Source of the DNA: Solirubrobacterales bacterium
GTDB taxonomy: Bacteria; Actinomycetota; Thermoleophilia; Solirubrobacterales; 70-9
Direction: 5' to 3'
Assembly (NCBI GenBank): GCA_020438355.1
Contig: JAGQUT010000001.1
Span: forward strand, 1-64,000
Length of the DNA: 64,000 nucleotides
Part shown: positions 1-64,000 of the stretch, one piece after another
How positions within the stretch are numbered: the stretch's first letter is position 1
How the letters are laid out: each line of letters begins with the position of its first letter
Notes under the pieces: model-generated
Seen by the model: the letters and a program-made list of their open reading frames with translations, nothing else
Told to the model about the DNA's origin: nothing
Database searches by the model: none
Position numbers and translations under genes: made by a program

Positions 1-22
1 CCGACATCGCAAAGGAGCAGGA

Positions 23-496
23 GTGACAGTTACCGGAGATTCCGTTCGCATCGTCAAGCTGATCGGTGCCCCGGTCGACCGGGTCTACCAGGCATTCGTC
101 GATCCGGATGAACTCGTTCGCTGGATGCATCCCGACCCGTTCAGGGGCGTTTCAGCAACGAACGATCCCCGGGTCGGCGGCAGGGGCGAGCTGAGCCACC
201 GCGACGTTGACGGGGAGGACGTAGTGGGCGGATTCATCTGGGAGTACCTGGAGGTCGAACAGAACCGGAAGCTGGTGATGGACTGGCAGTTCGGCCCGGA
301 GTGGGATCCGGATCAGACCCATTCACGCATGACCATCGAACTTCTAGAGACCGAAGAGGGATCGACCGAGGTCACGCTTTTTCACGAAAGGCTGGGAGAG
401 GCGCCTCCCGGAGGCCACATGGGGGTCAACACGGGCTGGACCCAGGCGCTCGAAAGCCTCGAGCGACATTTCGAGAATGAAGGAGAGGAACGATGA
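23..496 (+). CDS. SRPBCC (AHSA1-type) domain protein
   Basis: A 157-residue protein of the START/SRPBCC fold, seen in the N-terminal pattern of a short strand followed by APVDRVYQAFVDPDELVRWMHP and in the closing GWTQALESLERHF helix typical of AHSA1-like proteins. These proteins form a deep hydrophobic pocket; the ligand cannot be told from sequence. The GTG start is set by an AAAGGAGCAGGA ribosome site just upstream. The stop overlaps the next start (ATGA), so it is translationally coupled to a DUF899 gene, a pairing often seen for cytosolic small-molecule or toxicant-response proteins. The specific role is unknown. Confidence 0.85.
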   Translation: MTVTGDSVRIVKLIGAPVDRVYQAFVDPDELVRWMHPDPFRGVSATNDPRVGGRGELSHRDVDGEDVVGGFIWEYLEVEQNRKLVMDWQFGPEWDPDQTHSRMTIELLETEEGSTEVTLFHERLGEAPPGGHMGVNTGWTQALESLERHFENEGEER

Positions 497-1197
497 ACAG
501 ACCAGAGACTGTTTCCGCTGAAGAGTGGAAGGCTGCCCGGGAGGCGCTGCTCGTCAAGGAGAAGGAATTGACCAGGGCCCGGGACGCTCTGGCGGCAGAG
601 CGCCGGCGGATGCCGTGGCTCGAGGTCGAGAAGGATTATGAGTTCGAGGGACCGGAAGGGAAGATGAGCCTCCTCGATCTGTTCGACGGCCGGCGACAGC
701 TGATCGTCTACCGCTTCTTCTACGACCCGGACGTAAATGGCTGGCCGGAGAAGGGGTGCCCCGGTTGCTCGATGGTCGCCGACCACGCCGGCTACCCCGT
801 CCACCTGAACGCCAAGGACACTTCTCTGGCCTATGTATCCCGGGCCCCGCAGGAGAACATCGCCCGGCTCAAGGCCAAGATGGGCTGGGAGCGCATTCCC
901 TGGTACACGCTGACCGATGATTTCGACGTAGACCACGATGTCGGCGAGTGGCATGGAACAAACGCCTTCTACCGTGATGACGACGGCAGGATCTTCCGCA
1001 CCTACTTCGTCGATGCTCGCGGCGACGAGCAGATGGGTGGCCTCTGGAACTATCTTGACATCACCGCCCTTGGCAGGCAGGAAACCTGGGAGGACTCACC
1101 GGAGGGTTACCCCCAGAACGAGCCCTACCGCTGGATGAACCGCCACGACGAGTACTCCCCTGAAGATCTCGCCGGTTCATTCGGGAAGTCCGCATGA
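493..1197 (+). CDS. DUF899 family thioredoxin-fold protein
   Basis: A 234-residue protein with the DUF899 pattern: an N-terminal helix rich in Lys/Arg/Glu, then PWLEVEKDYEFEGPEGK, a RRQLIVYRFFYDP strand, the GCPGCSM cysteine pair near residue 92, and the late YLDITALGRQE segment. The fold is thioredoxin-like and the CPGC pair sits where a redox CxxC would be. Enzyme activity of the family is not established, so a redox role is inference. It is coupled to the SRPBCC gene by a 4-bp overlap and is followed by a 35-residue ORF whose ATG overlaps its TGA by one base. Confidence 0.85.
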   Translation: MNRPETVSAEEWKAAREALLVKEKELTRARDALAAERRRMPWLEVEKDYEFEGPEGKMSLLDLFDGRRQLIVYRFFYDPDVNGWPEKGCPGCSMVADHAGYPVHLNAKDTSLAYVSRAPQENIARLKAKMGWERIPWYTLTDDFDVDHDVGEWHGTNAFYRDDDGRIFRTYFVDARGDEQMGGLWNYLDITALGRQETWEDSPEGYPQNEPYRWMNRHDEYSPEDLAGSFGKSA

Positions 1198-1304
1198 TGC
1201 TCGCCCACATAGGCGCCCTGCCAGTCGAAGAACTCCTTGCCCTCGCCCCGGCCTTCGCCGGGGCAGGGCTGGTGCTCAGGGCAAAGCTGGCCAGCCGGGG
1301 GTAG
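1197..1304 (+). CDS. 35-residue putative small protein
   Basis: Small ORF starting with an ATG that shares its A with the TGA of the DUF899 gene and ending TAG 8 nt before the GTG of the phosphoesterase. The product is a hydrophobic, Ala/Leu-rich helix with a short basic end (MLAHIGALPVEELLALAPAF, then a stretch ending KLASRG), which looks like a single membrane-associated helix. The tight start/stop coupling on both sides argues that it is translated; no function is known. It could also merely be a translational coupling spacer. Confidence 0.5.
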   Translation: MLAHIGALPVEELLALAPAFAGAGLVLRAKLASRG

Positions 1305-1312
1305 AACGGCCG

Positions 1313-1810
1313 GTGGCCACCTCTATCGCCATCGTCTCCGATACCCACATGCCGAAGGGGCGGAGGGAGTTGCCGGAGGGCTGTGTACGAATCTGCCGTG
1401 ATTCCGACCTGATCATCCATGCCGGTGACTTCAGCGAAAAGTCTGTTCTGGAGCAGTTCAGGAGCTTGGGCCCGCCAGTGATCGCGGTCCATGGCAATGT
1501 CGATTCGAAGGACCTGCGTCGCTGGCTTCCGGAGACGACGACGGTCGAAGTGGAGTCTGTCCGGGTCGGGGTTATTCACGACGCCGGCCCACGCAAGGGC
1601 AGGCTCGCCCGCATGAAAGAGAGGTTCCCCGGTCATGACGCAGTCATCTTTGGCCACTCGCACCTCCCCCTTCACGAAGAGGAGGACGGCTTCCAGATCT
1701 TCAATCCCGGAAGCCCCACCGAGCGCCGGCGCTCGCCCTTCAAGTCGATGGGTGTGGCGACCGTGAACGGGTCCGGGATCACCTTCGAACTGGTCGATCT
1801 CGGAACCTGA
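1313..1810 (+). CDS. YfcE/MJ0936-type metallophosphoesterase
   Basis: A 165-residue calcineurin-like phosphoesterase of the small YfcE/MJ0936 type. All metal-binding blocks are present in order: SDTH near residue 9, HAGDF, HGNVD, the invariant-histidine stretch VGVIHDAG, GHSH, and the terminal NPGSPTERR. Family members hydrolyse phosphodiesters with two divalent metals, usually in the cytosol; the physiological substrate is not predictable. The GTG start lies 8 nt after the small upstream ORF, so it probably closes the operon that begins at the SRPBCC gene. Confidence 0.9.
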   Translation: MATSIAIVSDTHMPKGRRELPEGCVRICRDSDLIIHAGDFSEKSVLEQFRSLGPPVIAVHGNVDSKDLRRWLPETTTVEVESVRVGVIHDAGPRKGRLARMKERFPGHDAVIFGHSHLPLHEEEDGFQIFNPGSPTERRRSPFKSMGVATVNGSGITFELVDLGT

Positions 1811-1826
1811 CCCACGCCACCGGGCC

Positions 1827-1832
1827 TAGACT
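1827..1832 (+). promoter_or_regulatory. -10 hexamer of a leaderless promoter
   Basis: TAGACT ends 7 nt before the ATG at 1840. Transcription would start at or next to the A of the start codon, and no ribosome-binding site is visible between them. Confidence 0.5.
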
Positions 1833-1839
1833 GCCCGGT

Positions 1840-2895
1840 ATGTCGGCGGCAGCAGAGGGGAGTGCCGGGTTCGCAGCCCGGCACAAGGTGGCGCTCGGAT
1901 TCGCTGGTGGAATCATCGCGATCCTGTTTGGTGCTGCTGCCGGCTATGCGCTCGGATATGAGGAGCAGGCGGTTGCATCGGGGCTGATCAGCCTCTTCGT
2001 GGTCGGCACCGCGCTCGCGGTCCCCGCGCCGGTCTCCTACAAGGCCGCGATCGGGATCGGGCTGGTTGCCACATTCGGCCTGCTGATCGCCGAGTTGACG
2101 ACGGGCAGTCCGATCGCGTCAGGCATAGCCATGGGTGTCGTGTCCCTTCTCATGTCGCTCGCAAGGGCGGGTGGAAAAAGGGCCTTCGTGATCGGCTTGG
2201 TTCTGGGCACCGGCTACTTCCTGCCCGCCACCCTGGGACTGGTCGACGGAATCAACGGCGAGGACGTAGGGGAGATCGGCCTTGCCGGAATTGTCGCCGG
2301 GTTGGTGCTGGCGCTCGGCGTTTCGACTCTCCACCGACAAGTCGGATCGGGGAATGCCACCAGCAAGAAAGCCGAGGCCCCGGCGAAGTCCGAGCCTGCC
2401 CTCCCGAAAATGTGGGCTGAGCTCCGTCGGCTGGGGCCAGATGCCCGCACGGGCATCAGGCGGGGACTGCTGCTCGGGATCGTCATGGCCTTCTACCAGG
2501 TGGACGGCAACGTGAATCTCTTCTGGATCCTGCTGACGATCAACCTGATCCTTCAACCCGACCCGTCCGCGTCCGTGAACCGGGCGCTTTCCCGTTCGAT
2601 CGGTGCCGTGATCGGTGCGCTGCTGGTCGGAATCTTGTCCCAGTTCATTCCCGGCACAACGATGATCATCCTCGGCGTTCTGGCCGTCGTCTTCGGGCTT
2701 TCCTGGTACCGGAAGGACTACACCGTCTACGCGGCCTGTGTGACCTTCCTCGCCGTCTCGATCTATGGCGCGGACACCGGCTCGTTCTGGGAGTGGGCCG
2801 GGCTGCGGGCGATTGACACGCTGATCGGCGCGGCGATCGCGATCGCTTCGATCTACCTGATCTTTCCGGAGCAGAAACGAGCGAAAAGCAGCTGA
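1840..2895 (+). CDS. FUSC-like (aromatic acid exporter-type) membrane protein
   Basis: A 351-residue integral membrane protein. Two hydrophobic blocks (about residues 18-165 and 205-345), each with several helices, are separated by a charged Ala/Lys/Glu linker near 168-195. The second block has the layout of the FUSC_2 domain, with a strand of helices ending in a W-Y-R-K-D-Y loop (SWYRKDYTVYAACVTFLAV) and the ID-T-xIGAxIA helix. FUSC proteins are associated with export of aromatic acids and related compounds; substrate here is unknown. The preceding gene is on the same strand, but an own leaderless promoter is likely. It ends 14 nt from the convergent TetR gene. Confidence 0.75.
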   Translation: MSAAAEGSAGFAARHKVALGFAGGIIAILFGAAAGYALGYEEQAVASGLISLFVVGTALAVPAPVSYKAAIGIGLVATFGLLIAELTTGSPIASGIAMGVVSLLMSLARAGGKRAFVIGLVLGTGYFLPATLGLVDGINGEDVGEIGLAGIVAGLVLALGVSTLHRQVGSGNATSKKAEAPAKSEPALPKMWAELRRLGPDARTGIRRGLLLGIVMAFYQVDGNVNLFWILLTINLILQPDPSASVNRALSRSIGAVIGALLVGILSQFIPGTTMIILGVLAVVFGLSWYRKDYTVYAACVTFLAVSIYGADTGSFWEWAGLRAIDTLIGAAIAIASIYLIFPEQKRAKSS

Positions 2896-2909
2896 GCTCA
2901 GGCGGGTTT

Positions 2910-3518
2910 CTACGTCCTCAGACCGTCGATCAGCGCTTTCATCGTCTCGGTCGCCTCTTCCTTGGCGGCGGCCTTGTCCTCGGCCTGTCCAACCATGAGC
3001 ATTGACTGGCTCAAAGCTGCCATAAGAAGGTTGGCAAGGGTGTCAGTTGGAAGGGGCCGCATCGACCCGGACTGACTTCCCGCCAAGAGCAGCCCCTTCA
3101 CGAGACCGAGACTGTGCTCGTCGGCAATCTCGCGCCAGCGCTTCCATCCCAGCACGGAGGGCGCGTCGATAAGGACGATCTGCTGGAGCTCCGGGTCCAG
3201 GCTGGCATCGAGGGTCACCCCGATCGCCTGATCCATAACGTCAAGTGGATCGATATCGCCCTCTCCAAGTGTGGGGAGGATCTCGTCGGTAAGCATCTGG
3301 CTGAAGTCCGCTTCGACCTGGGCGTAGACCGCCTCCATCAGGTCCTTCTTGCCGCCGGGGAAGTGATGGTAGAGGGCACCTTTCGTCACACCGGATGCCT
3401 CGACCACCTCGTTCAGCGAGACGTTGGCGTAACCCCGCGAGCCGAACAGCCGGTGGGCCGAATCGATCAGGTCCCTTCTCGTGGCCTCGGCCCTGTCGCC
3501 GCGGGTTTCTTCTTCCAT
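2910..3518 (-). CDS. TetR/AcrR family transcriptional regulator
   Basis: A 202-residue TetR protein. The N-terminal helix-turn-helix is clear: DLIDSAHRLFGSRGYANVSL, then VVEASGVTKGALYHHFPGGKKDLMEAVY. The C-terminal ligand domain (about 70-200) is all-helical. It is divergent from the alpha/beta hydrolase gene, and a 15-bp palindrome overlaps its own start codon while a second copy lies before the hydrolase, so autoregulation and control of the hydrolase-thioesterase pair are strongly suggested. The inducer is not predictable; an acyl compound is plausible from the neighbours. Confidence 0.95.
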   Translation of the reverse strand: MEEETRGDRAEATRRDLIDSAHRLFGSRGYANVSLNEVVEASGVTKGALYHHFPGGKKDLMEAVYAQVEADFSQMLTDEILPTLGEGDIDPLDVMDQAIGVTLDASLDPELQQIVLIDAPSVLGWKRWREIADEHSLGLVKGLLLAGSQSGSMRPLPTDTLANLLMAALSQSMLMVGQAEDKAAAKEEATETMKALIDGLRT

Positions 3519-3530
3519 ACCGACGGTATG
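3516..3530. promoter_or_regulatory. TetR operator copy 1
   Basis: CATACCGACGGTATG, a 7-1-7 inverted repeat. It spans from the likely -10 (TAGCAT on the minus strand) into the ATG of the tetR gene, so bound repressor would block the gene's own transcription start. Confidence 0.8.
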
Positions 3531-3547
3531 CTATCTTCGCCGCCAAA

Positions 3548-3562
3548 CATACCGACGGTATG
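3548..3562. promoter_or_regulatory. TetR operator copy 2
   Basis: A second, identical CATACCGACGGTATG whose flanking bases extend the palindrome to 17 bp (A before, T after). Its start is 32 bp from that of copy 1, about three helical turns, which places both sites on one DNA face. It overlaps a possible -10 (TATGTA) of the hydrolase gene. Confidence 0.8.
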
Positions 3563-3585
3563 TACGGAACCGAACGGAGTAATTC

Positions 3586-4446
3586 ATGAGCCTCAAGACG
3601 ATCGAGTTGCCACAGGGAGAGATCACCTACAGGGATGAGGGCGAAGGTCCGGTGCTCTTCTTTTCCCACGGTTTCCTCGTCGACTCGGAGCTCTGGGAGC
3701 CTCTGGCCCAGCGTCTTGTCGCCCGCGGTTACCGCTGCGTGCGGCCCAATTCTCCGCTCGGCAGTCACCACACCCCGATGAAACCCGACGCCGACCTCTC
3801 GCCACCCGGGGTTGCGGACCTTCTCGCAGGTCTCATCGAGAAGCTTGATCTCAATCAGGTCTCGGTTGTTGGGAACGATTCGGGCGGGGCGATCGCCCAG
3901 ATGCTCGTTGCCCGGCACCCGGATCGGATCGCCTCGCTGATCCTGACCAACGCCGATGCCCTCGAAGTCTTTCCGCCGAAGGTATTCGGATGGCTTCCCC
4001 TGCTCGGGCATGTTCCTGGCGGAGTGAAGACTCTCGCGCTTTCCCTTCAGCTCCGGCTTAATCGCATTGCGACCTACCGAATGCTCAGCGTCGATCCAAT
4101 CCCTGACGAGCAGCTCAAGCAGTGGGTTGGACCGATCCGTCGCCAGGCCGGAATCCGGGAGGACGTCCGGAAGCTCCTGGTAGGGCTTCAGAAGAACCAG
4201 ACCTTCGACGCGGCCGAGACCCTGAGCGGCATGGACTTGCCCATGCTGATGGTCTGGGGTGACCGGGACCGCTTCTTTACGATCGAACTTGCGCGTCGGC
4301 TGTCGGGAATGATGAAGAACGCGACCGTGGTCCCGATCGAAGGCGGACGGACCTTCGTCATGCTCGACCAGCCAGACCTGGTTGCAAGCCATATGGACGA
4401 GTTCCTCAAGAAACAGGTAGCCGGAGCACAACAGGCAGCAGCCTGA
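3586..4446 (+). CDS. alpha/beta hydrolase, Asp-nucleophile type
   Basis: A 286-residue alpha/beta hydrolase. The oxyanion motif HGF is at 28-30 and the nucleophile elbow is VGNDSGG (Asp98), as in haloalkane dehalogenases and epoxide hydrolases rather than serine esterases. The acid region MVWGDRDRFF is present. Where the catalytic histidine normally follows (GxH before the last helix), the sequence reads EGGRTFVMLDQPD, so the histidine seems to be Arg. A GGAG site lies 7 nt before the ATG. It is under the TetR operators and followed after 21 nt by a thioesterase. Substrate is unknown; a halide- or epoxide-type reaction is doubtful without the histidine. Confidence 0.85.
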   Translation: MSLKTIELPQGEITYRDEGEGPVLFFSHGFLVDSELWEPLAQRLVARGYRCVRPNSPLGSHHTPMKPDADLSPPGVADLLAGLIEKLDLNQVSVVGNDSGGAIAQMLVARHPDRIASLILTNADALEVFPPKVFGWLPLLGHVPGGVKTLALSLQLRLNRIATYRMLSVDPIPDEQLKQWVGPIRRQAGIREDVRKLLVGLQKNQTFDAAETLSGMDLPMLMVWGDRDRFFTIELARRLSGMMKNATVVPIEGGRTFVMLDQPDLVASHMDEFLKKQVAGAQQAAA

Positions 4447-4467
4447 GCGAGTACCCTGCTGGCGCCG

Positions 4468-4875
4468 ATGCCAGTCGAAACAGTCCACAGAATGCGGGTC
4501 CGCTACAACGAGTGTGACCGGGTGGGAATCGTCTTCAACTCGAACTACCTCGTCTACACCGACGTATCGGCGACCGAATTCTGGCGTGAACACCTCGGTG
4601 GCTACTCGGCCTTCAACGAGATCGGACTCGACATGGTCCTCGCCGAGGCGAACATCAAGTTCAGGCAGCCGCTCATGTTCGACGACGAATTCGAAGTCAG
4701 GGTCGGGGTTGGGACGGTCACTTCCCGTTCACTCACAATGGAGTTCGGATTCATCAGGGGCGACGACCCGATCGCAGAAATCGAGATCTCCTACGTCTGC
4801 GTCGACTCGACCGAACACACCCCCCAGCCGATCCCGGAGCAGGTCCGCTCCGTGCTCGAGGGCGATTCCGCCTGA
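4468..4875 (+). CDS. YbgC/4HBT-type acyl-CoA thioesterase
   Basis: A 135-residue single hot-dog domain of the 4-hydroxybenzoyl-CoA thioesterase type. The signature VRYNECDRVGIVFNSNYLVY (residues about 11-30) carries the Asp/Asn-rich catalytic loop and the start of the long central helix (SATEFWREHLGG). Members hydrolyse acyl-CoA thioesters in the cytosol; chain length or aromatic preference cannot be told. It follows the hydrolase gene closely on the same strand and may be co-regulated by the TetR protein, although a TACCCT hexamer 10 nt before the ATG could also give it its own near-leaderless transcript. Confidence 0.9.
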   Translation: MPVETVHRMRVRYNECDRVGIVFNSNYLVYTDVSATEFWREHLGGYSAFNEIGLDMVLAEANIKFRQPLMFDDEFEVRVGVGTVTSRSLTMEFGFIRGDDPIAEIEISYVCVDSTEHTPQPIPEQVRSVLEGDSA

Positions 4876-4886
4876 ACCCGGGCTGA

Positions 4887-7800
4887 TCAGACGGCGGCGG
4901 TTTCGCCCTCGGCTTCGGTCGGGCCTTCGTCCGGATCGACTTCGGGAGGGTTCGCAGAGCGGTCGGACTCGGCGATCACCTCGTCGGGAGCTTCACCCTT
5001 CGGAATGAATCCCGACTTCATTCCGAAGTAGACAGCCTGGGGGTGGTGGCTGATGATTGCCACCGTGGACTGTTCGGGCATCACGGCGAAGCCATCCGAC
5101 AGATACATGCCGATCTGGTCGAGGTCAAGAAGTTCCCAGACCTTGGTGTGCTCGGACTGGTCGGGGCAGGCAGGGTAGCCCCACGAGTACCGACGACCCT
5201 GGGTCGAGGGAATGTCGAGGTCCTGACGCACCTTGTAATGGAGCCACTCGGCAAGACCTTCGGCCGACTGGACCCCCAAACCGTGGGTGTAGAGCTGCTC
5301 GGCGAACTCCCCGTCCTGCTCGAGCTGCTCCATCAGGTCTGTGACCTCGGGGCCGACCGTTACGCCCTGGAGCGCGACGACGTCCCGGACGCCGTCGTCC
5401 CCAAGCGGCCGGAAGAAGTCGGTCAGGCAGATCCTGTCGTGCTGCGGCTGGCGGGGAAAAACGAGCCGGTTGATTTCCCGGTCCTGATCCTCCGGATCGA
5501 AGATAACCAGTTCGTTGCCGTCCGCGTTGCAGGGGAAGTAACCGAGCCGGGCCTTGGGATGAAGGTAGTCCTGCTCCTTCCACATCCGCTCCAGCCTCGG
5601 GCGGAACTCGTCGTTCACGAGCCTGTCCCAGTCGTCACCCTTCACTCCCTTGCCACCCCAGTGGAGCTTGAACAGCACGTGAAGGTCGAGGTGATCGAAG
5701 ACCTCGTCAAAGTCGACTGGTACTTCCCGAACACCCCACCACGGAGGAGTCGGGATCGGCGCATCCGGACTGGCGGAAGAGCGGACCGAGTCGTCATCGA
5801 GAGGCGGAAGATCCTCGACGATCTGGGGCTTGTTCCGGTAATCCTCGGCCTCCTGGCGAAGCCGCTGGATCAGCGCTTCACGGGCGGCATCGTCGACCAG
5901 GGCATCCATGGTGTCGAGGCCCTGGAAGGCGTCCTTGCAGTAGATGACTCCGGGCTCGTACACCTCATCAGACTCGCGGCCGTTCGGATAAAGCGCGCGG
6001 CGACCGAAGTCGCGGTTGATCGCGGCGCCACCGATCAGCACCGGGTAGTCGAGCCCGCGTGAATGAAGTTCCTGGATCGCGATCGGCATCTGCTTCGAAG
6101 TCGACACGAGCAGCGCGGAAAGGCCGATCGCGTCGGCGTCGTTCTCTATCGCGGCGTCGATGATCGTGTCGACCGGGACCTGTTTACCGAGGTCGATGAC
6201 CGTGTAGCCGTTGTTGGTCAGGATCGTGTTGACCAGCGACTTGCCGATGTCGTGGACGTCACCGAAAACAGTCGCGATCACGACCTTGCCCTTGGTGTGA
6301 CCCTCGATCCGGTCGAGATAGTTCTCCAGACGGGCGACGGCCTTCTTCATCACTTCGGCCGACTGGAGCACGAAGGGCAGGATCAGCTCGCCGGCACCGA
6401 ACTTGTCGCCGACCTCCTTCATGGCGGGAAGCAGCACGTCGTTCAGGGTGGGGACCGCGCCGATCTTTTCGACAGACTTGTCGATCCAGTCCTCGACGCC
6501 CTCCTTCTTGCGGCGCAGGATCATGAAGTGGAGTGCCTCCTCCGGCTCCATTCCGGCGGTCGCATCCTCGGCTTCCTCTTCGGCTTCGTCGCCCTTCGAT
6601 TCGAAGTGGGCGATGAACCGCTCCAGTGCGTCCTCGCGCCGGTTGAAGACGAGATCGTCGGTCAGCTCCCGTTCTTCCTCGGCGATCTCGCCGTAGGGCT
6701 TGATGTGGTTCGGGTTGACCATCGCCAGGTCGAGTCCGGCCTCGACGCAGTGGTGGAGGAACACCGAGTTGAGTACGGCGCGGGCAGGCTGGCTGACGCC
6801 GAAGCTCACATTGGAAACTCCGAGCGAGGTCTTCACACCCGGGATCTCGGCCTTGATCCGGCGGATTCCCTCGATCGTCTCGACCGCGGAGGGCCGCCAC
6901 TCCTCGTCACCGGTGGTAAGAGTGAAGGTCAGGTCATCGAAAATCAGCGACTCGGGATCGAGGCCATGTTCGTCGACGACCATCTCGGTGATCCGCTTGG
7001 CGATCTCGACCTTGCGGTCCGCCGTCTTCGCCATCCCGACCTCGTCGATGGTCAGCGCGATCAGGCAGGCACCATGGGCCTTCGCAAGCGGCACCACCGT
7101 GTCCAGCTTGTCGCGGCCGGCTTCGAGGTTCACCGAATTGACGATCGCGCGGCCCGGGATCTGCTCCAGCGCGGTCTTGATCACATCCGGCTCGGTCGAG
7201 TCGATCTGGATTGGGGCGGGCTGGGTGAGTGAGATCCGCTTGACGACCTCACGCATCTGCTCGTCCTCGTCCTGGCGCTCGGTCAGGGCGACACAGACAT
7301 CCAGCACATGGGCGCCCCCTTCGACCTGATCCTCGGCAACCTGGGTGAGGGCGTCGTAGTCGTCGGCCAGCAGCAGCTCCTTGGCCCGGCGAGAGCCCTG
7401 GGAGTTGACCCTTTCGCCAACCAGGGTGGGGGTGGGTTCCTGGACGAGCTGGGTGGAAGTCATCATCGAAGAAACCTCGATCGGTCCCGGCGCGGGCCGG
7501 GGACCGGGCTTCAGGTCACGGACCCGTTCCGCGATAGCCCGGATGTGATCCGGGGTGGTGCCGCAGCAGCCACCGACCACACCGACGCCGTACTTCTCGA
7601 CGAACTCGCCGAGTGTGGCGGCGAGCGGTTCGGGTTTCTCGGGGAAGATGGTTTCGCCATCAGGGCCCTGAAGCGGCAGACCCGCGTTGGGGATGCAGTG
7701 AACCGGCACGGTCGAGTTCTCGCCCAGGTAGCGGATAGCGTCGCGCATGTCTTCAGGGCCAGTCGAGCAGTTGAGCCCGATCACGTCGACCTTCAGAGCC

Positions 7801-8453
7801 TGGAGCGTGGTCAGCACCGCCTGGATGTCGGTGCCGAGGAGCATCTTCCCGCCGTTCGGGAGCAGCGAAACCGAGACCTGGATCGGAACCTCGCGGCCGA
7901 CTTCCTCGAAGGCGGCCCGGGCGCCGAAAATGGCGGCCTTGACCTCGAGGATGTCCTGCGCGGTTTCGATGATGATCAGGTCGGCACCACCCCGAACCAG
8001 GCCACCAGCCTGTTCGGTGAAGACGGTGACCAGTTCCGGGAAGCGGATCTGGCCCAGGGTCGGGTCATCGGAGGCGGGGAGGTGGCCGGTCGGGCCGATG
8101 GACCCGGCGACGAACCGGTCCGGCCCGGCAGCCTTTCGTGCGATCTCCGCAGCCTTGACGTTGATCTCTTCGGTGTGGTCTTCGAGTCCCCACTCCTCGA
8201 GCTTGATCCTTGAAGCCTGGAATGTGTCGGTCTCGACCACTTCAGCACCCGCCTCGAGCATCGAGGTGTGAACGCCCTCGATAACGTCGGGCCGGTTCAG
8301 GACCAGGGCCTCGTGGCACTTGCCGAGCAGGCCGCCGTAGTCCTCCTGGGTCAGGTCGAACATCTCGAGGGTCGCGCCCATGCCGCCGTCGAAGACGACG
8401 ATGTGGTCGGAGATCGCCCCGAGGTAGTCCCGGGTGTGGTCGCTTTCGGCCAT
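4887..8453 (-). CDS. metH: Cobalamin-dependent methionine synthase
   Basis: An 1188-residue, full-length MetH that moves the methyl group of methyltetrahydrofolate to homocysteine through cobalamin. Domains in order: homocysteine-binding barrel (about 10-330) with zinc cysteines in GLNCSTG (near 225) and GGCCGTT (near 295); pterin-binding barrel (about 350-620); B12 cap and Rossmann domain with GDVHDIGKS, whose His near 730 is the lower cobalt ligand; and the SAM-dependent reactivation domain with RYSWGYPACPDQ near 1090. A GTG 21 nt upstream is also open, but the ATG is preferred because a TATCCT hexamer ends 6 nt before it. It stands alone and converges on the thioesterase gene. I saw no cobalamin or SAM riboswitch in the short 5' region. 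Confidence 0.97.
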   Translation of the reverse strand: MAESDHTRDYLGAISDHIVVFDGGMGATLEMFDLTQEDYGGLLGKCHEALVLNRPDVIEGVHTSMLEAGAEVVETDTFQASRIKLEEWGLEDHTEEINVKAAEIARKAAGPDRFVAGSIGPTGHLPASDDPTLGQIRFPELVTVFTEQAGGLVRGGADLIIIETAQDILEVKAAIFGARAAFEEVGREVPIQVSVSLLPNGGKMLLGTDIQAVLTTLQALKVDVIGLNCSTGPEDMRDAIRYLGENSTVPVHCIPNAGLPLQGPDGETIFPEKPEPLAATLGEFVEKYGVGVVGGCCGTTPDHIRAIAERVRDLKPGPRPAPGPIEVSSMMTSTQLVQEPTPTLVGERVNSQGSRRAKELLLADDYDALTQVAEDQVEGGAHVLDVCVALTERQDEDEQMREVVKRISLTQPAPIQIDSTEPDVIKTALEQIPGRAIVNSVNLEAGRDKLDTVVPLAKAHGACLIALTIDEVGMAKTADRKVEIAKRITEMVVDEHGLDPESLIFDDLTFTLTTGDEEWRPSAVETIEGIRRIKAEIPGVKTSLGVSNVSFGVSQPARAVLNSVFLHHCVEAGLDLAMVNPNHIKPYGEIAEEERELTDDLVFNRREDALERFIAHFESKGDEAEEEAEDATAGMEPEEALHFMILRRKKEGVEDWIDKSVEKIGAVPTLNDVLLPAMKEVGDKFGAGELILPFVLQSAEVMKKAVARLENYLDRIEGHTKGKVVIATVFGDVHDIGKSLVNTILTNNGYTVIDLGKQVPVDTIIDAAIENDADAIGLSALLVSTSKQMPIAIQELHSRGLDYPVLIGGAAINRDFGRRALYPNGRESDEVYEPGVIYCKDAFQGLDTMDALVDDAAREALIQRLRQEAEDYRNKPQIVEDLPPLDDDSVRSSASPDAPIPTPPWWGVREVPVDFDEVFDHLDLHVLFKLHWGGKGVKGDDWDRLVNDEFRPRLERMWKEQDYLHPKARLGYFPCNADGNELVIFDPEDQDREINRLVFPRQPQHDRICLTDFFRPLGDDGVRDVVALQGVTVGPEVTDLMEQLEQDGEFAEQLYTHGLGVQSAEGLAEWLHYKVRQDLDIPSTQGRRYSWGYPACPDQSEHTKVWELLDLDQIGMYLSDGFAVMPEQSTVAIISHHPQAVYFGMKSGFIPKGEAPDEVIAESDRSANPPEVDPDEGPTEAEGETAAV

Positions 8454-8459
8454 CAGACG

Positions 8460-8516
8460 AGGATACCGAGACACCTATTCCGATCCGGATTCGGGGTTTG
8501 CTCAAGGCGGTATGAA
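8460..8516. promoter_or_regulatory. Divergent leaderless promoters of metH and the DUF1697 gene
   Basis: On the minus strand TATCCT (8465-8460) ends 6 nt before the metH ATG. On the plus strand TATGAA (8511-8516) ends 7 nt before the GTG at 8524. The 45 bp between must hold both -35 regions. Confidence 0.5.
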
Positions 8517-8523
8517 TTGAGTG

Positions 8524-9033
8524 GTGGCAAGAAAGTCCTACATCGGGTTGTTGAGGGCGGTCAACACGAGCGCCGGTCACAAGCTGCCAATGGCCGAGCT
8601 CCGGCAGCTTGCCGAGGACGCAGGTTTCGATGATGTCCGGACCTACATCGCCAGCGGGAATCTCCTGTTTACCAGCGGGAAGTCCGAGAGGCAGGTGAAG
8701 AAGATCATCGAGGAAGCCCTGGCTGGCCATGCCGGAAAGACTTCCGACGTAGTGATCCGGACCGGGGCCGAAATGCGGCAGGTCGAGCTCGACAACCCGT
8801 TTCGCAGTGAGAACTGGAGCCGGATCGGCGTGATCTTTCTTGACCACCCTCCGCCACGCAGGCTCGAAGAGCGGGGAGTGAAGAACGAGGTTCTGGTGCC
8901 GGGCAAACGGGAGATCTACGTCCACTATCCCGACGGGATGGGCCGATCGAAGCTGAAGATCCCGATCGCCAGGTTCGGGACGACCCGCAACCTGAACACG
9001 GTCAGCAAACTGGCCGACCTCGCCTCGTCCTAG
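8524..9033 (+). CDS. DUF1697 domain protein
   Basis: A 169-residue DUF1697 protein, recognised from LLRAVNTSAGHKLPMAELRQL at the N-terminus, TYIASGNLLF near residue 40, and the FGTTRNLNTVSKLADLA end, which is the family's most conserved stretch. The family has a ferredoxin-like two-domain fold and no settled function. Two GTG codons in tandem (8521 and 8524) can start it; the second sits at the usual leaderless distance from the -10. It converges with the FhuF-like gene and shares no operon. Confidence 0.85.
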   Translation: MARKSYIGLLRAVNTSAGHKLPMAELRQLAEDAGFDDVRTYIASGNLLFTSGKSERQVKKIIEEALAGHAGKTSDVVIRTGAEMRQVELDNPFRSENWSRIGVIFLDHPPPRRLEERGVKNEVLVPGKREIYVHYPDGMGRSKLKIPIARFGTTRNLNTVSKLADLASS

Positions 9034-9048
9034 AGGATCGAACTCAGC

Positions 9049-9774
9049 TCAAGCAGGGCCAGAGAGGGGGCAGGACTGGCAGAGCTGTCCTCCGGGGGTG
9101 CGGTAGGCCAGGCAGCAGGTGTTTCGGAGGTGGTACTCCTCACCCCAGTCGTCCTCGGCTCGCTTGATCTCGATGGCAAGGCGCGGGTCGGGGCTTTCCG
9201 GGCCGACCGTGAGCATGGTCAGCTCAAGCGCGAGTTCGGGGCGGTCGAACGCTTTGCCGGCCCAGACCATCGACTGCGCGAACCGGTCCGAAGCCGAGTG
9301 CCACAGGGTCTTGGCGGGTCGAAGGCCTTGCGCGTCCAGCCAGGTGATCGTCGGTTCCATCAACTCCACGAAGCTGGCGCGAAACCGGTCAGCCAGATCC
9401 TCGGGACGGTCGGATTCGAAGAGCTCGTTCGAGGTGAGCCCGGAGGCCCTGAGCAGTCCACCTTCAGCCGCGAGCAGGACGTTGGCCGGCGAAAGTTCGG
9501 GCAGCTGACGTGCCGCGACCATGAACGAAGAGCCCAGGTCCGCCACGGTCCGGCTGAGGCTCTCGAGCAGCCATTCGGCGCGAATGTGGTCTTCGGGTGG
9601 GCCTGCCATGCCGCTGATCCGGGAAAGGAGCAGGGCCTGAACCCGGCCGCTTCCGTCGAGTTCCCCGGCACTGAACCAGCCGTCGCCGGGACCGCTGCGC
9701 CGCCGGATGATCACTCCGTATCCGTCCGCCGACGCGACCCTGATTCGACCGAGGGTCTGGTCGATCCTGTCCAT
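9049..9774 (-). CDS. FhuF-like [2Fe-2S] protein
   Basis: A 241-residue protein whose C-terminus carries the FhuF cysteine pattern CC-x10-C-x2-C (RNTCCLAYRTPGGQLCQSC), which in FhuF holds an unusual [2Fe-2S] cluster used to reduce ferric siderophore iron in the cytosol. The body contains a long helical stretch (LWHSASDRFAQSMVWAGKAF) that also fits the family. Its ATG overlaps the TGA of the upstream secreted-protein gene by one base, so the two are coupled. Iron reduction is inferred from the motif; no siderophore genes are nearby. Confidence 0.8.
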   Translation of the reverse strand: MDRIDQTLGRIRVASADGYGVIIRRRSGPGDGWFSAGELDGSGRVQALLLSRISGMAGPPEDHIRAEWLLESLSRTVADLGSSFMVAARQLPELSPANVLLAAEGGLLRASGLTSNELFESDRPEDLADRFRASFVELMEPTITWLDAQGLRPAKTLWHSASDRFAQSMVWAGKAFDRPELALELTMLTVGPESPDPRLAIEIKRAEDDWGEEYHLRNTCCLAYRTPGGQLCQSCPLSGPA

Positions 9775-10715
9775 CAGCGTCGCGTGACCCTGACCGTCAC
9801 CTTGCGTGCCGGGCCGGATGCGGGTTTGAAGAGCACCACTACCTTGCGACCACTCAGGCTGCGGCCCGGTCGCCAGTTGAAGACGCCGACCGTGGAGTTC
9901 ACGTTCAAGGACCCGAGCCGACGGCCACCCAGCCAGACCGAAACCCGATCGCTTGTCCCGTTAGTCGTTCGAAGGCGGAACTTCACCCGGCTCCCGGGAC
10001 GGATCCGTTTGCGATCGCTGGACACCCTGAGGGCCGTCTTCGGATCGGGTAGCCCGACCCTGACTGAAGTCGATCCGACCTTCACGGCGCTTTGGGGAGC
10101 AACCGACTCAACCCGGCTGCGAATCAGGTAGTTGCCAGCAGTTGCCGGGTTGACCGCACCTACCCCGGGCGAGGGGATTCCCTTCTCGTTCTCATTGAAG
10201 CGCAGCTCGAGACCGGTCACCGGAAACCCGTGGTAGTTCACCGGGACGACGAAACTGATCAGGGTGAACGCTGGATCAGCTACTCGCTGCCCGGACGGGT
10301 CGAGTCCGTAACCGTCCTCCACGGTGGCCGTGATCGGCTTCTTGTCCTCGGAGAGCTGCCAGTCGAGGGTCCAGGTTCGAACTCCTCCCGAGCCGGGGCC
10401 GTCGGAGTAGATCGCCTTGTCACCGAACTTGCCGGAGGCGGTGAGCACGTCCAGCGACCCGATCCGCAGGCCGTCCTCCGCCTCGGGATCGAAGGTGAAG
10501 CCCTCAACTGCGATAAGGAACACCGAAGGCTGCGGGTCTGCATCGGACTGGCGGACAGGGATCTCGAACGGAACGCTCACCGCTCCGGGCGCCGGGTTGC
10601 CAAGGACAGGCGTACGCACCGCCGAGTCGAAGCCCAGCGCGGGCGTGCTCGCAACACCGAGCATGGCGGCAAGTGCCAGCGAAATGCAGAGCAGGATGTT
10701 GCGACCTGTGGCCAT
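9774..10715 (-). CDS. Secreted protein of unknown function with Ig-like C-terminus
   Basis: A 313-residue protein with a clear signal peptide (ILLCISLALAAMLGVASTPALG, cleavage near residue 29). The mature part is rich in beta-forming residues; residues about 225-313 look like an Ig-like sandwich ending in a basic tail (VRVTRR). No enzyme motif was seen. It is the first gene of a two-gene unit with the FhuF-like protein and is divergent from the MotA/TolQ-DUF2149 pair with a shared promoter-proximal element. A substrate-binding or surface role in metal or cofactor uptake is possible but only inferred from context. Confidence 0.7.
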   Translation of the reverse strand: MATGRNILLCISLALAAMLGVASTPALGFDSAVRTPVLGNPAPGAVSVPFEIPVRQSDADPQPSVFLIAVEGFTFDPEAEDGLRIGSLDVLTASGKFGDKAIYSDGPGSGGVRTWTLDWQLSEDKKPITATVEDGYGLDPSGQRVADPAFTLISFVVPVNYHGFPVTGLELRFNENEKGIPSPGVGAVNPATAGNYLIRSRVESVAPQSAVKVGSTSVRVGLPDPKTALRVSSDRKRIRPGSRVKFRLRTTNGTSDRVSVWLGGRRLGSLNVNSTVGVFNWRPGRSLSGRKVVVLFKPASGPARKVTVRVTRR

Positions 10716-10772
10716 GGGATTGCTCAGGGTACAGTCCGCTATCTTGATCCTTCGGCTTGCCTAAGCAATCCC
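10716..10772. promoter_or_regulatory. Divergent promoter with a 13-bp element before each unit
   Basis: The element CCTRAGCAATCCC occurs twice in inverted orientation, at 10728-10716 (minus) directly before the secreted-protein ATG and at 10760-10772 (plus) 10 nt before the MotA/TolQ-like ATG. Each copy runs from the end of a -10-like sequence (TACCCT, TTGCCT) into the first transcribed bases. The copies match at 12 of 13 positions and are 44 bp apart centre to centre. Confidence 0.6.
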
Positions 10773-10782
10773 GGGGCCAGCA

Positions 10783-11472
10783 ATGCAGATTGAAGAATTC
10801 CTCTTTTCCGTATCCGATGCGCTTTACTGGCCGGTCCTCGTCGCCGTCCTGCTGGTCCTTGCATGGTCAGTGATCGAGATCGGAATCCTTCTCGGGGAGA
10901 TGTGGCGCCGGCGCTGGCGTTCGATCAACTCGCTTGAAAACGCGGTGGATCAGGCCCGGGTTGACATCGCGCAGGGCGACCAGATCGGTGCCATCTCGGC
11001 GCTTTCTTCGGTCTCCTGGAGCCGGCCGATGAGGGAGACCATGCAGGCGATCGTGACGCTGCGTCCGACCCCGGATGCCGAGAACCGGATCGCGAAACGG
11101 CTGGCCGATTACGACTACAGCTCGCTGAGGCGTCTCGAAAGGACCCGGATCCTGGTCCGGATGGGTCCTGCGCTCGGCCTGATGGGCACGCTGATTCCGC
11201 TTTCTCCCGCCCTGGCCGGACTAGCGGACGGCAACGTGAACGAGCTGACCGACAATCTCCGGGTAGCGTTCGGCGTGACGGTCGCCGGCCTTCTCACCGG
11301 CGCCTTGGCGTTCGGCGTTTCCCTTATCCGGGACCGAATCTACGCCCAGGATTTCTCGGATGTCGAGTATGCCGCGGCGAACCTGGCCCCCGACAAACAT
11401 CTGACCCCGGGGCTCGTCCCCTCTACTTTCGAGCATGGTCACAGCACCCAGGTCTCGATGGGTAATCCCTGA
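10783..11472 (+). CDS. MotA/TolQ/ExbB-type proton channel protein
   Basis: A 229-residue membrane protein with one N-terminal helix (about 15-37), a cytoplasmic segment with the basic patch MWRRRWRS, and two C-terminal helices (about 128-148 and 163-185). The conserved block MGPALGLMGTLIPLSPAL followed by AFGVTVAGLLTGALAFGVSLIRDRIY matches the TolQ/ExbB/MotA channel signature (GPxLGLxGTxxxL, then T..GL...). Such proteins turn the proton gradient into mechanical work on a partner. The partner here is the next gene, DUF2149, whose ATG overlaps the stop by one base, in place of TolR/ExbD. Confidence 0.9.
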   Translation: MQIEEFLFSVSDALYWPVLVAVLLVLAWSVIEIGILLGEMWRRRWRSINSLENAVDQARVDIAQGDQIGAISALSSVSWSRPMRETMQAIVTLRPTPDAENRIAKRLADYDYSSLRRLERTRILVRMGPALGLMGTLIPLSPALAGLADGNVNELTDNLRVAFGVTVAGLLTGALAFGVSLIRDRIYAQDFSDVEYAAANLAPDKHLTPGLVPSTFEHGHSTQVSMGNP

Positions 11473-11852
11473 TGACCAAGGTCACTGCCAGGGCAAGAAC
11501 CAGGGAGGACCGTGCGGGGGATCCACTCGACGGGCTGGTCAACCTCTTCGACATCGGCATCGTGCTGTCGGTCGCCTTCCTGCTGGCGGCGCTCTCATCA
11601 CTCAACCTGACCACCGATGTGATCTCCAACAACCAGAACAGCCAGCCCAACACGGTCCCGCAGGATTCGGTCATCACCAACCCGGACGAGACGACCGAAC
11701 AGATCACGATCGAGCCCGGCCAGACCGTGGTCGGCCAGGGCCAGCCCCTGGGCACCGTCTACCAGCTGGACGACGGCCGGACGATCCTGGTCAAACCGGA
11801 CACGGGCGCAACCGGCGCAACCGGAGTAACCGGCTCGACAGTAACCCCCTGA
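11472..11852 (+). CDS. DUF2149 domain protein, likely ExbD-like channel partner
   Basis: A 126-residue protein with a basic N-terminus, one membrane helix in DPLDGLVNLFDIGIVLSVAF (about 17-45), and an extracytoplasmic tail that ends with a GQGQPLGTVYQLDDGRTILV block typical of DUF2149 and a Thr/Gly repeat. In methanogens and actinobacteria DUF2149 genes lie next to MotA/TolQ-type genes; the Asp in the membrane helix start (NLFDIG) could be the proton-carrying residue, as in ExbD. What it drives is not known. The Gly-Ala-Thr tail GATGATGVTGSTVTP is low-complexity and may contact the wall. Confidence 0.8.
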   Translation: MTKVTARARTREDRAGDPLDGLVNLFDIGIVLSVAFLLAALSSLNLTTDVISNNQNSQPNTVPQDSVITNPDETTEQITIEPGQTVVGQGQPLGTVYQLDDGRTILVKPDTGATGATGVTGSTVTP

Positions 11853-11870
11853 CCAAAGCCCCGAAGCAGC

Positions 11871-11889
11871 GGTTAGGATTGACCTAACC
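11871..11889. promoter_or_regulatory. Palindrome GGTTAGG-N5-CCTAACC
   Basis: A perfect 7-bp inverted repeat with a 5-nt centre, between the DUF2149 stop and the small membrane protein start. It holds a TAGGAT hexamer. It could be an operator or a weak terminator hairpin. The half-site TTAGG/CCTAA recalls DtxR/IdeR boxes, but the spacing is wrong for that consensus. Confidence 0.45.
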
Positions 11890-11896
11890 GAGGAAA

Positions 11897-12091
11897 GTGA
11901 GTTTCGGCATGAAGCTGTCTAGCGCGGTTCGATCATCGATCATCCTGATTGTCTTGTTTGTTGCGGTCTTCATAGGACTGGCTGCGATTGGGGCAAGCAT
12001 CGGACCCCTCGAGTTCTTTCTTCTAGTGGGACTCCTGGTCGTAGGCTTGGCTCTTATTGGCGCTGGTGCCAGGAGAACCTCCAAGAACTGA
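11897..12091 (+). CDS. Small two-helix membrane protein
   Basis: A 64-residue protein made almost entirely of two hydrophobic helices (about 14-33 and 38-57) with a basic C-terminal tail (GAGARRTSKN). A GAGGAAAG ribosome site lies just before the GTG; an ATG four codons later (11,909) is an alternative start. No family was recognised. It lies 44 nt after the DUF2149 gene on the same strand, so it may belong to that unit, or be driven from the palindromic promoter region in between. Confidence 0.55.
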   Translation: MSFGMKLSSAVRSSIILIVLFVAVFIGLAAIGASIGPLEFFLLVGLLVVGLALIGAGARRTSKN

Positions 12092-12143
12092 GCGTTCAGC
12101 TCGACTGCTCCGGGCTGGTCGGAACTCCCGGGTTTGTAGGCAT

Positions 12144-12206
12144 CTCGGTGTTTCGCTCTTCCGACTCAGTCCGTGACGGCTGACCAAGGAAGAGCGAAAC
12201 ACCGAG
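12144..12206. terminator. 19-bp perfect inverted repeat between convergent genes
   Basis: Arms 12144-12162 and 12188-12206 are exact reverse complements (starting CTCGGTGTTTCG) with a 25-nt loop that itself can pair (TCAG/CTGA). It lies between the small membrane gene and the convergent aldehyde dehydrogenase gene. There is no T-tract, so it may act as a bidirectional hairpin stop or mRNA 3'-end protector; a miniature mobile element is a less likely alternative. Confidence 0.5.
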
Positions 12207-12274
12207 GCCCAGAGCAACAGGTCATACAGCCAGACTCAACACTGGCCGGCCACGCATCACAGAGTCGGAACGGG

Positions 12275-13786
12275 TTATCGGAAGCGTCTGGTGCCGCGTC
12301 CGCCGATCAGGCGGGTGAGCTTGTTGGCGATCGCATGCCGGCTCTCGGTGTACGGGAACCAGAGCAGCTCCCTGCCGATCAGGGTCCGGGCACTGACGAT
12401 CGCTTCCGAACGGCAGTACTTGCGGATGCCGTACTCGCCATTGCGGTAGCCGATGCCCGATTCCTTCCAGCCACCCATCGGCAGGCTGGCCGCGAGCATG
12501 TTGAAGATCATGTCGTTCACGTTGACCGCACCGGCTTCGACCCGGCGGGCGACCCTTTCTGCCCGGCCTCGTGGTCCGAAGACCGAGGCGCAGAGCCCGT
12601 AGCGGGTGTCGTTGGCGAGGTGGATCGCCTCCTCCTCGTCGGCGACCCGGGTGACGGTTACGACGGGCCCGAAGGTTTCGTCTTCCATCACGCTCATCTC
12701 GGGCTTGCAGTCGACGAGAACGGTCGGCTCGAACCACTGGCCCGGTCCTTCGCCACGCTTGCCGCCGGTCAGGACCGTGGCCCCGTCGGCAACCGCATCC
12801 TCGACCTGCTTCTCGACCTTCTCCAGCTGGGAGAGCATGGTCATTGCGCCAATGTCACAGGCGGCAACTTCGCCGTCGGCGCCCTGCCTTAGTTCCTTCA
12901 CATTGGCGGTCAGGCGTTCGACGAAGTCGTCATAGATCGCGTCTTCGACGTAAATCCGTTCGACCGAAATGCACATCTGCCCGGAATTCAGCATTCCGCC
13001 CCAGGTTGCCGCATTGGCGGCCCGCTCAAGGTTGGCTCCCTCTAGAACGATCAGCGGATCCTTGCCTCCAAGTTCAAGGCTGACCGGGGTGAGAGTCTCG
13101 GCGGCCCGCGCCATGACCTTCTTTCCGGTCACATCGGAGCCGGTGAATCCGACGAAGTCGGAGTGGTCGATGAGGGCCGTGGCGGTTTCAGCACCGCCGT
13201 TCACGACCGTGATCACGTCGGGTCCACCGATCTCGTTGCGCCAGGCGTCAATGATCTCGTTCAGGCCAAGCGGGGTGATTTCGGAAGGCTTCATGACCAC
13301 GGCGGCGCCCGCCATCAGGGCCGGAATCGCGTCACCCATCGAGAGCACGAGCGGGAAGTTCCAGGGGCTGATCAGACCGACCACCGGGTATGGCCGGTAC
13401 TGGAGCCGCAATTTGCGGGTGGCTGCCAGAAGCGAGTTCGGACGGATCTTCTGCTCGCCGATGAACTTCTCGGCTTTCGCGCCGTAGTAGTTGATCTGAT
13501 CGGCCAGGTACGGAGTCTCGATCGTCGCTTCCGCCCTGACCTTGCCCGTCTCGGACTTGAGAGTGTCGGCAATGCGATCGGAGTTGTCGAGCATCCAGTC
13601 GCGCAGCTTGTTCAGCCACTCGCGGCGGCCCTTGAAGCCAAGCGCTTCCCATTCGGGCTGGTTCGCCCGGATGCGCGCTACCGCGGCGGCAACATCGCCG
13701 GCCGAATCGACCGGAACCGAACCGACCTCTTCGCCGGTCGCCGGGTTCATCACGGTTATTGACTCGGTTGCTGCCGTCGGTTCCAC
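12275..13786 (-). CDS. Aldehyde dehydrogenase, succinic semialdehyde-type
   Basis: A 503-residue NAD(P)-dependent aldehyde dehydrogenase. The Rossmann core and catalytic residues are all present: SPWNFPL, KPSEITPLG, GFTGSDVTGKK, the general base Glu in LELGGKDP, and the nucleophile Cys in NSGQMCISVERI. The long C-terminal tail after the GGWKESGIG box (RKYCRSEAI... to GRGTRRFR) resembles mycobacterial GabD2-like enzymes, so succinic semialdehyde is a candidate substrate, not a certain one. The frame is open upstream for 44 codons, but the GTG used here has a GAGGGGA site 6 nt away and gives the expected N-terminus (EPTAATESITVMNPATG). Confidence 0.92.
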   Translation of the reverse strand: MEPTAATESITVMNPATGEEVGSVPVDSAGDVAAAVARIRANQPEWEALGFKGRREWLNKLRDWMLDNSDRIADTLKSETGKVRAEATIETPYLADQINYYGAKAEKFIGEQKIRPNSLLAATRKLRLQYRPYPVVGLISPWNFPLVLSMGDAIPALMAGAAVVMKPSEITPLGLNEIIDAWRNEIGGPDVITVVNGGAETATALIDHSDFVGFTGSDVTGKKVMARAAETLTPVSLELGGKDPLIVLEGANLERAANAATWGGMLNSGQMCISVERIYVEDAIYDDFVERLTANVKELRQGADGEVAACDIGAMTMLSQLEKVEKQVEDAVADGATVLTGGKRGEGPGQWFEPTVLVDCKPEMSVMEDETFGPVVTVTRVADEEEAIHLANDTRYGLCASVFGPRGRAERVARRVEAGAVNVNDMIFNMLAASLPMGGWKESGIGYRNGEYGIRKYCRSEAIVSARTLIGRELLWFPYTESRHAIANKLTRLIGGRGTRRFR

Positions 13787-13871
13787 TGGTACTCCCCTCG
13801 CTCTCACCTGAAGGCCGGATCGCCCGCAGGACCTGTACGCACAGGTTACCGGGCAGTTGACCGGTTTCAGG

Positions 13872-15101
13872 TCAGCGCTGAACGATCCGGTAGATGCCCC
13901 CAAAGTGACTGAACGCATAGAGCCGCTTGAAGCCGTCGGTACCGAAGCCGTTCAGGGCCGAATGCTTTCCCTTGCCCGGGGGCAGGAAGAAGCCGGCCGG
14001 CCGGTCATCGAGGATGGTCGGATTGTGGGGGGCTGCGGTCCGGATGCGGTTTCCGCAGAAGTCTCCGTAAATGATTCGGTCCTTCACGGTGGTGAGGGAC
14101 GGGTCGGCGATCACCGGACCGCCGATGATCGCGCAGCCGTCGTCATGCGTGTAGACGAGCTGAGGCCAGGTCAGGCCGTTTGTCGTCGTCGGGTTGGCCC
14201 CGTTGGGGCAGTAGAGCTCACCGCAGTTGTATGGCTCGAAGCCCTCGTAGTCGTTCCATCCGAAGTTGGCCCCTCTGGCCTCGTTCATCGGAAGCACGTT
14301 CAGCTCCTCGAACCGACCCTGACCGACATCGGAGATCGTGATCATGTCGGTCCCGGCTTCATCCCTGAAAAAGCTGAAGCTGTACGGGTTGCGGAACCCG
14401 AAGGCAAAGATCTCGTCCCTTCCCGGAAGGCCAACGAAGGGATTGTCGGCCGGTACCCGATAGGCGGTACCCGAGCCGGAATCGGGCCGGGGGTCGATTC
14501 TCAGAATCTTGCCTCGCAGGCTCTCCAGGTTCTGTGCGTTGTCTGGCAGGTCCCCCGGGTCGAAACCGTCCCCGATCGATATGTAGAGCAGGTTCCTGAA
14601 GAAGGCGAGGTGGCCACCGTTGTGATTTCCGTTCTCGTTCACCCTCGGGATGTGGATGACCAGCCGCCGACTGGATGGGATCACCTGCAGGGGCTTGCCG
14701 GCCCTGCTGCGGTACTCGACCACGACCGAGTCGCCTCTTCGGTCGGTGTGGTTCAGGTAGAACAGGCCGGACTTCCTGAAGTCCGGCGCGAATGCGAGGC
14801 CGAGCAGCCCCCGTTCGATTCTGAGCGAGTCGATCCCCCCGGTCAGGTTGAGCAGCGGTTTGGCCACCAGCTTGCCCCTGCGGATCGCACGAAGCTTCCC
14901 TTCCCGTTCGGTGACGAAGATGAGCCGGGGATACCCCGGTGGCGAGGCCAGAGCGGTGGGTTGTGACGCCTCGGCCACCTTCGCGTACCCGAGTTTCGGA
15001 GCAGCGTGGGACGGGCTAATGATCAGCGCCATCGAGGCCCCTGCCAGAAGCACCATGGCCAGCAGTCCAGCCCGGAGCCGGCGACAAAACCCGGCGGTCA
15101 C
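13872..15101 (-). CDS. Secreted PQQ-dependent sugar dehydrogenase-type protein
   Basis: A 409-residue exported protein of the soluble glucose/sorbosone dehydrogenase family (six-bladed propeller). The signal peptide (LLAMVLLAGASMALIISPSHA) ends near residue 34. Family hallmarks: ERGLLGLAFAPDF, the catalytic-histidine stretch NGNHNGGHL, SIGDGFDPGDL, LRGKILRIDP, and FGFRNPYSFSF. The family oxidises sugars with PQQ, or acts as an aldose dehydrogenase; many distant members have no tested activity and PQQ biosynthesis genes are absent from this window. Its start overlaps the stop of the upstream paralogue by 4 bp (ATGA). Confidence 0.88.
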   Translation of the reverse strand: MTAGFCRRLRAGLLAMVLLAGASMALIISPSHAAPKLGYAKVAEASQPTALASPPGYPRLIFVTEREGKLRAIRRGKLVAKPLLNLTGGIDSLRIERGLLGLAFAPDFRKSGLFYLNHTDRRGDSVVVEYRSRAGKPLQVIPSSRRLVIHIPRVNENGNHNGGHLAFFRNLLYISIGDGFDPGDLPDNAQNLESLRGKILRIDPRPDSGSGTAYRVPADNPFVGLPGRDEIFAFGFRNPYSFSFFRDEAGTDMITISDVGQGRFEELNVLPMNEARGANFGWNDYEGFEPYNCGELYCPNGANPTTTNGLTWPQLVYTHDDGCAIIGGPVIADPSLTTVKDRIIYGDFCGNRIRTAAPHNPTILDDRPAGFFLPPGKGKHSALNGFGTDGFKRLYAFSHFGGIYRIVQR

Positions 15102-16306
15102 TGTCGGATCCTGTAGACGCTGCCGTCGAGCGAGGTCGCGAAAAGGGCCCCGCCGAGGCTCTGCCCGAACGACGTCACGTTGGAGATGCGGAGACCGGTC
15201 GGACGGGCAGAAACCCTGCCCAGACGCGGTTTGAAGCTGAGAATACGGCTGTCGCAGAAGTCGGTGAAGATGTAGCGGCCCCTCAGCGCCGGCAGCTTCC
15301 GGTCACGGACAACGACGCCGCCGATCACGGAGCAGTTCGGCGGGTTGGACAGCGCCAGCGAGGGCTTGATCGTCCCGGCTCCACCACCGTTGAACGGCGC
15401 GAACCCCTCCCAGCGGTTCCAGCCGAAGTTGCCCCCCCGGGCCCGGCTCAGGTTGAGGTAGTTGACCTCTTCGAATGCATCCTGGCCGACGTCGCCAATC
15501 GCGATTCGCACCTTCCGGCTCGAAGTGGTCGTATCGAAGGACCAGCGGAAGGGGTTCCTCAGTCCGTAGGCAAAGATTTCGTCCCGGCCCCGTCTACCGA
15601 CGAAAGGATTGGATGAAGGGACCGTGTACGGTCTCCGGCCGCTTCGCTCCGGGTTGATCCGGATCAACTTGCCCAGAAGCGAATTCAGGTTCTGCGCGTT
15701 GCCGGCACTGTCACCGGCCCCTCCTCCGTCACCGGTCCCGAAGTACAGGTTCCTGCCCAGGAACTGGAGTTGCCCGCCGTTGTGGTTTGAGTTCTGACGG
15801 TGACGAATCGTTATCACCGGCCGGGCGGAGTTCTGCCTGGCTCTTGCGGCGCTTCGGCGCTTGAACTCAACGACCCGGATGTCGCCGGTCCGGTCGGTGA
15901 AGTAGACGTAGAAGAGGCCGCTCTTGCGGTAATCGGGAGGGAAGGCGACCGAGAGAAGCCCTTGTTCGCCTCCATAGTTGACTCGCGGCTTGATGTTGAG
16001 GAAGGGCCGCGCAAGCTTCCGGCCCCGGCGGATCACCATGATCCGGCCGGGCTGCTCGACCACGAACATCAGGCGCGGGTACCCGGGTGCCGACTTGATC
16101 TCGACCGGTGAGTCGAACCGCGCGACCCGCGCCGGGCGAAGCCTGGCGCTCGCGGTCGCATCCGGGGCGGAGGAGCCGGTGGCTCCCTGCAATCCGGTTG
16201 TGGAACCGGCGGAACCGGGTTCGCTCTCTTCGGCGCAGGCCATGGACGCGGATGCCAGGGCGAAACTGGCGAGTACAGCGGCGGTGGCGGGAAGCAGTCG
16301 GCCCAT
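15098..16306 (-). CDS. Second PQQ-dependent sugar dehydrogenase-type protein
   Basis: A 402-residue paralogue of the adjacent gene with the same blocks: GEQGLLSVAFPPDYRKSGLF, the histidine stretch RQNSNHNGGQL, GTGDGGGAGDS, LLGKLIRINP, and YGLRNPFRWSF. The N-terminus has a signal peptide with a cysteine at its end (ASASMAC), so lipid anchoring is possible, followed by a Ser/Gly/Ala-rich linker. The frame opens earlier (TTG at 16,345, ATG at 16,315), but the ATG at 16,306 gives the most compact signal peptide and sits 8 nt from a TAACGA hexamer. The tandem pair arose by duplication; both are probably co-transcribed. Confidence 0.85.
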   Translation of the reverse strand: MGRLLPATAAVLASFALASASMACAEESEPGSAGSTTGLQGATGSSAPDATASARLRPARVARFDSPVEIKSAPGYPRLMFVVEQPGRIMVIRRGRKLARPFLNIKPRVNYGGEQGLLSVAFPPDYRKSGLFYVYFTDRTGDIRVVEFKRRSAARARQNSARPVITIRHRQNSNHNGGQLQFLGRNLYFGTGDGGGAGDSAGNAQNLNSLLGKLIRINPERSGRRPYTVPSSNPFVGRRGRDEIFAYGLRNPFRWSFDTTTSSRKVRIAIGDVGQDAFEEVNYLNLSRARGGNFGWNRWEGFAPFNGGGAGTIKPSLALSNPPNCSVIGGVVVRDRKLPALRGRYIFTDFCDSRILSFKPRLGRVSARPTGLRISNVTSFGQSLGGALFATSLDGSVYRIRQ

Positions 16307-16393
16307 GATGCTCATCGTTACCCCAAAACCGGCCCGGTCATCCAAGTTGCGAAGAACCCGGAATGAGGATCGGGCTGCCGGGAAGGTGTCAGC

Positions 16394-17089
16394 TCAGGGA
16401 ACGAGCTCGGAGTTCGCCGACTCCTGCTGCGCCTCTACCCGCAGCTGCTCTTCCGGGCTCACCGGGACTACCTGTCCCTTCTCGTTGATCTCGGTCAGTC
16501 GGGCGAGTTCGCTGATCTTGACCGGCAGGACTCCGGAGGGTGAGCGGCCTGCCTCATCGACAGCCCTGGTGTCCGGACCGAGGCCGGCAGCGATCTGGTA
16601 CCTGAGACGGTAAAAACCGGGCCTTACCGCGACCAGGCGCCAAACCATGTTGGCGGTGTCGCCGGGGGCGAGTTCACCGAATTCGAAGGTGCGCTTGTCG
16701 GCCGTGGTGGCACCTCCACGTCCAACCGTGTCGGCGAGCTTTGGCCAGCCTTCCTCGAGCACCCAGACTGGCCGCTGATTCATTGCCAGCCCCGGCTGCT
16801 TGTCGCCGTAGGCGAAGGCCAGGGTGGAGCCGAGTCCGGGGAGGTCGATCACCGTGTTGATCGCCGGGATCGTTTCCTCGCCCGAGTTGCGGACCGCGAT
16901 GGTCAGGTCATACGTCTCGGCGACAGTCTGGACCGGCTTGAAAGTCGCATCGATCACCTCGACCGGGAATTCACCGGTCGGCTGATTGGCGAACTGTCCA
17001 CCGTCGTCGCTTCCGCCGCAGCCGGTGGCCACAAGGGCGGCAGAGAGCGCCCCCAGAAGCAATCCAACGGTGAGGATGATCCTCGGCAT
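16394..17089 (-). CDS. Lipoprotein of unknown function
   Basis: A 231-residue protein with a lipoprotein signal (LLLGALSAALVATGCGG, lipid Cys near residue 23). The mature part is beta-rich with a segment reading YDLTIAVRNSGEETIPAINT that looks like a DUF11/CARDB-type beta sandwich, then an acidic C-terminal helix. No catalytic motif was seen. The open frame runs upstream to 17,332 and overlaps the divergent permease gene; the ATG at 17,089 is chosen for the signal peptide, with an in-frame TTG at 17,113 as alternative. It is divergent from the MlaE-type operon, so a link with lipid transport is possible. Confidence 0.7.
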   Translation of the reverse strand: MPRIILTVGLLLGALSAALVATGCGGSDDGGQFANQPTGEFPVEVIDATFKPVQTVAETYDLTIAVRNSGEETIPAINTVIDLPGLGSTLAFAYGDKQPGLAMNQRPVWVLEEGWPKLADTVGRGGATTADKRTFEFGELAPGDTANMVWRLVAVRPGFYRLRYQIAAGLGPDTRAVDEAGRSPSGVLPVKISELARLTEINEKGQVVPVSPEEQLRVEAQQESANSELVP

Positions 17090-17225
17090 TGTTCTCAGGG
17101 TGGTCCCCCTCAAGGTCGGGCGCAACATACCACGCGTGTGGCGACGGTCACACACGCCGGGGTATCCCATAGACTGCGCGCCACGGCGGGCCCCGCGCTG
17201 TCCACGGGGTCGCGGCCCGGGAGAG

Positions 17226-18032
17226 ATGGTTAAAAACACCGCACAAAAGGCGATGGCGCCCGCGAAGGAATTCTTCACCGAAACCGGTGAAATGATGATC
17301 CTGACCGGACGCACGATCCTGTCGGCGATCAAACCTCCTTATCCGTACGGAAACGAGTTCATCGGCCAGTTCCTTTTCGCGCTTCAGCTCTGCTGGTTTC
17401 CTCTCCTCATCTCGACTGTTGCCTTCGGCTTCGGGGCCCCGGGACTTCAGGCCGCGAACTTCCTCTCCTTGTTCGGCGCACTGGACCGTCTCGGTGGATT
17501 CTTCGTCCTCGCCTCGATCCGCGAGTTCGCGCCGTTCGTTACCGCGGTCGTTGTAGCCGGTGTTGCGGGCACCGCAATCACAGCCGACCTCGGCGCCAGG
17601 AAGATCCGCGAGGAACTCGACGCTCTCCAGGTGCTCGGCGTCGACCCGATCAAGAATCTGGTCGTTCCCCGTTTCCTCGCGCTGATGCTGATCACGGGCA
17701 TGCTCGACATCTACGCCCTGCTCTTCGGCATCACCGGCGGTATCGGAGCCGAACTGCTCTACTCGCAGCCGCTTGGAGGATTCTTCGCCTCGCTCTTCTC
17801 GAACGCGTCAACCACCGAACTGGCGGCCTCGGTGATCAAGTGCACCCTGTTCGGGGCGATCATCGCGATCGTCTGCTGTTACAAGGGCATGACAGCCACC
17901 GGCGGCGCCGCCGGCGTCGGCCGGGCCGTCAATGAGGCCGTCGTGACAGCCCTGCTGGGCGTGTTCATCTTCAACTACCTCTTCACGCAGACCCTGCTCG
18001 CGACCAACCCCGACATCCAGACGATCAAGTAA
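17226..18032 (+). CDS. MlaE/YrbE-type ABC permease 1
   Basis: A 268-residue permease of the MlaE/YrbE family, which moves phospholipids, sterols or other lipids together with MCE proteins and an Mkl/MlaF ATPase. The family block is clear: REFAPFVTAVVVAGVAGTAI, then DLGARKIREELDALQVLGVDPIKNLVVPR, a conserved coupling-helix region, followed by membrane helices and a CCYKGMTATGGAAGVGRA signature. The ATG at 17,226 follows GGGAGAG; the longer open frame upstream overlaps the divergent lipoprotein and is not used. A TAGACT -10 at 17,169-17,174 would give a leader of about 45 nt. It is coupled to permease 2 by TAATG. Confidence 0.93.
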   Translation: MVKNTAQKAMAPAKEFFTETGEMMILTGRTILSAIKPPYPYGNEFIGQFLFALQLCWFPLLISTVAFGFGAPGLQAANFLSLFGALDRLGGFFVLASIREFAPFVTAVVVAGVAGTAITADLGARKIREELDALQVLGVDPIKNLVVPRFLALMLITGMLDIYALLFGITGGIGAELLYSQPLGGFFASLFSNASTTELAASVIKCTLFGAIIAIVCCYKGMTATGGAAGVGRAVNEAVVTALLGVFIFNYLFTQTLLATNPDIQTIK

Positions 18033-18832
18033 TGGCATCCGGCTGGCTACAGGTCCCCCGAGCATGGCTGGAGTCGCTGGGCGAGATTGCCCGCTTCTGC
18101 GGGGTCGTCATGGGGCTGGTCTACTCGGGCCGGGTTTTCAAGTACTTCGGCGAGGTCCTGAACCAGGCCGGCATCCTGATCATCGGTTCGACCACAGTCA
18201 TCTGGGGTCTGGTCTTCGTGCTCGGTCTTCAGTGCGGAATCGAGGGCGCGTACTTCAACCGCTCGGTCGGTGCCCCCGCTTACGCCGGCGTGTTCGCAGC
18301 GTGGTGCGACCTTCGAGAGGTCATCCCCTACGCCTTCGGCTACATGATGTCGGCCAAGGTCGGTACCGGAATCGTGGCCGAGCTCGGTGCCATGCGGATC
18401 TCGGACGAGATCGACGCGCTGGAAGTAATGGGCGTGCCCCCGGTCACCTTCCTCGCAGCGACCCGTCTGCTCGGCGCCTGGATCACGCTGCCTTTCATGT
18501 ACACCGCCTCGATCGGCGTCGGCTTCCTCGCTTCGTACATCGCGGTCGTCGAGCAGATCGGCGACGTTTCGTCGGGCGGTTACCAGCTGATCTTCTGGAT
18601 GTTCCAGAACCCTCCCGACGTCTTATTCAGCTTGATAAAGGCCATGACGATGTCAACAGCCATCGTTCTGGTCGGCTGCTACTACGGTTACACCGCGTCC
18701 GGTGGGCCGGTCGGCGTGGGAACTGCAACCGCGAAATCGATGGTCCTGAACATTGCGTTGGTGCACATCATCGGTATGTTGGGAACGCTGGTCTTCTGGG
18801 GTGCCAACCCGAGAGCACCGATTGGAGGGTGA
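18032..18832 (+). CDS. MlaE/YrbE-type ABC permease 2
   Basis: A 266-residue second MlaE/YrbE permease. It has the same core, REVIPYAFGYMMSAKVGTGI followed by ELGAMRISDEIDALEVMGVPPVTFLAATR, and the closing YYGYTASGGPVGVGTATAKSM signature. Having two unlike YrbE genes in a row is the pattern of actinobacterial mce loci (yrbEA, yrbEB), where they form a heterodimeric channel. Its start shares one base with the stop of permease 1, and its stop lies 4 nt before the TTG of the ATPase gene. Confidence 0.93.
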   Translation: MASGWLQVPRAWLESLGEIARFCGVVMGLVYSGRVFKYFGEVLNQAGILIIGSTTVIWGLVFVLGLQCGIEGAYFNRSVGAPAYAGVFAAWCDLREVIPYAFGYMMSAKVGTGIVAELGAMRISDEIDALEVMGVPPVTFLAATRLLGAWITLPFMYTASIGVGFLASYIAVVEQIGDVSSGGYQLIFWMFQNPPDVLFSLIKAMTMSTAIVLVGCYYGYTASGGPVGVGTATAKSMVLNIALVHIIGMLGTLVFWGANPRAPIGG

Positions 18833-18836
18833 GAGC

Positions 18837-19940
18837 TTGAGCGAGACAGAAGAGACACCGGAGACGCAGGGATCGGAAGAAGCCCCGATCAATTCACCCG
18901 AGGTCGAAGCAGCGGTTGAGAACACCGGTGAGCCGGAACTGGCCGGTGAAATGGAAGCTTCTGACGAGGCGGCCGCCGCCGACAACTCGATCGGTGAAGG
19001 CGAACAGCAGCTCGAGGATGAGGAATCTGTTCAGGCCGAGGTAACCAGCGAACCGGAGCCGGTCGAAGGCAAGGGCTTCGTAGCCAGCGACGGCGCGGTA
19101 CTCGGCCGGGATTTCGTGATTCCCGGAGTCGGGCCCGGTGACAACGACCCTTACAAGTGGCACACCGGCCCTAAGCAGGAGACCTCCAACAACGCGATCG
19201 AGATCGTCGACGTTGTCAAGCAGTTTGGTCGAACCCGGATCCTCAACGGACTGAACCTGGGCCTGCCGGACGATCAGATTTCAATGGTTCTCGGGCCCTC
19301 GGGCACCGGCAAGAGCGTGCTGATCAAGCACATCGTCGGACTGCTCTACCCGGATCATGGCGATGTGATCGTCAAGGGCGATTCGGTTCCCTCGCTCAGC
19401 GATGACGACCTCTTCGAGATGCGCAAGAAGTTCGGCCTGCTGTTCCAGGACGGCGCCCTGTTCGGCTCGATGAACATTTATGACAACGTCGCCTTCCCGC
19501 TCCGTCAGCACACTGACAAGGGTGAGGAGGAGATCGAGCACATCTGTACCAGGCGACTCCGCGAGGTCGGCCTCGGCGAGGCTCACTTCAAGATGCCGAA
19601 CGAGCTCTCGGGCGGCATGCGCAAGCGCGCCGGTTTCGCCCGCGCTCTTGTGCTCGATCCGGAAATCGTCATGTTCGACGAGCCGGACTCCGGTCTCGAC
19701 CCGGTCCGTACCGCGCTGCTCTGCGAGTTGATCAAGGAAGTTCACGCCGAGAACGGTGGCTGCTACATGGTGATCAGCCACGACCTCGGCACCGCCCGCC
19801 GGATCGCTGACTTCATCGCCGTGCTCTGGAAGGGCCGCATCGTCGAGAGCGGTCCGAAGGAAGAACTGTTCGAATCCGACAACGAGTTCGTTCACCAGTT
19901 CCTGCAGGCTGACGTGGTCGGCCCGCTCGCGATGGACTGA
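18837..19940 (+). CDS. MlaF/Mkl-type ABC ATPase with acidic N-terminal extension
   Basis: A 367-residue ATPase. The ABC domain (about 118-360) has Walker A GPSGTGKS at 153-160, the Q-loop LFQDGALF, signature LSGGMRKRAG and Walker B IVMFDEPDSGLDPVR; the DEPDSGLD form is typical of Mkl/MlaF. The first 78 residues hold 26 Asp/Glu and no Lys/Arg and are probably disordered, about 100 residues more than usual for the family. The TTG start has a GGAGG site 8-9 nt upstream. It would power the two permeases. The next gene is not an MCE protein but an MMPL transporter, coupled by TGATG. Confidence 0.93.
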   Translation: MSETEETPETQGSEEAPINSPEVEAAVENTGEPELAGEMEASDEAAAADNSIGEGEQQLEDEESVQAEVTSEPEPVEGKGFVASDGAVLGRDFVIPGVGPGDNDPYKWHTGPKQETSNNAIEIVDVVKQFGRTRILNGLNLGLPDDQISMVLGPSGTGKSVLIKHIVGLLYPDHGDVIVKGDSVPSLSDDDLFEMRKKFGLLFQDGALFGSMNIYDNVAFPLRQHTDKGEEEIEHICTRRLREVGLGEAHFKMPNELSGGMRKRAGFARALVLDPEIVMFDEPDSGLDPVRTALLCELIKEVHAENGGCYMVISHDLGTARRIADFIAVLWKGRIVESGPKEELFESDNEFVHQFLQADVVGPLAMD

Positions 19941-22414
19941 TGTCAGGGGGCCCCGGCCGGTTCTTCGGCCGCGCCGCCTCTGCGGTTGCCCGCCGGCCAT
20001 GGCCGGTAATCATCGTTGCCTCGCTTCTCGCTCTCGCCTCGATCTGGGCGGCAGCGGGAATGAGCACCCAGTCGGTGACCGATGCTTTCTTCGACCGGGA
20101 CTCGCCCGCATATCAGCAGACCGAACAGGCAGAGGAGGCATTCGGTACCGATCCGGTGGTGATCATGGTCAAGGGCCCCCTGGCCGGAACGCTCAGCACA
20201 GAGAACCTCAACCGGCTCGCGACCCTGGAGACCTGCCTGGCCGGGGACATCAGGAGGGGCCGGGGCAGACTGTTCGAGATCTGTCGGCAGATCACGGATC
20301 TGGCGCCGACCCAGGTGATTGCCGGCCCGGCAACCTTCCTCGGACGGGCAGTCGCCGGAATCACCGAGGTCTACAACAGCCAGCTCGCCAGGCTCGAGTC
20401 CTTGCCGAATACAGCCGAGGGGCAGGCGGCGCGGCAGAGGGTGCTCCTGCTCGCGGCACAGATCGTCTCCCGCTACGGACTCAATCTGACCACACCGCCC
20501 AGCCTTGAGGACCCCGCCTTCGTGCGCCGGGTCGTCTTCGGCGAAGGGGGCGCAAGGTCAGGTCCGAAACCGAAACTGAACTACCTCTTCCCGTCTTCCG
20601 ACGCGGCCCAGATCGTGATCCGGTTGCGAAGCGACCTGACCGATGCGGAGCGCACGGAAGCGATCGATCTGATCAAGCAGGCGACCGCCGACCCTTCGGT
20701 GAAGCTTGAAGGATCGGAATACGTGGTTTCAGGCTCACCGGTCGTCTTCGACGGACTGAACGAGGAGCTTCCGGTTCGATTGCTGATCCTTGCCGCGGTC
20801 GCGGTGATCCTGATGAGCCTCGCGCTGCTGCTTACCTTCGGTTCGATCTGGCGACTCGCTCCCCTGGGCCTCGCTCTGGGCGGGGTGGCCGTGGCGGCCG
20901 GCGTGCTGTGGCTCTTCGGCGGCCAGTTCTCGGTTGCTTCGCTCGGCGCGGCACCGATCCTGATCGGACTGACGGTCGATTACGCCGTCCAGCTCCAGGC
21001 CCGATTCGACGAGACCGGCCGCAAGCCCGCGACCGAGGCCGCTGGCGAGGCCGCCGGGCTCGGGTTCCCGATGATCGCGTCCGCATGCCTCGCGACCGCC
21101 GTCGGCTTCGGGGTCCTTTCCTTTTCGTCACTACCTCTGGTTTCGCAGTTCGGGTTGCTGCTCGGTGGCGGGGTCCTGGTCTGTTTCGTCTTCACCTTCT
21201 TTGCGGGCTTTGCCCTGCTTTCGCTGCGCGGCGAACGGCGACCGGAACCGAAAGGGGGGAGGGCCCTTGGGCGAATCAAGGTCCTGGTCAAGTCGGTTCT
21301 GGCCACCGCGATCCTCGCCCCGGGACGGGTCCTCCTGCTTTCGATCCTGCTCGGGGTGATCGGCTGGGCGGTGGGCACCCAGGCCGGTATCAGGACGGAG
21401 ATAAGCCAGCTCCTGCCCTCGCGGGCACCGGCCGTGCAGGACCTTCTCGATGTGCAGGACACGACCGGGACGGTGGGAGAGATAGACCTCATCGTTCGCG
21501 CTCCCGACGTAACCGAACCTTCAGTGGTGCTCTGGAGCGAGCAGGTTCGAAACCGGATTCTCGCGGAATCCGGTTACGACATCGAGGATCCCAGCTGCGT
21601 CGGGGCCGAGCTCTGTCCCGGTCCGGCGATCCCCGACTTCGTCGATCCTTCCACGCGAGGGCTCACGCCCGCCCAGGTCAGAAACGTCCTTCGTTCGCTG
21701 CCGGTCAGCGAACGCAAGGCGATGATCGCCGGGGGGCTCCAGGGGAAGGAAGACCCCACCGAAGCCAAGCTTGCTTTTGCCCTCAGGTCAGGGTCGGTCG
21801 ACCGTCAGCAGGATGTGATCGACCGGATGGAACGAATCGTTGCCGAGTCCCGGGGCGGTGAGGGTCCGCCCCCCGGGGTCAGTGCCGAGGTAACCGGGAC
21901 GCTGGTAGTCGTGGTCAGCTCGGCTTCCGCTCTGGCCAACTCCCGCGACCTTCTCGTGGTGGCCGCGATCATCGCGATCGCTCTGGTCCTTCTGCTGATC
22001 TACCGTTCGCCACGCAGGATGGCGGTACCTCTCGTACCGATTCTGGTCGCCGGGGGATGGTCGGCGCTGATCGTTGCGGCCCTCGACCTTTCTTTGAACC
22101 CTCTGTCCACGATCCTTGCCGTTCTGGTGATAGCGATCGCCACCGAGTTCGGGGTGATCATTTCCGGCCGCTACTTCCAGGAACGTGAAGCCGGAGCCAG
22201 CCTCACCCAGGCGCTTCGCATCACCTACGGACGGACGGGCCTGGCCGTCGCCACCTCGGGCCTGACGGCAATCGCCGGGTTCGCGGCGCTCGCAACCAGC
22301 GACGTCGCGATGCTCAGGGATTTCGGACTGATCGCCGTGGTCGACCTTTCGGTGGCTCTCGCCGGCGTTGCGCTGGTCCTCCCGGCGATGCTCGTGTGGC
22401 TGGAGCGCCGGTGA
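19940..22414 (+). CDS. MMPL/RND-superfamily transporter
   Basis: An 824-residue integral membrane protein of the MMPL/HpnN type. It has the duplicated layout of RND proteins: one helix, a large extracytoplasmic loop (about 40-275), a cluster of five helices (about 278-430), then the same again (helix near 450, loop 470-655, helices to 822). The motif ILIGLTVDYAVQLQARFDE carries the membrane Asp expected for proton coupling in the first half; the second half has AIATEFGVIISGRYFQE in the same place, with Glu. Relatives export hopanoids or complex lipids. Its place inside the MlaE/MlaF operon suggests it hands lipids to or from that system. Confidence 0.88.
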   Translation: MSGGPGRFFGRAASAVARRPWPVIIVASLLALASIWAAAGMSTQSVTDAFFDRDSPAYQQTEQAEEAFGTDPVVIMVKGPLAGTLSTENLNRLATLETCLAGDIRRGRGRLFEICRQITDLAPTQVIAGPATFLGRAVAGITEVYNSQLARLESLPNTAEGQAARQRVLLLAAQIVSRYGLNLTTPPSLEDPAFVRRVVFGEGGARSGPKPKLNYLFPSSDAAQIVIRLRSDLTDAERTEAIDLIKQATADPSVKLEGSEYVVSGSPVVFDGLNEELPVRLLILAAVAVILMSLALLLTFGSIWRLAPLGLALGGVAVAAGVLWLFGGQFSVASLGAAPILIGLTVDYAVQLQARFDETGRKPATEAAGEAAGLGFPMIASACLATAVGFGVLSFSSLPLVSQFGLLLGGGVLVCFVFTFFAGFALLSLRGERRPEPKGGRALGRIKVLVKSVLATAILAPGRVLLLSILLGVIGWAVGTQAGIRTEISQLLPSRAPAVQDLLDVQDTTGTVGEIDLIVRAPDVTEPSVVLWSEQVRNRILAESGYDIEDPSCVGAELCPGPAIPDFVDPSTRGLTPAQVRNVLRSLPVSERKAMIAGGLQGKEDPTEAKLAFALRSGSVDRQQDVIDRMERIVAESRGGEGPPPGVSAEVTGTLVVVVSSASALANSRDLLVVAAIIAIALVLLLIYRSPRRMAVPLVPILVAGGWSALIVAALDLSLNPLSTILAVLVIAIATEFGVIISGRYFQEREAGASLTQALRITYGRTGLAVATSGLTAIAGFAALATSDVAMLRDFGLIAVVDLSVALAGVALVLPAMLVWLERR

Positions 22415-23070
22415 AGGATCAGGAGAAAAAGCCCTTCAACTACATGGCGGTGGTCGGGATCATCTTCCTGATCGTCGTCCTCGTGGCGCTCTTCAACATG
22501 CTGAAGACAACCGAGTCGGGAACGGTCGGGATCGGCGAGGTAGGCATTGGCGACACGGCGGCACCATTCGCGGTGCCGATCGCAACCTCTGACCTCGAGG
22601 GCGATGCGAACGTCGATCCCGAGGAGGCTTGTCAGGTTGAAGGAAGTGACGCCCTCCGGATCTGCGACTACTTCGACCGACCCCTCGTCATGTCTTTCTG
22701 GTTTACCAAGGGAGCTTCGAGCTGCATCGACCAGCAGGACGTTTTCGACGAGGTCGCCAGCAAGTTTGGTGACAGGGCAGGATTCGTCTCGATCAACGTG
22801 CGGGATGATCGCGACCGGGTCCGCGAGCTGATCGAGGAGAACGGCTGGAAGGTGACGGTCGGTCACGACCAGGATGGTGCCGTCTCGAACATGTACCGGG
22901 TGGGGGGATGCCCGACCTTCCTCTTCTTCAGGAGGGGCGGGGTCCTGGAAGAAGCTGAAATCGGCAGCACGACCGAGGAAGAACTGTCCGCGCAGGTACG
23001 CTCCCTGATCGATGGCCAACAAGAGCAATCGCAAGAAGCGTCGCAAGGCAAGAAGAGCGGATCAGGCTGA
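22411..23070 (+). CDS. Membrane-anchored thioredoxin-like protein
   Basis: A 219-residue protein with one N-terminal membrane helix (about 11-30) and an outside thioredoxin-like domain. The fold is suggested by PLVMSFWFTKGASSC (strand plus active-site helix), a DDRDRVRELIEENGWKVTV middle like that of TlpA/ResA, and the cis-proline loop GGCPTFLFF. The active site has one cysteine (Cys105) in place of CxxC, and a second cysteine (Cys167) next to the cis-Pro; two more sit at 74 and 85. So it may form a disulfide in an unusual way. The GTG overlaps the MMPL stop (GTGA); an earlier in-frame GTG at 22,396 is less likely. Confidence 0.75.
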   Translation: MKDQEKKPFNYMAVVGIIFLIVVLVALFNMLKTTESGTVGIGEVGIGDTAAPFAVPIATSDLEGDANVDPEEACQVEGSDALRICDYFDRPLVMSFWFTKGASSCIDQQDVFDEVASKFGDRAGFVSINVRDDRDRVRELIEENGWKVTVGHDQDGAVSNMYRVGGCPTFLFFRRGGVLEEAEIGSTTEEELSAQVRSLIDGQQEQSQEASQGKKSGSG

Positions 23071-23557
23071 CCCTTCGGGGGCGGCGGGATCCGGGTCCGA
23101 CGCAGCGCCGGCGCCCCCAGGTTCCGGGACGTCAAAGAAGAAACCCAAGTCGCGTCTGGCGGCGGCGATGGAACGCATGGAGCAGACCGCCGACGAGCGC
23201 CCGCAGGCGCCCTGGGGCAACTTCCCTCTCGGTCCGCTCTCGATTCTGGCTGGCCTGGTGCTGATCGTGATCGGGGTGATCAACACCGACCCGGTGCTGA
23301 TGACCATGGGAGTCGGGATCGGCGCGGTCGGGGGCCTCGAGCTTTCGATCCGCGAGCACTTCACCGGCTTCCGCTCACACACGACCCTGCTGGCCGGGAT
23401 CGTCTTTGTCGCCACGGTCTGGATCTGTTTCTACGTAATCCAGCTTGTCCTGTGGGTCTGCCTGGTGATCGGCGCGGCCCTCGCGGTGCCGGCACTCATT
23501 CTTTTCAGGAAGCGGTTCGAGAAGGCATCAGGGGGCCTCAGCTACAAGATCCGCTAG
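23012..23557 (+). CDS. Membrane protein with basic N-terminal tail
   Basis: A 181-residue protein. Residues 1-25 are very basic (NRKKRRKARRADQ), then a Gly/Pro/Lys-rich linker to about 70, then four hydrophobic helices (about 72-90, 95-112, 122-143, 145-163) and a basic end. No family was recognised. It overlaps the end of the thioredoxin-like gene by 59 nt, which is long but the downstream membrane part is clearly coding. It is the last gene of the MlaE-type operon and ends in a strong hairpin. Confidence 0.7.
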   Translation: MANKSNRKKRRKARRADQADPSGAAGSGSDAAPAPPGSGTSKKKPKSRLAAAMERMEQTADERPQAPWGNFPLGPLSILAGLVLIVIGVINTDPVLMTMGVGIGAVGGLELSIREHFTGFRSHTTLLAGIVFVATVWICFYVIQLVLWVCLVIGAALAVPALILFRKRFEKASGGLSYKIR

Positions 23558-23558
23558 G

Positions 23559-23592
23559 GCCCGATCACCCAGGTACTGCTGGATGATCGGGC
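23559..23592. terminator. Hairpin between convergent genes
   Basis: GCCCGATCA pairs with TGATCGGGC, continued by an inner CCAG/CTGG stem. It follows directly on the stop of the membrane protein gene and precedes the stop of the IHF-like gene on the other strand. There is no T-tract. Confidence 0.6.
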
Positions 23593-23608
23593 TAAGCCAG
23601 AAGCGAAA

Positions 23609-23899
23609 TCAGTGGGGGCGAAGCTGACTGACCAGGAGCATCCGCTGGCGCTCGGTCAGGGTGTCAAGCCTCTTGTTCTCGTTCAGTCCGACTGAGGCGA
23701 GAAGCTTGCGGGTGCGCGTGCGGCCCCAACGGGACTGGGCGCGAAGCAGTTCAGAGAGGGTCATGCTTTCTGTCTGCCAGGGACATTCGGTGATCACTTT
23801 GGTGACGGGAACTTCACCGCTGGCGATTGACCTCTTGAGCGCGGCGCGGGCAAGACGAACCCGGTTCGCTCGTTCGAGGGCCTGCAGATGCTGAGGCAT
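23609..23899 (-). CDS. Actinobacterial IHF (mIHF)-like DNA-binding protein
   Basis: A 96-residue protein with the layout of actinobacterial integration host factor: a long charged helix (LERANRVRLARAALKRSI), a short linker, then a helix-two-turn-helix-like part (TLSELLRAQSRWGRTRTRKLLASVGLNENKRL shown here only by its ends TLSELLR and NENKRL) and a final TERQRMLL helix. mIHF binds DNA without sequence specificity and shapes the nucleoid. The divergence from classic mIHF is large (RWGRTR where mIHF has PGVGKV), so it may be a second, lineage-specific type. The frame is open to TTG 24,109 and ATG 24,085, which would add a Pro/Gly-rich tail; the start is uncertain. Confidence 0.65.
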   Translation of the reverse strand: MPQHLQALERANRVRLARAALKRSIASGEVPVTKVITECPWQTESMTLSELLRAQSRWGRTRTRKLLASVGLNENKRLDTLTERQRMLLVSQLRPH

Positions 23900-24280
23900 T
23901 GGACTGCTGGCAATCGAGTTCGAATCGGCGGTGGCGGCAACTTCCACGGGCGGTCCTCCCTTCAGGGGATCGTTCAATTGGGACTGGATGGCATGGGGTA
24001 GCTGTCCGGGATCCTCAATCCCGATCGGCTCTTCTCCCCCGCCTGGGGCCGGGCTTCCGTCCGACTCAGGCGATAAAGGCAACATAGTGAACTCGGCCAG
24101 AACGGGCAACAGCCAGGAGACCGAACTTTCGCTAAGAGCAGGTCTTTAATTTTTCGGTCCAATTTCTTGCCCGGGATGTCGCGGGCGGTTAGGGTCGCAA
24201 AGAGAGAACCGCACACCGTTCAGTAGTGGACCGTTTCTGACGCAACAGTCGGGCGGCCGCGAAACCGATGGGAGAGAAAA
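23900..24280. other. Intergenic region, mostly unexplained
   Basis: This 381-nt stretch separates the IHF-like and the ligand-binding protein genes. The left two-thirds is an open frame that could extend the IHF-like protein (Pro/Gly-rich, lower GC at third positions than its core). An AT-rich patch at about 24,135-24,170 (TTTAATTTTTCGG) is the likely site of promoters for one or both genes. Nothing else was recognised. Confidence 0.4.
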
Positions 24281-25627
24281 GTGTCCAGGAAGGTGAAGCT
24301 TCTTCTCGTTGCCGGAGCGATGGTCGTACTTGCCCTTGTGGTGGTCGCCTGTGGCAGCGACGATTCAGATGACTCGAACCCGGATGGCGGAAGCGTCGCC
24401 GGCGTTGAGGCCGAGACTTGCGGCGACGTCCAGTTCGGGGGCAGTGGAGATCCCGAGGCCCTGATCGTCTCCGACCTTCCCCTGCAGGGAGATTCCGAAG
24501 ACCGCTCGAAGCAGATGAACGACGCGATCACCCAGGTCCTGGACGAGGCGGGATGGACGGCGGGTGACACAACCATCGGATTCCAGGCCTGCGATGACTC
24601 GCTCGCCGATACCGGACTCTGGGACGAGGAGACCTGCCGGGAGAACGCCGTCGCCTACAGCGAGGACACCAGCGTCCTCGGTGTGGTCGGCACCTACAAC
24701 TCAGGCTGTGCACAGGTGATGATCCCGGTCCTGAACGAGGCCCTGAACGGATCGCTGGCGATGGTCTCGCCCGGAAACACGGCTATCTGCCTGACCGAGT
24801 CGGCCGACACATGCACGAAGGGAACACCGGAATCTCTTTATCCCTCCGGAGAGCGGAATTACGCCCGTGTCGTTCCGAACGACGCCGCCCAGGGGGCTGC
24901 CCTGGTGACCTATGCGGCCGAGCAGGGCACCAGGAGGGTCGCCGTTCTCTACGCGGCGGACGACGAGACCTCCCTCGGCCAGGCCAGGACCTTCGTCAAT
25001 GCTGCCCGGGCCGGTGGAGTCACGGTGACCGAACAGCTCGAGTGGAACCCGGAGGCGGACAGCTACACCGACCTCATGAAGAGGGTCGCAAAGAGCAACC
25101 CGGACGGCATTCTCCTGGCGGGCCTGACCGAACAGAACGGCGGCCAGTTGATCAAGGACAAGGTCGCGGTGCTCGGTCCCAACGACGGTGAGGTGTCTCT
25201 CATGGCGCCGGACGGATTCGCCCAGCAGTCGACCATCGATGAGGCGGGTGCGGCGTCGGCCGGCATGGTTGCTTCGGTTCCGGGTCGAGTGCCGGAGCTG
25301 CTGCCGGGACCCGGCCAGCAGTTCGTCGACCAGCTCAAGTCGAAGACTGGCGGCCAGCCGGTCGAGCTCTACGCGCCGTATGCGGGCCAGGCCGCGCAGG
25401 TTCTGCTGGACGCGATCGAAAGCGTCGGCAATGACCGGGGTGCGGTCGCTTCGAAGCTGATCGGACTTCAGGTCACCGACGGGATCACCGGGGACTTCAC
25501 GATCACCGATACCGGTGACCCGAACGTCGGCCCGATCACCATCAACCTGGCAGGCCAGCAGTTCAAGCCCGAGAAGGTGATCGAGCCTGCCGCGAACCTG
25601 GTCAGGGCGGCTCGCGGCGAGAGTTAG
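24281..25627 (+). CDS. Branched-chain amino acid-type ABC substrate-binding lipoprotein
   Basis: A 448-residue lipoprotein of the Peripla_BP_6 (LivJ-like) fold. The lipobox is LVVVACGSD, followed by an Asp/Ser-rich linker. The ligand domain has DLPLQGDSEDRSKQMNDAI, VVGTYNSGCAQVMIPVLNE and MVSPGNT blocks typical of the family. A GTG start follows GGGAGAGAAAA. No permease or ATPase genes are nearby, so it is an orphan: it may serve a distant transporter or act as a sensor. The ligand (amino acid, amide, urea-type or aromatic) cannot be told from sequence. Confidence 0.9.
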   Translation: MSRKVKLLLVAGAMVVLALVVVACGSDDSDDSNPDGGSVAGVEAETCGDVQFGGSGDPEALIVSDLPLQGDSEDRSKQMNDAITQVLDEAGWTAGDTTIGFQACDDSLADTGLWDEETCRENAVAYSEDTSVLGVVGTYNSGCAQVMIPVLNEALNGSLAMVSPGNTAICLTESADTCTKGTPESLYPSGERNYARVVPNDAAQGAALVTYAAEQGTRRVAVLYAADDETSLGQARTFVNAARAGGVTVTEQLEWNPEADSYTDLMKRVAKSNPDGILLAGLTEQNGGQLIKDKVAVLGPNDGEVSLMAPDGFAQQSTIDEAGAASAGMVASVPGRVPELLPGPGQQFVDQLKSKTGGQPVELYAPYAGQAAQVLLDAIESVGNDRGAVASKLIGLQVTDGITGDFTITDTGDPNVGPITINLAGQQFKPEKVIEPAANLVRAARGES

Positions 25628-25631
25628 CTGC

Positions 25632-26891
25632 CTAAGCCTGCTCGGTGAGCGTGGGGAAGTCCTTGATTACTTCCCCGATGATCGCGATTGCCTTGTCCAG
25701 CTGTTCCTTCTCGTGGGTGGCCATGAGGCTTGTTCGCAGCAGGGCTCCACTGGGAGGAACGGCGGGGTGGATGGCGACGTTGCAGTAGACGCCGGCATCG
25801 AAGAGTGCCTTCCACAAGAGGACGGCTGTCCAGTCCTCGCCGACCACGACCGGAACGACCGGGGTGTCGGCTACTGAACCGTCCGGCATAGTGCCGGGCT
25901 GGACCACCTTGAGTCCGAGATCCTCGAGGCCGTGGCGAAGGTAGCGGGCGTTCTCCAGCAGCCGGGCGAAAAGCGGGGCACCTTCATTGCGGCAGATCCG
26001 GGTTGCCTCGAGCGCCGCCCCTACGGCTGCGGGAACGCCCGATGCGCTGAAGATGAATGAGCGCGAGGTGATCCGCATGTAGTCGATCACCTCGTGACTG
26101 CCGGCGATGAAACCGCCGCAGGAAGCGAGACTCTTGGAGAAGGTCCCCATGCGGAGATCGACCTGGTCCTCCAGGCCGAAAAGCTCGGTCGCGCCGGCGC
26201 CGCGTTCTCCCAGCACCCCGACCCCGTGAGCCTCGTCGACCATGATGCGGGCCCCGTAATGCCTGGAAAGCTCGACCACCCTGGGCAGGTCGGGGAGATC
26301 GCCCTCCATCGAGTAGACACCGTCGACGACCACCAGGACTCCGCCACCGTCGTCCGCGGCGCGCTGGAGCATCTTCTCCAGCTTGTCCATCTGGTTGTGG
26401 CGGAAGGGGCGGAGCTTCGCCCCGGACAGCTTGCACCCGTCGAGCAGCGAGGCATGGTCGCCGGAGTCGCAGATCACCGTGTCTGAGGGACCGAGGATGG
26501 CCTGTAGGCAGCCGACGTTCGCCTGGTACCCGGTTGAGAAGACGATCGCGTCCTCGGTTTCCATCCAGGCGGCGAGTTCCTCCTCGAGCTCGACATGGAT
26601 CGGCGTTGTGCCGTTGAGGAGGCGCGATCCGGTTACACCGGTTCCGTACTGATCGAGGGCTTCGCGGGCGGCGTTCTTCACCCGGTCGTCGCCGGTCAGC
26701 CCGAGGTAATTGTTGGAGCCGAGCATGATCGTCTCGCGGCCTTCCATCTCGACCACCGGGCCGGCCTGCGAGGTGAGCAGGCGGAAGTAGGGGTTGAGGC
26801 CACCCTCATTGGCGGCCTGGAGCTGTTCGCGTCGCTCGTGGTTCTTGACCTTCTCGAAGAGGTCGATAGGTGCGGTCGTACTCTCGGACAT
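25632..26891 (-). CDS. Alpha-oxoamine synthase (BioF/KBL/serine palmitoyltransferase family)
   Basis: A 419-residue PLP enzyme that condenses an amino acid with an acyl-CoA and releases CO2. Family blocks: GSNNYLGLT, GTGVTGSRLLNGTTPIH, the cofactor stacking region GDHASLLDG, DGVYSMEGDLPDL, VDEAHGVGVLG and the Schiff-base lysine in GTFSKSLASCGG. Members include 8-amino-7-oxononanoate synthase, 2-amino-3-ketobutyrate CoA ligase and serine palmitoyltransferase; motifs do not separate these safely. No biotin genes or threonine dehydrogenase lie nearby, which makes a lipid (long-chain base) role worth testing. A TACACT hexamer 6 nt from the ATG suggests a leaderless mRNA. Confidence 0.9.
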   Translation of the reverse strand: MSESTTAPIDLFEKVKNHERREQLQAANEGGLNPYFRLLTSQAGPVVEMEGRETIMLGSNNYLGLTGDDRVKNAAREALDQYGTGVTGSRLLNGTTPIHVELEEELAAWMETEDAIVFSTGYQANVGCLQAILGPSDTVICDSGDHASLLDGCKLSGAKLRPFRHNQMDKLEKMLQRAADDGGGVLVVVDGVYSMEGDLPDLPRVVELSRHYGARIMVDEAHGVGVLGERGAGATELFGLEDQVDLRMGTFSKSLASCGGFIAGSHEVIDYMRITSRSFIFSASGVPAAVGAALEATRICRNEGAPLFARLLENARYLRHGLEDLGLKVVQPGTMPDGSVADTPVVPVVVGEDWTAVLLWKALFDAGVYCNVAIHPAVPPSGALLRTSLMATHEKEQLDKAIAIIGEVIKDFPTLTEQA

Positions 26892-26911
26892 GCCGAAAGT
26901 GTAGTTCCCGG

Positions 26912-27361
26912 CTATGCGTCGCCGATCTTTTCCAGCAGCCTGGTCAACTCCGCGAGTTCTTCGTCGCTCAGGGCGGACATCGAATCAACGGGCTTGTCGA
27001 GTCGCTTCATGACCCTTCGACGGAGCCGCTGACCCTCGTCGGTGAGGACCAGAAGGTTCACCCTCCGGTCGTCAGGGTCCCGCTCCCGGCGAACCAGATC
27101 GCGGTCCTCGAGCCGGTCGGTGATACCGGTCAGGTTGGAGCTATTGCAGGCGAGGTCGCCCGCGACCTCCCTCATCGGCTTGGGTTCGTCAAGAGTTCTC
27201 AGAACCATTATCTGGGGAGGGAAAAGGTCGAGCTCGCGGCAAGTCTCCATGAGGGTCTGGCGGCTGCCGAACCACAGATCGGTGATCCGGCCCCAGGCCT
27301 CCGACTCGGCTGCGGCGCGTTCGGCGCTCGTCTGCTGCGCGGTGCTGGAGACCTCGTTCAT
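26912..27361 (-). CDS. MarR family transcriptional regulator
   Basis: A 149-residue MarR protein. Winged-helix blocks are clear: LDLFPPQIMVLRTL, MREVAGDLACNSSNLTGITDRLEDRDLVRRERDPDDRRVN (shown by its ends), and LVLTDEGQRLRR for the wing. It is divergent from a DrrA-type exporter, with a 21-bp near-palindrome in the shared promoter, so it probably represses both itself and the exporter and is released by a small hydrophobic compound. The ATG is preceded at 8 nt by TAATAT, a leaderless arrangement. Confidence 0.95.
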   Translation of the reverse strand: MNEVSSTAQQTSAERAAAESEAWGRITDLWFGSRQTLMETCRELDLFPPQIMVLRTLDEPKPMREVAGDLACNSSNLTGITDRLEDRDLVRRERDPDDRRVNLLVLTDEGQRLRRRVMKRLDKPVDSMSALSDEELAELTRLLEKIGDA

Positions 27362-27369
27362 TTGCAGGG

Positions 27370-27419
27370 ATATTAGCAGTCGTGGATATTTCAGGTCATG
27401 AACTATTTCTGCTATAGAT
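27370..27419. promoter_or_regulatory. MarR-type operator and divergent leaderless promoters
   Basis: The palindrome ATA-T-TTCA-N5-TGAA-C-TAT spans 27,386-27,406. On the minus strand TAATAT (27,375-27,370) ends 8 nt before the marR ATG; on the plus strand TATAGAT (27,413-27,419) ends 7 nt before the exporter ATG. Both -35 regions fall inside the palindrome at 17-bp spacing, so one bound dimer would block both promoters. Confidence 0.65.
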
Positions 27420-27426
27420 ACCCGTC

Positions 27427-28434
27427 ATGAGTCAGGAGAGCAACGGAATCGAAGTAAAGGGCCTGGTACGGGAATTCAAGAACGGCCCGAGGGCGGTCGA
27501 CGGCATCGATCTGACCGTCGAACCGGGGGAGATCTACGGCTTCCTCGGCCCGAACGGGGCAGGCAAGTCGACCACCGTCCACATGCTGACCACGCTGCTG
27601 CCGCCCACGGCCGGCAGCGCGAAGGTCGCAGGCCTCGACGTGGCGACTGAAGGTTCGAAGGTCCGGAAGGTGATCGGGGCGGCACTCCAGGAGGCAGCCC
27701 TCGACCCTCACCTGACCGCCCGCGAACACATGAAACTCCAGACCTCGCTCCACGGCCTGCCGAAAGAGGAACGGCTGAAGAGGGGAGACGAGCTGATCGA
27801 GAGAGTCGGTCTCTCTGAGGCGGCCGACCGAAGGGTTGGTGGTTACTCCGGCGGCATGAAGCGCCGCCTGGACCTCGCACTTGCGCTCGTCCATCGACCC
27901 CGGGTGCTGTTTCTCGACGAGCCGACCACCGGCCTTGACCCCCAGAGCCGTGCCTCCCTCTGGACCGAGGTCACGAGGCTTTCGGCGGAAGACGGCGTGA
28001 CCGTATTCCTGACGACCCAGTACCTCGAGGAGGCTGACCAGCTCGCAAACCGCGTCGGGATCATCGATGCCGGCCGGATCGCAGCGGAAGGCACCCCGGC
28101 CGCGCTGAAGTCGGAAATCGGCAGGCCTTCAGTCGAGGTCGTCCCTAGGGATCCGGCCAACCGTGCCCGCTCCCAGGAAATCCTCGACCAGTTCGGGACC
28201 GCCGTTCCAGCGGCCCGGGACGCGCTCGGCATCAGGCTCAACGAGGGCATCGACGAACTTGTCGGAATCGTCAGGGCCTTTGACTCGGCCAACATCGAGC
28301 TCGCCAGTCTCGTGCTGAACGAGCCGACCCTTGATGATGTATTCCTCGCCAAGACCGGCCGTCACCTCGAAGGTGCTGGAGAAGCTGACAGCGCCGAGAT
28401 GCCACTCCCCGATGGAGAGACGGTCAACGCTTGA
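27427..28434 (+). CDS. DrrA-type ABC exporter ATPase
   Basis: A 335-residue ATPase of the daunorubicin-resistance (DrrA) group. Walker A GPNGAGKS near residue 42, signature YSGGMKRRLDLA, Walker B VLFLDEPTTGLDPQSR and the switch-region TTQYLEEADQLANRVGII are intact, and the C-terminal extension (about 225-320) is the usual DrrA domain ending in LNEPTLDDVFLAKTGR. It powers the two following ABC-2 permeases. The stop overlaps the next start (TTGA). Exported compound unknown; drugs, lipids or pigments are typical. Confidence 0.93.
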   Translation: MSQESNGIEVKGLVREFKNGPRAVDGIDLTVEPGEIYGFLGPNGAGKSTTVHMLTTLLPPTAGSAKVAGLDVATEGSKVRKVIGAALQEAALDPHLTAREHMKLQTSLHGLPKEERLKRGDELIERVGLSEAADRRVGGYSGGMKRRLDLALALVHRPRVLFLDEPTTGLDPQSRASLWTEVTRLSAEDGVTVFLTTQYLEEADQLANRVGIIDAGRIAAEGTPAALKSEIGRPSVEVVPRDPANRARSQEILDQFGTAVPAARDALGIRLNEGIDELVGIVRAFDSANIELASLVLNEPTLDDVFLAKTGRHLEGAGEADSAEMPLPDGETVNA

Positions 28435-29240
28435 GCGGCGCAGTCATAACAGCCGGGGGCCCGGCGCCATCACCATTGCCGATCCAGGTTGCCGCGATGG
28501 CGGCCCGGTCCGTGACGCGTCTGGTCCGCCAGCCCGCGGCGATCATCCCGAGCGTCATCTTCCCCCTGTTCCTGCTCGCGGTCAACGCGGGCGGACTCAA
28601 CGCAGCAACCGACCTGCCCGGCTTCCCGACCGACTCGTACATAACTTTCGCGATCGCCTTCACCTTTATCCAGTCGGCGATCTTCTCGACCATGAACGCC
28701 GGCCAGAGCCTGGCCCAGGACATCGAGAACGGCTTCTTCAGCCGCCTGGTCCTCACTCCGATGCGGCCTTCGGCCCTGATGGCCGGGCAGCTGGTCGGGC
28801 TCGTGCTGCTGGGACAGTTTCAGGCGCTCCTCTACTTCGCGGTCGGAATCGCCGCCGGCGCCGACTTTGCCGCCGGCATCGGCGGCTACTTCGTACTCGC
28901 CGCGCTGGTCTCGATCATCTCGGTCGGCTTCGGTGGAATCGGGCTGATCATGGCGATCCGCACCGGATCCGGTGAAGCAGTCCAGGGAATGTTCCCGATC
29001 ATGTTCGTCCTGCTCTTCTTCAGCTCAATGACCCTGCCGAGGAACCTGATCGAGCAGGACTGGTACCGCTTCCTGGCCACGATCAATCCGGTCAGCTATC
29101 TGATCGAGGCGATCCGTAGTCTCTTCATCGTCGGCTGGGACGCCGAGGCGCTGGCACTCGGCTTCGCGATCGCAATCGTCCTGGCGGTGCTGTCAATTGC
29201 CTTCGCGGCCCGCTCCCTGAAAGGCAGGATGCTCAAGTGA
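28431..29240 (+). CDS. ABC-2 type permease (DrrB-like) 1
   Basis: A 269-residue membrane protein of the ABC-2 family with six helices. The N-terminal VTRLVRQPAAIIPSVIFPLFLL and the closing MTLPRNLIEQDWYRFLATINPVSYLIEAIRSLFI (shown by its ends MTLPRNL and EAIRSLF) are the usual ABC-2 signatures. The start is a TTG that overlaps the ATPase stop. It pairs with the next permease to form a heterodimer. Confidence 0.9.
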   Translation: MSGAVITAGGPAPSPLPIQVAAMAARSVTRLVRQPAAIIPSVIFPLFLLAVNAGGLNAATDLPGFPTDSYITFAIAFTFIQSAIFSTMNAGQSLAQDIENGFFSRLVLTPMRPSALMAGQLVGLVLLGQFQALLYFAVGIAAGADFAAGIGGYFVLAALVSIISVGFGGIGLIMAIRTGSGEAVQGMFPIMFVLLFFSSMTLPRNLIEQDWYRFLATINPVSYLIEAIRSLFIVGWDAEALALGFAIAIVLAVLSIAFAARSLKGRMLK

Positions 29241-30019
29241 GTTCCGCTGCCCGTCGCGCCTACTTCTCATCCGCCTGGGCGGTTGCCTGGCGATACCTCC
29301 ACAACCTCTACACAAAGCCGGCCGTCTTCGTACCAGGGCTGATCTTCCCCCTCTTCTTCCTCGCGGCCTTCGCCGGAGGTCTCTCATCGGTCAGTGACGT
29401 ACCCGGTTTCGACTACTACGACTTCACCGCGTTCCAGTTCTGCTTCGTGCTGATCCAGGCTTCGGCTCTCGCGGGGGTGTTCGTCGGCTTCTCTATCGCC
29501 GGGGACTTCGAGCAGGGCATGGGCCGCAGGATGATGCTGGCGACTTCGAACCGCTCGGCGATCGTGCTCGGTTACGCGCTCGGAGCAGCCCTGCGACTGA
29601 TCGTGGTCTGGGTGATCATCACTGGCGTCTCGCTGCTTGCCGGCATGACCGTACGCGGAAGCGGACTGGACATCGCCGGCATGTACATGCTCGGTCTGCT
29701 CGCGAATGTGGCGGCGCTCTTCTTCTCGGCCGGCATCGCGCTCAGGTTCCGCTCGCTCCAGGCCGGCCCTCTGATGCAGATGCCCGTCTTCATCATTCTC
29801 TTCCTCGCGCCTGTGTACGTTCCGCAGGAACTGCTGACCGGCTGGATCGAGCCGGTCGCGAAGGTGAACCCGGTTACCGCCCTGCTGGATGGTGCCCGCA
29901 GCCTGCTGGCCGGTGAGCCGACCGGTCTCTTGCTCGCCTACGGAGTCGCCTTCAGCCTGATTGCCGTCATGGCGGTGTGGGCGATGCGTGGACTGAGAAA
30001 GGCCGAAGTCGCCGGCTGA
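29237..30019 (+). CDS. ABC-2 type permease (DrrB-like) 2
   Basis: A 260-residue ABC-2 permease with the same design as its neighbour: YLHNLYTKPAVFVPGLIFPL at the start, six helices, and VPQELLTGWIEPVAKVNPVTALLDGARSLL near the end (shown by its ends). The GTG overlaps the preceding stop (GTGA). It closes the exporter operon; the GNAT-type gene 34 nt downstream has its own likely promoter. Confidence 0.9.
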   Translation: MSSAARRAYFSSAWAVAWRYLHNLYTKPAVFVPGLIFPLFFLAAFAGGLSSVSDVPGFDYYDFTAFQFCFVLIQASALAGVFVGFSIAGDFEQGMGRRMMLATSNRSAIVLGYALGAALRLIVVWVIITGVSLLAGMTVRGSGLDIAGMYMLGLLANVAALFFSAGIALRFRSLQAGPLMQMPVFIILFLAPVYVPQELLTGWIEPVAKVNPVTALLDGARSLLAGEPTGLLLAYGVAFSLIAVMAVWAMRGLRKAEVAG

Positions 30020-30040
30020 GTCAAACGGCCGCCGGTCCGC

Positions 30041-30046
30041 TAGGTT
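30041..30046 (+). promoter_or_regulatory. -10 hexamer of a leaderless promoter
   Basis: TAGGTT ends 7 nt before the ATG at 30,054; no ribosome-binding site is visible between them. Confidence 0.5.
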
Positions 30047-30053
30047 CCGGGCA

Positions 30054-31196
30054 ATGTCCAAGGTCGAGATTCGCCCAGTCGAGAGCAAGCGGGACCTGAA
30101 GAAGTTCGTCAAGGTCCCGTTTTTCGTTCACCGCGATCATCCCGAGTGGGTTCCCCCGCTGATCATGGACCGGATGGACTTCCTCAACCGGGACAAGAAC
30201 CCCTACTTCGATCACGCCGAGGTTGGTCTTTGGCTGGCGGAAAAGGACGGCCAGTCGGTCGGCCGCATCAGTGCGCAGATCGACGAGAACTGGGACAGCT
30301 ACCGGGGCGGAAACGACGGTCAGTTCGGCTTCTTCGAGACGATCAACGACCAGGAGGTGGCGACCGCGCTGCTGGACACCGGTAGCGACTGGCTTGCTGG
30401 CAAGGGTCGGGAGAAGGTTTACGGTCCGATGGACTTCACCACCAACGACGAGATCGGGATCCAGATCTCCGGTTTCGACGTCCGGCCCTCGATCCTCGAG
30501 AACTGCCACCAGCCCTACTTTCAGGGACTGGTCGAGGGCGCCGGGTTCACCAAGGCTATGGACCTCCTGATGTGGCACCTGGAGATGGGCAAACTGGCCA
30601 AGGGTCTCGAGTTTCACCCGGCGATCATGGAATCCGCCCAGAAGAGCCTTGACGAGCACGGGATCACGATCCGCAAGATGCGCCGGTCGGACCTTCCCAA
30701 TGAAATGGCCCGCTTCCACGAGGTCTACAACGAAGCCTGGGGTGACAACTGGGGCTTCGTGCCGATCACCAAGGAGGAAGTCGAGTTCCATGCCAAGACC
30801 CTCAAGCTGGTGATCGACGAGGACTGGGCGATGATCGCCGAAACGGATGACGGCGAGACGGTCGGCGCCGCGCTGACCCTTCCTGACATCAACCAGGTTC
30901 TCGCGAAAATGAACGGCAGGATCTTCCCGGCCGGCTGGTACCACTACCTGACCGGTCGCAAGAAGATCGATTCCGTCCGGATCCTTGCGCTGGGGGTCAA
31001 GAAGGCCTACCAGCACACCGGTGTTGCGGCCGCCCTTTACGTGAGGCACATCCAGACGACCCGGCCCGACGGCGTGATGAAGGGGGAGGCGGGCTGGATT
31101 CTCGAAACCAACGAGCCCATGAACCGCGCCCTCGAGGGCATGGGCGGCGAGGTGACCAAGAAGTTCCGGGTCTACGAGAAGAACCTCACCGCGTGA
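30054..31196 (+). CDS. GNAT-fold acyltransferase of the large, possibly ceramide-synthase-related family
   Basis: A 380-residue protein. It belongs to a family of about 380 residues seen in Bacteroidetes and other bacteria, with the N-terminal pattern VESKRDLKKFVKVPFFVHRD, HPEWVPPL, KNPYFDHAEVGLWLAEKDG, a GFFETINDQEVA stretch and YGPMDFTTNDEIGI. The C-terminal half (about 205-375) has a GNAT-like acyl-CoA site, with VRILALGVKKAYQHTGVAAAL. Bacterial ceramide synthases (bCerS) have been described among such GNAT-fold proteins; placing this one there is my inference from memory, supported by an alpha-oxoamine synthase 3 kb away. A general N-acyltransferase is the safe call. Confidence 0.7.
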   Translation: MSKVEIRPVESKRDLKKFVKVPFFVHRDHPEWVPPLIMDRMDFLNRDKNPYFDHAEVGLWLAEKDGQSVGRISAQIDENWDSYRGGNDGQFGFFETINDQEVATALLDTGSDWLAGKGREKVYGPMDFTTNDEIGIQISGFDVRPSILENCHQPYFQGLVEGAGFTKAMDLLMWHLEMGKLAKGLEFHPAIMESAQKSLDEHGITIRKMRRSDLPNEMARFHEVYNEAWGDNWGFVPITKEEVEFHAKTLKLVIDEDWAMIAETDDGETVGAALTLPDINQVLAKMNGRIFPAGWYHYLTGRKKIDSVRILALGVKKAYQHTGVAAALYVRHIQTTRPDGVMKGEAGWILETNEPMNRALEGMGGEVTKKFRVYEKNLTA

Positions 31197-31252
31197 CCCG
31201 CGCTTATCCCGGAATTTGGGGGAATGTTCGCGGTTACTTCCGGTGGCATAGG

Positions 31253-31258
31253 TAGAGT
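31253..31258 (+). promoter_or_regulatory. -10 hexamer of a leaderless promoter
   Basis: TAGAGT ends 7 nt before the GTG at 31,266 and is the reason for preferring this start over an in-frame ATG at 31,224. Confidence 0.5.
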
Positions 31259-31265
31259 CGCGTCC

Positions 31266-31580
31266 GTGGCTGAAGAGGTAGATGGAGAACTGGTTTCCGA
31301 GGAGGACGTGACCGCGTCCCAGCCGGGTGGGGAAGTGCGGGCTCTGCCCCGCGAATTCGACTCGGGCAGCGCATTGCCGGCCCTGAGGAACGAGATGACC
31401 ACAGCGGCGATCGCCGTCGCCGGTGGAGCCCTGGCAGGTGCCGCGACCGTGGCGGCCGTTCGCGCCGTCAGTGGAGGGTCGTCCAAGCGCAGGAACCGTC
31501 GACTTGGCCGCAGGGCCAGGCCGTCCAACGTGGTGGCCAGCCGCTCTTTTCTGGTTGACGTCCACGTACTCGGTCGTTAG
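31266..31580 (+). CDS. Conserved-looking protein of unknown function
   Basis: A 104-residue protein with an acidic N-terminus (EEVDGELVSEEDV), a hydrophobic Ala/Gly-rich middle (TTAAIAVAGGALAGAATVAAV, about 47-67) that could be one membrane helix, a very basic patch (KRRNRRLGRRARP), and the ending SRSFLVDVHVLGR. The ending has the look of a conserved motif. No family was recognised with certainty. It precedes the AlkA-type glycosylase by 9 nt on the same strand, so they are likely co-transcribed. Confidence 0.6.
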   Translation: MAEEVDGELVSEEDVTASQPGGEVRALPREFDSGSALPALRNEMTTAAIAVAGGALAGAATVAAVRAVSGGSSKRRNRRLGRRARPSNVVASRSFLVDVHVLGR

Positions 31581-31589
31581 GGGTCCCTC

Positions 31590-32609
31590 TTGTCGGCAGA
31601 GGTTGCAGTAAAGCCTCTCGCTCCGCTTCGAATGCCGCGATTGGTCGGCGGCGACCTGGTGGTTCGACTTCGCGGCCCATGGCTGGAGCGTCTGCTCGTC
31701 CTCGATGGCCAGGCGATGATCGTGAGGGTTCGGGAAGGCGGTCGTGGGGAGTTCGTATTCGGAGCGGAGCCGCTCGATCCGGCCCTGCTCGAAGGTCCCG
31801 GGTCTGGCGTGCTGGAACCGGCCGGAGAAGAGGCACTGGCAGCCGGGATCGCCAGGATGCGTTTCAGTCTCGGGGTCGACGATGACCTTGGCGACTTCTA
31901 CGCCGCCTTCCGACAGGACCCGCTGCTGGGCAAGGCACTTGGCAGCCGGCTCCACAGCCGGCCCCTGCGACGGCCGGTCGCCTGGGAAGCGCTGCTCTGG
32001 GCGATCACCGAGCAGTTGATTGAGTACAAGAGTGCCGCTCGAATCCAGCGGCAGATGATTCGCCGCTTCGGAATCAGGCTTGCCCCGGGTGTCTCGGTCC
32101 ACACAGCCGATGTCGATCGTCGCGTACCTCACTCACCCCGACCGCGGCACGAGCCGGTCTTGGCGACGGTGCCTTCGCCCGAAGCGATTGCGGTAGCAGC
32201 ACCGGCCGAGCTCGAAGCCTGCGGACTCAGCGCCCGTCGCTCGATCGCGATGGTCAAGGTCGCGAAGGAAGTTGCGTCGGGTCGGGTCAACCCCGAGGAT
32301 CCTGCCGGGGACAGACGCCTCCTGGCGATCCCCGAAATTGGTCCCTGGACCATCGCCTGTCTTGCGCTGAGAGGCCGTGGTGACGCGGACGCCCTGCTCG
32401 CGGGCGATCTCTCCCAGGTGAAGCTTGTCGGCTATCTGGAAGGACTGGGGCGGCTGGCCGAAGTCGAGGAGGTTGAGAGCTTCTACGAGCCGTATGCCCC
32501 CTGGCGCGGTCTGGCTGGCGAGTACATGGCGATGACTTACGCCGGGGCCCTTCACGGCCCGGGGAACAGGGCTCGTATCCGTCACCAGGCCATCAGGCGC
32601 GCAGCCTGA
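31590..32609 (+). CDS. AlkA-type DNA-3-methyladenine glycosylase
   Basis: A 339-residue DNA repair glycosylase of the HhH-GPD superfamily. Residues about 120-330 hold the helical core: WEALLWAITEQLIEYKSAAR, the helix-hairpin-helix LLAIPEIGPWTIACLALRG, and the catalytic Asp in LLAGDLSQVKLVG. The N-terminal part (about 20-110) is the small beta domain of AlkA-like enzymes. It removes alkylated bases from DNA. The TTG start lies 9 nt after the preceding small gene. A middle insert (VDRRVPHSPRPRHEPV) is unusual and likely a loop. Confidence 0.88.
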   Translation: MSAEVAVKPLAPLRMPRLVGGDLVVRLRGPWLERLLVLDGQAMIVRVREGGRGEFVFGAEPLDPALLEGPGSGVLEPAGEEALAAGIARMRFSLGVDDDLGDFYAAFRQDPLLGKALGSRLHSRPLRRPVAWEALLWAITEQLIEYKSAARIQRQMIRRFGIRLAPGVSVHTADVDRRVPHSPRPRHEPVLATVPSPEAIAVAAPAELEACGLSARRSIAMVKVAKEVASGRVNPEDPAGDRRLLAIPEIGPWTIACLALRGRGDADALLAGDLSQVKLVGYLEGLGRLAEVEEVESFYEPYAPWRGLAGEYMAMTYAGALHGPGNRARIRHQAIRRAA

Positions 32610-32615
32610 GGCCTC

Positions 32616-33644
32616 TCAGCCCTGGTCCAGATTCACCTGGCTGGTGGGCAGCAGCTCGTTGGTCAGCGCATCGACTGCCCGGACCGGTGTCGAGAGGACG
32701 CCTTCCTGCACCATCCAGTTGATGAATGCCTGCCATTTCGCGGTGTTCTGGTACCCGTAGGGGACGTCGGCATTGCCACCGCCTGAGGAATCGAGCAGCG
32801 GCAGGGTCACCTTCGTCTGGGCGGCCGTCACCTTCGGGTCAAGGGCATCGTTGGCGGCCAGCACGGTATCGGTCGCCTGGTTCGGGTGCCCGGCGGCAAA
32901 GCGCGTACCGCGGGCCAGAGCCGTGATGAACAGACGAATCGGATCCGGGTCTTCTTCGATCCGGCTGCCCTTCGCCACCAGGACCAGTTCGTTGTAGGTG
33001 GGAACGCCGAGACGGTCGACCGGGTTCACGGTCGGCTTCATGCCTTCCATTTTCAGCTGGACCCCTTCGATGTTCCAGAAGGGCCCGAGAGTCGCCTGCG
33101 CACGGCCGCTGATGATCGAGGGAAGAAGGCCCTGCCCTACTCCGACCTTCTCCACGTCGTTCTCAGTCAGGCCGGCCCGGGCCAGGATCGTTTTCAGATA
33201 GGCGTCCTGATAAGGGATGCCGGCCGTGGAGATCGTCTTCCCCTTGAGGTCCCTGACTGACTTGATCTTCGACTTCTTCAGCCAGATCATCGAGGTCAGC
33301 GGACGGTCAATAACGCTCGCCACCGAGACCACGTCGAGGCCCTGTTCCCGGGCGAGCAGCACTTCCGGTTCATACGAAAGGGCAAGGTCGGCCTTCCCTG
33401 CGGCGACCAGCTTGATCGGGAGGGAGGGATCGGTCGGCGAATCAAGTGAGACGTCGAGCCCGGCATCTTCGAAGTAGCCCTGCTCTTCGGCCATCAGGAA
33501 GCCGGCATGGTCGGGGTTCGGGTACCAGTCCATCGCGACGGAAACGGGATCGCGAACCGGGTCGATGTCCTCTGACTTGGTGCCGCAGGCAGACACAGTC
33601 AGGGCGACGATCAGTGCGAAGGGGAGCAGCGCGAAACGTTTCAA
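32616..33644 (-). CDS. NMT1/THI5-type ABC substrate-binding lipoprotein
   Basis: A 342-residue lipoprotein (lipobox LTVSACG) of the NMT1/THI5-like fold used by importers of thiamine precursors, sulfonates, nitrate and riboflavin. Family blocks: VAMDWYPNPDHAGFLMAEEQGYFEDAGL and KLVAAGKADLALSYEPEVL (shown in part), and LKGKTISTAGIPYQD. The DWYPNPDHAGF pattern is closest to ThiY-like proteins that bind pyrimidine precursors of thiamine. It is the last gene of an ATPase-permease-binding protein operon on the minus strand. No TPP riboswitch was seen before the operon, so thiamine is only a candidate. Confidence 0.88.
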   Translation of the reverse strand: MKRFALLPFALIVALTVSACGTKSEDIDPVRDPVSVAMDWYPNPDHAGFLMAEEQGYFEDAGLDVSLDSPTDPSLPIKLVAAGKADLALSYEPEVLLAREQGLDVVSVASVIDRPLTSMIWLKKSKIKSVRDLKGKTISTAGIPYQDAYLKTILARAGLTENDVEKVGVGQGLLPSIISGRAQATLGPFWNIEGVQLKMEGMKPTVNPVDRLGVPTYNELVLVAKGSRIEEDPDPIRLFITALARGTRFAAGHPNQATDTVLAANDALDPKVTAAQTKVTLPLLDSSGGGNADVPYGYQNTAKWQAFINWMVQEGVLSTPVRAVDALTNELLPTSQVNLDQG

Positions 33645-33680
33645 GTCATCTCCGGGGACGCGAACAGGTTCGGGCGCAGC

Positions 33681-34439
33681 CTACCGCCAACGCACGACAG
33701 CCCGTTCCAGAAGGCCTATCAGGCTGTAGAGACAGATCGCGATAACCGACAGCACGAGGACGGAGGCGAACATCCGGGCGGTCTCAAGCTGGGCGTTGTC
33801 CTGGAGAATCAGATAGCCCAGACCCCGCTCGGCACCGGCCCATTCTCCGAACACGGCGCCGATTACGGCCACCGCAGCCGCGATCCGGGCTCCGGTGAAC
33901 ACTCCGGGCAGAGCGGTCGGAACCTCAACCCTGCGGAAGATCGCGCTGCGGGAGGCGTCGAGGGACCTCATCATGCGGACCGCCTCGGGGTCGGTGCGGC
34001 GCAGGCCGTCGAGGGTGTTGACGGCAATCGGGAAGAAACAGATCAGCGCGATGATCAGCAGCTTCGGCCAGATCCCATAACCGAACCAGACGACCAGAAC
34101 CGGGGCGATCACGATCACCGGAATGGTCTGGGAAGCCACCACAAGGGGGTAGCCGGCCCGGCGGACCAGGTCCGAGGTGCGGAACATCACCGCGACCCCG
34201 AGACCGCAGAAAAGGGCGAGGAGGAAGCCGGCGACAATCTCGATCAGCGTGGTCCAGGCGTTTTCCAGGATCAGGTCCCTGTCCTCCCAGAGGACGTCGA
34301 CGATCTCGGAGGGCGACGGCACAAGGAAGCTCTCGAGTCCAAGCGCGTCAGCCAGGAATCCACTGGCGGCGGCGATCTGCCAAAGGCCGATCAAGGCCAG
34401 TACCAGCAGCAGCGGGGGCAGCCAATGTCTGACCTTCAT
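33681..34439 (-). CDS. ABC importer permease (ThiX/SsuC-like)
   Basis: A 252-residue BPD_transp_1 permease with six membrane helices. The EAA-type loop is VRMMRSLDASRSAIFRRVEVPTALPGVFTGARI (shown by ends VRMMRSL and GVFTGARI), where the permease touches the ATPase. The stop of the ATPase gene overlaps its ATG by 4 bp, and the binding protein gene follows after 36 nt. Typical partner set for a thiamine-precursor or sulfonate importer. Confidence 0.9.
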   Translation of the reverse strand: MKVRHWLPPLLLVLALIGLWQIAAASGFLADALGLESFLVPSPSEIVDVLWEDRDLILENAWTTLIEIVAGFLLALFCGLGVAVMFRTSDLVRRAGYPLVVASQTIPVIVIAPVLVVWFGYGIWPKLLIIALICFFPIAVNTLDGLRRTDPEAVRMMRSLDASRSAIFRRVEVPTALPGVFTGARIAAAVAVIGAVFGEWAGAERGLGYLILQDNAQLETARMFASVLVLSVIAICLYSLIGLLERAVVRWR

Positions 34440-35200
34440 CTTCCGTCACCGCCCTGACGGAGCAGGCCGAGAAGCTCGTGCCGTCGTCGGTTGAAATCCG
34501 GTGAGCTCACGACCTCGTCCCTCGTTCCGGATTCCCCGCGGGCCCCCTGCACATCTGCCACGACCGTTCCGGGCCGGGGGGAGAGAACCAGGACCCGGTC
34601 CGCGAGGTAAAGGGCCTCCTCGACGTCGTGGGTGACCAACAGGACGGTCACTCCGCTTTCCGCGAGGGCCGGGGCCAGCCACTCCTGGAGCTCTCCCTTG
34701 GTGATCGCGTCAAGTGCCGCCAGGGGCTCGTCCAGTAGCAGGACTGGCTTCCCGGAGATCAGGGTTCGGATGAAAGCGACCCGCTGGCGCATGCCGCCGG
34801 AGAGTTCTTCCGGACGGGACTCTTCGAACCCTTCCAGTCCAAAGTGAACGAAGCTCTCGGCCGCAACAGAGCGGGCCTGCCGACGTTTCATTCCCTGGTT
34901 CAGCAGTGCCAGTCCGGCATTGTCCAGGGCGGTGTACCAGGGAAGGAGGCAGTCTCGCTGGGGCATCCAGGCGCACCTCGAGAGTCGGCCCGGCCCGTCG
35001 GCCAGTCCCGCAACCGAGAGGTCTCCGGATGCGGGTGGCTGGAGGCCACCGACGATTTCCAGAAGGGTCGACTTTCCGCAACCCGACGGGCCAACTATCG
35101 CGAGCACCTCGCCAGCGGCGACTTCCAGATCGATTCCCTCAAGGGTCTCGAGCGACTCATAACTGTGGGTCAGGGCCCGGGCAGAGACGGTCGCTGTCAT
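34436..35200 (-). CDS. ABC importer ATPase (ThiZ/SsuB-like)
   Basis: A 254-residue ATPase with Walker A GPSGCGKS near residue 37, Q-loop MPQRDCLLPW, signature LSGGMRQRVAFIRT and Walker B VLLLDEPLAALD. The QRDCLLPW form is common in NitT/TauT-type ATPases. First gene of the three-gene importer operon. The ATG is 7 nt from a TACAAT -10 hexamer, so the operon mRNA is probably leaderless. Confidence 0.93.
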   Translation of the reverse strand: MTATVSARALTHSYESLETLEGIDLEVAAGEVLAIVGPSGCGKSTLLEIVGGLQPPASGDLSVAGLADGPGRLSRCAWMPQRDCLLPWYTALDNAGLALLNQGMKRRQARSVAAESFVHFGLEGFEESRPEELSGGMRQRVAFIRTLISGKPVLLLDEPLAALDAITKGELQEWLAPALAESGVTVLLVTHDVEEALYLADRVLVLSPRPGTVVADVQGARGESGTRDEVVSSPDFNRRRHELLGLLRQGGDGR

Positions 35201-35207
35201 CGCGCGG

Positions 35208-35237
35208 ATTGTAGGTGCGGAGACTTGCGGGTGTTCA
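35208..35237 (-). promoter_or_regulatory. Leaderless promoter of the importer operon
   Basis: On the minus strand, TGAACA (35,237-35,232) as -35 is followed after 18 bp by TACAAT (35,213-35,208), which ends 7 nt before the ATG at 35,200. Confidence 0.5.
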
Positions 35238-35281
35238 CCACGCCCACCGCAGGGGGTAGCTCATCGCTAGTATGCCGACAT

Positions 35282-35319
35282 TCCTGAACTCCTTACTAAA
35301 CAAGTAGGGAGAGTCAGGA
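35282..35319 (+). ncRNA. Leader hairpin upstream of the TauE-type gene
   Basis: A 38-nt hairpin: outer stem TCCTGA/TCAGGA, a small internal loop, then a 9-bp stem CTCCTTACT/AGTAGGGAG with one G-U pair and an AAACA loop. A TAGTAT -10 at 35,268-35,273 would start transcription at its foot, about 85 nt before the GTG. It may be a 5'-leader control element or an mRNA stabiliser; no known riboswitch class was recognised. Confidence 0.45.
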
Positions 35320-35365
35320 GCGCCTCTAGCCCGGCGTCACGCGCTCGTCCCGCACACAACATCCA

Positions 35366-36304
35366 GTGGACTTCTCAATCGCCATCCTCTTCTTTGGCTT
35401 CGGTATCGGAGTCCTTGTCGGCATGACCGGCATGGGCGGCGGCGCCCTGATGACCCCACTGCTCATCCTGCTCTTTGGAGTCTCGCCGACCACCGCGATC
35501 GGCACTGACATCCTTTACGCGGCGATCACCAAGACAGTCGGCGGCTGGCGGCACTTCAAGATGAAGACGGTCAACATGGGCCTCGTCTTCTGGCTGGCGG
35601 TCGGGTCTGTTCCTTCTGCGGTCTTCGGTGTCCAGCTGGTTGCCTGGCTCCAGGGGCAGATCGGTGAAGAGAAGCTTGACTCGCTGGTCTATGCCGTCCT
35701 GGGCGGAACCCTGCTCATGGTCGGCATCATCACGCTGGCCCGGGCTCTGATCCTGGCCAGAACGATCTCCGAGCGCGACGATTTCAAGATCGAACTTCGC
35801 CACAAGGTGGCGGCGGTGACGATCGGCGTGACCACCGGTTTCGTCATCGGTGTGACCTCGGCCGGTTCAGGAACCGTAATCGCGGTGCTTCTGATCGCGG
35901 TTTTCCGCCTGACCCCGAAGCATGTCGTTGGTACTGACGTTTTCCACGCCGCGATCGTGCTCTGGGCCGCCGGGATTGCCCACTTCGGCCACGGAAACGT
36001 GGACCTAGGCCTGGTCGGGAACATCCTGCTCGGCTCCGTGCCCGGCGTAGTGGTGGGAGCGGCCCTGATGGGTCGAATCAACCAGGACACGATCCGGATC
36101 GCCCTGGGAATTGTCCTGATCCTCTCCGGCTTCTTCACCGTCCAGAAAGGTGACCCCCTGGTCTGGCCGATTGCGGCGTTGGTGGCCGGTCTCGGCTTCG
36201 TCCTCATTCTCATGGCACCGCGCTGGTACCAGCATTTCCGTCCCCCTGAAGCGATCGAAGCCGAGAAGGCCGCGGCAAAGAGACCGGGTTCAGAAGCCGA
36301 TTAG
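35366..36304 (+). CDS. TauE/SafE family (sulfite/organosulfur) exporter
   Basis: A 312-residue membrane protein with about eight helices and the TauE duplication: GFGIGVLVGMTGMGGGALMTP in the first half and VTTGFVIGVTSAGSGTVIAVLL in the second, each followed by GTD (AIGTDILYAAITK, HVVGTDVFHAAIV). TauE/SafE proteins export sulfite, sulfoacetate or other small anions. An Rrf2 regulator lies just downstream. The GTG start has no strong ribosome site; a structured leader precedes it. Confidence 0.9.
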   Translation: MDFSIAILFFGFGIGVLVGMTGMGGGALMTPLLILLFGVSPTTAIGTDILYAAITKTVGGWRHFKMKTVNMGLVFWLAVGSVPSAVFGVQLVAWLQGQIGEEKLDSLVYAVLGGTLLMVGIITLARALILARTISERDDFKIELRHKVAAVTIGVTTGFVIGVTSAGSGTVIAVLLIAVFRLTPKHVVGTDVFHAAIVLWAAGIAHFGHGNVDLGLVGNILLGSVPGVVVGAALMGRINQDTIRIALGIVLILSGFFTVQKGDPLVWPIAALVAGLGFVLILMAPRWYQHFRPPEAIEAEKAAAKRPGSEAD

Positions 36305-36321
36305 CCGCGCGTTCGTTAACT

Positions 36322-36338
36322 GCGGTACCGCTTTTTTT
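36322..36338 (+). terminator. Weak intrinsic terminator after the TauE gene
   Basis: Palindrome GCGGTACCGC directly followed by seven T. The T-tract is the longest in the region, but the stem allows only three to four pairs, so efficiency may be low. Confidence 0.45.
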
Positions 36339-36367
36339 GATTCTGCTGATCATCTTGATCGCGAAAA

Positions 36368-36387
36368 CCTGATCAGGCTGGTTAACT
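36368..36387 (+). promoter_or_regulatory. Possible Rrf2 operator and leaderless promoter
   Basis: The perfect 10-bp palindrome CCTGATCAGG (36,368-36,377) is followed by TTAACT (36,382-36,387), a -10 hexamer 6 nt from the ATG at 36,394. The place of the palindrome just before the -10 suits autoregulation. Confidence 0.45.
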
Positions 36388-36393
36388 AGGTCC

Positions 36394-36849
36394 ATGAGAG
36401 TTTCCGCCAAGGCCGATTACGCAGTGAGGGCCGTTGCCGAGCTGGCCGCTTCGCCGGACGGGCCGGTCAAGGGCGAACGCCTTGCGGATTCCCAGGACAT
36501 TCCACTTCAGTTTCTCGAGCACATCCTGCTCGACCTGAAGCACTCGGGGATTGTCCGCGCGCGCCGGGGCGCCAAGGGCGGCTACTGGCTGGCCCGACCG
36601 GCCGAGGACGTGTCGATTGCCGATGTGATCAGGGCCGTCGAGGGGCCGATCGCCAACGTGCAGTCGGCGCCTCCGGAGTCGATCACCTACACGGGCAGCG
36701 CGAAGGAGCTCCAGAACGTCTGGATAGCGGTCCGGGCGAGCCTTCGCGAGGTTCTCGAGTCGACGAGCCTGGCCGACCTGGTCTCCGGAGAGTTGCCTTC
36801 CCACGTGAAGGAACTTGCGGACGACAAGGACGCCTGGCAGCCCCGCTGA
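36394..36849 (+). CDS. Rrf2 family transcriptional regulator without cysteines
   Basis: A 151-residue Rrf2 protein. The winged helix is plain: MRVSAKADYAVRAVAELA, ERLADSQDIPLQFLEHILLDL, VRARRGAKGGYWLARP and DVIRAVEGPI. There is no cysteine at all, so it cannot hold the Fe-S cluster of IscR, NsrR or RsrR; it is closer in this respect to CymR, which controls cysteine and sulfur metabolism with an enzyme partner. The TauE-type exporter before it makes a sulfur link plausible but not proven. Confidence 0.9.
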   Translation: MRVSAKADYAVRAVAELAASPDGPVKGERLADSQDIPLQFLEHILLDLKHSGIVRARRGAKGGYWLARPAEDVSIADVIRAVEGPIANVQSAPPESITYTGSAKELQNVWIAVRASLREVLESTSLADLVSGELPSHVKELADDKDAWQPR

Positions 36850-36934
36850 GCCGGTTCACCTTTCGTTGACCGGTCATGTGGCACGACCGGTACCCTGAGT
36901 CGGGGAGAATGGAAATCGAATCCAGGGAGTGGGC

Positions 36935-38536
36935 ATGGCTGAGGAAGTGACCGAGACAGGAGGTTTGACTCGTCGGGATGCGCTTCGCGCGGGCGCGGGC
37001 GCGGCCGGTGGCTTCGCCCTGGCGGGAGGCCTTCTGGGAAGGGCCATCGACGCGATGGGTGCCCCGGCCGTGATCGGAGAAGGTCCGTACGGTCCTCTCG
37101 GCAGCCCGGATTCAAACGGCTTGAGGCTGCCCGAGGGTTTCAGTTCCAGGGTGATCGCCAGGTCGAACACGGACATCGGACCCCGGCCCTACAAGTTTCA
37201 TGCCTTGCCCGACGGAATGGGCGCTTACAAGACCAATGACGGCGGCTTCATTCTCGTCTCCAACAGCGAGGCGCCGGACATCCCGGGGATTTTCGAGATC
37301 GGCGCGGGGGCGATCCGGTTCAACAGGAGCTTTGAGATCACGGATGCCTACCCGATCCTCAAGAACACCCAGATCAACTGCGCCGGTGGAGTCACTCCCT
37401 GGAACACCTGGCTTTCCTGCGAGGAGTACGACCGGGGGATGGTCTTCGAGTGCGACCCGTGGGGCAAGAAGGCCTCAGTTGCGCACCCGGCGATGGGCGT
37501 CTTCAAGCACGAAGCCTGCTGCGTGGACCCCAAGGGCAAGCAGGTCTACCTGACCGAAGATCTCGGTGACGGATGCCTTTACCGCTTCACTCCCGACAGC
37601 TACCCGGACCTTTCCACCGGACGTCTTGACGTAGCGATCTTGGGGGATGCCGGTCAGGTCAGTTGGGCCGAGGTCCCCGACCCCCAGTACACGGGTCCGA
37701 CTCCGACGCGCAACCAGGTTGAGGGCGCGACCAGGTTTCGTCGTGGGGAAGGGATGTGGTTTGACGACGGGACCGTTTACTTCGCAACGACTCTCGACGA
37801 TCGGGTTTACGCCTATGACCCCCAGTCGGGTCTGCTGGAAGTTCTCTACGACGGGGTCGCGCTGGGTGATGAGGCGCCGCTCAATGACTGCGACAACGTC
37901 ACCGCCTCGCCGATCTCGGGTGATCTCTTCGTCTGCGAAGACGCCGGTGACCTCCAGGTCTGCATCATTTCCACGGAGGGGGAGGCTGCAGCCTTCTGCC
38001 AGGTGACCGACGGGCACTCTTCCTCGGAGCTGACTGGCCCGGTCTTCGACCCGACCGGTAGTCGTCTCTACTTCTCTTCCCAGCGGGCCAGGTTTGCTGG
38101 AGAGACCGTCGCGGCGGGAATCATCTACGAGGTTTCGGGCCCGTTCCGCAAGACCCGCAAGGACCCGGCACCTGAAGACAGCAGGAAGCCGACCGTCAAA
38201 GTCAGAACCCTCGGCAAGCCGACCCTCAAGGGGCTTCTGAAGAATGGCCAGCCCTTCATCATCAACACCCGTGACGAGAGCTTCCCGGTAACCGTCGAAG
38301 CGAAACTGGTCGCGTCCCAGCGGCGGGCCCGGGGCCGGGGCTTCCGGGAGATGACGATCGGCCGCAAGCGTTTCAAGGTGACAAAGGCCGGTCCCAGGCA
38401 GATCCGGATGACGGTCAAGGACGGGTACCGGAAGCGGCTCCGCCAGCGGCAGGTCTCCCGGGCGAAACTCGTGGTGGTTGCCACCGACGCAGCCGGCAAC
38501 CGGACCCGGGTGGAGAAACCGGTCAGCTTCAGGTGA
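36935..38536 (+). CDS. PhoX-like (DUF839) protein with Tat signal
   Basis: A 533-residue exported protein. The N-terminus has a twin-arginine signal (TRRDALRAGAGAAGGFALAGG). The body matches the PhoX/DUF839 propeller: ISNSEAP-like LVSNSEAP, NCAGGVTPWNTWLSCEEYD, FKHEACCVDPKGKQVYLTEDL (shown in part), FRRGEGMWFDDGTVYFATT and a late GPVFDPTGSRLYFSSQR. PhoX is a calcium/iron-dependent alkaline phosphatase; many DUF839 proteins are untested. The last 120 residues form an added basic beta domain. The ATG follows AGGGAG at 5 nt, better than a GTG six bases earlier. Its stop overlaps the nuclease start (GTGA). Confidence 0.85.
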   Translation: MAEEVTETGGLTRRDALRAGAGAAGGFALAGGLLGRAIDAMGAPAVIGEGPYGPLGSPDSNGLRLPEGFSSRVIARSNTDIGPRPYKFHALPDGMGAYKTNDGGFILVSNSEAPDIPGIFEIGAGAIRFNRSFEITDAYPILKNTQINCAGGVTPWNTWLSCEEYDRGMVFECDPWGKKASVAHPAMGVFKHEACCVDPKGKQVYLTEDLGDGCLYRFTPDSYPDLSTGRLDVAILGDAGQVSWAEVPDPQYTGPTPTRNQVEGATRFRRGEGMWFDDGTVYFATTLDDRVYAYDPQSGLLEVLYDGVALGDEAPLNDCDNVTASPISGDLFVCEDAGDLQVCIISTEGEAAAFCQVTDGHSSSELTGPVFDPTGSRLYFSSQRARFAGETVAAGIIYEVSGPFRKTRKDPAPEDSRKPTVKVRTLGKPTLKGLLKNGQPFIINTRDESFPVTVEAKLVASQRRARGRGFREMTIGRKRFKVTKAGPRQIRMTVKDGYRKRLRQRQVSRAKLVVVATDAAGNRTRVEKPVSFR

Positions 38537-39438
38537 GGCAGACCGGCCGGGCATACCGGTTGCGGATGCTGATTCCACTGGCCGGGCTGTTGGTCATCCT
38601 CGCTACGGGCTGCGGCTCCCAGTCCGACGACAGATCAGAGCAGGTCGGGTCGCCCGCAGCCGGGGCCGCCACCAGCCAGCCGGGCGTTTCCGCCGCCGAG
38701 CGGGCAAGGGCGAGGGCCCGGGCGGAGGCCAGGCAGGTTGCCCGAAAGGAAAGGGCCGCAGCAAGAAAAGCGGCAAGAAAAGCCCGGGCGGAGATCCGCC
38801 GGATAAGGATCCGCGCGAGGGCACTGGCCCGGAGGGGTGGCGACGTCGACTGTGGGGATTTCGCAAGTCAGGCAAGAGCCCAGCTCTATCTGGTCGAAGG
38901 AGACCCTTTCGGACTCGACGGTGACGGTGATGGAATCGCCTGTGCCGAGCTGCCCTGTCCATGCTCGACCGAGGCCGGAGGAGATGATGGCGGTGGCGGC
39001 TTCTCAGTAGTGGAACCGCCCCGCAGCTTCCGGGGGACCGTGGTGAATGTCGCCGACGGTGACACTCTTGACGTCACCACCCCGTCCGGGGCTGTCGAGA
39101 CGGTACGGATCATTGGCATCGACACTCCCGAGGTTTACGGCGGCCGCGAGTGCGGTGGTCCCGCGGCTTCCGCGGCGATGAAGCAACTGGCGACCGGTGC
39201 GACCGTGACCGTGACGGCGGATCCGACCCAGGATCGTCGCGATCACTACGGGCGCCTTCTCGCCTACATCGACAGGGGCAGCCAGGACCTCGGCTTCACT
39301 CTGGTCAAGAGGGGGCTGGCATCGGCCTACCCCTATGACGGACCGTTTCTGCGGTACCCGCGTTACCGCAGGGCAGACCGCCTGGCGCGGCAATCCGGTC
39401 GCGGCAGCTGGGCCAACTGCGACATCTCACCCGGCTAG
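38533..39438 (+). CDS. Lipoprotein thermonuclease with excalibur domain
   Basis: A 301-residue protein with a lipoprotein signal (LLVILATGCGS), an Ala/Arg-rich helix of about 45 residues (RARARAEARQVARKE...), an excalibur calcium-binding domain (about 103-142; DVDCGDF, then DLDGDGDGIACE-like GLDGDGDGIACAELPC) and a staphylococcal-nuclease-type domain (about 163-297) with NVADGDTLDV, IIGIDTPEVYG, DHYGRLLAYI and LVKRGLASAYP. The nuclease catalytic Arg/Asp/Glu set looks intact. It probably degrades nucleic acid at the cell surface. It is coupled to the PhoX-like gene, which would fit phosphate scavenging from DNA. Confidence 0.88.
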   Translation: MRQTGRAYRLRMLIPLAGLLVILATGCGSQSDDRSEQVGSPAAGAATSQPGVSAAERARARARAEARQVARKERAAARKAARKARAEIRRIRIRARALARRGGDVDCGDFASQARAQLYLVEGDPFGLDGDGDGIACAELPCPCSTEAGGDDGGGGFSVVEPPRSFRGTVVNVADGDTLDVTTPSGAVETVRIIGIDTPEVYGGRECGGPAASAAMKQLATGATVTVTADPTQDRRDHYGRLLAYIDRGSQDLGFTLVKRGLASAYPYDGPFLRYPRYRRADRLARQSGRGSWANCDISPG

Positions 39439-39689
39439 CCATCCCCCGGAAGCTCGATCAGCTTGTCGCGGGAGCCTTCTCCCTGGATGATGCTGATCTT
39501 TGACTTCGGAGCCTTGAACTCCCTGGCAAGCAGGGCGATAAGGGCCTTGTTCGCCTTGCCGTCAACTGGCGGAGCGGTGACCCGAACCTGCAGCACCGGG
39601 TCCCCGGTGGCCGGATCGTCCCGGTATCCCGTGATCTCGTTCTTCGAGGCCCGGGGCTGCAGACGGACCCGGATTCGCCGGCCGGCCAT
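39435..39689 (-). CDS. DUF167/YggU family protein
   Basis: An 84-residue DUF167 protein with the family blocks VRLQPRASKNEITG, LQVRVTAPPVDGKANKALIALLA and KISIIQGEGSRDKLIEL. The fold is known; the function is not. The last bases overlap the end of the convergent nuclease gene by 4 nt. It lies 6 nt after the VWA-protein gene on the same strand, and a TATTAG hexamer over that gene's stop could give it a separate leaderless transcript. Confidence 0.92.
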   Translation of the reverse strand: MAGRRIRVRLQPRASKNEITGYRDDPATGDPVLQVRVTAPPVDGKANKALIALLAREFKAPKSKISIIQGEGSRDKLIELPGDG

Positions 39690-39695
39690 CGGTCA

Positions 39696-41126
39696 CTAAT
39701 AACGATGGCCAGAGGTGTACTTGCGTGCCGTGAAACCCGTGGACTCGACCTTGCCCGAGGCCACGACATCGACGAACTGCTCGAGATGCACTGTCTTCCA
39801 GCATTCGAAAGCACCGTCGCAGAACGGGGTGTAGGCACTCATGACCGAGTCGCCGTAATTCCAGTACAGCTCCGGCTCGGGGTTCAGCCAGAAGGTCCGG
39901 TTGGCGCGATCAGCGACCCGGGCGAAGGCATCCTCGGCCGGTGGTCTGCCGTTGGTCCGGGCATCACCCAGCACGATCACCGTTGACCGGGGCCCGAGGT
40001 CCGAGGAGACGTCGGCGTAGAACTCGTTCCAGACGCGGCCATAGTCGGTGTACCCGGAGACGTCGGCGACGCCACCGGTCGAGGTGATCTTCTCGGCGAT
40101 CGTCGTGAAGTCCCTTTCGTCCTCGAAGACGTGGGTCACCTCGGAGATCCGCTCGATGAAGACGAAGCTGCGCAGCTTCCGGAACGAGTCGTGAAGGGCG
40201 TGAAGGACAGACAGGAAGAAGGTTGAGGCCGAGCTGACCGAGGTCGAGACGTCACAAAGCACGTAGATCTCCGGCTTGCGGGGGCGCCGCGGGCGGTATT
40301 TCAGGTTCAGTGGCACCCCGCCGGTTTCCAGTGACGAGCGCATGGTTCGCCGTACGTCAACGGTGCGGCCGCGCCTGGCTCCGCGTGGATCGTGCCCGAG
40401 GGTTGCGAGGCGCCGCTTCATCTGGGCCACTGCCTTGTGAACTTCGGCGAGGTCCTGGGCCCCCCGCATAGGGAGGGCACGGTTCAGCTCTGAGAGCGGA
40501 CGTGCCGGAGGCAACTGGCCCTGCCGCTGGATCTGCTGGCGCTGGAGTTCGCGTCGAAGCTGCCTCTCGAAGCGGGCGATCTGGTCACGGTCGATCGCGT
40601 CACCGTTGGGCTCGCCGTCGCCGCCGGTATCTGCCGACGGGGAGAGACCGAGTCCGCGGCGGATCCGCTGCATGTCCACGCCGACCACGCCGGAGCTTTC
40701 GCCCTGCCGGCCGAAGGCCTCGATGGCGAGGCGGGCCAGCTCGTTCATGGCCGACTCGTCACCCTCGGCAATGGCTTTGCGGATCGCGTCGGCGAGAGCC
40801 TCCATGCTCAGTTCGTCCCGGATCTGGTCCGAAAGCGAGGCGCTGCGGCCCTCGGCTCCTTCCGGCGTGTACTCGAGGGCGGCCTCCTCTGTAGCCCGGA
40901 AGAAGTGCCGGTCGAAGACCAGGTCGAATATCTCCCGGTCCTTGGGAGATTTCGCGATCGTCGTCGCGAGAGCCTCCTTGAAATCGACCGGTGACGTCCA
41001 GGGAACTATCTCCAGGGCGTGAAAGGCATCCTGGATCTCTGATGTGCCGATCGCGACTTCCTCGGATCGAAGTTCCTCGCAAAAGGCGAGGATCTGCTCC
41101 GCCATACCCGAGGGTGCGCCGGTCAT
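39696..41126 (-). CDS. CoxE-type VWA domain protein
   Basis: A 476-residue VWA protein of the CoxE group. The first 220 residues are helical, with a low-complexity Arg/Gln stretch (FERQLRRELQRQQIQRQGQ). The VWA domain (about 285-470) has the metal-site motif CDVSTSVSS and later VIVLGDARTNG. With the MoxR-type ATPase encoded just before it (one-base overlap), it forms the CoxD/CoxE-like pair that acts as a chaperone for metal insertion in CO dehydrogenase and other enzymes. No coxMSL genes are in the window, so the client is unknown. Confidence 0.88.
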   Translation of the reverse strand: MTGAPSGMAEQILAFCEELRSEEVAIGTSEIQDAFHALEIVPWTSPVDFKEALATTIAKSPKDREIFDLVFDRHFFRATEEAALEYTPEGAEGRSASLSDQIRDELSMEALADAIRKAIAEGDESAMNELARLAIEAFGRQGESSGVVGVDMQRIRRGLGLSPSADTGGDGEPNGDAIDRDQIARFERQLRRELQRQQIQRQGQLPPARPLSELNRALPMRGAQDLAEVHKAVAQMKRRLATLGHDPRGARRGRTVDVRRTMRSSLETGGVPLNLKYRPRRPRKPEIYVLCDVSTSVSSASTFFLSVLHALHDSFRKLRSFVFIERISEVTHVFEDERDFTTIAEKITSTGGVADVSGYTDYGRVWNEFYADVSSDLGPRSTVIVLGDARTNGRPPAEDAFARVADRANRTFWLNPEPELYWNYGDSVMSAYTPFCDGAFECWKTVHLEQFVDVVASGKVESTGFTARKYTSGHRY

Positions 41127-42067
41127 CAGCCTGTGCCGTTCGCCGACCCGTTGCCGTTGCCGGATGGACCTGCCGAGCCCCCGAGCCGGGGAACGATCTT
41201 CTCGGCTACCAGGTCGAGATCGGTGCGGTGCTTGATGATGATCGAAAGCGACTCGCGGAAGGTCTTCTCGTCGATGTCGTCAGCACCCATCAGGATCAGG
41301 GTGCGGGCCCAGTCGATCGCCTCGGCGATCGAGGGGGGCTTCTTGAGGTCGAGTTCGCGCACCATGTCGATCACGTCGACCAGCCTTCCCGCCAGGGCTG
41401 CGTCGATCTCGGGTGCATGCAGGCGGATGATCTCGATCTCCCGATCACGGCTCGGATAGTCGAGCCAGAGGTAGAGGCAGCGCCGCTTCAGGGCCTCGGT
41501 CAGTTCCCGCGAGTTGTTGGAGGTCAGAAGAACGATCGGATGTGTGTTGGCACCGATCTGGCCCATTTCCGGGATCGTGATCTGGAAGTCGGAGAGCAGC
41601 TCGAGCAGCATCGCCTCGAACTCCTGGTCGGTCTTGTCGATCTCGTCGATCAGCAGGACCACGGGATCAGGGCTTGCGATCGCCTTCATCAGGGGCCGCT
41701 CGAGGAGGAACTCCTCGGTGAAGATCTCGCCCACTCCTACCGGGTCGCTGCCGTCCTCCCGGGTCGAAGCGGTGGCCTGGATCTGCAGGAGTTGCTTGCG
41801 GTAGTTCCACTCGTAGAGGGCCTTGGCTTCGTCAAGTCCTTCGTAGCACTGGAGCCGGACCAGTTCGCGGCCGGTCGAGCGCGAGAGGGCCTTTGCCAGT
41901 TCGGTCTTGCCGACACCAGCCGGGCCTTCGACCAGCACAGGCTTGCCAAGCCGCTGGGCAAGGAATGCGATCAGGGCGGTCGAGTCGTCTGCCAGGTATG
42001 CGGCGTCGCGAAGGGCATCCGCGACCGCTTCCGGACTCTCGGGAGGGGAGTGAGGGGTTGCTGCCAT
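41126..42067 (-). CDS. MoxR/CoxD-type AAA+ ATPase
   Basis: A 313-residue AAA+ protein of the MoxR group. Walker A VEGPAGVGKTELAK near residue 40, Walker B VVLLIDEIDKTDQEFEAMLLE, sensor 1 PIVLLTSNNSRELTEALKRR (last block in part) are present. MoxR proteins work with VWA partners to activate enzymes or complexes. The stop shares a base with the CoxE-type start. A TATTGT hexamer ends 7 nt before the ATG. It is divergent from the PPK2 gene with 51 bp between start codons. Confidence 0.93.
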   Translation of the reverse strand: MAATPHSPPESPEAVADALRDAAYLADDSTALIAFLAQRLGKPVLVEGPAGVGKTELAKALSRSTGRELVRLQCYEGLDEAKALYEWNYRKQLLQIQATASTREDGSDPVGVGEIFTEEFLLERPLMKAIASPDPVVLLIDEIDKTDQEFEAMLLELLSDFQITIPEMGQIGANTHPIVLLTSNNSRELTEALKRRCLYLWLDYPSRDREIEIIRLHAPEIDAALAGRLVDVIDMVRELDLKKPPSIAEAIDWARTLILMGADDIDEKTFRESLSIIIKHRTDLDLVAEKIVPRLGGSAGPSGNGNGSANGTG

Positions 42068-42074
42068 GCCTTGG

Positions 42075-42110
42075 ACAATACGACCACGGGGCCTGCTTCG
42101 GCGCGATAAT
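42075..42110. promoter_or_regulatory. Divergent leaderless promoters of the MoxR and PPK2 genes
   Basis: TATTGT on the minus strand (42,080-42,075) ends 7 nt before the moxR ATG; GATAAT on the plus strand (42,105-42,110) ends 8 nt before the PPK2 ATG. Confidence 0.55.
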
Positions 42111-42118
42111 GCCGGGCC

Positions 42119-42874
42119 ATGGGACGTCTCGACGAAGTTGACCTTTCGCTCAAGTACTCAAAGACCGAGGGCGAGGAGAAGCTGAAAGTGGCGCAGGATC
42201 GCCTCGCGGCACTGCGCCTCACCCTAGGTGGGCAGATCGGCACCGGCAAGGTTGGCCCGCCCGTCTGTGTGATCTTTGAGGGCTGGGATGCTTCCGGAAA
42301 GGGCGGCGCCATCAAACGACTCGTCTTCCCGCTCGACCCTCGTCACGTCCGGGTTTCGCAGTTCGCTGCACCGACGGACGATGAGAAGCGCCATCACTTC
42401 CTCGGCAGGTTCTGGCCTTCGCTGCCGGGTTGGGGAGGCATGTCCGTCTTCGACCGCTCCTGGTACGGGAGGGTGCTGGTCGAACGGGTCGAGGGCTTCG
42501 CTTCAAAGAAGGAATGGAAGCGGTCCTACCGGGAGATCAGGAACTTCGAGCAGGCCCTGACTGACGAGGGAACGATTCTGGTCAAGTTCTGGCTTCATCT
42601 TTCAGACGAGGAACAGCTGAAAAGGTTCGAGGCCCGGGCGAAGGAGCCTCTCAAACAGTGGAAGCTGACCGAAGAGGACTGGCGCAACCGCGAGAAGCGC
42701 GACCTCTATGAGGAGGCGGTCGAGGACATGTTCAAGAAGACCTCGACGGAGGACGCCCCGTGGACCGTTGTCGCCGCTGAAAACAAGCGGTACGCCCGGG
42801 TGGCCGTCATCAACACCGTGATCGAAGCAATGGAAGCCGGAATGAAGCGCTGGGACATCCGGCTGCCCAAGTAA
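42119..42874 (+). CDS. PPK2 family polyphosphate kinase (Pap-like)
   Basis: A 251-residue PPK2 enzyme that uses polyphosphate to phosphorylate nucleotides. Walker A GWDASGKGGAI is near residue 56, and the lid-module signature VFDRSWYGRVLVERVEGF near 115. The APTDDEKRHHFLGRFW stretch and short single-domain length fit the class II type (polyphosphate:AMP phosphotransferase), but substrate class is not certain from sequence alone. It is monocistronic and ends in a hairpin region convergent with the CxxC protein gene. Confidence 0.93.
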   Translation: MGRLDEVDLSLKYSKTEGEEKLKVAQDRLAALRLTLGGQIGTGKVGPPVCVIFEGWDASGKGGAIKRLVFPLDPRHVRVSQFAAPTDDEKRHHFLGRFWPSLPGWGGMSVFDRSWYGRVLVERVEGFASKKEWKRSYREIRNFEQALTDEGTILVKFWLHLSDEEQLKRFEARAKEPLKQWKLTEEDWRNREKRDLYEEAVEDMFKKTSTEDAPWTVVAAENKRYARVAVINTVIEAMEAGMKRWDIRLPK

Positions 42875-42878
42875 TCGA

Positions 42879-42930
42879 GGGCGGGTCAACACTCGTCCCA
42901 CCCACCCGACCGGCGGGTCGGACCCCGCCC
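42879..42930. terminator. Nested hairpin between convergent genes
   Basis: GGGCGGGTC near 42,879 can pair with GACCCCGCCC at 42,921-42,930 (one bulge), enclosing an inner CCGACC/GGTCGG hairpin. No T-tract follows on the plus strand. Confidence 0.5.
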
Positions 42931-42939
42931 GACTTCCCG

Positions 42940-43347
42940 TTAAGAAAGCGGAATATCGGTGACCCGGGGCGCATCCGGCGGGGCTTCATCCCCGGGGTCG
43001 TCTGATCGGTCCGCGGGCTGCCCCGTCTGACCCGAAGTCGACTTCTCCGCGTACGCATCGAGGAAGGCCTTCAGCACACCGATTGCCTCGTGCTGGATCG
43101 ATTCCGCCTGCTGCCTCAACTCGGGGGAGACGGTGTTGCGGAAAAGTTCCGCGGAGCGGCAGATCGGGCACCACTCGAGGCAATTGTCGGTGTGCGCTCC
43201 GTTGGATTCACCCGGCCCGGCTGACCCGGCGTCACCGTTCGTCCGGTCTTCACCGCCCGTGCTCCGGCCAGCCTGCGAGCGCGAGAACTCACCCCAGAAG
43301 CGGTCGGCTCCAGGCTGAAGTTCGTTCTGTTCAGACTTCGGCTGCAT
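42940..43347 (-). CDS. Small acidic protein with CxxxCPxC motif
   Basis: A 135-residue protein. A Gly/Ser/Asn-rich first half leads to NCLEWCPICRSAELFRNTVS and an amphipathic helix (ELRQQAESIQHEAIGVLKAFLDAY), then an acidic Pro-rich tail. The cysteine trio could bind zinc. Similar short proteins with a WCPxC motif sit next to ArsA-type genes in actinobacteria, as here; function unknown. The ATG chosen lies inside the end of the ArsA gene (17-nt overlap); a longer frame reaches back to 43,452 but is not needed. Confidence 0.65.
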   Translation of the reverse strand: MQPKSEQNELQPGADRFWGEFSRSQAGRSTGGEDRTNGDAGSAGPGESNGAHTDNCLEWCPICRSAELFRNTVSPELRQQAESIQHEAIGVLKAFLDAYAEKSTSGQTGQPADRSDDPGDEAPPDAPRVTDIPLS

Positions 43348-44515
43348 GCGGATCCTCGAAGATGATCTCCAGGGTCTCGTCCTCGAAAGAGGCCTTGGTC
43401 GGGCTGCGTCTGGCAAGCCCCGAAGGAAGCATGATAGTGCGCCTTGCTTCACCGACCTGCACCAGGAGCTCCTCGCCGGCCTGCTGGAGCTTCACCTCCC
43501 CCTTTTCGGTGAACGGTGCGCTGATGCGGATCACGGTCCGTCCGTTCTCAGTCGTCATCTCCCGCGCCATGCCGGAGTGGAGGAGCACCGATGGGTCGAT
43601 TTCTCCGTAGAGGTCGGCCGCCAGGCGCCCGTGCATTTCCTCGCCGATAACTTCTCGATCGAAGAACCGGGCGGTCAGGACCGGAACCGGTGAGAACCCT
43701 TCCTCAACCGTCGCCAGCTGTTCGGCCTGCTGCTCCCGCCAGCCGGAAAAGTACGAGTCCGAGACTTCCTCGGGAAAGACGCGGTTGACGATCACTCCGT
43801 CTGTCAGGTACCCGAAGAGGCAGAGGTGTGTGAAGGTGCGACGCGCCTCGTTGATCACCATCCGGTCGGGATTCATGACCAGCCGGATCGAACAGTGGTC
43901 GTGGTCGCGCAGAATCTCGTCCATTGCCAGCAGGTTCTCGATCAGGTGCTCGACCTCGTCCATGAGTTCCGGTTCCGGCATGGGAATCTCTAGCGCCTTG
44001 GCGATCGGCGCTGCCTTGCTGAGCAGGCTGCGGTTCCAGGGAAAGACCTTGCGAACCCACCAGCTGGCTACTTCCGGATAGCCCAGCAATCTCAGGGTTT
44101 CGCCGCTGGGGGCGCAGTCAACGATGACGACGTCGAACTCGCTCCGGTCCCAGTGTCTCTTGATCTGAAGCAGGGAGAAAAGCTCGTCGAGGCCGGGAGG
44201 AACGCTGAGTTCCTCGGCCCGGACCTGATCGACGCCCTTGCTCTGGAGCAGGCCACTCATCCAGGCTGCGACCCGGTCCCAGTTGCGACGCATCTCCGCT
44301 TCCGCGATCACTTCCTGGCCCCAGAGGCCGGGTTCAACCTCGATCGGATCCGGGCCGAGCTCGACTCCGAGCGAGTCGGAAAGGCTGTGGGCGGGGTCGG
44401 TCGAGAGGATGACTGTCCGGTGTCCGGCAGCCGCGCAGGCTCGTGCCGTGGCAGCCGACACGCTCGTCTTGCCGACGCCTCCTTTGCCTGTGTAGAGAAT
44501 GGTGCGGGGTGGCAT
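43331..44515 (-). CDS. ArsA/Get3-type ATPase
   Basis: A 394-residue single-domain P-loop ATPase of the ArsA/Get3 type. The deviant Walker A is GKGGVGKTS (residues 10-18), switch I STDPAHSLSDSLG, switch II VIVDCAPSGETLRLL, and the A-loop region RLVMNPDRMVINEARRT. The C-terminal tail (about 300-394) is a small beta domain with LLVQVGEARRTIMLP. Such actinobacterial proteins are not usually linked to arsenic; no arsB/arsC is nearby. The ATG used matches the family N-terminus; the longer frame upstream overlaps the divergent lipoprotein gene and is not coding. Confidence 0.92.
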   Translation of the reverse strand: MPPRTILYTGKGGVGKTSVSAATARACAAAGHRTVILSTDPAHSLSDSLGVELGPDPIEVEPGLWGQEVIAEAEMRRNWDRVAAWMSGLLQSKGVDQVRAEELSVPPGLDELFSLLQIKRHWDRSEFDVVIVDCAPSGETLRLLGYPEVASWWVRKVFPWNRSLLSKAAPIAKALEIPMPEPELMDEVEHLIENLLAMDEILRDHDHCSIRLVMNPDRMVINEARRTFTHLCLFGYLTDGVIVNRVFPEEVSDSYFSGWREQQAEQLATVEEGFSPVPVLTARFFDREVIGEEMHGRLAADLYGEIDPSVLLHSGMAREMTTENGRTVIRISAPFTEKGEVKLQQAGEELLVQVGEARRTIMLPSGLARRSPTKASFEDETLEIIFEDPHAAEV

Positions 44516-44529
44516 TTTCAGGGCGAGCG

Positions 44530-44535
44530 TATAGC
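44530..44535. promoter_or_regulatory. Bidirectional -10 region (shared TATA)
   Basis: The only AT-rich bases in the 30-bp gap between two divergent start codons are GTATAG. They read TATAGC on the plus strand (10 nt before the TTG at 44,546) and TATACG on the minus strand (12 nt before the ArsA ATG), so one TATA core seems to serve both genes. Confidence 0.45.
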
Positions 44536-44545
44536 CTGCCCCGAC

Positions 44546-45166
44546 TTGGATCGGCTCCGAAACCCCATCGCACTCGCCGTCCTGCTGGCACTCGCGCCGT
44601 TCCTGGTGGCCTGCGGGAGCAGCGACCCGGACCCCGCTGACGTCCTCGACCGGGCGCTGACCAGGGAGAATCTCTCCGACTTCGGCAACGGTCCCGACGG
44701 GCCGGTCGGGGGTGTGGTGACGGTGCAGGCCCTCGGCTTCGAGGACCGGGTCCTCGATGAGCGAAAGGTGGGCGCCTCGGCAGCGGTGATGAGCCAGATC
44801 AGAGAGGCGCTGGGGGCCGATTCCGGGCTGCGGAGCATGGTTGACGGTCTGGAGTACGAAGGAACCGACGTGGTCGACGGACTCCCGGTCAGTCATGTTT
44901 CAGGTGATCTGGACGTCGCCGGACTTGCTTCGGCGCTTGAGGATGCCGGGGGTGCCGACGTCAAGGCGCTGGCCGGAGTCGATGCCGGCGGCAGTCTGGA
45001 GGATTCGCTGGCTGACGCCAGTTTCGACCTTTACGCGGGCGAGGATGACGGGACGGTCAGAAGGCTGGATCTGACTCTCGCCTTCGACAACCCGGACAAT
45101 GCACTTCCGCCCACACGGATACGGTTCAGCCTGACTTCCGTCCCGTCCGCCCCTCCTGATCAATAG
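44546..45166 (+). CDS. LppX/LprG-like lipoprotein candidate
   Basis: A 206-residue lipoprotein (lipobox FLVACGSS). The mature protein has a beta-rich pattern of alternating hydrophobic residues: VVTVQALGFED, EYEGTDVVDGLPVSHVSGDLD, SFDLYAGEDDGTVRRLDLTLAF. The phrase DGLPVSHVSGDLDV recalls the region of LolA/LppX-like lipid-binding lipoproteins where a Val-His-Val strand precedes a helix, but this is weak. The TTG start is inferred from the lipobox distance and the close -10. It is followed by a cation exchanger after 17 nt. Confidence 0.65.
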   Translation: MDRLRNPIALAVLLALAPFLVACGSSDPDPADVLDRALTRENLSDFGNGPDGPVGGVVTVQALGFEDRVLDERKVGASAAVMSQIREALGADSGLRSMVDGLEYEGTDVVDGLPVSHVSGDLDVAGLASALEDAGGADVKALAGVDAGGSLEDSLADASFDLYAGEDDGTVRRLDLTLAFDNPDNALPPTRIRFSLTSVPSAPPDQ

Positions 45167-45183
45167 AGAGCAGCCCCAAGGCC

Positions 45184-46188
45184 ATGGAATATTTCCTCCT
45201 TCTCCTCAGCTTTGCCGTGATCCTTGCCGGCGCGCTGTTGTTCACCAACGCGATCGAGTGGCTCGGCCACAAGCTGAACCTGGGGGAGGGCGCCGTCGGT
45301 TCGATCCTGGCGGCTGTAGGAACGGCGATGCCGGAGACCTTGATCCCGATCGTGGCAATCATCGGGGGTGTCAGCGGCTCGGACGAGGTTGCGGTTGGCG
45401 CGATCGTCGGGGCTCCTTTCCTGCTCGCGACCGTGGCGATGGCCCTGGTGGGCGTTTCGGCGCTCGCCTACATCAAGCGGCGTCCGCAGGGCAAGCACCT
45501 CGAGGTACACGTCGAGACTCTCGACAGGGACCTCGTCTTCTTCATGATCTTCTTCAGCTTCGCGCTGCTGATCGGCATCCTCGACACGCCGCACGGGATC
45601 GAGATCGCGGGCGGCATCATCTGCCTTCTCGCCTACTTCTATTACGTGTACCGAACGATCCGAAGCAGTGGCGATGTCGCCGAAAGCCACGAGATGGATC
45701 CCCTGATCATGGACCGGCGCGCCGACAAGGAAGGCGGCCCGCCCAACACGATCATGATCATCCAGCTGCTGCTAGGTCTGTTCGCGATGGTTGGCGGTGC
45801 CCACCTCTTCGTCCACGAACTCCTGACCGTGGCCGAGTCGCTAGGAGTGGCTGCGATCATTCTCTCGCTGATCCTGGCTCCGTTGGCGACCGAGCTGCCG
45901 GAAAAGGCGAACTCGTTTTTCTGGGTCAGGGACGGCAAGGATGCGCTTGCATTAGGCAACATCACCGGGGCGATGGTGTTCCAGTCGACGATCCCGGTGG
46001 CCGTCGGCATGATCTTCATCGACTGGTCGCTGGACCGGTTCGCGATCATCTCGATGGTGCTCGGACTCGCCGGTGGTGCGGTTGCCTACTGGTCGCTAAG
46101 GCGGGCCGGGCAATTCAACATTCCCTCGATCGTGATCTGGGGCCTGCTGTATCTGGCCTTCCTGGCCTACGTGGTTTTCTTCGGCTGA
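45184..46188 (+). CDS. Sodium/calcium exchanger family (CaCA) protein
   Basis: A 334-residue CaCA-type antiporter with about ten helices in two halves. Both alpha-repeats are present: LGEGAVGSILAAVGTAMPETLIP in the first (shown in part as GTAMPET) and LAPLATELPEKANS plus GNITGAMVFQSTIPV in the second, holding the cation-binding Glu residues. An acidic/charged loop (about 160-190) joins the halves. It would exchange Ca2+ or another cation for Na+ or H+ at the membrane. It converges with the methyltransferase gene with no gap. Confidence 0.92.
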   Translation: MEYFLLLLSFAVILAGALLFTNAIEWLGHKLNLGEGAVGSILAAVGTAMPETLIPIVAIIGGVSGSDEVAVGAIVGAPFLLATVAMALVGVSALAYIKRRPQGKHLEVHVETLDRDLVFFMIFFSFALLIGILDTPHGIEIAGGIICLLAYFYYVYRTIRSSGDVAESHEMDPLIMDRRADKEGGPPNTIMIIQLLLGLFAMVGGAHLFVHELLTVAESLGVAAIILSLILAPLATELPEKANSFFWVRDGKDALALGNITGAMVFQSTIPVAVGMIFIDWSLDRFAIISMVLGLAGGAVAYWSLRRAGQFNIPSIVIWGLLYLAFLAYVVFFG

Positions 46189-46977
46189 TCAAACAGGGCT
46201 GCCCTCGAAGAGCAAGTACCGCATGGTGTAGCTGAACGAGGCGTCGTCGGACTGATTCGCAGCCTGGACCACCGGCAGGGTCTCCCTGCGGAGCTCTTCG
46301 TAGGTCTCGTCACCGATCAGTTCCTTCATGGTCAGCCAGATCGGGTGGTGATCGAACCACTTCTGGTTCAGCGTCTCGGCTGACTCCTCCTCGAGAACCA
46401 ACTCAAGCGTCTCAACCTGGAGCGCGACACCGTTCCCGGCGAAAAGCTCCCTGACGGCTGCTTCGTCGCCCCATTCGAAGGGTGCATCCTCGCCGGATGG
46501 AGGTTCCTGGCCGAAATGTGAGGCCACCGCCGCCTTGGACATCTCCTGCATGTGTTTGAACAGGCCCTCTTCGACCCACGAGGTGAAGGCGATCCTGCCC
46601 TGGGGCCGTAGGACCCTTCCGATCTCGGCGGCGCTTTCCTGCGGGGAGCCGGTGAAGATCAGTCCGAAAACAGAGGTCACGATTTCGAAGCTGTCTTCGT
46701 CGAAAGGAAGCTCGGCGAGATCCCCCTGAATCCAGCTGGCGGAAAGTCCTTCCTCGCCAGCCCGGCCTGCCGCGACCTCAAGCAACCTGGGGGCCCCGTC
46801 GAGCCCGGTCACCTCGGCGCCACGGCGAGCCAGCTCAAGTGCCTCGTTGCCCGTGCCGCAGGCGAGGTCGAGGGTCGGCTGACCACTGACCGGCTCGACC
46901 GCGTCGGCAACGATCGGCGCCACCGGCGCAAGCTGCGCTGCCGTGATCTCGTAGGAGCCCTTGTCCCAGCTTGACAT
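46189..46977 (-). CDS. Class I SAM-dependent methyltransferase
   Basis: A 262-residue methyltransferase with motif I TLDLACGTGNEALELA, motif II VTGLDGAPRLLEVA, the acidic loop IQGDLAELPFDEDSFEIVTSVFG (in part) and post-motif LRPQGRIAFTSWV. This is the UbiE/COQ5-like small-molecule type; substrate unknown. The ATG used lies 5 nt after the bcp stop; the frame runs on into bcp but those residues are not needed. It is probably co-transcribed with bcp. Confidence 0.9.
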   Translation of the reverse strand: MSSWDKGSYEITAAQLAPVAPIVADAVEPVSGQPTLDLACGTGNEALELARRGAEVTGLDGAPRLLEVAAGRAGEEGLSASWIQGDLAELPFDEDSFEIVTSVFGLIFTGSPQESAAEIGRVLRPQGRIAFTSWVEEGLFKHMQEMSKAAVASHFGQEPPSGEDAPFEWGDEAAVRELFAGNGVALQVETLELVLEEESAETLNQKWFDHHPIWLTMKELIGDETYEELRRETLPVVQAANQSDDASFSYTMRYLLFEGSPV

Positions 46978-46981
46978 CGCG

Positions 46982-47446
46982 CTAGCCGTTGATCTCGGCG
47001 AGGGCCTTGAGCACGAGGTCATCGTGCTTCTTCGGCTGGACTTTCGGGAAGGCCTCGAGGACCTTCATTCCGCGAATGATGAAGGTCGCCCGCTGGACCC
47101 CCATGTACTTCTTTCCGTACATGGACTTCTCGACCCAGGTTCCGTACTTCTCGGCCACCTTGTGGTCCTTGTCCGCCACCAGGGTGAACTCGAGATCGTT
47201 CTTGGTCGCGAACTTGTCGATGTCCTTGACCTCGTCCGGGGAGATCCCGATCACGGTCGCTCCCGCGGCGTCGTACTGCTTGCGGTTGTCCCGGATCGAG
47301 CAGGCCTGCGTGGTGCAGCCACTCGTATTCGCCTTGGGATAGAAGTAGAGAACGACCAGGTCCTTCTTGTGGTCGGAGAGCTTGACCTTCTCTCCGTGCT
47401 GGTCTTCGAGAGTGAAATCAGGTGCTTTGTCGCCGGCTTCTAGCAT
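46982..47446 (-). CDS. bcp: Thiol peroxidase Bcp (peroxiredoxin Q)
   Basis: A 154-residue atypical peroxiredoxin that reduces hydrogen peroxide and organic peroxides with thioredoxin. The peroxidatic Cys lies in YPKANTSGCTTQACSIRD with the resolving Cys five residues later, as in E. coli Bcp. The later blocks VIGISPDEVKD and VQRATFII also fit. A TAGGAT hexamer 7 nt before the ATG points to a leaderless mRNA that continues into the methyltransferase gene. Confidence 0.95.
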   Translation of the reverse strand: MLEAGDKAPDFTLEDQHGEKVKLSDHKKDLVVLYFYPKANTSGCTTQACSIRDNRKQYDAAGATVIGISPDEVKDIDKFATKNDLEFTLVADKDHKVAEKYGTWVEKSMYGKKYMGVQRATFIIRGMKVLEAFPKVQPKKHDDLVLKALAEING

Positions 47447-47453
47447 GGCGTTG

Positions 47454-47459
47454 ATCCTA
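47454..47459 (-). promoter_or_regulatory. -10 hexamer of a leaderless promoter for bcp
   Basis: TAGGAT (read 47,459 to 47,454) ends 7 nt before the bcp ATG. Confidence 0.5.
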
Positions 47460-47482
47460 GCCGCTGGTCGCAGCCGGGCAGC

Positions 47483-48361
47483 TCAGACGCCGAGGGTTGT
47501 CCGCATCAGGTCCGCCAGCGCCGTGCCGCAGGCATGGTCGGGATCCTTCTCCGGGTTGAAACAGGTGATGTCGACCCCGACCAGACCCTCCGAAGTTCCC
47601 AGCGGAGCCATCAGCGCTTTCAGTTCGGCAATGCTGAGGCCGTCAGGCATCAGGTAATCGGTAGCCGGGAAGCCCTCACGGTCAAGCACATCAACGTCGA
47701 GGTGAAGCCAGAACCTGCCACCGTCGGCGGCCAGCTCGGCGGCAATCGACTGGCCGACCTTCGCCAGGTCTTCATGGCGCAGGTCATCCCGGTACTCGAT
47801 CCTTCCTATGTTCAGCCCTTCCGGGAACGGAGCGATCATTTCGAGTTCCTCCTCGTCACGGGCCCCGATCATCACCATCCTCCCGGGTGGTACGAGGGGT
47901 GTCGATCCCAACTCGGCGAGGAGCTCGTCAGGAGCGATTCCGAGCGTTGTGGCGACCGGAAAGTCCGCCCCTTCGCCGGTAGGCGAGGTGCGTCCCGTGA
48001 ACAGGTCCAGGTGGCCATCGAAGTAAGCCAGCCCGATCTCCCCGAGTGAATCCCGGGCTCCGGCCAGGGCGGCCGGGAGAAGAGTGCAGCATCCACCCAG
48101 GACTACCGGAACCTTGCCTTCGGCGGTCAATTCGGCGACCCGGCCCCGCACCTCGGCAGTCATCTTCACGATGTCGTCGAAGGCGAGCCAGCCGTTTCGG
48201 GGGTCACGCTCGAGCCCCCGGATCTGCTGGCTGGTGTCGCCGGCATCCTCGAAGCCTTCAGGGCCGAGCAGTTCCCTCAGGGTTACGGGGCCGAGCTCGG
48301 TTCCTCCGGCGGTGCCCACGCTGTCGATCGGAACACCAAGGATCGTCAGGGGGCCGCGCAT
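47483..48361 (-). CDS. Arginase-fold protein with altered metal site
   Basis: A 292-residue ureohydrolase-fold protein. Two of the three metal motifs are kept: FDGHLDLF (usual DAHxD) and HLDVDVLD (usual DxD). The first, normally GGDHS, reads GGCCTLL, so the first metal-binding His is missing. The family also includes agmatinase, formimidoylglutamase and many untested actinobacterial members. Activity on a guanidine compound is therefore uncertain; a one-metal or non-catalytic role is possible. Its ATG overlaps the upstream gene stop (TGATG), so the two are coupled. Confidence 0.8.
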   Translation of the reverse strand: MRGPLTILGVPIDSVGTAGGTELGPVTLRELLGPEGFEDAGDTSQQIRGLERDPRNGWLAFDDIVKMTAEVRGRVAELTAEGKVPVVLGGCCTLLPAALAGARDSLGEIGLAYFDGHLDLFTGRTSPTGEGADFPVATTLGIAPDELLAELGSTPLVPPGRMVMIGARDEEELEMIAPFPEGLNIGRIEYRDDLRHEDLAKVGQSIAAELAADGGRFWLHLDVDVLDREGFPATDYLMPDGLSIAELKALMAPLGTSEGLVGVDITCFNPEKDPDHACGTALADLMRTTLGV

Positions 48362-48693
48362 CAGTCCTCGCGCCCGATCTCCTGGCCTTCTTCATCTTCG
48401 TCGAGCTCGTCGTCACCCTGTTCGAGGGCTGTGGCCGAGACCGATCCACCACTTCCAGGGTGGTAGTGGGTCTGGAAATGCTCGAGCAGTTCATCCCGGT
48501 GCTGCTCGTCAACTGCGACGTCATCGGCGATTCGCACCCAGTCAGCACCTTCGTAGGACTCCATGTTGAAGATCTCCTGGTCGATCGAGGCAGAATCGTC
48601 AACAACGACCACGACTTCGGTCTGGGGGTTGAAGTAGGTACCCGGCTGTACGACCAGTTCTTCCAGTTCGTACCGGGACTTGGAATCGTCCAT
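48361..48693 (-). CDS. Small acidic protein of unknown function
   Basis: A 110-residue protein with a conserved-looking start (SRYELEELVVQPGTYFNPQTEVVVVVDDSASID), a middle GADWVRIADDVAVDEQHRDELLEHFQTHYH, and a very acidic tail (ELDEDEEGQEIGRED); blocks are cited in part. No family with known function was recognised. It is first in a two-gene unit with the arginase-fold protein. TAAGAT ends 6 nt before the ATG, a leaderless start. Confidence 0.7.
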   Translation of the reverse strand: MDDSKSRYELEELVVQPGTYFNPQTEVVVVVDDSASIDQEIFNMESYEGADWVRIADDVAVDEQHRDELLEHFQTHYHPGSGGSVSATALEQGDDELDEDEEGQEIGRED

Positions 48694-48740
48694 GAGCCCA
48701 TCTTAGCCACGAGGTGGCCATCGTCAAACGGCCGGGCGGT

Positions 48741-49214
48741 TCAGCTGAACTCGGCAAGCATCCTGTCGACTTCGGCCTCCACGTCCAGCGGAGGTTCCCC
48801 GCGGCGCTCACGGCTCTCGTTCTTGGCCAGCACGACCTCCCGGATCTCGGATCTGATCTGCGCCATCTCCGGGTCTTCCGGGGCATGAGGGGGGAGGTGG
48901 CTCTCTTCGGTCTCGCTTCCGGTCTCATCCGGGTTCAGCAGCCGCTCCACTTCGGCGTCCACGTCAACCGGCTGCTCACCACGTTGTGCCTGGCGATAGG
49001 CCTTTGCTTCGACCAGTTGCCGGACTTCATCCTGGTGGACCGTTTCCTTGCCTTCGTCGAAGTCGACCGCGAACTGCCCCTTGCCGATCTCCGAGTAGGC
49101 CTTTCCCGACCGGGCAAAAGCGACGGCCGCGACCGGCACGACCACGACCAGGAGCAGAACCAGAACCACCGAGAGTTCGGTCGCGCCGACGGCAAGGATT
49201 CCGCTTCCAGCCAT
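48741..49214 (-). CDS. Membrane-anchored protein with twin C-terminal repeats
   Basis: A 157-residue protein with one N-terminal membrane helix (ELSVVLVLLLVVVVPVAAVAF) and a cytoplasmic part. Two copies of a 30-residue motif occur: one near 80-105 (VEAKAYRQAQRGEQPVDVDA) and one near 130-153 (VLAKNESRERRGEPPLDVEA), each ending EVxRxL, the layout of SHOCT-like oligomerisation segments. Function unknown. The start at 49,214 lies 6 nt from TACTCT; earlier in-frame starts up to 49,322 would add a tail before the helix. Confidence 0.7.
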   Translation of the reverse strand: MAGSGILAVGATELSVVLVLLLVVVVPVAAVAFARSGKAYSEIGKGQFAVDFDEGKETVHQDEVRQLVEAKAYRQAQRGEQPVDVDAEVERLLNPDETGSETEESHLPPHAPEDPEMAQIRSEIREVVLAKNESRERRGEPPLDVEAEVDRMLAEFS

Positions 49215-49281
49215 GAGAGCAGAGTAAAGGCCTTTGGCTTCCCCGCTGGGCCGTCGCATCCGGTACCCTTCGTTGAGAGTT

Positions 49282-49299
49282 ATTGACTGACTAGTCAAT
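49282..49299. promoter_or_regulatory. Perfect palindrome ATTGACT-N4-AGTCAAT
   Basis: Seven-base arms with a 4-bp centre, about 80 bp before the acyl-CoA dehydrogenase start. Size and symmetry fit a TetR-type operator, and fatty-acid catabolism genes in actinobacteria are commonly under such regulators. No regulator gene is adjacent. Confidence 0.6.
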
Positions 49300-49379
49300 C
49301 GGGAGCCGTCAGGGTCCCTCACCCCGGCCCCGCATCGAGAATTCGAACGGTTCTAACGCGAACTAAGGAGCTTGAAGAA

Positions 49380-50528
49380 GTGGTTGATTTCACGCTGAGC
49401 GACGAGCAGAAGGACCTGCGCGAGATGGCGCACAACTTCGCCGAAAAGGAGATGCGGAGCGTCGCCTTTGAATACGACAAGGAAGGCACCTGGCCCCAGG
49501 AAGTGATCAACAAGGCCTGGGAAGTGGGCCTGATGAACACCCACGTGGACGAGGCCTACGGCGGACCCGGACTGGATTACCTCTCCGGCTGCCTGATCGA
49601 GGAAGAGTTCGGCTGGGGCTGCTCCGGCATCGGCACATCCCTCGCCTGTAACGGTCTCGCTTCGGCCCCGGTAGCCCTCGGTGGATCCGAAGAGACCAAG
49701 AAGAAGTACCTGGGCATGCTCTGCGAAGAGCCCAAGCTCGCGTCCTTCTGCCTGACCGAGCCTGATGCCGGCTCCGACGTTGCCGGAATGAAGACCCGCG
49801 CCGTGAAGAAGGGCGACAAGTACATCATCAACGGCTCGAAGTGCTTCATCACCAACGGTCAGTACGCCGACTGGTACACCGTTTACTGCAAGACCGATCC
49901 GGACGCCGGAAGCCGCGGAATCTCCGCCTTCGTCGTTGACAAGCAGGACGGCATCATCGTTGACAAGAAGGAAGACAAGATGGGTCAGCGGGCCTCGAAC
50001 ACCGTGACCCTCACCTTCAACGACGTTGAAGTCCCGGCCGAGAACATGCTCGGCGAAGAGAACAAGGGCTTCAAGCTCGCGATGATGACCCTCGACCGCA
50101 CCCGTCCCGGTGTTGCCGCGATGGCGACCGGTATCGCCCGGTCCGGTTTCGAGGCTGCTGTTCAGTACTCGAAGGAACGCCAGCAGTTCGGTGTGCCGAT
50201 CGCGATGCACCAGGCAATCCAGTTCCTGATCGCCGACATGGCCGTAAAGGTGGACGCCGCCCGTCTGCTGACCTGGCAGTCCGCCAGCCAGCTCGACAAC
50301 GGTGAGCGCAACACCCTGACCTCCTCCGAGGCGAAGCGCTTCGCTGCCGACTCGGCGATGGAAGTCACCACCGATGCCGTCCAGGTATTCGGCGGTTACG
50401 GCTTCATCAAGGAGTACGAGGTCGAGAAGTTCATGCGTGACGCCAAGATCATGCAGCTGTACGAAGGCACCAGCCAGATCCAGCGGATGGTTATTGCCCG
50501 AGAGGTTCTCCTCCCGCGCAACGTCTAA
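49380..50528 (+). CDS. Acyl-CoA dehydrogenase
   Basis: A 382-residue flavoprotein that makes the alpha,beta double bond in acyl-CoA and passes electrons to ETF. Signatures: ASFCLTEPDAGSDVAGMKTRA (in part), the FAD site WYTVYCKTD, and AVQVFGGYGFIKEYEVEKFMRDAKI near the end. The catalytic Glu is most likely in QLYEGTSQIQRMVIAREVL, as in medium/short-chain enzymes. The GTG start has AAGGAG 9 nt upstream, a classical leadered gene. Codon use is strongly biased to C/G endings, so it is probably highly expressed. Confidence 0.95.
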   Translation: MVDFTLSDEQKDLREMAHNFAEKEMRSVAFEYDKEGTWPQEVINKAWEVGLMNTHVDEAYGGPGLDYLSGCLIEEEFGWGCSGIGTSLACNGLASAPVALGGSEETKKKYLGMLCEEPKLASFCLTEPDAGSDVAGMKTRAVKKGDKYIINGSKCFITNGQYADWYTVYCKTDPDAGSRGISAFVVDKQDGIIVDKKEDKMGQRASNTVTLTFNDVEVPAENMLGEENKGFKLAMMTLDRTRPGVAAMATGIARSGFEAAVQYSKERQQFGVPIAMHQAIQFLIADMAVKVDAARLLTWQSASQLDNGERNTLTSSEAKRFAADSAMEVTTDAVQVFGGYGFIKEYEVEKFMRDAKIMQLYEGTSQIQRMVIAREVLLPRNV

Positions 50529-50609
50529 CTGCAGTCGGGCGAGTCTGCGCTCGCCCTCCAATTCGAACCCGCCCCGCCCATTCGAACCAACGAATGGTTG
50601 GGCGGGGCT
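50529..50609. repeat. Intergenic repeat unit 1 with GC-rich hairpin
   Basis: An 80-nt unit starting CTGCAGTCGG and holding GCGAG/CTCGC, GAACCCGCC, then a hairpin 50,571-50,608 (GCCCCGCCC/GGGCGGGGC with an inner ATTCG/CGAAT stem). A diverged second copy lies at 50,698-50,773. Confidence 0.6.
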
Positions 50610-50616
50610 CAGCAAG

Positions 50617-50646
50617 GGGCGGTCCCAACAGGGGCCGCCCTTTCTT
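50617..50646 (+). terminator. Intrinsic terminator after the acyl-CoA dehydrogenase
   Basis: Ten-bp stem GGGCGGTCCC/GGGGCCGCCC (one G-U pair), AACA loop, then TTTCTT. Confidence 0.75.
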
Positions 50647-50697
50647 CCTGCAGGACGTGGCCAGGGACGGCCCGCAGGGACCACCAGGACGACGCAT

Positions 50698-50773
50698 CTG
50701 CAGTCGGCGAGCTTCGCCCCGCCTCCATTCCGAACCCGCCCTCCCACTAGACGATCGAACGGTTGGGAGGGCT
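50698..50773. repeat. Intergenic repeat unit 2 with GC-rich hairpin
   Basis: Starts CTGCAGTCGG like unit 1 and keeps the same order of blocks (GCGAG..TCGC, CATTC, GAACCCGCC), with hairpin GCCCTCCCA/TGGGAGGGC at 50,738-50,772. The stem sequence differs from unit 1 while pairing is kept, so the structure seems to be what is conserved. Confidence 0.6.
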
Positions 50774-50836
50774 CTGTCCATTGCGGCCTCCTGCACCTCC
50801 TCGCTTATTCCTTGCCAGCGAACGGCTGGGGGTCCC

Positions 50837-50869
50837 TGCTAACCATCCCTCTGGTTCTCAGGGTTAGCA
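50837..50869. repeat. Hairpin TGCTAACC/GGTTAGCA
   Basis: Eight-bp inverted repeat with a 17-nt loop that can also fold (ACCA/TGGT or CCCT/AGGG). It lies in the same 411-nt intergenic region, between repeat unit 2 and the ABC promoter. Confidence 0.45.
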
Positions 50870-50925
50870 CCGTGGTGCTCTTTGGGGATGTCCCCTAAGG
50901 GGCGTTTCTGGGGGGTTTCGGGTGC

Positions 50926-50931
50926 TAGGTT
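50926..50931 (+). promoter_or_regulatory. -10 hexamer of a leaderless promoter
   Basis: TAGGTT ends 8 nt before the ATG at 50,940, which supports that start over an upstream in-frame GTG at 50,922. Confidence 0.5.
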
Positions 50932-50939
50932 GGCCTGAC

Positions 50940-51704
50940 ATGGAATCCACTCTTGCCGCCCCCAGCCAGTCCCATTCCTCAGAGAGCCCGATCGTCAAGG
51001 CGACCGGACTCGAGCGCGTCTACGGCGAAGGCCAGGCCGAGGTCCGCGCCCTCGACGGAGTCGACGTCACATTCGAAAAGGGACGCTTCACTTCGATCAT
51101 GGGTCCGTCCGGATCGGGCAAGTCGACCCTCATGCACATCCTTGCCGGCCTCGACAAGCCCACCGCCGGCTCGGTCGAGATCGACGGTGAGGAAATCACG
51201 GGGCTCGATGACGGCGACCTGACCGAACTTCGCCGCGACAAGCTCGGTTTCGTCTTCCAGTTCTTCAACCTGCTCCCGGTGCTCACTGCCGAAGAGAACA
51301 TCCTTTTGCCGCTCTCGATTGCCAAGAAGAAGCCGGACCAGGAATGGGTCGACCAGGTGATTGACCGGGTCGGTCTCGGGGACCGGCGCGACCACCGGCC
51401 CTCGGAGCTCTCGGGTGGCCAGCAGCAGCGTGTGGCGGTAGCCAGGGCCCTGGTCACCAAGCCCGCAGTGCTTTTCGCAGACGAGCCGACCGGCAACCTC
51501 GATTCAAAGGCATCCGAGGACGTGCTGACCCTGCTTCGTGGTGCCGTCGATGACGTCGGCCAGACGGTGATCATGGTCACCCACGAACCCGACGCAGCCG
51601 CCCACGGTGACCGGTTGATCGCCCTTCGGGACGGAAAACTCGTTCATGACGCTCCGCCGGTTTCAGCGGACAACGTGATCGAGCTCCTCAAGACGCTCGC
51701 CTGA
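50940..51704 (+). CDS. MacB/LolD-type ABC ATPase
   Basis: A 254-residue ATPase of the LolD/MacB/FtsE group: Walker A GPSGSGKSTLMHILAGLD, Q-loop FVFQFFNLLPVLTAEENI, signature ELSGGQQQRVAVARAL, Walker B AVLFADEPTGNLDSKAS. The FQFFNLLP form is typical of this mechanotransmission group, which does not import but drives movements in partner membrane proteins. Its partner is the FtsX-type permease 25 nt downstream. Confidence 0.95.
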   Translation: MESTLAAPSQSHSSESPIVKATGLERVYGEGQAEVRALDGVDVTFEKGRFTSIMGPSGSGKSTLMHILAGLDKPTAGSVEIDGEEITGLDDGDLTELRRDKLGFVFQFFNLLPVLTAEENILLPLSIAKKKPDQEWVDQVIDRVGLGDRRDHRPSELSGGQQQRVAVARALVTKPAVLFADEPTGNLDSKASEDVLTLLRGAVDDVGQTVIMVTHEPDAAAHGDRLIALRDGKLVHDAPPVSADNVIELLKTLA

Positions 51705-51729
51705 GCAGGCGGCGACTGGAGCTGGCGCC

Positions 51730-54282
51730 ATGCTGAGCCTCACATTCAAGAATCTCTGGGCCCGCAAATGGCGGTCGCTTATGACCGCCGTCGCGGTGAT
51801 CTTCGGCATCGCCCTCGTTGCCGGCACCTACATCCTCACCGACACGACCAACCAGGCATTCGACCAGATCTTCAACGAGTCGATCGCCGGAACAGACGTG
51901 GTTGTCACCGCGAAGTCCGAGGTGGACCAGCAGGATGGCAGCACACCTTCGTTCTCGGCAGGCGTCTTGAAGGAAGTGCGCCAGGTTGAAGGTGTCGACC
52001 TCGCATCTGGCGGCATCTTCTCTCAGGGAGCGATCCTTGACAAGGATGGTGAATCCACGGGCGGGGGATTCTCTCCGCAGTTCATCTCCTCGACCCAACC
52101 AGAGATTTTCGAGGCAGTCACCTATCCGGAAGGCAGGAAGCCGACCGGGCCTCGCGAGGCGACCCTTGACAAGGCGGCTGCCGATCGAGCCGAGCTGGAG
52201 GTCGGGGACACAATCCTGCTGGCCAAGGTCGGCAAGGCAGTTCCCTTCAAACTGGTCGGCCTGACCGAACTTGGCGGGTCATCATTCGGCGGCACCTCGG
52301 TTGCCCAGGTCATCCTGCCTGTTGCCCAGAAGATCACCGGCAACGTCAACCGCTTCGACCAGATCGCGATCGCCGCTGACAGCGGCGTCTCCCCGGAAGA
52401 GCTGCGGGACCGCGTCCAGGAGGTCGTGCCGGACACGCTCAGGGTCGAAACCGCCCAGGAGAATGCGGACCGCAACGCCAGCGAGATCAGGGACAGCCTC
52501 CAGTTCCTGACTATCGCCCTGCTCGCTTTCGCGGCGATCGCGCTCTTTGTCGGGTCGTTCGTGATCTTCAACGTCTTCTCGATCACGGTTGCCCAGCGCA
52601 CCCGTGAGTTCGGAATGCTGAGGACGCTCGGAGCGAGCCGTCGCCAGATCCTCGTGACGGTCCTCATCGAGGGCCTGATCATCGGACTGGTCGGCTCGAT
52701 AATCGGCCTCTTCGTGGGATACGGACTGGCCGCCGGACTTAGCGCGGTACTGAAGGCCGTCGGTGCGGAGCTTCCCGCCAACGCCCTGCAGGTGCTGCCG
52801 CGGACGATCATCGTCTCTCTCCTCATCGGGGTGGGCGTGACCGTTGTCTCCTCGCTGATTCCAGCTGTCCGGTCGACCAGGGTCCCGCCGATCGCGGCGC
52901 TTTCCGAGACTCTCGTGACGGGCGGAAAGAGCCGGGTCGTGGTTCGTACCGTGATCGCCGTCCTGCTGGCTGCGATCGGCCTGATCCTGATTGCGATGAC
53001 GCTGATCAGCGGCACCGATGGCGGTACCGGCGCCGCCCAGATCGGGGGCGGGGCCGTTTGCGTACTGATCGCGATCTCGATATTCGCTCCCAAGCTGGTC
53101 GCTCCGGCGGCGAGCATCATTGGCGCGCCCCTGGAGAAGATCGGTGGACTCACCGGCAGGCTCGCCCGGGAGAACGCCCAGCGAAACCCGTCACGTACCG
53201 CGGTTACTGCCGCGGCCCTGATGATCGGGCTTGCGCTGATCGCCTTCGTGACGATCTTCGCTTCCGGGCTAAGCAGTTCAGTCAACAAGGTGATCGACGA
53301 CCAGCTCCCTGGCGAGATCACACTCCAGGGCCAGGGCGGGGTGGTCCCCTTCCCGGCCGGAGCGGTTGATGCTGCGAGAAACGTCGAAGGGGTGGAAGCG
53401 GCTTCCGGTGTTCGCTACGTCTCGGTCAAGGCCGACGGAAAGAATGCCTCGATTTCCTCGGTCGACCCGGCCGACATCGTCCAGGTCTACACCGTCGAAT
53501 GGAAGGAAGGCTCCAACGCCGACCTGACCGGGCTGACCGACCGCGAGATGGTGATCGGTGACGGCCTCGCCGACAGCATCGGGGTCGGGATCGGTGACCC
53601 CGTCACCCTGACCTCGCAGGACGGCCGCGAATTCAGGTTCACCGTCAAGGCGATCATGAAGACCGACAGCATCTCCCTGGCCGGCGAGGGGATCATCACC
53701 CAGACCTCCATGGCACGGGACTTCGATCAGAGGCTCGATGCCGTCGGGCTGGTGAAGCTTGATCCCGATGCCGACCTCGACTCGACCCAGACTGCGATCG
53801 AGGACACGCTGAAGAAGCAGGACTATCCGACGGTCGACGTCCTGAATCAGGGCGAGCTGAAGGACCAACAGAAACAGACGATCAACGGGCTGCTCGCCAT
53901 GATCTACGTGCTTCTGGCGCTCGCGGTAGTTGTCTCCCTGGTCGGCATCGTGGTCACCCTGATCCTCTCGATCTACGAACGGACCCGGGAACTAGGAATG
54001 CTGCGGGCGATCGGCATGTCACGCCGTCAGGTGAAGCGGATGGTGCGCTACGAAGCGGTGATCACCGCGGTGATCGGCGCAATCACCGGATTGATCGTCG
54101 GCGTCGTATTCGCCTTCCTGATCGGCATCCCGCTCAGCGGAGACGGGTTCGAGCTGAGCTACCCGATCGGCACACTGATCGTGATCCTGATCCTGACCGC
54201 GCTGGCCGGCGTGCTTGCCGCGATCTACCCGGCCCGCAAGGCAGCCAAGCTCGACGTGCTCGAAGCCGTCTCCTACGAGTAG
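51730..54282 (+). CDS. FtsX/MacB-type ABC permease (duplicated)
   Basis: An 850-residue membrane protein with two FtsX units. N-terminal helix (about 18-37), an outside MacB-like domain (about 45-250), three helices with the FtsX block RTREFGMLRTLGASRRQI near 292, then a central helix pair, a second outside domain (about 520-710) and the second FtsX unit with ERTRELGMLRAIGMSRRQV near 755 and three last helices. This large ten-helix type is common in actinobacteria for export of peptides, lipids or lipoproteins; substrate unknown. Confidence 0.93.
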   Translation: MLSLTFKNLWARKWRSLMTAVAVIFGIALVAGTYILTDTTNQAFDQIFNESIAGTDVVVTAKSEVDQQDGSTPSFSAGVLKEVRQVEGVDLASGGIFSQGAILDKDGESTGGGFSPQFISSTQPEIFEAVTYPEGRKPTGPREATLDKAAADRAELEVGDTILLAKVGKAVPFKLVGLTELGGSSFGGTSVAQVILPVAQKITGNVNRFDQIAIAADSGVSPEELRDRVQEVVPDTLRVETAQENADRNASEIRDSLQFLTIALLAFAAIALFVGSFVIFNVFSITVAQRTREFGMLRTLGASRRQILVTVLIEGLIIGLVGSIIGLFVGYGLAAGLSAVLKAVGAELPANALQVLPRTIIVSLLIGVGVTVVSSLIPAVRSTRVPPIAALSETLVTGGKSRVVVRTVIAVLLAAIGLILIAMTLISGTDGGTGAAQIGGGAVCVLIAISIFAPKLVAPAASIIGAPLEKIGGLTGRLARENAQRNPSRTAVTAAALMIGLALIAFVTIFASGLSSSVNKVIDDQLPGEITLQGQGGVVPFPAGAVDAARNVEGVEAASGVRYVSVKADGKNASISSVDPADIVQVYTVEWKEGSNADLTGLTDREMVIGDGLADSIGVGIGDPVTLTSQDGREFRFTVKAIMKTDSISLAGEGIITQTSMARDFDQRLDAVGLVKLDPDADLDSTQTAIEDTLKKQDYPTVDVLNQGELKDQQKQTINGLLAMIYVLLALAVVVSLVGIVVTLILSIYERTRELGMLRAIGMSRRQVKRMVRYEAVITAVIGAITGLIVGVVFAFLIGIPLSGDGFELSYPIGTLIVILILTALAGVLAAIYPARKAAKLDVLEAVSYE

Positions 54283-54284
54283 GG

Positions 54285-54313
54285 GGACCAAGCGTTCAAA
54301 GTTCACTTGGTCC
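54285..54313 (+). terminator. Hairpin GGACCAAG/CTTGGTCC
   Basis: Perfect 8-bp stem and 13-nt loop directly after the ABC permease stop; no T-tract. Confidence 0.5.
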
Positions 54314-54342
54314 AACGCCGCCTTCTGAGTCGTAAGCCAACC

Positions 54343-54385
54343 GAGATCCGTTTTGTCGGCGATTATCGCCAACAAAACGGATCTC
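54343..54385. terminator. Long bidirectional hairpin between convergent genes
   Basis: GAGATCCGTTTTGT pairs with ACAAAACGGATCTC (14 bp), continued after one mismatch by GGCGAT/ATCGCC, so 20 of 21 positions pair around a 1-nt tip. The stem includes TTTTGT on either strand. It lies between the ABC permease and the FAD oxidoreductase genes, which converge. Confidence 0.65.
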
Positions 54386-54415
54386 GATGATCCACCTGGC
54401 GCGACCGCCCAAGCC

Positions 54416-55888
54416 TCAACTGTCGAAGCCGAGGCCTAGCCGATCGAGAGTATTGAGCCACAGCCCCCGTCGGCCGTCGTTACGGTCGGCGGCAGCTATC
54501 CGGTTGCGAGTGAACTGGACAACTCCGTAGCGGATTGGCTCCGGGGGGAAGGGGAAAGGTTTCTCGGTCGTGTAGCGGAGATTGGTGACCTCGTTTTCGA
54601 CACCGTCCAGGATGTCGAGAGCCAGGTCGCCCGAGAACCGGCTGGCACCGACTCCGAGTCCGGTGTGGCCGACTGCCCAGCCGACTCTCCCTTCAAGGGT
54701 CGTTCCGTAGAAGGCGAAGAAGCGCGAACAGGTGTCGATCGCGCCGCCCCAACGGTGCGTGAAGCGAATCCCCTCGAGTTGCGGGAAGGCGGCCAGAAAC
54801 CGCTGGGCGAGGCCGGCGAAGCTGCGGTCGCGCTGATAGAGAGAGTCCTCGACCCGGCTTCCGAAGTGGTAGATCGCGTCGTAGCCGCCCCAGAGCAGCC
54901 GGCCGCCGGGTTTCTCGTCTGTCGCCGCGTCGGGTCCACCGTCAATTGGCCGGTAGTAGTGGAACCGGTTTGAACTGTCGGACAGTCCCTGCTGGTTTCT
55001 CCAGCCGAGCGAATCCCATTGGGCGCGGCTGAGAGGTTCGGTGACCAGTACGTAGTCGAATACCGGAATGACCCGGTGCCTGATCTGCCTGACCGGAACC
55101 TTGAAGGCCGAGGTCGCGAGAAGGACCTTCGCGGCCTTTACCGAACCGGCCGTGGTGCGAAGCTCCACACCGGTGCCGGACTTTGAGAATGCCTCCATCG
55201 GGGTGTTCTCGTGGATCCTCACCCCAAGTCGCACGGCATAGGCCGCCAGCCCGTCGCAGAGCCTCACGGGGTCGACCGTCCACTCTCCGGTCTTCTGCCA
55301 GAGGCCGCCACGGTAAAGGGGCGAGTTCACCTGGGCTCGCATCTCGTCACGGTCGAGCAACTCGGCCTCGTGGCCGTACTGATTCAGCTCTTCGACTCCG
55401 CCTCGCAGGTCATCGAACAGGGCGTCGGTCACGGCGACCTCGATTGCCCCGGGCTTCCGCAGGTCGCAGTCGATCGACTGTTCCTCGATCACCCGGCCGA
55501 TCTGCTCCAGGTTCTCGAGCCCAAGCTTCTCCAGCAGCGGCACCTCATCGGGGAACCGGGCCAGTCCGTTGCCCAGGCCATGAACCAGAGAGGAAGACAT
55601 GAAGCCGCCGTTTCGTCCGCTGGCACCGATCGCGAGCGTCTCCCGTTCGATCAGCAGGACTTCCCGGTCGGGGCTGCGCTCCTTCGCTCGTACTGCGGCC
55701 CAGAGTCCCGTCAGGCCTCCTCCCACCACCACCAGATCGGCTTCCGCCTCCCCCTCGAGTGGCGGGTGCGCTTCGGGTCTGTGGCCGCTCAGCCAGAAGG
55801 GTCGGGGCTCCGCATCCGCATAGGTCCGGCGGATCGATTCGTCCGGTTCAGATTCGGGCCATGCGGGGTTGCTTCCTTGACGCGCGAT
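54416..55888 (-). CDS. FAD-dependent amine/amino-acid oxidase (DAO type), probable AUC start
   Basis: A 490-residue DAO-type flavoprotein if started at ATC 55,888. The FAD-binding motif DLVVVGGGLTGLWAA follows an N-terminal segment (SIRRTYADAEPRPFWLSGH) of the kind seen in actinobacterial homologues, and the C-terminal half has GGYDAIYHFGSR, HRWGGAIDTCSRFFAFYGT (in part) and GHTGLGVGASRFSGDL. The only ATG/GTG/TTG starts in frame are at 55,732 and later, and would cut into the FAD motif. TACAGT ends exactly 6 nt before the ATC. The likely substrate is an amine or amino acid (PuuB/glycine oxidase relatives). Confidence 0.8.
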   Translation of the reverse strand: MARQGSNPAWPESEPDESIRRTYADAEPRPFWLSGHRPEAHPPLEGEAEADLVVVGGGLTGLWAAVRAKERSPDREVLLIERETLAIGASGRNGGFMSSSLVHGLGNGLARFPDEVPLLEKLGLENLEQIGRVIEEQSIDCDLRKPGAIEVAVTDALFDDLRGGVEELNQYGHEAELLDRDEMRAQVNSPLYRGGLWQKTGEWTVDPVRLCDGLAAYAVRLGVRIHENTPMEAFSKSGTGVELRTTAGSVKAAKVLLATSAFKVPVRQIRHRVIPVFDYVLVTEPLSRAQWDSLGWRNQQGLSDSSNRFHYYRPIDGGPDAATDEKPGGRLLWGGYDAIYHFGSRVEDSLYQRDRSFAGLAQRFLAAFPQLEGIRFTHRWGGAIDTCSRFFAFYGTTLEGRVGWAVGHTGLGVGASRFSGDLALDILDGVENEVTNLRYTTEKPFPFPPEPIRYGVVQFTRNRIAAADRNDGRRGLWLNTLDRLGLGFDS

Positions 55889-55950
55889 GGCCGGACTGTA
55901 GCCGACCCAGTCGGTATCTTGGCCCTGCGGACCATCGGGCCATTGACTAG

Positions 55951-55974
55951 GTCAGGTCTGTCAGATCCAGTCAG
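55951..55974 (+). repeat. Three GTCAG direct repeats at helical spacing
   Basis: GTCAG at 55,951, 55,960 and 55,970, just downstream of a TATCTT -10-like hexamer (55,915-55,920) and upstream of the sigma factor gene. The 9-10 bp spacing would place them on one face of the DNA. Confidence 0.4.
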
Positions 55975-56020
55975 GTACACCGACCTCTCCGGGGCAAGCT
56001 TGGTTTTCAGACCAAAGAAC

Positions 56021-56611
56021 TTGAATGAGTTATCCGATCTCGACGATGAGTCCCTTTTCTCGTACCTGGTTGCGTCCCGTGACGCCGGTGATCGCCGGGC
56101 CATGTCAGAGGCGGTCTACGCTCTTGTCCAGGCCCGGCTCCCGATGGTCGAAGCGATGGTCGCCCGCAGCACGCCCAAACATGCCCGGGATGACCTCGTC
56201 GAAGACATCCTCACCGATGCCGTTGTCTCCCTTTCGGCTTCGTTTACCGGCGGGCACCAGGGTGAATTCGTCAATTTCATCAAGACGATTGCAAGCCGTC
56301 GGATCGCCGACTACACCGATAAACAGAAGCGGCGGGTCAAGACCGAACCGCTCGAACCCGCCGGCGAGGATGACTGGGTGCCCGAGCCCGAGGGCGGCAC
56401 TAACGACCCCGCAGCCTCCGCCGCCATCAAAGATGCTGTCGAACGGGTACTCGACAGCAAGACAGAAGATCAACGGAAAGTGATCATCATGCGACTGGCC
56501 GGGATACCCTCAAAGAAGGTAGTCGAGGAAATCGAAGGTCAGAGCGTGGCGAACGTCGATCAGATCTTTTCCCGGTTTCGCAAGGACTTGAAGAAGGAAC
56601 TGGACAAGTAG
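56021..56611 (+). CDS. Sigma-70 family (ECF-like) RNA polymerase sigma factor
   Basis: A 196-residue sigma factor. Region 2 (about 8-105) starts SLFSYLVASRDAGDRRAMSE and has TDAVVSLSASFTGGHQGEFVNFIKTIASRRIADYTDKQKRR (in part), the core-binding and -10 recognition helices. Region 4 (about 130-195) is VERVLDSKTEDQRKVIIMRLAGIPSKKVVEEI followed by the recognition helix ANVDQIFSRFRKDLKKE. The spacing has an acidic linker (GEDDWVPEPEGG). The TTG start gives the usual short tail before region 2; earlier TTGs at 55,943 and 56,000 are alternatives. The stop touches the next gene's ATG. No standard zinc anti-sigma gene follows; instead there is an HTH-like protein and an ImmA-type protease. Confidence 0.85.
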   Translation: MNELSDLDDESLFSYLVASRDAGDRRAMSEAVYALVQARLPMVEAMVARSTPKHARDDLVEDILTDAVVSLSASFTGGHQGEFVNFIKTIASRRIADYTDKQKRRVKTEPLEPAGEDDWVPEPEGGTNDPAASAAIKDAVERVLDSKTEDQRKVIIMRLAGIPSKKVVEEIEGQSVANVDQIFSRFRKDLKKELDK

Positions 56612-57265
56612 ATGAACGGTCCCGACGAGATCACCAAGGCATTCGACGAGTACGTCGCCGCATTCAGGGCTGGACACGGCGACCCGAACCCATATCTGGA
56701 GAGATTCTCCGGCGATGATCGCCGCGAACTGGAGGTTCTGGTTGATGCGTTCCTCGAAACGGGCCCTCGTGCCGAAGTCGACCTGTCGGGAGTCCCAGAC
56801 CCGCAGATCGAAGCGATTGCCGAACGAGTGGCCGAAAGAGTCGGGGCATCTTCCGGTGGCCTCTCTGCCCTCGTGCTTGGCTTGCGCAAGCAATTAGCAC
56901 TGAAGAGTTCAGACGTCGTCGCAGAACTGGCAGCCGCCTACAAGGCCACCCCAGCCGAGCGCGAAAAGATCGATGCCTACTACCACGACCTCGAGTGGGG
57001 CACGCTGCCGGCCTCGGGGATCTCCGACAGCCTGCTCGGCTCCCTGGCCAGGGTTCTGAGGACCAAGGCCGAAAGGCTGCGCGAGGCGAGCCGCGAGCTA
57101 GGACCTCCCAGGTCCCGGAGCACCGGTCTGCTCTTCGCCCGTATGGCAGACGATTCCGAGTTTGAACTGGAAGGCCTCGCTGTAAACAATCTCAAGGCAT
57201 CTTCGGGAAAGGCCCGGCGAGCCGATCCACCCGACCGCATCGACGAACTCTTCACTGGCGGTTGA
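56612..57265 (+). CDS. Helical protein with XRE-like region, putative sigma/protease partner
   Basis: A 217-residue protein starting on the base after the sigma factor stop. Residues 1-50 are helical with DPNPYLERFSGDDRRELEVLVDAFL. Residues about 86-150 look like a degenerate XRE helix-turn-helix: VLGLRKQLALKSSDVVAEL, EKIDAYYHDLEWGTLP and ISDSLLGSLARVL, the same order of helices as Cro/CI-type domains next to ImmA-type proteases. The tail (160-217) is charged and likely flexible, with NNLKASSGKARR. It may bind the sigma factor, DNA or both, and be cut by the protease; all of that is inference from position. Confidence 0.65.
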   Translation: MNGPDEITKAFDEYVAAFRAGHGDPNPYLERFSGDDRRELEVLVDAFLETGPRAEVDLSGVPDPQIEAIAERVAERVGASSGGLSALVLGLRKQLALKSSDVVAELAAAYKATPAEREKIDAYYHDLEWGTLPASGISDSLLGSLARVLRTKAERLREASRELGPPRSRSTGLLFARMADDSEFELEGLAVNNLKASSGKARRADPPDRIDELFTGG

Positions 57266-57290
57266 GTTCCGGGGGTGCCTCCGGCGGGAG

Positions 57291-57296
57291 TAAGAT
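57291..57296 (+). promoter_or_regulatory. -10 hexamer of a leaderless promoter
   Basis: TAAGAT ends 7 nt before the GTG of the ImmA/IrrE-type gene, so the protease may also be made independently of the sigma factor transcript. Confidence 0.5.
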
Positions 57297-57303
57297 CGCC
57301 GGC

Positions 57304-57930
57304 GTGTCCATGGAAGGAACGGGAGCCAGGAAGATCACCAGCCTTGATCCGGGAGATGCCGCCGAGATCGAGCAGGATGTAGATGAGATCCTCGGCTCGA
57401 TCCCTGACCATGTCTGGAACGGGCGCAGCTTGCCGGTCCCCGTCGAGGAAATCGCCCGCGAGGTCTACGGACTCCGCATCTGCGTCGTCAGCCATGACCA
57501 AATGAGGGAAGTGGTCGCTGACAGCCTTTGTGACGGAACGGTGTCGGGTCTTCTGCTGACCGGCATCGGCGAGATATGGATCAACGAAGACGAACTCCAG
57601 GATCCTCAATGGGGCGCCCAGCGCGGGCGGTTTACCGCAGGCCACGAGTTGGGTCACTTCGTGATGCATCAGAAGTCCCGGCCTGCGATTTACTGCCGAA
57701 GTTCCGAGGCGGGAGAGAGTCTTGACACCGAGCCGACCCCGCGCACCGTGCCGGAGGTGGAAGCCAATACCTTTTCGGCCGCGCTGCTCTTGCCAGCCCC
57801 GTTGATCAGGGCGGAACTCGACGTGCAGGGACAAAGCGACGAGGAAAGCATCAGCATCCTGATGGCCCGTTTCGGTGCATCGCGGAAAGCCGTGTCCCGG
57901 CGGGTCAGAACGCTAAGGGAGATCACCTGA
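57304..57930 (+). CDS. ImmA/IrrE family metallopeptidase
   Basis: A 208-residue zinc protease of the ImmA/IrrE (DUF955) family. The zinc motif HELGH is at 114-118, preceded by RGRFTAG, and the third ligand region is EVEANTFSAALLLP near 151-164. The C-terminal part (DEESISILMARFGASRKAVSRRVRTL) is the usual helical end with a HTH-like look. ImmA cleaves the phage repressor ImmR and IrrE cleaves DdrO after stress; a similar job on the product of the preceding gene is inferred. GTG start with an internal ATG two codons later. Confidence 0.92.
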   Translation: MSMEGTGARKITSLDPGDAAEIEQDVDEILGSIPDHVWNGRSLPVPVEEIAREVYGLRICVVSHDQMREVVADSLCDGTVSGLLLTGIGEIWINEDELQDPQWGAQRGRFTAGHELGHFVMHQKSRPAIYCRSSEAGESLDTEPTPRTVPEVEANTFSAALLLPAPLIRAELDVQGQSDEESISILMARFGASRKAVSRRVRTLREIT

Positions 57931-57933
57931 CCT

Positions 57934-57958
57934 CACCCTCACTCGACTGAGTTGGGTG
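57934..57958. terminator. Hairpin CACCC/GGGTG between convergent genes
   Basis: CACCC pairs with GGGTG around an inner ACTC/GAGT stem; it separates the ImmA-type gene from the convergent helicase gene. No T-tract. Confidence 0.45.
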
Positions 57959-57971
57959 TCTTGCTGCTTCG

Positions 57972-60101
57972 TCAGTCGAGCGTTCCCGCGAGGCGGGCGG
58001 CGAGGGAGGAGTAGCGGCGGCCGGCTTCGTCTTTTCTGACGCCGGTCTCGAGAGCGGGGCGGTCGCCGACCATGACGCACATCTGGCGGGCCCGGGTGAT
58101 CGCCGTATAGATCAGCGGACGCGAAAGCATCCCGGCGTGTGAGCGGTGGCAGACGAAGATCACGACGGGTATCTCGCAGCCCTGTGACTTGTGGACAGAG
58201 ATCGCGTAGGCCAGCTTGAGGTCGCTTGTTTCCGAGTAAGGCAACTCGACGGACTGTCCGTCGTCGGTTTCCAGCACAACCATCTCCTCGTCGGGGTCAT
58301 CCTCGACCAGAAAGCAGATCGTGCCGTTCATCAAGCCGAACTCATAGGCATTCCTGGTCTGGATCAACCTGTCGCCGATCCGGAATCGGTCAGCTACCGC
58401 CTTCCGGCCGTCAGGATTCAGACGCTGCTGCAGCTCCCGGTTGAGCACGTCGATCCCGGTTTCACCCCGGTAGATCGGAGCGAGCACCTGGGCATCCCGG
58501 ATCGGATCGAGCCCGAGACCGGCCCCGACTCTTTCGCCGACCATCTCGACCACTGCGCTTCGGACCCGCTCCGGCGTCACCCGTTCGAGGAAGTGGAAAT
58601 CCTGGACCTGATCGGGGCCGGGGGAAAGGTGAGGCGGTCGACCCTGATTGATCTCATGGGCGGCCGTGGTGATCATCGACCTGGCCGCCTGACGGAAGAT
58701 GTGGGTGAGGCGGGTGACTGGCACCGTGCCGGACTCGATCAGGTCTGCGAACGGCTTGCCCGCACCTACCGGAGGGAGCTGGTCGGCATCGCCGACGAAC
58801 ACCACGTGGGTGTCCTGCCCGATCCCGTTCAGCAGTACATCCGCCATGTGGAGGTTGATCATCGAGGCCTCATCGACAACCAGCAGGCCGACGGGCAGCG
58901 GATGGCCGGGCTTGTAGGTCGGCTCCGATCCGGGACGCCACTCGAGGATCCGGTGAATGGTCATCGCCTCGGCACCCGTCGCGTCGGAGAGGCGTCTCGC
59001 TGCCCGCCCGGTCGGTGCGCAAAGCCCGACCCGCACTCCCGCGGCCTTCGCCTCTCTGACGATCTCCCTGGTGCAGACCGTTTTGCCGACACCGGGACCA
59101 CCGGTGACAACTGAAAGCCTTGACCTGAAAGCCCCCAGTACCGCCTGCCACTGCTCAGCGGTCAGCTCGGTACCCGTCTCCTGACCGGGTTCATGTTCGA
59201 GAACCGGCTCGGCTTCGGCCCGCTCCCGTAGCTCGGTGGCCAGCCAGCACTCACGATCGAGGGTGCTCTGCCGATACACCCGATCGCCTTCGGTGATCAG
59301 GCCTTGCGCGGACGTCAGGACCTCGGTTTCGGGGCGATACCCGAGCAGCTTCGCTGCCTGGTTCGTCAACTCGTTGACCGGCAGGTGGGTGTGCCCGCGC
59401 CGTTCGGCCTCCCCGATCAGATACCAGGCCGCTGCCTGCGCGCGACGATCCGACTCGGGAGGGAACCCGGCAGCTATCGCGATCGTGTCGGCTCTTGCGA
59501 ATCCGACCCCGTCGATCTCGGTCAGGCTGTAAGGGTCCTCCCGGATCGTCCGCATCGCCCGGTCGCCGAAGCGGGTGTGGATCTTCCCGGCGAGGTGGGC
59601 AAGTCCGTGAGGAGCGAGCTCGACGTGCAGGTCCCTGACTGCCCGCGTCTCGTACCAGCTGTCCAGGGCGGCTTCGCGCTGTTTCGCGCCGAGGCCTGGC
59701 AGCGAGCCGATGATCCCCTCGGGATCAGCCGCGATCTTTTCCAGCACCTCGGGCCCATGAAGGGAACAGAGAGCCTCAGCCCGGATCGGCCCGATGTGTC
59801 TCAGCGAGCTCAGGTAAGCGACCTGGCCGGCCCGGTCGGACGGGTCCATCGGCAGCGCGGAGAAGACCTCGACCTGGGGGCCGTACTTGTGGTGCTCGGT
59901 CCACCTGCCGACCAGCTTGGCCCGCTCCCCCGGCTTCAGGTGGCCGATCGTGCCCGTTGCTATGAACTCGTCCCCGGAGTCTTCCCGGACCTCCACGACA
60001 GCGAAACCACCATCGTCAGCCGACCAGATCACGTGAACGACCTCAACGGCACCGTTGAACGAAGCCTCGCTCTCGAACAGCTTTCCCGCGCCGGAATCCA
60101 C
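57972..60101 (-). CDS. recD2: RecD2-like ATP-dependent DNA helicase
   Basis: A 709-residue SF1B helicase, the normal length for RecD2. N-terminal OB-like part (about 12-80), a helix-hairpin-helix region (about 95-215, with HIGPIRAEAL, SLPGLGAKQRE and EIDGVGFARAD), then the motor: Walker A VVTGGPGVGKT at 331-341, motif II LLVVDEASMI, VFVGDADQLPPVGAG, and the C-terminal UvrD_C_2 block AYAISVHKSQG and YTAITRARQM. It unwinds DNA 5' to 3' in repair, without RecBC. The frame is open far upstream and covers the PadR gene; the GTG at 60,101 is chosen by family length and by CATACT 6 nt away. Confidence 0.9.
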   Translation of the reverse strand: MDSGAGKLFESEASFNGAVEVVHVIWSADDGGFAVVEVREDSGDEFIATGTIGHLKPGERAKLVGRWTEHHKYGPQVEVFSALPMDPSDRAGQVAYLSSLRHIGPIRAEALCSLHGPEVLEKIAADPEGIIGSLPGLGAKQREAALDSWYETRAVRDLHVELAPHGLAHLAGKIHTRFGDRAMRTIREDPYSLTEIDGVGFARADTIAIAAGFPPESDRRAQAAAWYLIGEAERRGHTHLPVNELTNQAAKLLGYRPETEVLTSAQGLITEGDRVYRQSTLDRECWLATELRERAEAEPVLEHEPGQETGTELTAEQWQAVLGAFRSRLSVVTGGPGVGKTVCTREIVREAKAAGVRVGLCAPTGRAARRLSDATGAEAMTIHRILEWRPGSEPTYKPGHPLPVGLLVVDEASMINLHMADVLLNGIGQDTHVVFVGDADQLPPVGAGKPFADLIESGTVPVTRLTHIFRQAARSMITTAAHEINQGRPPHLSPGPDQVQDFHFLERVTPERVRSAVVEMVGERVGAGLGLDPIRDAQVLAPIYRGETGIDVLNRELQQRLNPDGRKAVADRFRIGDRLIQTRNAYEFGLMNGTICFLVEDDPDEEMVVLETDDGQSVELPYSETSDLKLAYAISVHKSQGCEIPVVIFVCHRSHAGMLSRPLIYTAITRARQMCVMVGDRPALETGVRKDEAGRRYSSLAARLAGTLD

Positions 60102-60105
60102 CCGC

Positions 60106-60133
60106 AGAGTATGCGTAGCGCGCCGGATAGACT
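60106..60133. promoter_or_regulatory. Overlapping divergent promoters of recD2 and padR
   Basis: Plus strand: TAGACT (60,128-60,133) ends 8 nt before the padR ATG. Minus strand: CATACT (60,113-60,108), or TACTCT shifted by two, lies 4-6 nt before the recD2 GTG. The two -10s are only 15 bp apart, so polymerase can hardly use both at once. Confidence 0.4.
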
Positions 60134-60141
60134 CGCGTCTC

Positions 60142-60594
60142 ATGGCCGAGCCGTCCAAGCCGCTTGGAGATGCGGTCGCGGAAGCGACCGAAGCCGCGAG
60201 CCTGCCCAAGGCCAGCGGCAGAAAGAAGACCGGCAAGCCCCAGGACGTCTTCGGCGGCGAGATGCGGCGCCGGGATCTCTTGCCGCTCCTGATCTTCCAT
60301 CTGATCCGCGAAGAACCTTCGTATGGGAACCAGCTGATCGATGCGATCGAGACCCTCACCCAGGGTGTCATCTCGGTCAATCCCAACACGATGTACCCCC
60401 TTTTGAGGGACCTCGAAGGTAAAGGGCTGATCGAGGGAAGCTGGGAGCATCCGGACAAGAGGACCCGTCGCTTCTACTCGATTACCCCTGAGGGTGAGGA
60501 GGCCTACGGGGAGCTTCTGACCGAGATCGAACCGTTCCTTGACTCGGTGATCCGGTCGGTGACGATGATCAAGGCAGAGGTTTACGGGTCCTAA
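60142..60594 (+). CDS. PadR family transcriptional regulator
   Basis: A 150-residue PadR protein. An Ala/Lys-rich tail (1-40) precedes the winged helix: [29 protein letters not shown] (in part), [18 protein letters not shown], and [18 protein letters not shown] as wing and dimer helix. PadR proteins repress transporters or stress genes and respond to small aromatic or hydrophobic compounds. No obvious target is adjacent other than recD2 across the shared promoter and the cold-shock gene downstream. Confidence 0.93.
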
Positions 60595-60662
60595 CTGGTA
60601 GTTTGCGCGACGTCAGGCCGGGAGGAGAGAACCGGCACCGCATCATGATGTTGGAGGAAGTT

Positions 60663-60866
60663 ATGCCGACTGGGACAGTCAAGTGGTTCAGTGACGAGAA
60701 GGGCTTCGGATTCATCACACCCGATGATGGCTCCAAGGACGTCTTCGTCCACCACAGCGCAATTCAGGCCGACGGGTTTCGCACCCTGGCCGAGGGCGCC
60801 AAGGTGAGCTACGAATCCGAAGAGGGGCCGAAGGGTCCCGCTGCCGCTTCCGTCGAGACCATCTGA
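60663..60866 (+). CDS. Cold-shock domain protein
   Basis: A 67-residue CspA-like RNA chaperone. Both RNA-binding motifs are present: KGFGFIT (RNP1) and VFVHHSAI (RNP2). The ATG follows GGAGGAAG at 5 nt, one of the strongest ribosome sites in the window; an earlier open stretch is 5' leader, about 60 nt of which may fold as in other csp mRNAs. It is followed by a strong terminator. Confidence 0.97.
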
Positions 60867-60888
60867 ACCCGGTCTCGGAAGAAGTATG

Positions 60889-60919
60889 AAACGGCCGCCC
60901 CAGGGCGGCCGTTTTCGTT
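60889..60919 (+). terminator. Strong intrinsic terminator after the cold-shock gene
   Basis: AAACGGCCGCCC/GGGCGGCCGTTT, 12 complementary bases with a short CA centre, then TTCGTTT. Confidence 0.85.
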
Positions 60920-60942
60920 TCGGGACGGATTGGCTGCTGCCC

Positions 60943-60971
60943 TTGAGCGAGCCGCCCGTCAGGAGTAACTT
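60943..60971 (+). promoter_or_regulatory. Complete leaderless promoter of the cyclopropane synthase gene
   Basis: TTGAGC (-35), 17 bp, TAACTT (-10), then 8 nt to the ATG at 60,980. This is the best-formed example of the leaderless pattern in the window. Confidence 0.65.
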
Positions 60972-60979
60972 GAACTGGC

Positions 60980-62308
60980 ATGTACAGCACGGGTGGTGTC
61001 TCCGATCGTTTTGTTCCCCTCTGGTCAAGGGTCGAGGAAAGACTGGGAGGGCCCCTGCCGGCGGCGCTCCGCTTCTGGGACGGCAGCGAGATCGGTCCCG
61101 GTGAAGAAGGCTCCTGTCCCGACGTCATCGTGCTCCGGAACAAACGGGCGATGACCTACGTTGTCACCCGGCCCGATCAGCTCGGGGTTGCCCGGGCCTT
61201 CGTCTCGGGTGATCTCGTGCTCGAGGGAAGCATTGAGAGGGTCATGGCGGCCGGTGCCAGCCTTTACGGCTTCGACTTCACCCTGCAGGACAAAGTCGAG
61301 GCAGTGAAGCTCGCGGCCGGGCTCGGCGCGATCCGGGTACCGCCCCCAAAGCCCCCCGAAGCCGAAGCGAAACCGAAAGGCCGACTCCATTCGCTGCGTC
61401 GTGACAGCGAGTCGATTCAGCACCATTACGACGTCTCGAATGACTTCTACCGTTTGATCCTCGGACCAACCATGGTCTACTCATGCGCTTACTTCGAATC
61501 GCCCGAGGACAGTCTGGAGGAAGCCCAGACCAGAAAGCTCGATGTCGTCTGCCAGAAGCTCCAGCTCGAACCGGGGGAGCGCCTGCTGGACATCGGTTGC
61601 GGCTGGGGGTCGATGGCGATGCATGCGGCCGCGAACTACGGGGTCGATGTGGTGGGGGTGACTCTCTCCATCGCACAGGCCGAAATGGCCAGGCAGAGGG
61701 TGGCCGAGGCGGGCCTGGAAGACAGGATCGAGATCAGGATCCAGGACTACCGTGAGGTTCCCGACGGGCCCTTCGACAAGATCTGCTCGATAGGGATGTT
61801 CGAGCACACCGGCTCCGACATCGACACCTACTTCGAAGAGACTGCCCGGCTCGGCAAGCCCGGTGGCCTCGCCCTCCACCACGGGATCTGCCGTCAGCAC
61901 AGTGATGAGGAGTCACCGAATACCTTCATCACCCACTATGTGTTCCCGGACGGGCTGCTTCACCGGGCGGCCAGGGTGATCGCCGGACTCGAGCGCTCCG
62001 GCCAGGAACTGAGGGACGTCGAGAATCTGCGTGAGCACTACGCCCTGACCCTGCGCCACTGGGTCCAAAATCTTGCCGACAACCAGGAGGCGGCGATCGC
62101 GGAAGTGGGCGAGGAACGCGAAAGGGTCTGGAGGCTTTACATGACGGCCAGTTTCCTCGCCTTCGAAAGAGGAGACATCGGCGTGAACCAGATCCTCGGC
62201 GTCATTCCGGAGCCTGGAAACGTCTCGCTCTACAGGCCGTCACCAGGGTTGCCCCTGGCCCGACGGTCTTACGTGCGCGAGGAGGTCTCAGCCGATCAGG
62301 TCGGGTAG
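60980..62308 (+). CDS. cfa: Cyclopropane-fatty-acyl-phospholipid synthase family methyltransferase
   Basis: A 442-residue enzyme of the CFA/mycolic-acid cyclopropane synthase family, which adds a methylene (or methyl) from SAM to double bonds in membrane lipid chains. N-terminal lipid-binding part (about 1-130), then HHYDVSNDFYRLILGPTMVYSCAYF (in part), SAM motif LLDIGCGWGSMAMHA, and VGVTLSIAQ; the C-terminal DYREVPDGPFDKICSIGMFEHTG (in part) is also typical. It acts at the inner face of the membrane. Its last 21 nt overlap the convergent GGDEF-EAL gene. Confidence 0.93.
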   Translation: MYSTGGVSDRFVPLWSRVEERLGGPLPAALRFWDGSEIGPGEEGSCPDVIVLRNKRAMTYVVTRPDQLGVARAFVSGDLVLEGSIERVMAAGASLYGFDFTLQDKVEAVKLAAGLGAIRVPPPKPPEAEAKPKGRLHSLRRDSESIQHHYDVSNDFYRLILGPTMVYSCAYFESPEDSLEEAQTRKLDVVCQKLQLEPGERLLDIGCGWGSMAMHAAANYGVDVVGVTLSIAQAEMARQRVAEAGLEDRIEIRIQDYREVPDGPFDKICSIGMFEHTGSDIDTYFEETARLGKPGGLALHHGICRQHSDEESPNTFITHYVFPDGLLHRAARVIAGLERSGQELRDVENLREHYALTLRHWVQNLADNQEAAIAEVGEERERVWRLYMTASFLAFERGDIGVNQILGVIPEPGNVSLYRPSPGLPLARRSYVREEVSADQVG

Positions 62309-64000
62309 CCCCGACCCTTTGACGAAATCGGTTGCCTGATCGACATCCAGCGGAGGTGCGATCAGGAAGCCCTGGGCCATGTCGCAGCCCAGGTCACGGA
62401 CCATCTGGAGCTGGGCTTCCGTAGCCACCGCCTCGGCCACCACACTGAGGGAAAGCGCCCGGCCGATCTGGGTTATCGCGTCGGCAATCGCCGAGTTGCC
62501 CGGATCGCCCCGTCCGAGCCCCTCGATGAAGGCCCGGTCGATCTTGATCATGTCGAGCGGAAATTCGCTCAGGTAGCTGAGCGACGAGTAGCCGGTCCCG
62601 AAGTCATCAAGGGCCAGCCTCACACCGAACTCGTGGATCTCCCGAAGCACGTCGTCGATCACCGAGCTGCCGGCCAGCAGCACATTCTCGGTGATCTCGA
62701 TCGCGAGGTTCTCCGGTCGGGTGTCATTGAGGACGAGCAACTCCGCGATCTCGGCCGCCAGTTCCGGCTTTCGAATCTGCCTCGAGGAAGCATTGACCGA
62801 AACGGTGATCCTGTCTTCCTGTTCAAGGCCTTCGTTCCATTCCCTGACCTGGCGGATGGCTTCGGCCATGATCCAGCTGTCGATCCTCGAGATCAGGTCG
62901 CTCTCTTCGGCGATCGGGATGAAGAGTTCAGGCTGAAGAGTTCCTTCCCGGGGATGCTCCCATCGGGTCAGTGCCTCGAACCCGGCCAGCTTGCCGTCGC
63001 GCAGGCTGATTATCGGCTGATAAACCGCCCTCAGTTCCTCGTTCTCGATTGCGCTGTGCAGCTGGCGTTCCACATCGAGCCGACGAAGGACCCGGTCCCT
63101 GATCGGCTTTCCGAAGGACTCCACCCGGGCGCGACCGGACTCCTTTGCCAGATACATCGCCGCATCTGCGTCCCGGATCAGGTCCTCAGCCGACTTGGGC
63201 TCTTCCCGGCCTGGCTGATACGTGGCAACACCGATGCTGGCGGTGACGAAACGCTCGGTTCCGGCGACCGGAATCGGTTCGGCGATGCTCTCCAGCATCC
63301 GCAGGCCGACCTCCTGGGCCTCCTCCACGGACTTGATCGAGGCGAGGACGATGCCGAACTCGTCTCCGCCGAAGCGGGCAACGGTATCTCCGCGCCGCAC
63401 GCTGGCCGAAAGCCTCGGGGCGATCTCGCGGAGCAGTTCGTCGCCGGCATGGTGGCCGATGCCGTCGTTGATCAGTTTGAAGTGATCGATGTCGAGGAAC
63501 AGGAGACCCACGATCCCTTCCCTCGAGCCGGCTTCGTCGATGGCTTCAGCCAGCCTCCGGGTGAAGAGCTGACGATTGGGAAGGTCGGTGAGCGGATCGT
63601 GGTTCAGTCGGTGCTCGAGAGACTGGTCGGTGCGGCTGCGCTCGATCGAGTTGCCGAGAACATTCGCGGCTGCCCGGAGGAAGTTCCCGTCCTGTTCAGA
63701 GAACGCACTGATGCGGTCGGAGTGGACGATGATCATCCCGAACTGGTCGACGGCCCCCATGATCGGAGCGATCATCGAACTGCGGACGGGATCAGGGAGA
63801 AAAGGCGTGAATCGGGCGAGCCGCGGATCGTCCTGCCAGGAGGGGAGGAGAACCACGTCCCCCTGGGCCAGGTGACTGTCCGGGTACTGCTCCGGGTCAT
63901 ATGGAAGCTCGTTCGACCAGCCGAGGTTGGCGGATCGGTGATGAAGGTGGAGCCGCTCGTAGTCTTCCTGCTCCCAGATCGATGCTTCGATGACGCCATC
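62288..64000 (-). CDS. GAF-GGDEF-EAL cyclic-di-GMP protein (5' end outside window)
   Basis: At least 570 residues; the frame is still open at the window edge, so the start is missing. Order: part of a GAF domain (ending near FLRAAANVLGNSIERS), a diguanylate cyclase domain with LPNRQLFTRR and ARFGGDEFGIV, with an RxxD inhibition site five residues before GGDEF, and an EAL domain with GFEALTRWEHP, EITENVLL, LDDFGTGYSSLSYL and KIDRAFI. The loop usually EGVET reads EAVAT, so one conserved Glu is missing. It could make, break or only sense c-di-GMP. Confidence 0.95.
   Translation of the reverse strand, partial: DGVIEASIWEQEDYERLHLHHRSANLGWSNELPYDPEQYPDSHLAQGDVVLLPSWQDDPRLARFTPFLPDPVRSSMIAPIMGAVDQFGMIIVHSDRISAFSEQDGNFLRAAANVLGNSIERSRTDQSLEHRLNHDPLTDLPNRQLFTRRLAEAIDEAGSREGIVGLLFLDIDHFKLINDGIGHHAGDELLREIAPRLSASVRRGDTVARFGGDEFGIVLASIKSVEEAQEVGLRMLESIAEPIPVAGTERFVTASIGVATYQPGREEPKSAEDLIRDADAAMYLAKESGRARVESFGKPIRDRVLRRLDVERQLHSAIENEELRAVYQPIISLRDGKLAGFEALTRWEHPREGTLQPELFIPIAEESDLISRIDSWIMAEAIRQVREWNEGLEQEDRITVSVNASSRQIRKPELAAEIAELLVLNDTRPENLAIEITENVLLAGSSVIDDVLREIHEFGVRLALDDFGTGYSSLSYLSEFPLDMIKIDRAFIEGLGRGDPGNSAIADAITQIGRALSLSVVAEAVATEAQLQMVRDLGCDMAQGFLIAPPLDVDQATDFVKGSGLPDLIG

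What the first reader, a model, noticed from the sequence alone, without database searches (positions are those of the whole stretch)
55730..55900. FAD oxidoreductase appears to start at an AUC codon
Seen: the frame stays open upstream of the first GTG (55,732), which is inside the FAD-binding strand. The upstream 52 codons encode a sensible N-terminus (ARQGSNPAW, SIRRTYADAEPRPFWLSGH) with no ATG, GTG, TTG. TACAGT ends exactly 6 nt before an ATC at 55,888, the usual leaderless distance. Inferred: translation starts at AUC, or an ATG mutated to ATC in this strain, or the base call is wrong.
Basis: partly seen in the sequence, partly recalled or inferred. Interest (0 to 1): 0.5.

Follow-up and report, generated by a model that had tools for sequence, protein, structure and literature searches.

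The report
Conserved AUC start of leaderless gene
A bacterial enzyme gene appears to begin with the codon AUC instead of AUG at the very 5' end of its message, and most species of the genus keep this odd start in this gene and in a second one, although leaderless messages are thought to need AUG or GUG.

Summary
The DAO-family oxidoreductase on the minus strand (54416-55888) has no in-frame ATG, GTG or TTG before its FAD-binding strand. An ATC (55886-55888) lies 6 nt after TACAGT. It is neither a base-call error nor a strain mutation: 12 of 17 orthologues in the genus, the window's included, carry TAnnnT-N6-ATC at that place. Among 66 orthologues of the order, 13 lack ATG/GTG/TTG there; 12 of these have a TAnnnT-linked ATC and one a CTG. 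Two ATC cases lie in another family. A second, distant gene shows the same: at one codon column, 50 copies from 49 family genomes hold only GTG (23), ATC (17), ATG (6) or TTG (4); ATC is in 15 of 18 genomes of this genus. Leaderless-type ATG/GTG starts peak 6-7 nt after TAnnnT here. Best reading: a leaderless mRNA translated from its 5'-terminal AUC, probably weakly. Such starts are rare in the genome, and no RNA or protein data exist here. Published mycobacterial work used leaderless ATC as a negative control, so this would be surprising.

The parts
54416..55888 (-). DAO-family FAD-dependent oxidoreductase, 490 residues if read from ATC (stop codon included in the coordinates)
   Evidence: Pfam DAO PF01266 E 7.6e-56; dN 0.12-0.30 against dS 0.93-1.21 versus 11 congeners
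55886..55888 (-). ATC, proposed start codon
   Evidence: A, T and C each 12 of 12 in the aligned ATC-bearing congeners, the five bases before 5-8 of 12; other orthologues have ATG/GTG/TTG in this region
55889..55894 (-). 6-nt spacer between the -10-like hexamer and ATC; no GGAG/GAGG/AGGA within 20 nt upstream of ATC in the 12 congeners
55895..55900 (-). -10-like hexamer TACAGT (TAnnnT in all 12: TACAGT in nine, TAGGGT, TAAAGT and TAGAGT in one each)
55730..55732 (-). first in-frame GTG, rejected as start: it lies inside the FAD-binding strand after a conserved N-terminal segment
55915..55920 (+). TATCTT, conserved as CCAAGATACC on the minus strand; probable -10 of the divergent gene
   Evidence: assignment inferred
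56000..56611 (+). divergent neighbour, sigma-factor-like by eye (no Pfam match); TTG at 56000 is its likely start
   Evidence: start assignment by eye from the alignment

Best explanation
The gene is transcribed from a promoter whose -10 hexamer is TACAGT, so the mRNA starts at or within a base or two of the A of ATC and has no leader. Ribosomes begin translation at this 5'-terminal AUC, with the ordinary initiator tRNA (anticodon CAU, mismatched at the third base), and the product starts fMet-Ala-Arg. The AUC replaced an ATG/GTG/TTG start in an ancestor and is kept in most species of the genus, probably because weak, IF3-sensitive initiation gives a low or tunable dose of the enzyme. Shown: position, frame, conservation, promoter spacing, absence of other starts, recurrence in a second gene and in a second family. 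Inferred: the transcription start, initiation at AUC itself, and the regulatory purpose (the last about 0.4).
For: (1) 12 of 17 genus orthologues have TAnnnT-N6-ATC in frame; in three (G003, G012, G015) the hexamer itself holds an in-frame stop, so translation cannot come from upstream. (2) Of 66 order-level orthologues 53 have a canonical codon 33-62 codons before the FAD strand; the 13 that do not all have a TAnnnT-linked ATC (12) or CTG (1). (3) The other five genus members have a TAnnnT-linked canonical start: G017 ATG and G016 GTG at 6 nt, G005 and G014 ATG at 7 nt, G011 ATG at 9 nt. (4) The codon after ATC is Ala (9), Ser (2) or Cys (1) in the 12, mostly as expected after an initiator. 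(5) dN is below dS in the first 55 columns too, where dS could be computed (9 of 11 pairs); residues 11-40 of the model are ordered (pLDDT 80-85; residues 1-10: 48). (6) In a second gene about 139 kb away, 50 copies show only GTG 23, ATC 17, ATG 6, TTG 4 at one column; ATC in 15 of 18 genus genomes, each with TAnnnT 6-7 nt upstream. (7) ATG/GTG starts show the same spacing in this genome. (8) G006 has no ATG in any frame and no in-frame ATG, GTG, TTG or CTG between ATC and the FAD strand.
Against: No transcript, ribosome-profiling or peptide data. In M. smegmatis reporters leaderless ATC was the negative control and no codon but ATG and GTG worked leaderless (PMC4633059 passages); passages of PMC9031893 and PMC5622118 likewise stress AUG. 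Invariance of the C is weak evidence: 5 of 8 other invariant Ile columns are also ATC in all 12, and Ile is ATC in 199 of 227 cases, the 12 start codons included. G002 and G015 have a canonical codon 9 and 2 codons downstream. ATC shows no clear genome-wide excess at 6-7 nt: in 727 gene calls of G001, linked ATC (7) is no commoner than ACC (9), GCC (8) or CCG (7), against ATG 96 and GTG 35. Of the two ATC cases outside the genus, G084 has spacing 7 and an AGGA abutting its hexamer. Why AUC should be kept is not shown.
Confidence: 0.85

Rival explanations
1. The ATC is the start codon but the mRNA is not leaderless: transcription begins further upstream and ribosomes reach AUC on a leadered mRNA without a Shine-Dalgarno sequence.
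For: The transcription start was not measured; the known noncanonical start of sigR is leadered with an AGGAGGTG site (PMC5472188 passages).
Against: TAnnnT exactly 6 nt upstream in 12 of 12, the spacing of ATG/GTG starts in this genome; no GGAG/GAGG/AGGA in the 20 nt upstream in those 12; the upstream gene is divergent in the window, so no coupling.
Confidence: 0.08
2. Another codon starts the protein: a downstream GTG/CTG, or an out-of-frame start followed by a frameshift.
For: CTG occurs in the N-terminal region of some orthologues; G002 has GTG 9 and G015 ATG 2 codons downstream; an out-of-frame ATG lies 67-76 nt after the ATC in 10 of 12, though it arises from the conserved Tyr-Ala-Asp/Glu-Ala codons.
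Against: G006 has no ATG in any frame and no in-frame ATG, GTG, TTG or CTG before the FAD strand; the segment after ATC is under protein-level constraint and ordered; orthologues elsewhere start before it.
Confidence: 0.04
3. Sequencing error or strain-specific mutation of ATG.
For: The window comes from a 133-contig genome; a single base would suffice.
Against: The same ATC in 11 other species genomes of the genus, two more in another family, and the same substitution in a second gene.
Confidence: 0.01
4. ATC is a working but neutral relic in a gene that does not need good expression; it is not kept for any regulatory purpose. (This concerns why it is kept and can be true together with the best explanation's AUC start.)
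For: Five of 17 genus orthologues carry ATG or GTG instead, so the codon is exchangeable.
Against: dN/dS about 0.1-0.3 over the whole gene; ATC occurs on both deep branches of the genus in a quick tree (support 90 and 88) although ATG is one base away and dS is about 1.
Confidence: 0.2

Closest known systems
infC (IF3) with ATT in E. coli, ATC in Streptomyces; noncanonical start repressed by IF3
   Same: An AUN codon is the real start; IF3 may tune it (PMC5472188 passages).
   Different: infC encodes a translation factor; here the gene is an oxidoreductase, apparently leaderless and without Shine-Dalgarno motif. infC of this genus itself seems to start at GTG (16 of 17 loci read).
sigR of Streptomyces with GTC start
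   Same: Actinobacterial gene with a conserved non-NTG start (GTC in 32 of 34 Streptomyces, GTT in two; PMC5472188 passage).
   Different: sigR has a strong AGGAGGTG site; here none, and the -10-like hexamer lies 6 nt before the start.
Leaderless ATG/GTG genes of actinobacteria (mycobacteria)
   Same: Start codon 6-7 nt after the -10 hexamer, no leader (spacing; leaderless class: PMC4633059 passages).
   Different: In M. smegmatis reporters only ATG and GTG worked leaderless and ATC was the negative control.

Membership tests
Leaderless genes | -10 hexamer about 6-7 nt before the start codon | tested here: met
   TACAGT-N6-ATC in the window; TAnnnT-N6 in 12 of 12 ATC-bearing congeners; peak for ATG/GTG at the same spacing in this genome
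Leaderless genes | no Shine-Dalgarno sequence | tested here: met
   0 of 12 genus sites have GGAG, GAGG or AGGA in the 20 nt upstream; of the two sites outside the genus, G080 has none and G084 an AGGA
Leaderless genes | transcript 5' end at the start codon | not testable with these tools
   needs 5'-end RNA mapping
Leaderless genes | ATG or GTG start (as reported for mycobacteria) | tested here: not met
   ATC in this and 11 congeners; it looks like a leaderless gene but departs from the reported codon rule
Genes with noncanonical (non-NTG) start codons, infC/sigR type | authentic start codon other than ATG/GTG/TTG, conserved | tested here: met
   comparative evidence only
Genes with noncanonical (non-NTG) start codons, infC/sigR type | repression by IF3 | not testable with these tools
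   IF3 domain found in 17 of 18 genus genomes; the effect needs experiment
DAO FAD-dependent oxidoreductases (PF01266) | Pfam DAO above gathering score | tested here: met
   190.6 bits against cut-off 27.9; substrate unknown, all 20 NCBIfam matches lie below their cut-offs

The most novel reading that the evidence does not exclude
In this genus AUC is a functional initiation codon for leaderless mRNAs, used by a small set of genes (at least two) that share a common control through initiation fidelity (IF3 or 70S ribosome level). The clade G005/G014/G016 has canonical starts in both genes. This would contradict the rule that leaderless initiation needs AUG or GUG.
Probability: 0.35. Interest if true: 0.85.

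Novelty: new variant of a known kind. Interest (0 to 1): 0.65.

Why it matters
Leaderless initiation is reported to be strict about its codon (AUG, in mycobacteria also GUG), and AUC has served as a negative control. A genus in which two genes keep AUC at the apparent 5' end over much divergence gives a natural test of how 5'-terminal codons are recognised. It also shows how a start search limited to ATG, GTG and TTG would shorten such a protein: here the first such codon lies 52 codons late, inside the FAD-binding strand.

Tried and rejected
Strain mutation and base-call error: rejected by orthologues.

Idea that the divergent neighbour starts at CTG in an NTG-TCA-GA motif: rejected. The motif was found in 13 of 17 loci and a long frame follows it in only 4 of those; the start is more likely the TTG at 56000. 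The TGTCAGA motif stays unexplained.

Idea of a special initiator tRNA reading AUC: the 44 tRNA places of the genome were typed; one has GAT and three have CAT. I looked at the anticodon arms of these four only: one CAT tRNA has the three G-C pairs of initiators, the GAT tRNA does not (the hallmark is recalled).

Idea of altered IF3: 16 IF3 sequences of the genus align well over the core; four columns separate G005/G014/G016 from the rest.

Wide use of ATC starts: no clear excess at 6-7 nt in 600 kb of G000, 400 kb of G001 and 400 kb of G080. These scans are insensitive: one search listed neither known gene in G000 and only the second in G001; one search listed none; one search listed only the second gene in G000 and in G001, with wider limits, listed both in 800 kb of G001. 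There 7 ATC were linked at 6-7 nt: two are the genes described, one (C11:244553) was rejected because homology runs on upstream, four were not tested. A TetR-like gene of G080 with TAGGCT-N5-ATC is a lead only: three relatives have an ATG near that place.

Full report
OBSERVATION. The minus-strand frame 54416-55951 is open from stop to stop; its first ATG/GTG/TTG is the GTG at 55732. An ATC lies at 55886-55888 and TACAGT at 55895-55900, 6 nt apart. The product is a DAO-family FAD oxidoreductase (PF01266, 190.6 bits); no NCBIfam model reaches its cut-off and PDB matches are distant (best dimethylglycine dehydrogenase, E 1.8e-8). The window belongs to G000, 2.62 Mb in 133 contigs; the six best named relatives of the protein come from MAGs titled Solirubrobacterales.

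ORTHOLOGUES IN THE GENUS. Close orthologues exist in 17 of 18 genus genomes, the window's own included; G004 (74% complete) has none. Twelve have TAnnnT-N6-ATC in frame: G000, G001, G002, G003, G006, G007, G008, G009, G010, G012, G013, G015. The hexamer is TACAGT in nine, and TAGGGT, TAAAGT and TAGAGT in one each; in those last three it holds an in-frame stop, so no upstream start can serve. The other five have ATG (G005, G011, G014, G017) or GTG (G016), 6-9 nt after a TAnnnT. In the ungapped alignment A, T and C are each 12 of 12, against 5-8 of 12 in the five bases before. G002 has a GTG 9 codons and G015 an ATG 2 codons further on; the other ten have no in-frame ATG/GTG/TTG for at least 39 codons. 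An out-of-frame ATG lies 67-76 nt after ATC in 10 of 12. dN is 0.12-0.30 and dS 0.93-1.21 against 11 congeners; in the first 55 columns dN is also below dS in the 9 pairs where dS could be computed. The C alone is weak evidence: fourfold third bases are invariant in 5 of 97 columns, but the other invariant Ile columns are ATC in all 12 in 5 of 8.

ORDER LEVEL. Of 232 genomes searched, 66 have an orthologue at E at most 1e-100; one locus from each was read. In 53 an ATG, GTG or TTG lies 33-62 codons before the FAD strand. The other 13 all have a TAnnnT-linked near-cognate, at 6 nt or (G084) 7 nt: ATC in 12 (ten in the genus plus G080 and G084 of another family) and CTG in one (G124). With G002 and G015, ATC is so linked in 14 of 66. 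Control inside the genes: 1 of 2118 near-cognate codons. On a quick tree of 35 of the 66, G080 and G084 form a supported pair far from the genus, and ATC occurs on both deep branches of the genus (support 90 and 88); the fewest changes between ATC and other are five, with G015 counted as other.

A SECOND GENE. A scan of G001 raised a gene of about 270 residues (thioredoxin-like by eye; no Pfam match) with TACGAT-N6-ATC. Its G000 copy is at C45:194399-195211, outside the window and about 139 kb away. Copies were read in 49 of 50 family genomes; G019 has only a distant match. Eleven codons before an aligned anchor, with no gap allowed, the 50 copies hold GTG 23, ATC 17, ATG 6, TTG 4 and nothing else. 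In the genus ATC is in 15 of 18 genomes (16 copies, TAnnnT 6-7 nt upstream in each) and GTG in G005, G014 and G016; in G005 and G014 the TAnnnT-linked start is another GTG four codons upstream. Outside it 30 of 31 genomes have a canonical codon there; the one with ATC (G024) has no linked TAnnnT and has GGAG upstream, so it may be of another kind. All 12 genomes with ATC in the first gene have ATC in the second; G005, G014 and G016 are canonical in both; G011 and G017 have ATC in the second gene only.

CONTEXT. ATG/GTG starts of leaderless type are common here and peak 6-7 nt after TAnnnT (in one search, 70 ATG and 27 GTG at 6-7 nt among 538 gene calls). None of the 12 sites of the first gene has GGAG, GAGG or AGGA in the 20 nt upstream; G080 has none, G084 has an AGGA. 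The upstream neighbour is divergent in the window, so coupling is excluded there. An IF3 domain was found in 17 of 18 genus genomes, infC seems to start at GTG in the 16 of 17 loci that could be read, and 16 aligned IF3 sequences look ordinary. Of the 44 tRNA places three have CAT and one GAT; one CAT tRNA is initiator-like, the GAT tRNA is not. An AlphaFold model from 16 sequences (mean pLDDT 78.6) orders residues 11-40 (80-85) but not 1-10 (48), which fits a protein that begins near the ATC and not at the GTG.

AGAINST. ATC starts are rare: in 800 kb of G001, ATC linked at 6-7 nt (7) is no commoner than ACC, GCC or CCG, against ATG 96 and GTG 35; two of the seven are the genes above, one was rejected, four were not tested. 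Nothing here measures RNA or protein.

MECHANISM. Most likely RNA polymerase starts at the A of ATC, the ribosome binds the 5' end, and the usual initiator tRNA starts at AUC; the formyl-Met is probably removed before Ala or Ser. Weak initiation may set a low dose. Steps shown: site, frame, conservation, spacing. Steps inferred: transcript end, initiation, purpose.

LITERATURE. Seen as passages: PMC5472188 (sigR GTC start repressed by IF3; infC ATT in E. coli, ATC in Streptomyces), PMC4633059 (leaderless ATG and GTG work, ATC the negative control, low leadered ATC activity), PMC5622118 (start-codon switches listed, none to AUC in the passage), PMC9031893 (review), PMC9094748 (AUC named as a rare start), PMC5397173 (AUC allowed in a gene set). 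In the listings I saw no paper on a conserved leaderless AUC start; the lists are capped and the library lacks most subscription papers.

VERDICT. The finding is real and its main reading is the best supported. It is a new variant of a known kind: a noncanonical start codon in a leaderless setting where it was thought not to work.

Noticed in passing
G000:C45:194399-195211 (minus strand; outside the window), L298: Second gene with conserved TAnnnT-N6/7-ATC start; 15 of 18 genus genomes have ATC, 30 of 31 read outside the genus have GTG, ATG or TTG at the same codon.
   Followed up: yes
window 55915-56000, plus strand: Between the divergent neighbour's probable -10 (TATCTT) and its likely TTG start lies a TGTCAGA motif found in 13 of 17 genus loci, in frame with a long ORF in only 4; function unknown.
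   Followed up: partly
L276:1567-2106 (G080 C1:361567): TetR-like gene with TAGGCT-N5-ATC and no in-frame ATG/GTG/TTG shortly before or after it; three relatives have an ATG near that place.
   Followed up: partly
L187 (G124): Orthologue of the oxidoreductase with TAGGAT-N6-CTG at the start place and no ATG/GTG/TTG there.
   Followed up: no
window 57262-57930, plus strand: ImmA/IrrE-type peptidase (Peptidase_M78, PF06114) downstream of two genes without Pfam match on the divergent strand.
   Followed up: no

What the first reader, a model, noticed from the sequence alone, without database searches (positions are those of the whole stretch)
56021..57930. Sigma factor, XRE-like protein and ImmA/IrrE protease in one cluster
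Seen: an ECF-like sigma factor gene ends on the base before the next ATG; that 217-residue product has a degenerate Cro/CI-like helix order; then comes a DUF955 protease with intact HELGH. Known: ImmA cuts ImmR and IrrE cuts DdrO to switch on mobile-element or damage genes. Inferred: here the cleaved target would hold a sigma factor in check, giving proteolysis-driven promoter switching without a zinc anti-sigma. A TAAGAT hexamer before the protease gene would allow it to be present before the sigma factor is made. RecD2, a repair helicase, lies just beyond, in convergence.
Basis: partly seen in the sequence, partly recalled or inferred. Interest (0 to 1): 0.7.

Follow-up and report, generated by a model that had tools for sequence, protein, structure and literature searches.

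The report
Protease-gated sigma switch for DNA repair
Three neighbouring genes, kept together across a class of poorly studied soil and water actinobacteria, look like a molecular switch in which a protease cuts a partner protein and so frees a sigma factor that turns on DNA-repair genes, a wiring I did not find described.

Summary
An ECF-type sigma factor (TTG 56000-56611), a 217-residue protein with an XRE/Cro fold (56612-57265) and an M78 (ImmA/IrrE) protease (GTG 57304-57930) form a tightly packed operon. It is conserved across the class Thermoleophilia: sigma precedes the middle gene in 48 of 53 testable loci, and M78 follows on the same strand in 46 of 53. The middle protein has a helical N-domain, a Cro/CI-like domain and a disordered tail with two motifs: an invariant Arg (FAR) and a C-terminal D-I/V-D-x-L-F. 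The HTH resembles the CapH and DdrO folds; the protease is closest to CapP.

New finding: the operon is preceded by TGTCAGA-N15/16-CGAC. The same element sits at fixed distances before DNA-processing genes in relatives (AddB-like nuclease, SbcD, DnaQ-type exonuclease) and is near background in relatives that lack the operon.

Best reading (0.5): a cytosolic, probably ssDNA-triggered protease cuts an XRE-fold sigma inhibitor, freeing a sigma factor dedicated to DNA repair. Architecture and promoter footprints are shown. Sigma binding, cleavage and promoter specificity are inferred. A classical repressor role for the middle protein (0.25) is not excluded.

The parts
55893..55923 (+). Block A: TGTAGCCGAC-N7-GGTATCTTGG, conserved block upstream of sigma; candidate basal promoter and/or operator
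   Evidence: TAGCCGAC-N5/8-GTATCTTG (55899-55921) occurs exactly once per genome, only upstream of sigma, in 9 of 11 genus genomes and in 0 of 3 relatives without the operon; alignment
55959..55984 (+). Block B: TGTCAGA-N15-CGAC, ECF-like -35/-10 element of the operon
   Evidence: GTCAG-N16/17-SGAC just upstream of sigma in 25 of 48 loci, shuffle expectation 0.17
56000..56611 (+). ECF-type sigma factor (TTG start, 203 aa)
   Evidence: TIGR02937 1.1e-10; PDB profile hit to sigma-E 8e-13; start set from relatives
56612..57265 (+). Middle protein: helical N-domain, XRE/Cro-fold domain, disordered tail; candidate sigma inhibitor and protease substrate
   Evidence: 31-sequence alignment, AlphaFold2, structure comparison
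56612..56791 (+). N-domain of the middle protein (about residues 1-60), candidate sigma-binding module
   Evidence: no Pfam family; found in 100 of 399 genomes of the class; stand-alone copy directly after a second sigma-like gene in L084
56855..57103 (+). XRE/Cro-fold domain (residues 82-164)
   Evidence: VIA: CapH NTD 7t5u Z 9.1, SinR 9.1, DdrO 6rnx Z 8.4
57134..57142 (+). FAR motif (residues 175-177) in the disordered tail, candidate cleavage region
   Evidence: Arg177 in 31 of 31 homologues; F/Y/M-x-R in 45 of 57
57233..57262 (+). C-terminal motif DRIDELFTGG (residues 208-217), candidate docking helix
   Evidence: Phe214 in 31 of 31; motif in 52 of 57 by strict pattern
57291..57296 (+). 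TAAGAT, -10-like hexamer 7 nt before GTG 57304
   Evidence: same layout in four of the six closest relatives
57304..57930 (+). M78 (ImmA/IrrE-like) metalloprotease, HELGH at 57643-57657 (TTG 57262 and ATG 57310 are alternative starts)
   Evidence: PF06114 3.9e-14; CapP 7t5t 1.6e-14 and IrrE 3dte 1e-5 by profile; PADLOC capP 4e-23
57972..60251 (-). RecD2-type helicase, convergent neighbour (not a predicted target)
   Evidence: HHH_RecD2 1.5e-20; neighbour in several genus members

Best explanation
A three-gene switch that couples an intracellular damage signal to a dedicated sigma factor. (1) The middle protein is made in step with the sigma factor and keeps it inactive, most likely by binding it through its acidic helical N-domain. 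(2) The M78 protease, also made from its own weak promoter, is activated by a cytosolic cue, most likely single-stranded DNA as for CapP and PprI, and cuts the middle protein in its disordered tail near the invariant FAR. (3) The freed sigma factor directs RNA polymerase to TGTCAGA-N15/16-CGAC promoters: its own operon (positive feedback that also remakes the inhibitor) and a regulon rich in DNA-processing and proteostasis genes. SHOWN: operon conservation, protein architecture, motifs, the promoter element, its recurrence before orthologous repair genes, and its link to operon presence. INFERRED: that this sigma reads the element, that the middle protein inhibits sigma, that the protease cuts it, and ssDNA as the cue.
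For: Sigma directly precedes the middle gene in 48 of 53 loci and M78 follows in 46 of 53; sigma precedes it in all 12 further loci, two of them repeats. Gene overlaps imply coupled translation. XRE fold like CapH and DdrO and a protease closest to CapP, both M78 systems stimulated by ssDNA (PMC10904395). Arg177 and Phe214 invariant in a disordered tail. A stand-alone N-domain gene follows a second sigma-like gene in L084. Promoter element: 74 strict sites in 15 genus genomes (control 14), 6 in 9 same-family genomes without the operon (control 4), 24 in 13 carriers of other genera (control 1). The AddB-like gene has it in 13 of 17 carriers, 12 of them 14-15 nt before the start, against 1 of 10 non-carriers (Fisher p=0.0013). 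Recurring targets at fixed distance: SbcD, DnaQ-like exonuclease, DUF2130, YPDHGSP protein.
Against: No binding, cleavage or transcription was tested. Most genus genomes are close relatives, so the association is not corrected for shared ancestry. Some carriers (G018, G019, G029) have no strict site, and divergent class members lack the element upstream of sigma. A few sites occur in non-carriers, one before an SNF2-type helicase in G023. The HTH may still bind DNA. In the f2 family the M78 gene is often on the other strand or upstream.
Confidence: 0.5

Rival explanations
1. The middle protein is a classical DNA-binding repressor of its own operon, as ImmR, CapH and DdrO are, acting at block A. 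Cleavage derepresses the operon, and the sigma factor is simply the output that activates the regulon; there is no direct sigma binding.
For: The XRE fold is well predicted and resembles DNA-binding repressors. Block A is a single-copy conserved site with dyad-like CCGAC/GTCGG arms in the window, found only upstream of sigma.
Against: The HTH domain has near-zero mean net charge, the protein is acidic overall, and the recognition-helix region is replaced by VxxYYHxMExG; in some f2-family homologues it degenerates further while the tail motifs stay. It leaves the N-domain, the coupled translation and the stand-alone N-domain after a sigma gene unexplained, and gives no shut-off once sigma autoactivates at block B.
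Confidence: 0.25
2. The TGTCAGA promoters belong to another damage regulator, such as the PafBC-like WYL protein; the operon is only one of its targets and its sigma factor does something else.
For: PafBC promoters begin TTGTCRG and also drive DNA-repair genes (PMC5656591); two WYL domains in one reading frame are present in all genomes tested.
Against: 0 of 51 sites have TANNNT at PafBC spacing; the classical PafBC pattern is absent from G000; WYL proteins and LexA are equally present in non-carriers, whose AddB-like genes lack the element.
Confidence: 0.12
3. The middle protein and the M78 protein form a toxin-antitoxin or mobile-element regulatory pair that merely sits beside a sigma gene.
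For: XRE-M78 pairs are commonly annotated this way; the protease weakly hits a repressor/antitoxin family.
Against: Mostly one copy per genome and conserved over a class; no match on plasmids; the sigma factor is at least as constant a neighbour as the protease.
Confidence: 0.05

Closest known systems
IrrE/PprI-DdrO radiation response of Deinococcus (PMC10904395)
   Same: M78 protease with a partner of XRE fold; intracellular damage logic; cleavage region with an essential Arg in DdrO, invariant Arg in the tail here.
   Different: DdrO is a repressor that binds target promoters; here the output appears to be a sigma factor, and the partner has an extra N-domain and its Arg lies in a disordered tail. 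The protease lacks the long GAF-bearing C-terminal part (208 aa in all).
CapH-CapP of CBASS operons
   Same: Closest protease by profile (7t5t, 1.6e-14) and one of the closest HTH folds (7t5u, Z 9.1); ssDNA-stimulated cleavage is reported for CapP (cited in PMC10904395).
   Different: No CBASS genes in the cluster; a sigma factor instead; candidate targets are chromosomal DNA-repair genes.
ImmR-ImmA of ICEBs1 (from own knowledge)
   Same: Adjacent XRE-fold regulator and M78 protease.
   Different: Not on a mobile element as far as tested; has a sigma factor and a different partner architecture.
[quoted passage not shown] PMC8999054)
   Same: Sigma gene followed by an overlapping gene for a small soluble partner; sigma operon apparently autoregulated.
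   Different: The partner has no zinc motif and an XRE fold; release would be by a cytosolic M78 protease, a mode not listed in that review.
PafBC response of mycobacteria (PMC5656591, PMC11804915)
   Same: LexA-independent control of DNA-repair genes through promoters starting TGTC(A/G)G; ssDNA as cue.
   Different: PafBC adapts the housekeeping sigma, with TANNNT after an 8-nt gap; here the second element is CGAC at 15-16 nt and its presence tracks an ECF operon.

Membership tests
M78 peptidase (ImmA/IrrE) | M78 domain with HExxH and downstream Glu ligand | tested here: met
   PF06114 3.9e-14; HExxH, E149 and nearly invariant E151 across 29 orthologues
ECF (group IV) sigma factor | sigma2 and sigma4 domains only, short linker | tested here: met
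   203 aa; TIGR02937 over residues 35-194 at 1.1e-10 though below its cut-off; full-length profile match to sigma-E, SigL, SigH structures
XRE / Cro-CI regulators | Cro/CI helix-turn-helix fold | tested here: met
   predicted fold aligns to SinR, CapH NTD, DdrO with Z 8.4-9.1 over 64-67 residues; sequence families below cut-off
XRE / Cro-CI regulators | sequence-specific DNA binding | not testable with these tools
   HTH near neutral in charge; block A is a candidate site only
DdrO/CapH-type M78 switch | partner cut by the M78 protease | not testable with these tools
   invariant Arg in a disordered tail is consistent
DdrO/CapH-type M78 switch | adjacent XRE-fold and M78 genes | tested here: met
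   46 of 53 loci
Anti-sigma factor (functional) | binds and inhibits the cognate sigma | not testable with these tools
   gene coupling and the stand-alone N-domain after a sigma-like gene are suggestive only
Zinc anti-sigma domain (ZAS) | conserved HxxxCxxC zinc motif | tested here: not met
   the window protein contains no Cys (sequence; alignment)
PafBC-type promoter | TTGTCRGTG-N8-TANNNT | tested here: not met
   0 of 51 sites have TANNNT at that spacing, plus or minus 1

The most novel reading that the evidence does not exclude
A previously undescribed bacterial DNA-damage response in Thermoleophilia: an ssDNA-activated cytosolic M78 protease cuts an XRE-fold anti-sigma factor (with a new N-terminal sigma-binding domain) to release an ECF sigma factor dedicated to DNA-repair genes, alongside LexA and a PafBC-like regulator.
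Probability: 0.35. Interest if true: 0.85.

Novelty: new variant of a known kind. Interest (0 to 1): 0.7.

Why it matters
The review of non-canonical ECF control that I could read (PMC8999054) lists zinc-redox, partner-switch and mechanosensing release, besides the canonical membrane proteolysis, and no soluble M78 protease acting on an XRE-fold partner. If the reading is right, the DdrO/CapH proteolysis module has been rewired to a sigma factor, turning loss of inhibition into promoter switching. The candidate regulon points to a further DNA-repair circuit in a deep actinobacterial class that also encodes LexA and a PafBC-like protein. It makes specific predictions: a bipartite promoter, a target list, a scissile region near an invariant Arg, and a new candidate sigma-binding domain found in a quarter of the class genomes searched.

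Tried and rejected
A genome-contig scan with the full middle-protein alignment failed for lack of a conserved stretch; a ten-sequence subset worked. PDB sequence searches with the middle protein gave no credible relative.

Sigma-middle AF2: the two genes were read as one in-frame fusion (TAG=Q) to look for an interface. The model scored pLDDT 84.2 and pTM 0.64, but no coordinates or PAE were returned, so I make no interface claim.

PafBC as reader of the promoter: tested and disfavoured. Plasmid location: no match. RecD2 as a regulon member: no strict site upstream, so treated as a neighbour.

Positional enrichment of sites before any ORF was not used as proof, because start codons are frequent in this GC-rich DNA; orthologue-by-orthologue spacing was used instead.

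Literature: no paper on an M78 protease acting on an ECF partner was found. The main ECF reclassification paper (Casas-Pastor et al. 2021) was not among the papers listed, so an already catalogued ECF group with this neighbourhood cannot be excluded.

Full report
WHAT IS THERE. The window carries three + strand genes in tandem. The first is an ECF-type sigma factor (TIGR02937 1.1e-10, just under its cut-off; a 28-sequence profile hits E. coli sigma-E at 8e-13). Its true start is TTG 56000 rather than 56021, because relatives share the L.F+PK.. start. The second is a 217-residue protein that starts on the base after the sigma stop codon; in most relatives the two genes overlap, often as ATGA. 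The third is an M78 protease with HELGH (3.9e-14), closest among solved structures to CapP and then to an HTH-M78 protein and IrrE, and closest in PADLOC to capP (4e-23). Its likely start is GTG 57304.

CO-OCCURRENCE. A search of 61 relatives found the middle protein in 34, always as a single match. A scan of one genome for each of 84,980 species gave 23 loci, mostly Solirubrobacterales and other Thermoleophilia, plus one MAG labelled Chloroflexi. Over 57 loci, sigma directly precedes the middle gene in 48 of 53 with room, M78 follows on the same strand within 1.2 kb in 46 of 53, and both hold in 37 of 49. In 12 further loci from class-wide sampling (two of them repeats) sigma precedes it every time.

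THE MIDDLE PROTEIN. AlphaFold2 gives a confident helical N-domain (about 4-50), a long helix leading into a Cro/CI fold (82-164), a disordered tail (about 165-208) and a short confident C-terminal helix. The HTH matches CapH NTD and SinR (Z 9.1) and DdrO (Z 8.4); CapH and DdrO are M78 partners. Rows within 1 Z are tied, and a shared fold shows no function. In the tail, Arg177 is conserved in 31 of 31 and Phe214 in 31 of 31. Across 57 homologues a F/Y/M-x-R motif is present in 45 and the terminal LF motif in 52 by strict pattern. The protein is acidic, its HTH close to neutral, and the recognition-helix region reads VxxYYHxMExG. The N-domain matches no Pfam family and is found in 100 of 399 genomes of the class. 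In L084 a stand-alone N-domain protein of about 78 residues directly follows a second, weakly scoring sigma-like gene. This is a single case, but it suggests that the N-domain is the sigma-facing part.

THE PROMOTER ELEMENT. Aligning upstream regions revealed two blocks. Block B, TGTCAGA-N15/16-CGAC, looks like an ECF -35/-10 pair; GTCAG-N16/17-SGAC lies upstream of sigma in 25 of 48 loci against 0.17 expected from shuffles. Block A, TAGCCGAC-N7-GTATCTTG, occurs once per genome in 9 of 11 genus members, only before sigma, and in none of three non-carriers.

THE CANDIDATE REGULON. In the window's genome the relaxed-spacing element has 13 hits (control 5). With N15/16 spacing it has 74 hits over 15 genus genomes (control 14), 6 over nine same-family genomes lacking the operon (control 4), and 24 over 13 carriers from other genera (control 1). 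The control (pattern reversed) is only roughly matched. The better test is orthology. An AddB-like PD-(D/E)XK protein (PF12705 7e-36) carries the element in 13 of 17 carriers, in 12 of them 14-15 nt before its start, against 1 of 10 non-carriers, that one a 73%-complete member of the genus (Fisher p=0.0013). Counting from the first base of the element, SbcD recurs in two genomes at 37 nt, a DnaQ-like exonuclease in three at 41, a DUF2130 protein in three at 95-96, and a YPDHGSP protein in four at 35-36. Single genomes add RmuC, SSB, ClpC, HtpX, ARPP-1 and a Cas9 N-terminus, and HD-domain nucleases resembling YhaM occur in two. Some target families also occur as neighbours of the operon: a VWA-like and a GRVDD-type protein lie upstream of sigma in L056, and genes resembling the ARPP-1 target lie upstream of it in L059 and L060 (the neighbour assignments are by reading the sequences, not by a family search).

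MECHANISM. The simplest account joins two known modules. M78 proteases CapP and PprI are stimulated by ssDNA to cut XRE-fold partners (PMC10904395). Coupled sigma-partner operons with an autoregulated promoter are typical of sigma/anti-sigma pairs (own knowledge). Here the XRE-fold partner would hold sigma, and cutting near FAR would release it to read block B promoters at repair genes and at its own operon. I give this about 0.5. The main alternative, a DNA-binding repressor acting at block A, gets 0.25; both could hold at once.

WHAT IS KNOWN. A review of non-canonical ECF mechanisms lists soluble anti-sigma factors of zinc, partner-switch and mechanosensing types, and no M78 system (PMC8999054). 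PafBC promoters share TGTCRG but require TANNNT after 8 nt (PMC5656591), found at 0 of 51 sites. LexA and proteins with two WYL domains are present in carriers and non-carriers alike.

LIMITS. No interaction, cleavage or transcription was tested. The association statistics are not corrected for shared ancestry. Many genomes are incomplete MAGs. Some carriers have no strict site, and the M78 gene is rearranged in one family.

Noticed in passing
L084:7603-8335 (-): A second, weakly scoring sigma-like gene followed by an overlapping stand-alone N-domain gene, convergent with the full trio in the same genome.
   Followed up: partly
L117 (G003, contig edge): The N-terminus of a Cas9-like protein lies 41 nt after the start of a TGTCAGA-N15-CGAC site, hinting at damage-linked control of a CRISPR effector in that genome.
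   Followed up: no
L030, L033, L063, L279, L281, L282, L288: In several order- and class-level relatives the nearest M78 gene is more divergent and on the other strand or upstream of the sigma-middle pair.
   Followed up: partly
window 55893-55923: Block A (TAGCCGAC-N7-GTATCTTG) is a single-copy conserved site upstream of the operon; it could be a basal promoter with an operator in its spacer.
   Followed up: partly
L244 (G023): A promoter-like site 37 nt before an SNF2-type helicase in a genome without a detectable trio; either chance or a divergent, undetected sigma.
   Followed up: no
L098, L107, L215, L220 and the gene upstream of sigma in L056: A family of proteins with the sequence GRVDD (TPR-containing in L220) repeatedly follows the element and also neighbours the operon; function unknown.
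   Followed up: partly
L103, L113, L130, L154, L230: A small protein family without a Pfam match (MW.VT.RGFYSVVDKG) is a recurrent target of the element.
   Followed up: no
L085:5584-7047 (-): A second N-domain gene whose HTH part appears broken, followed by an M78 gene; it looks like a decaying duplicate of the middle gene.
   Followed up: no
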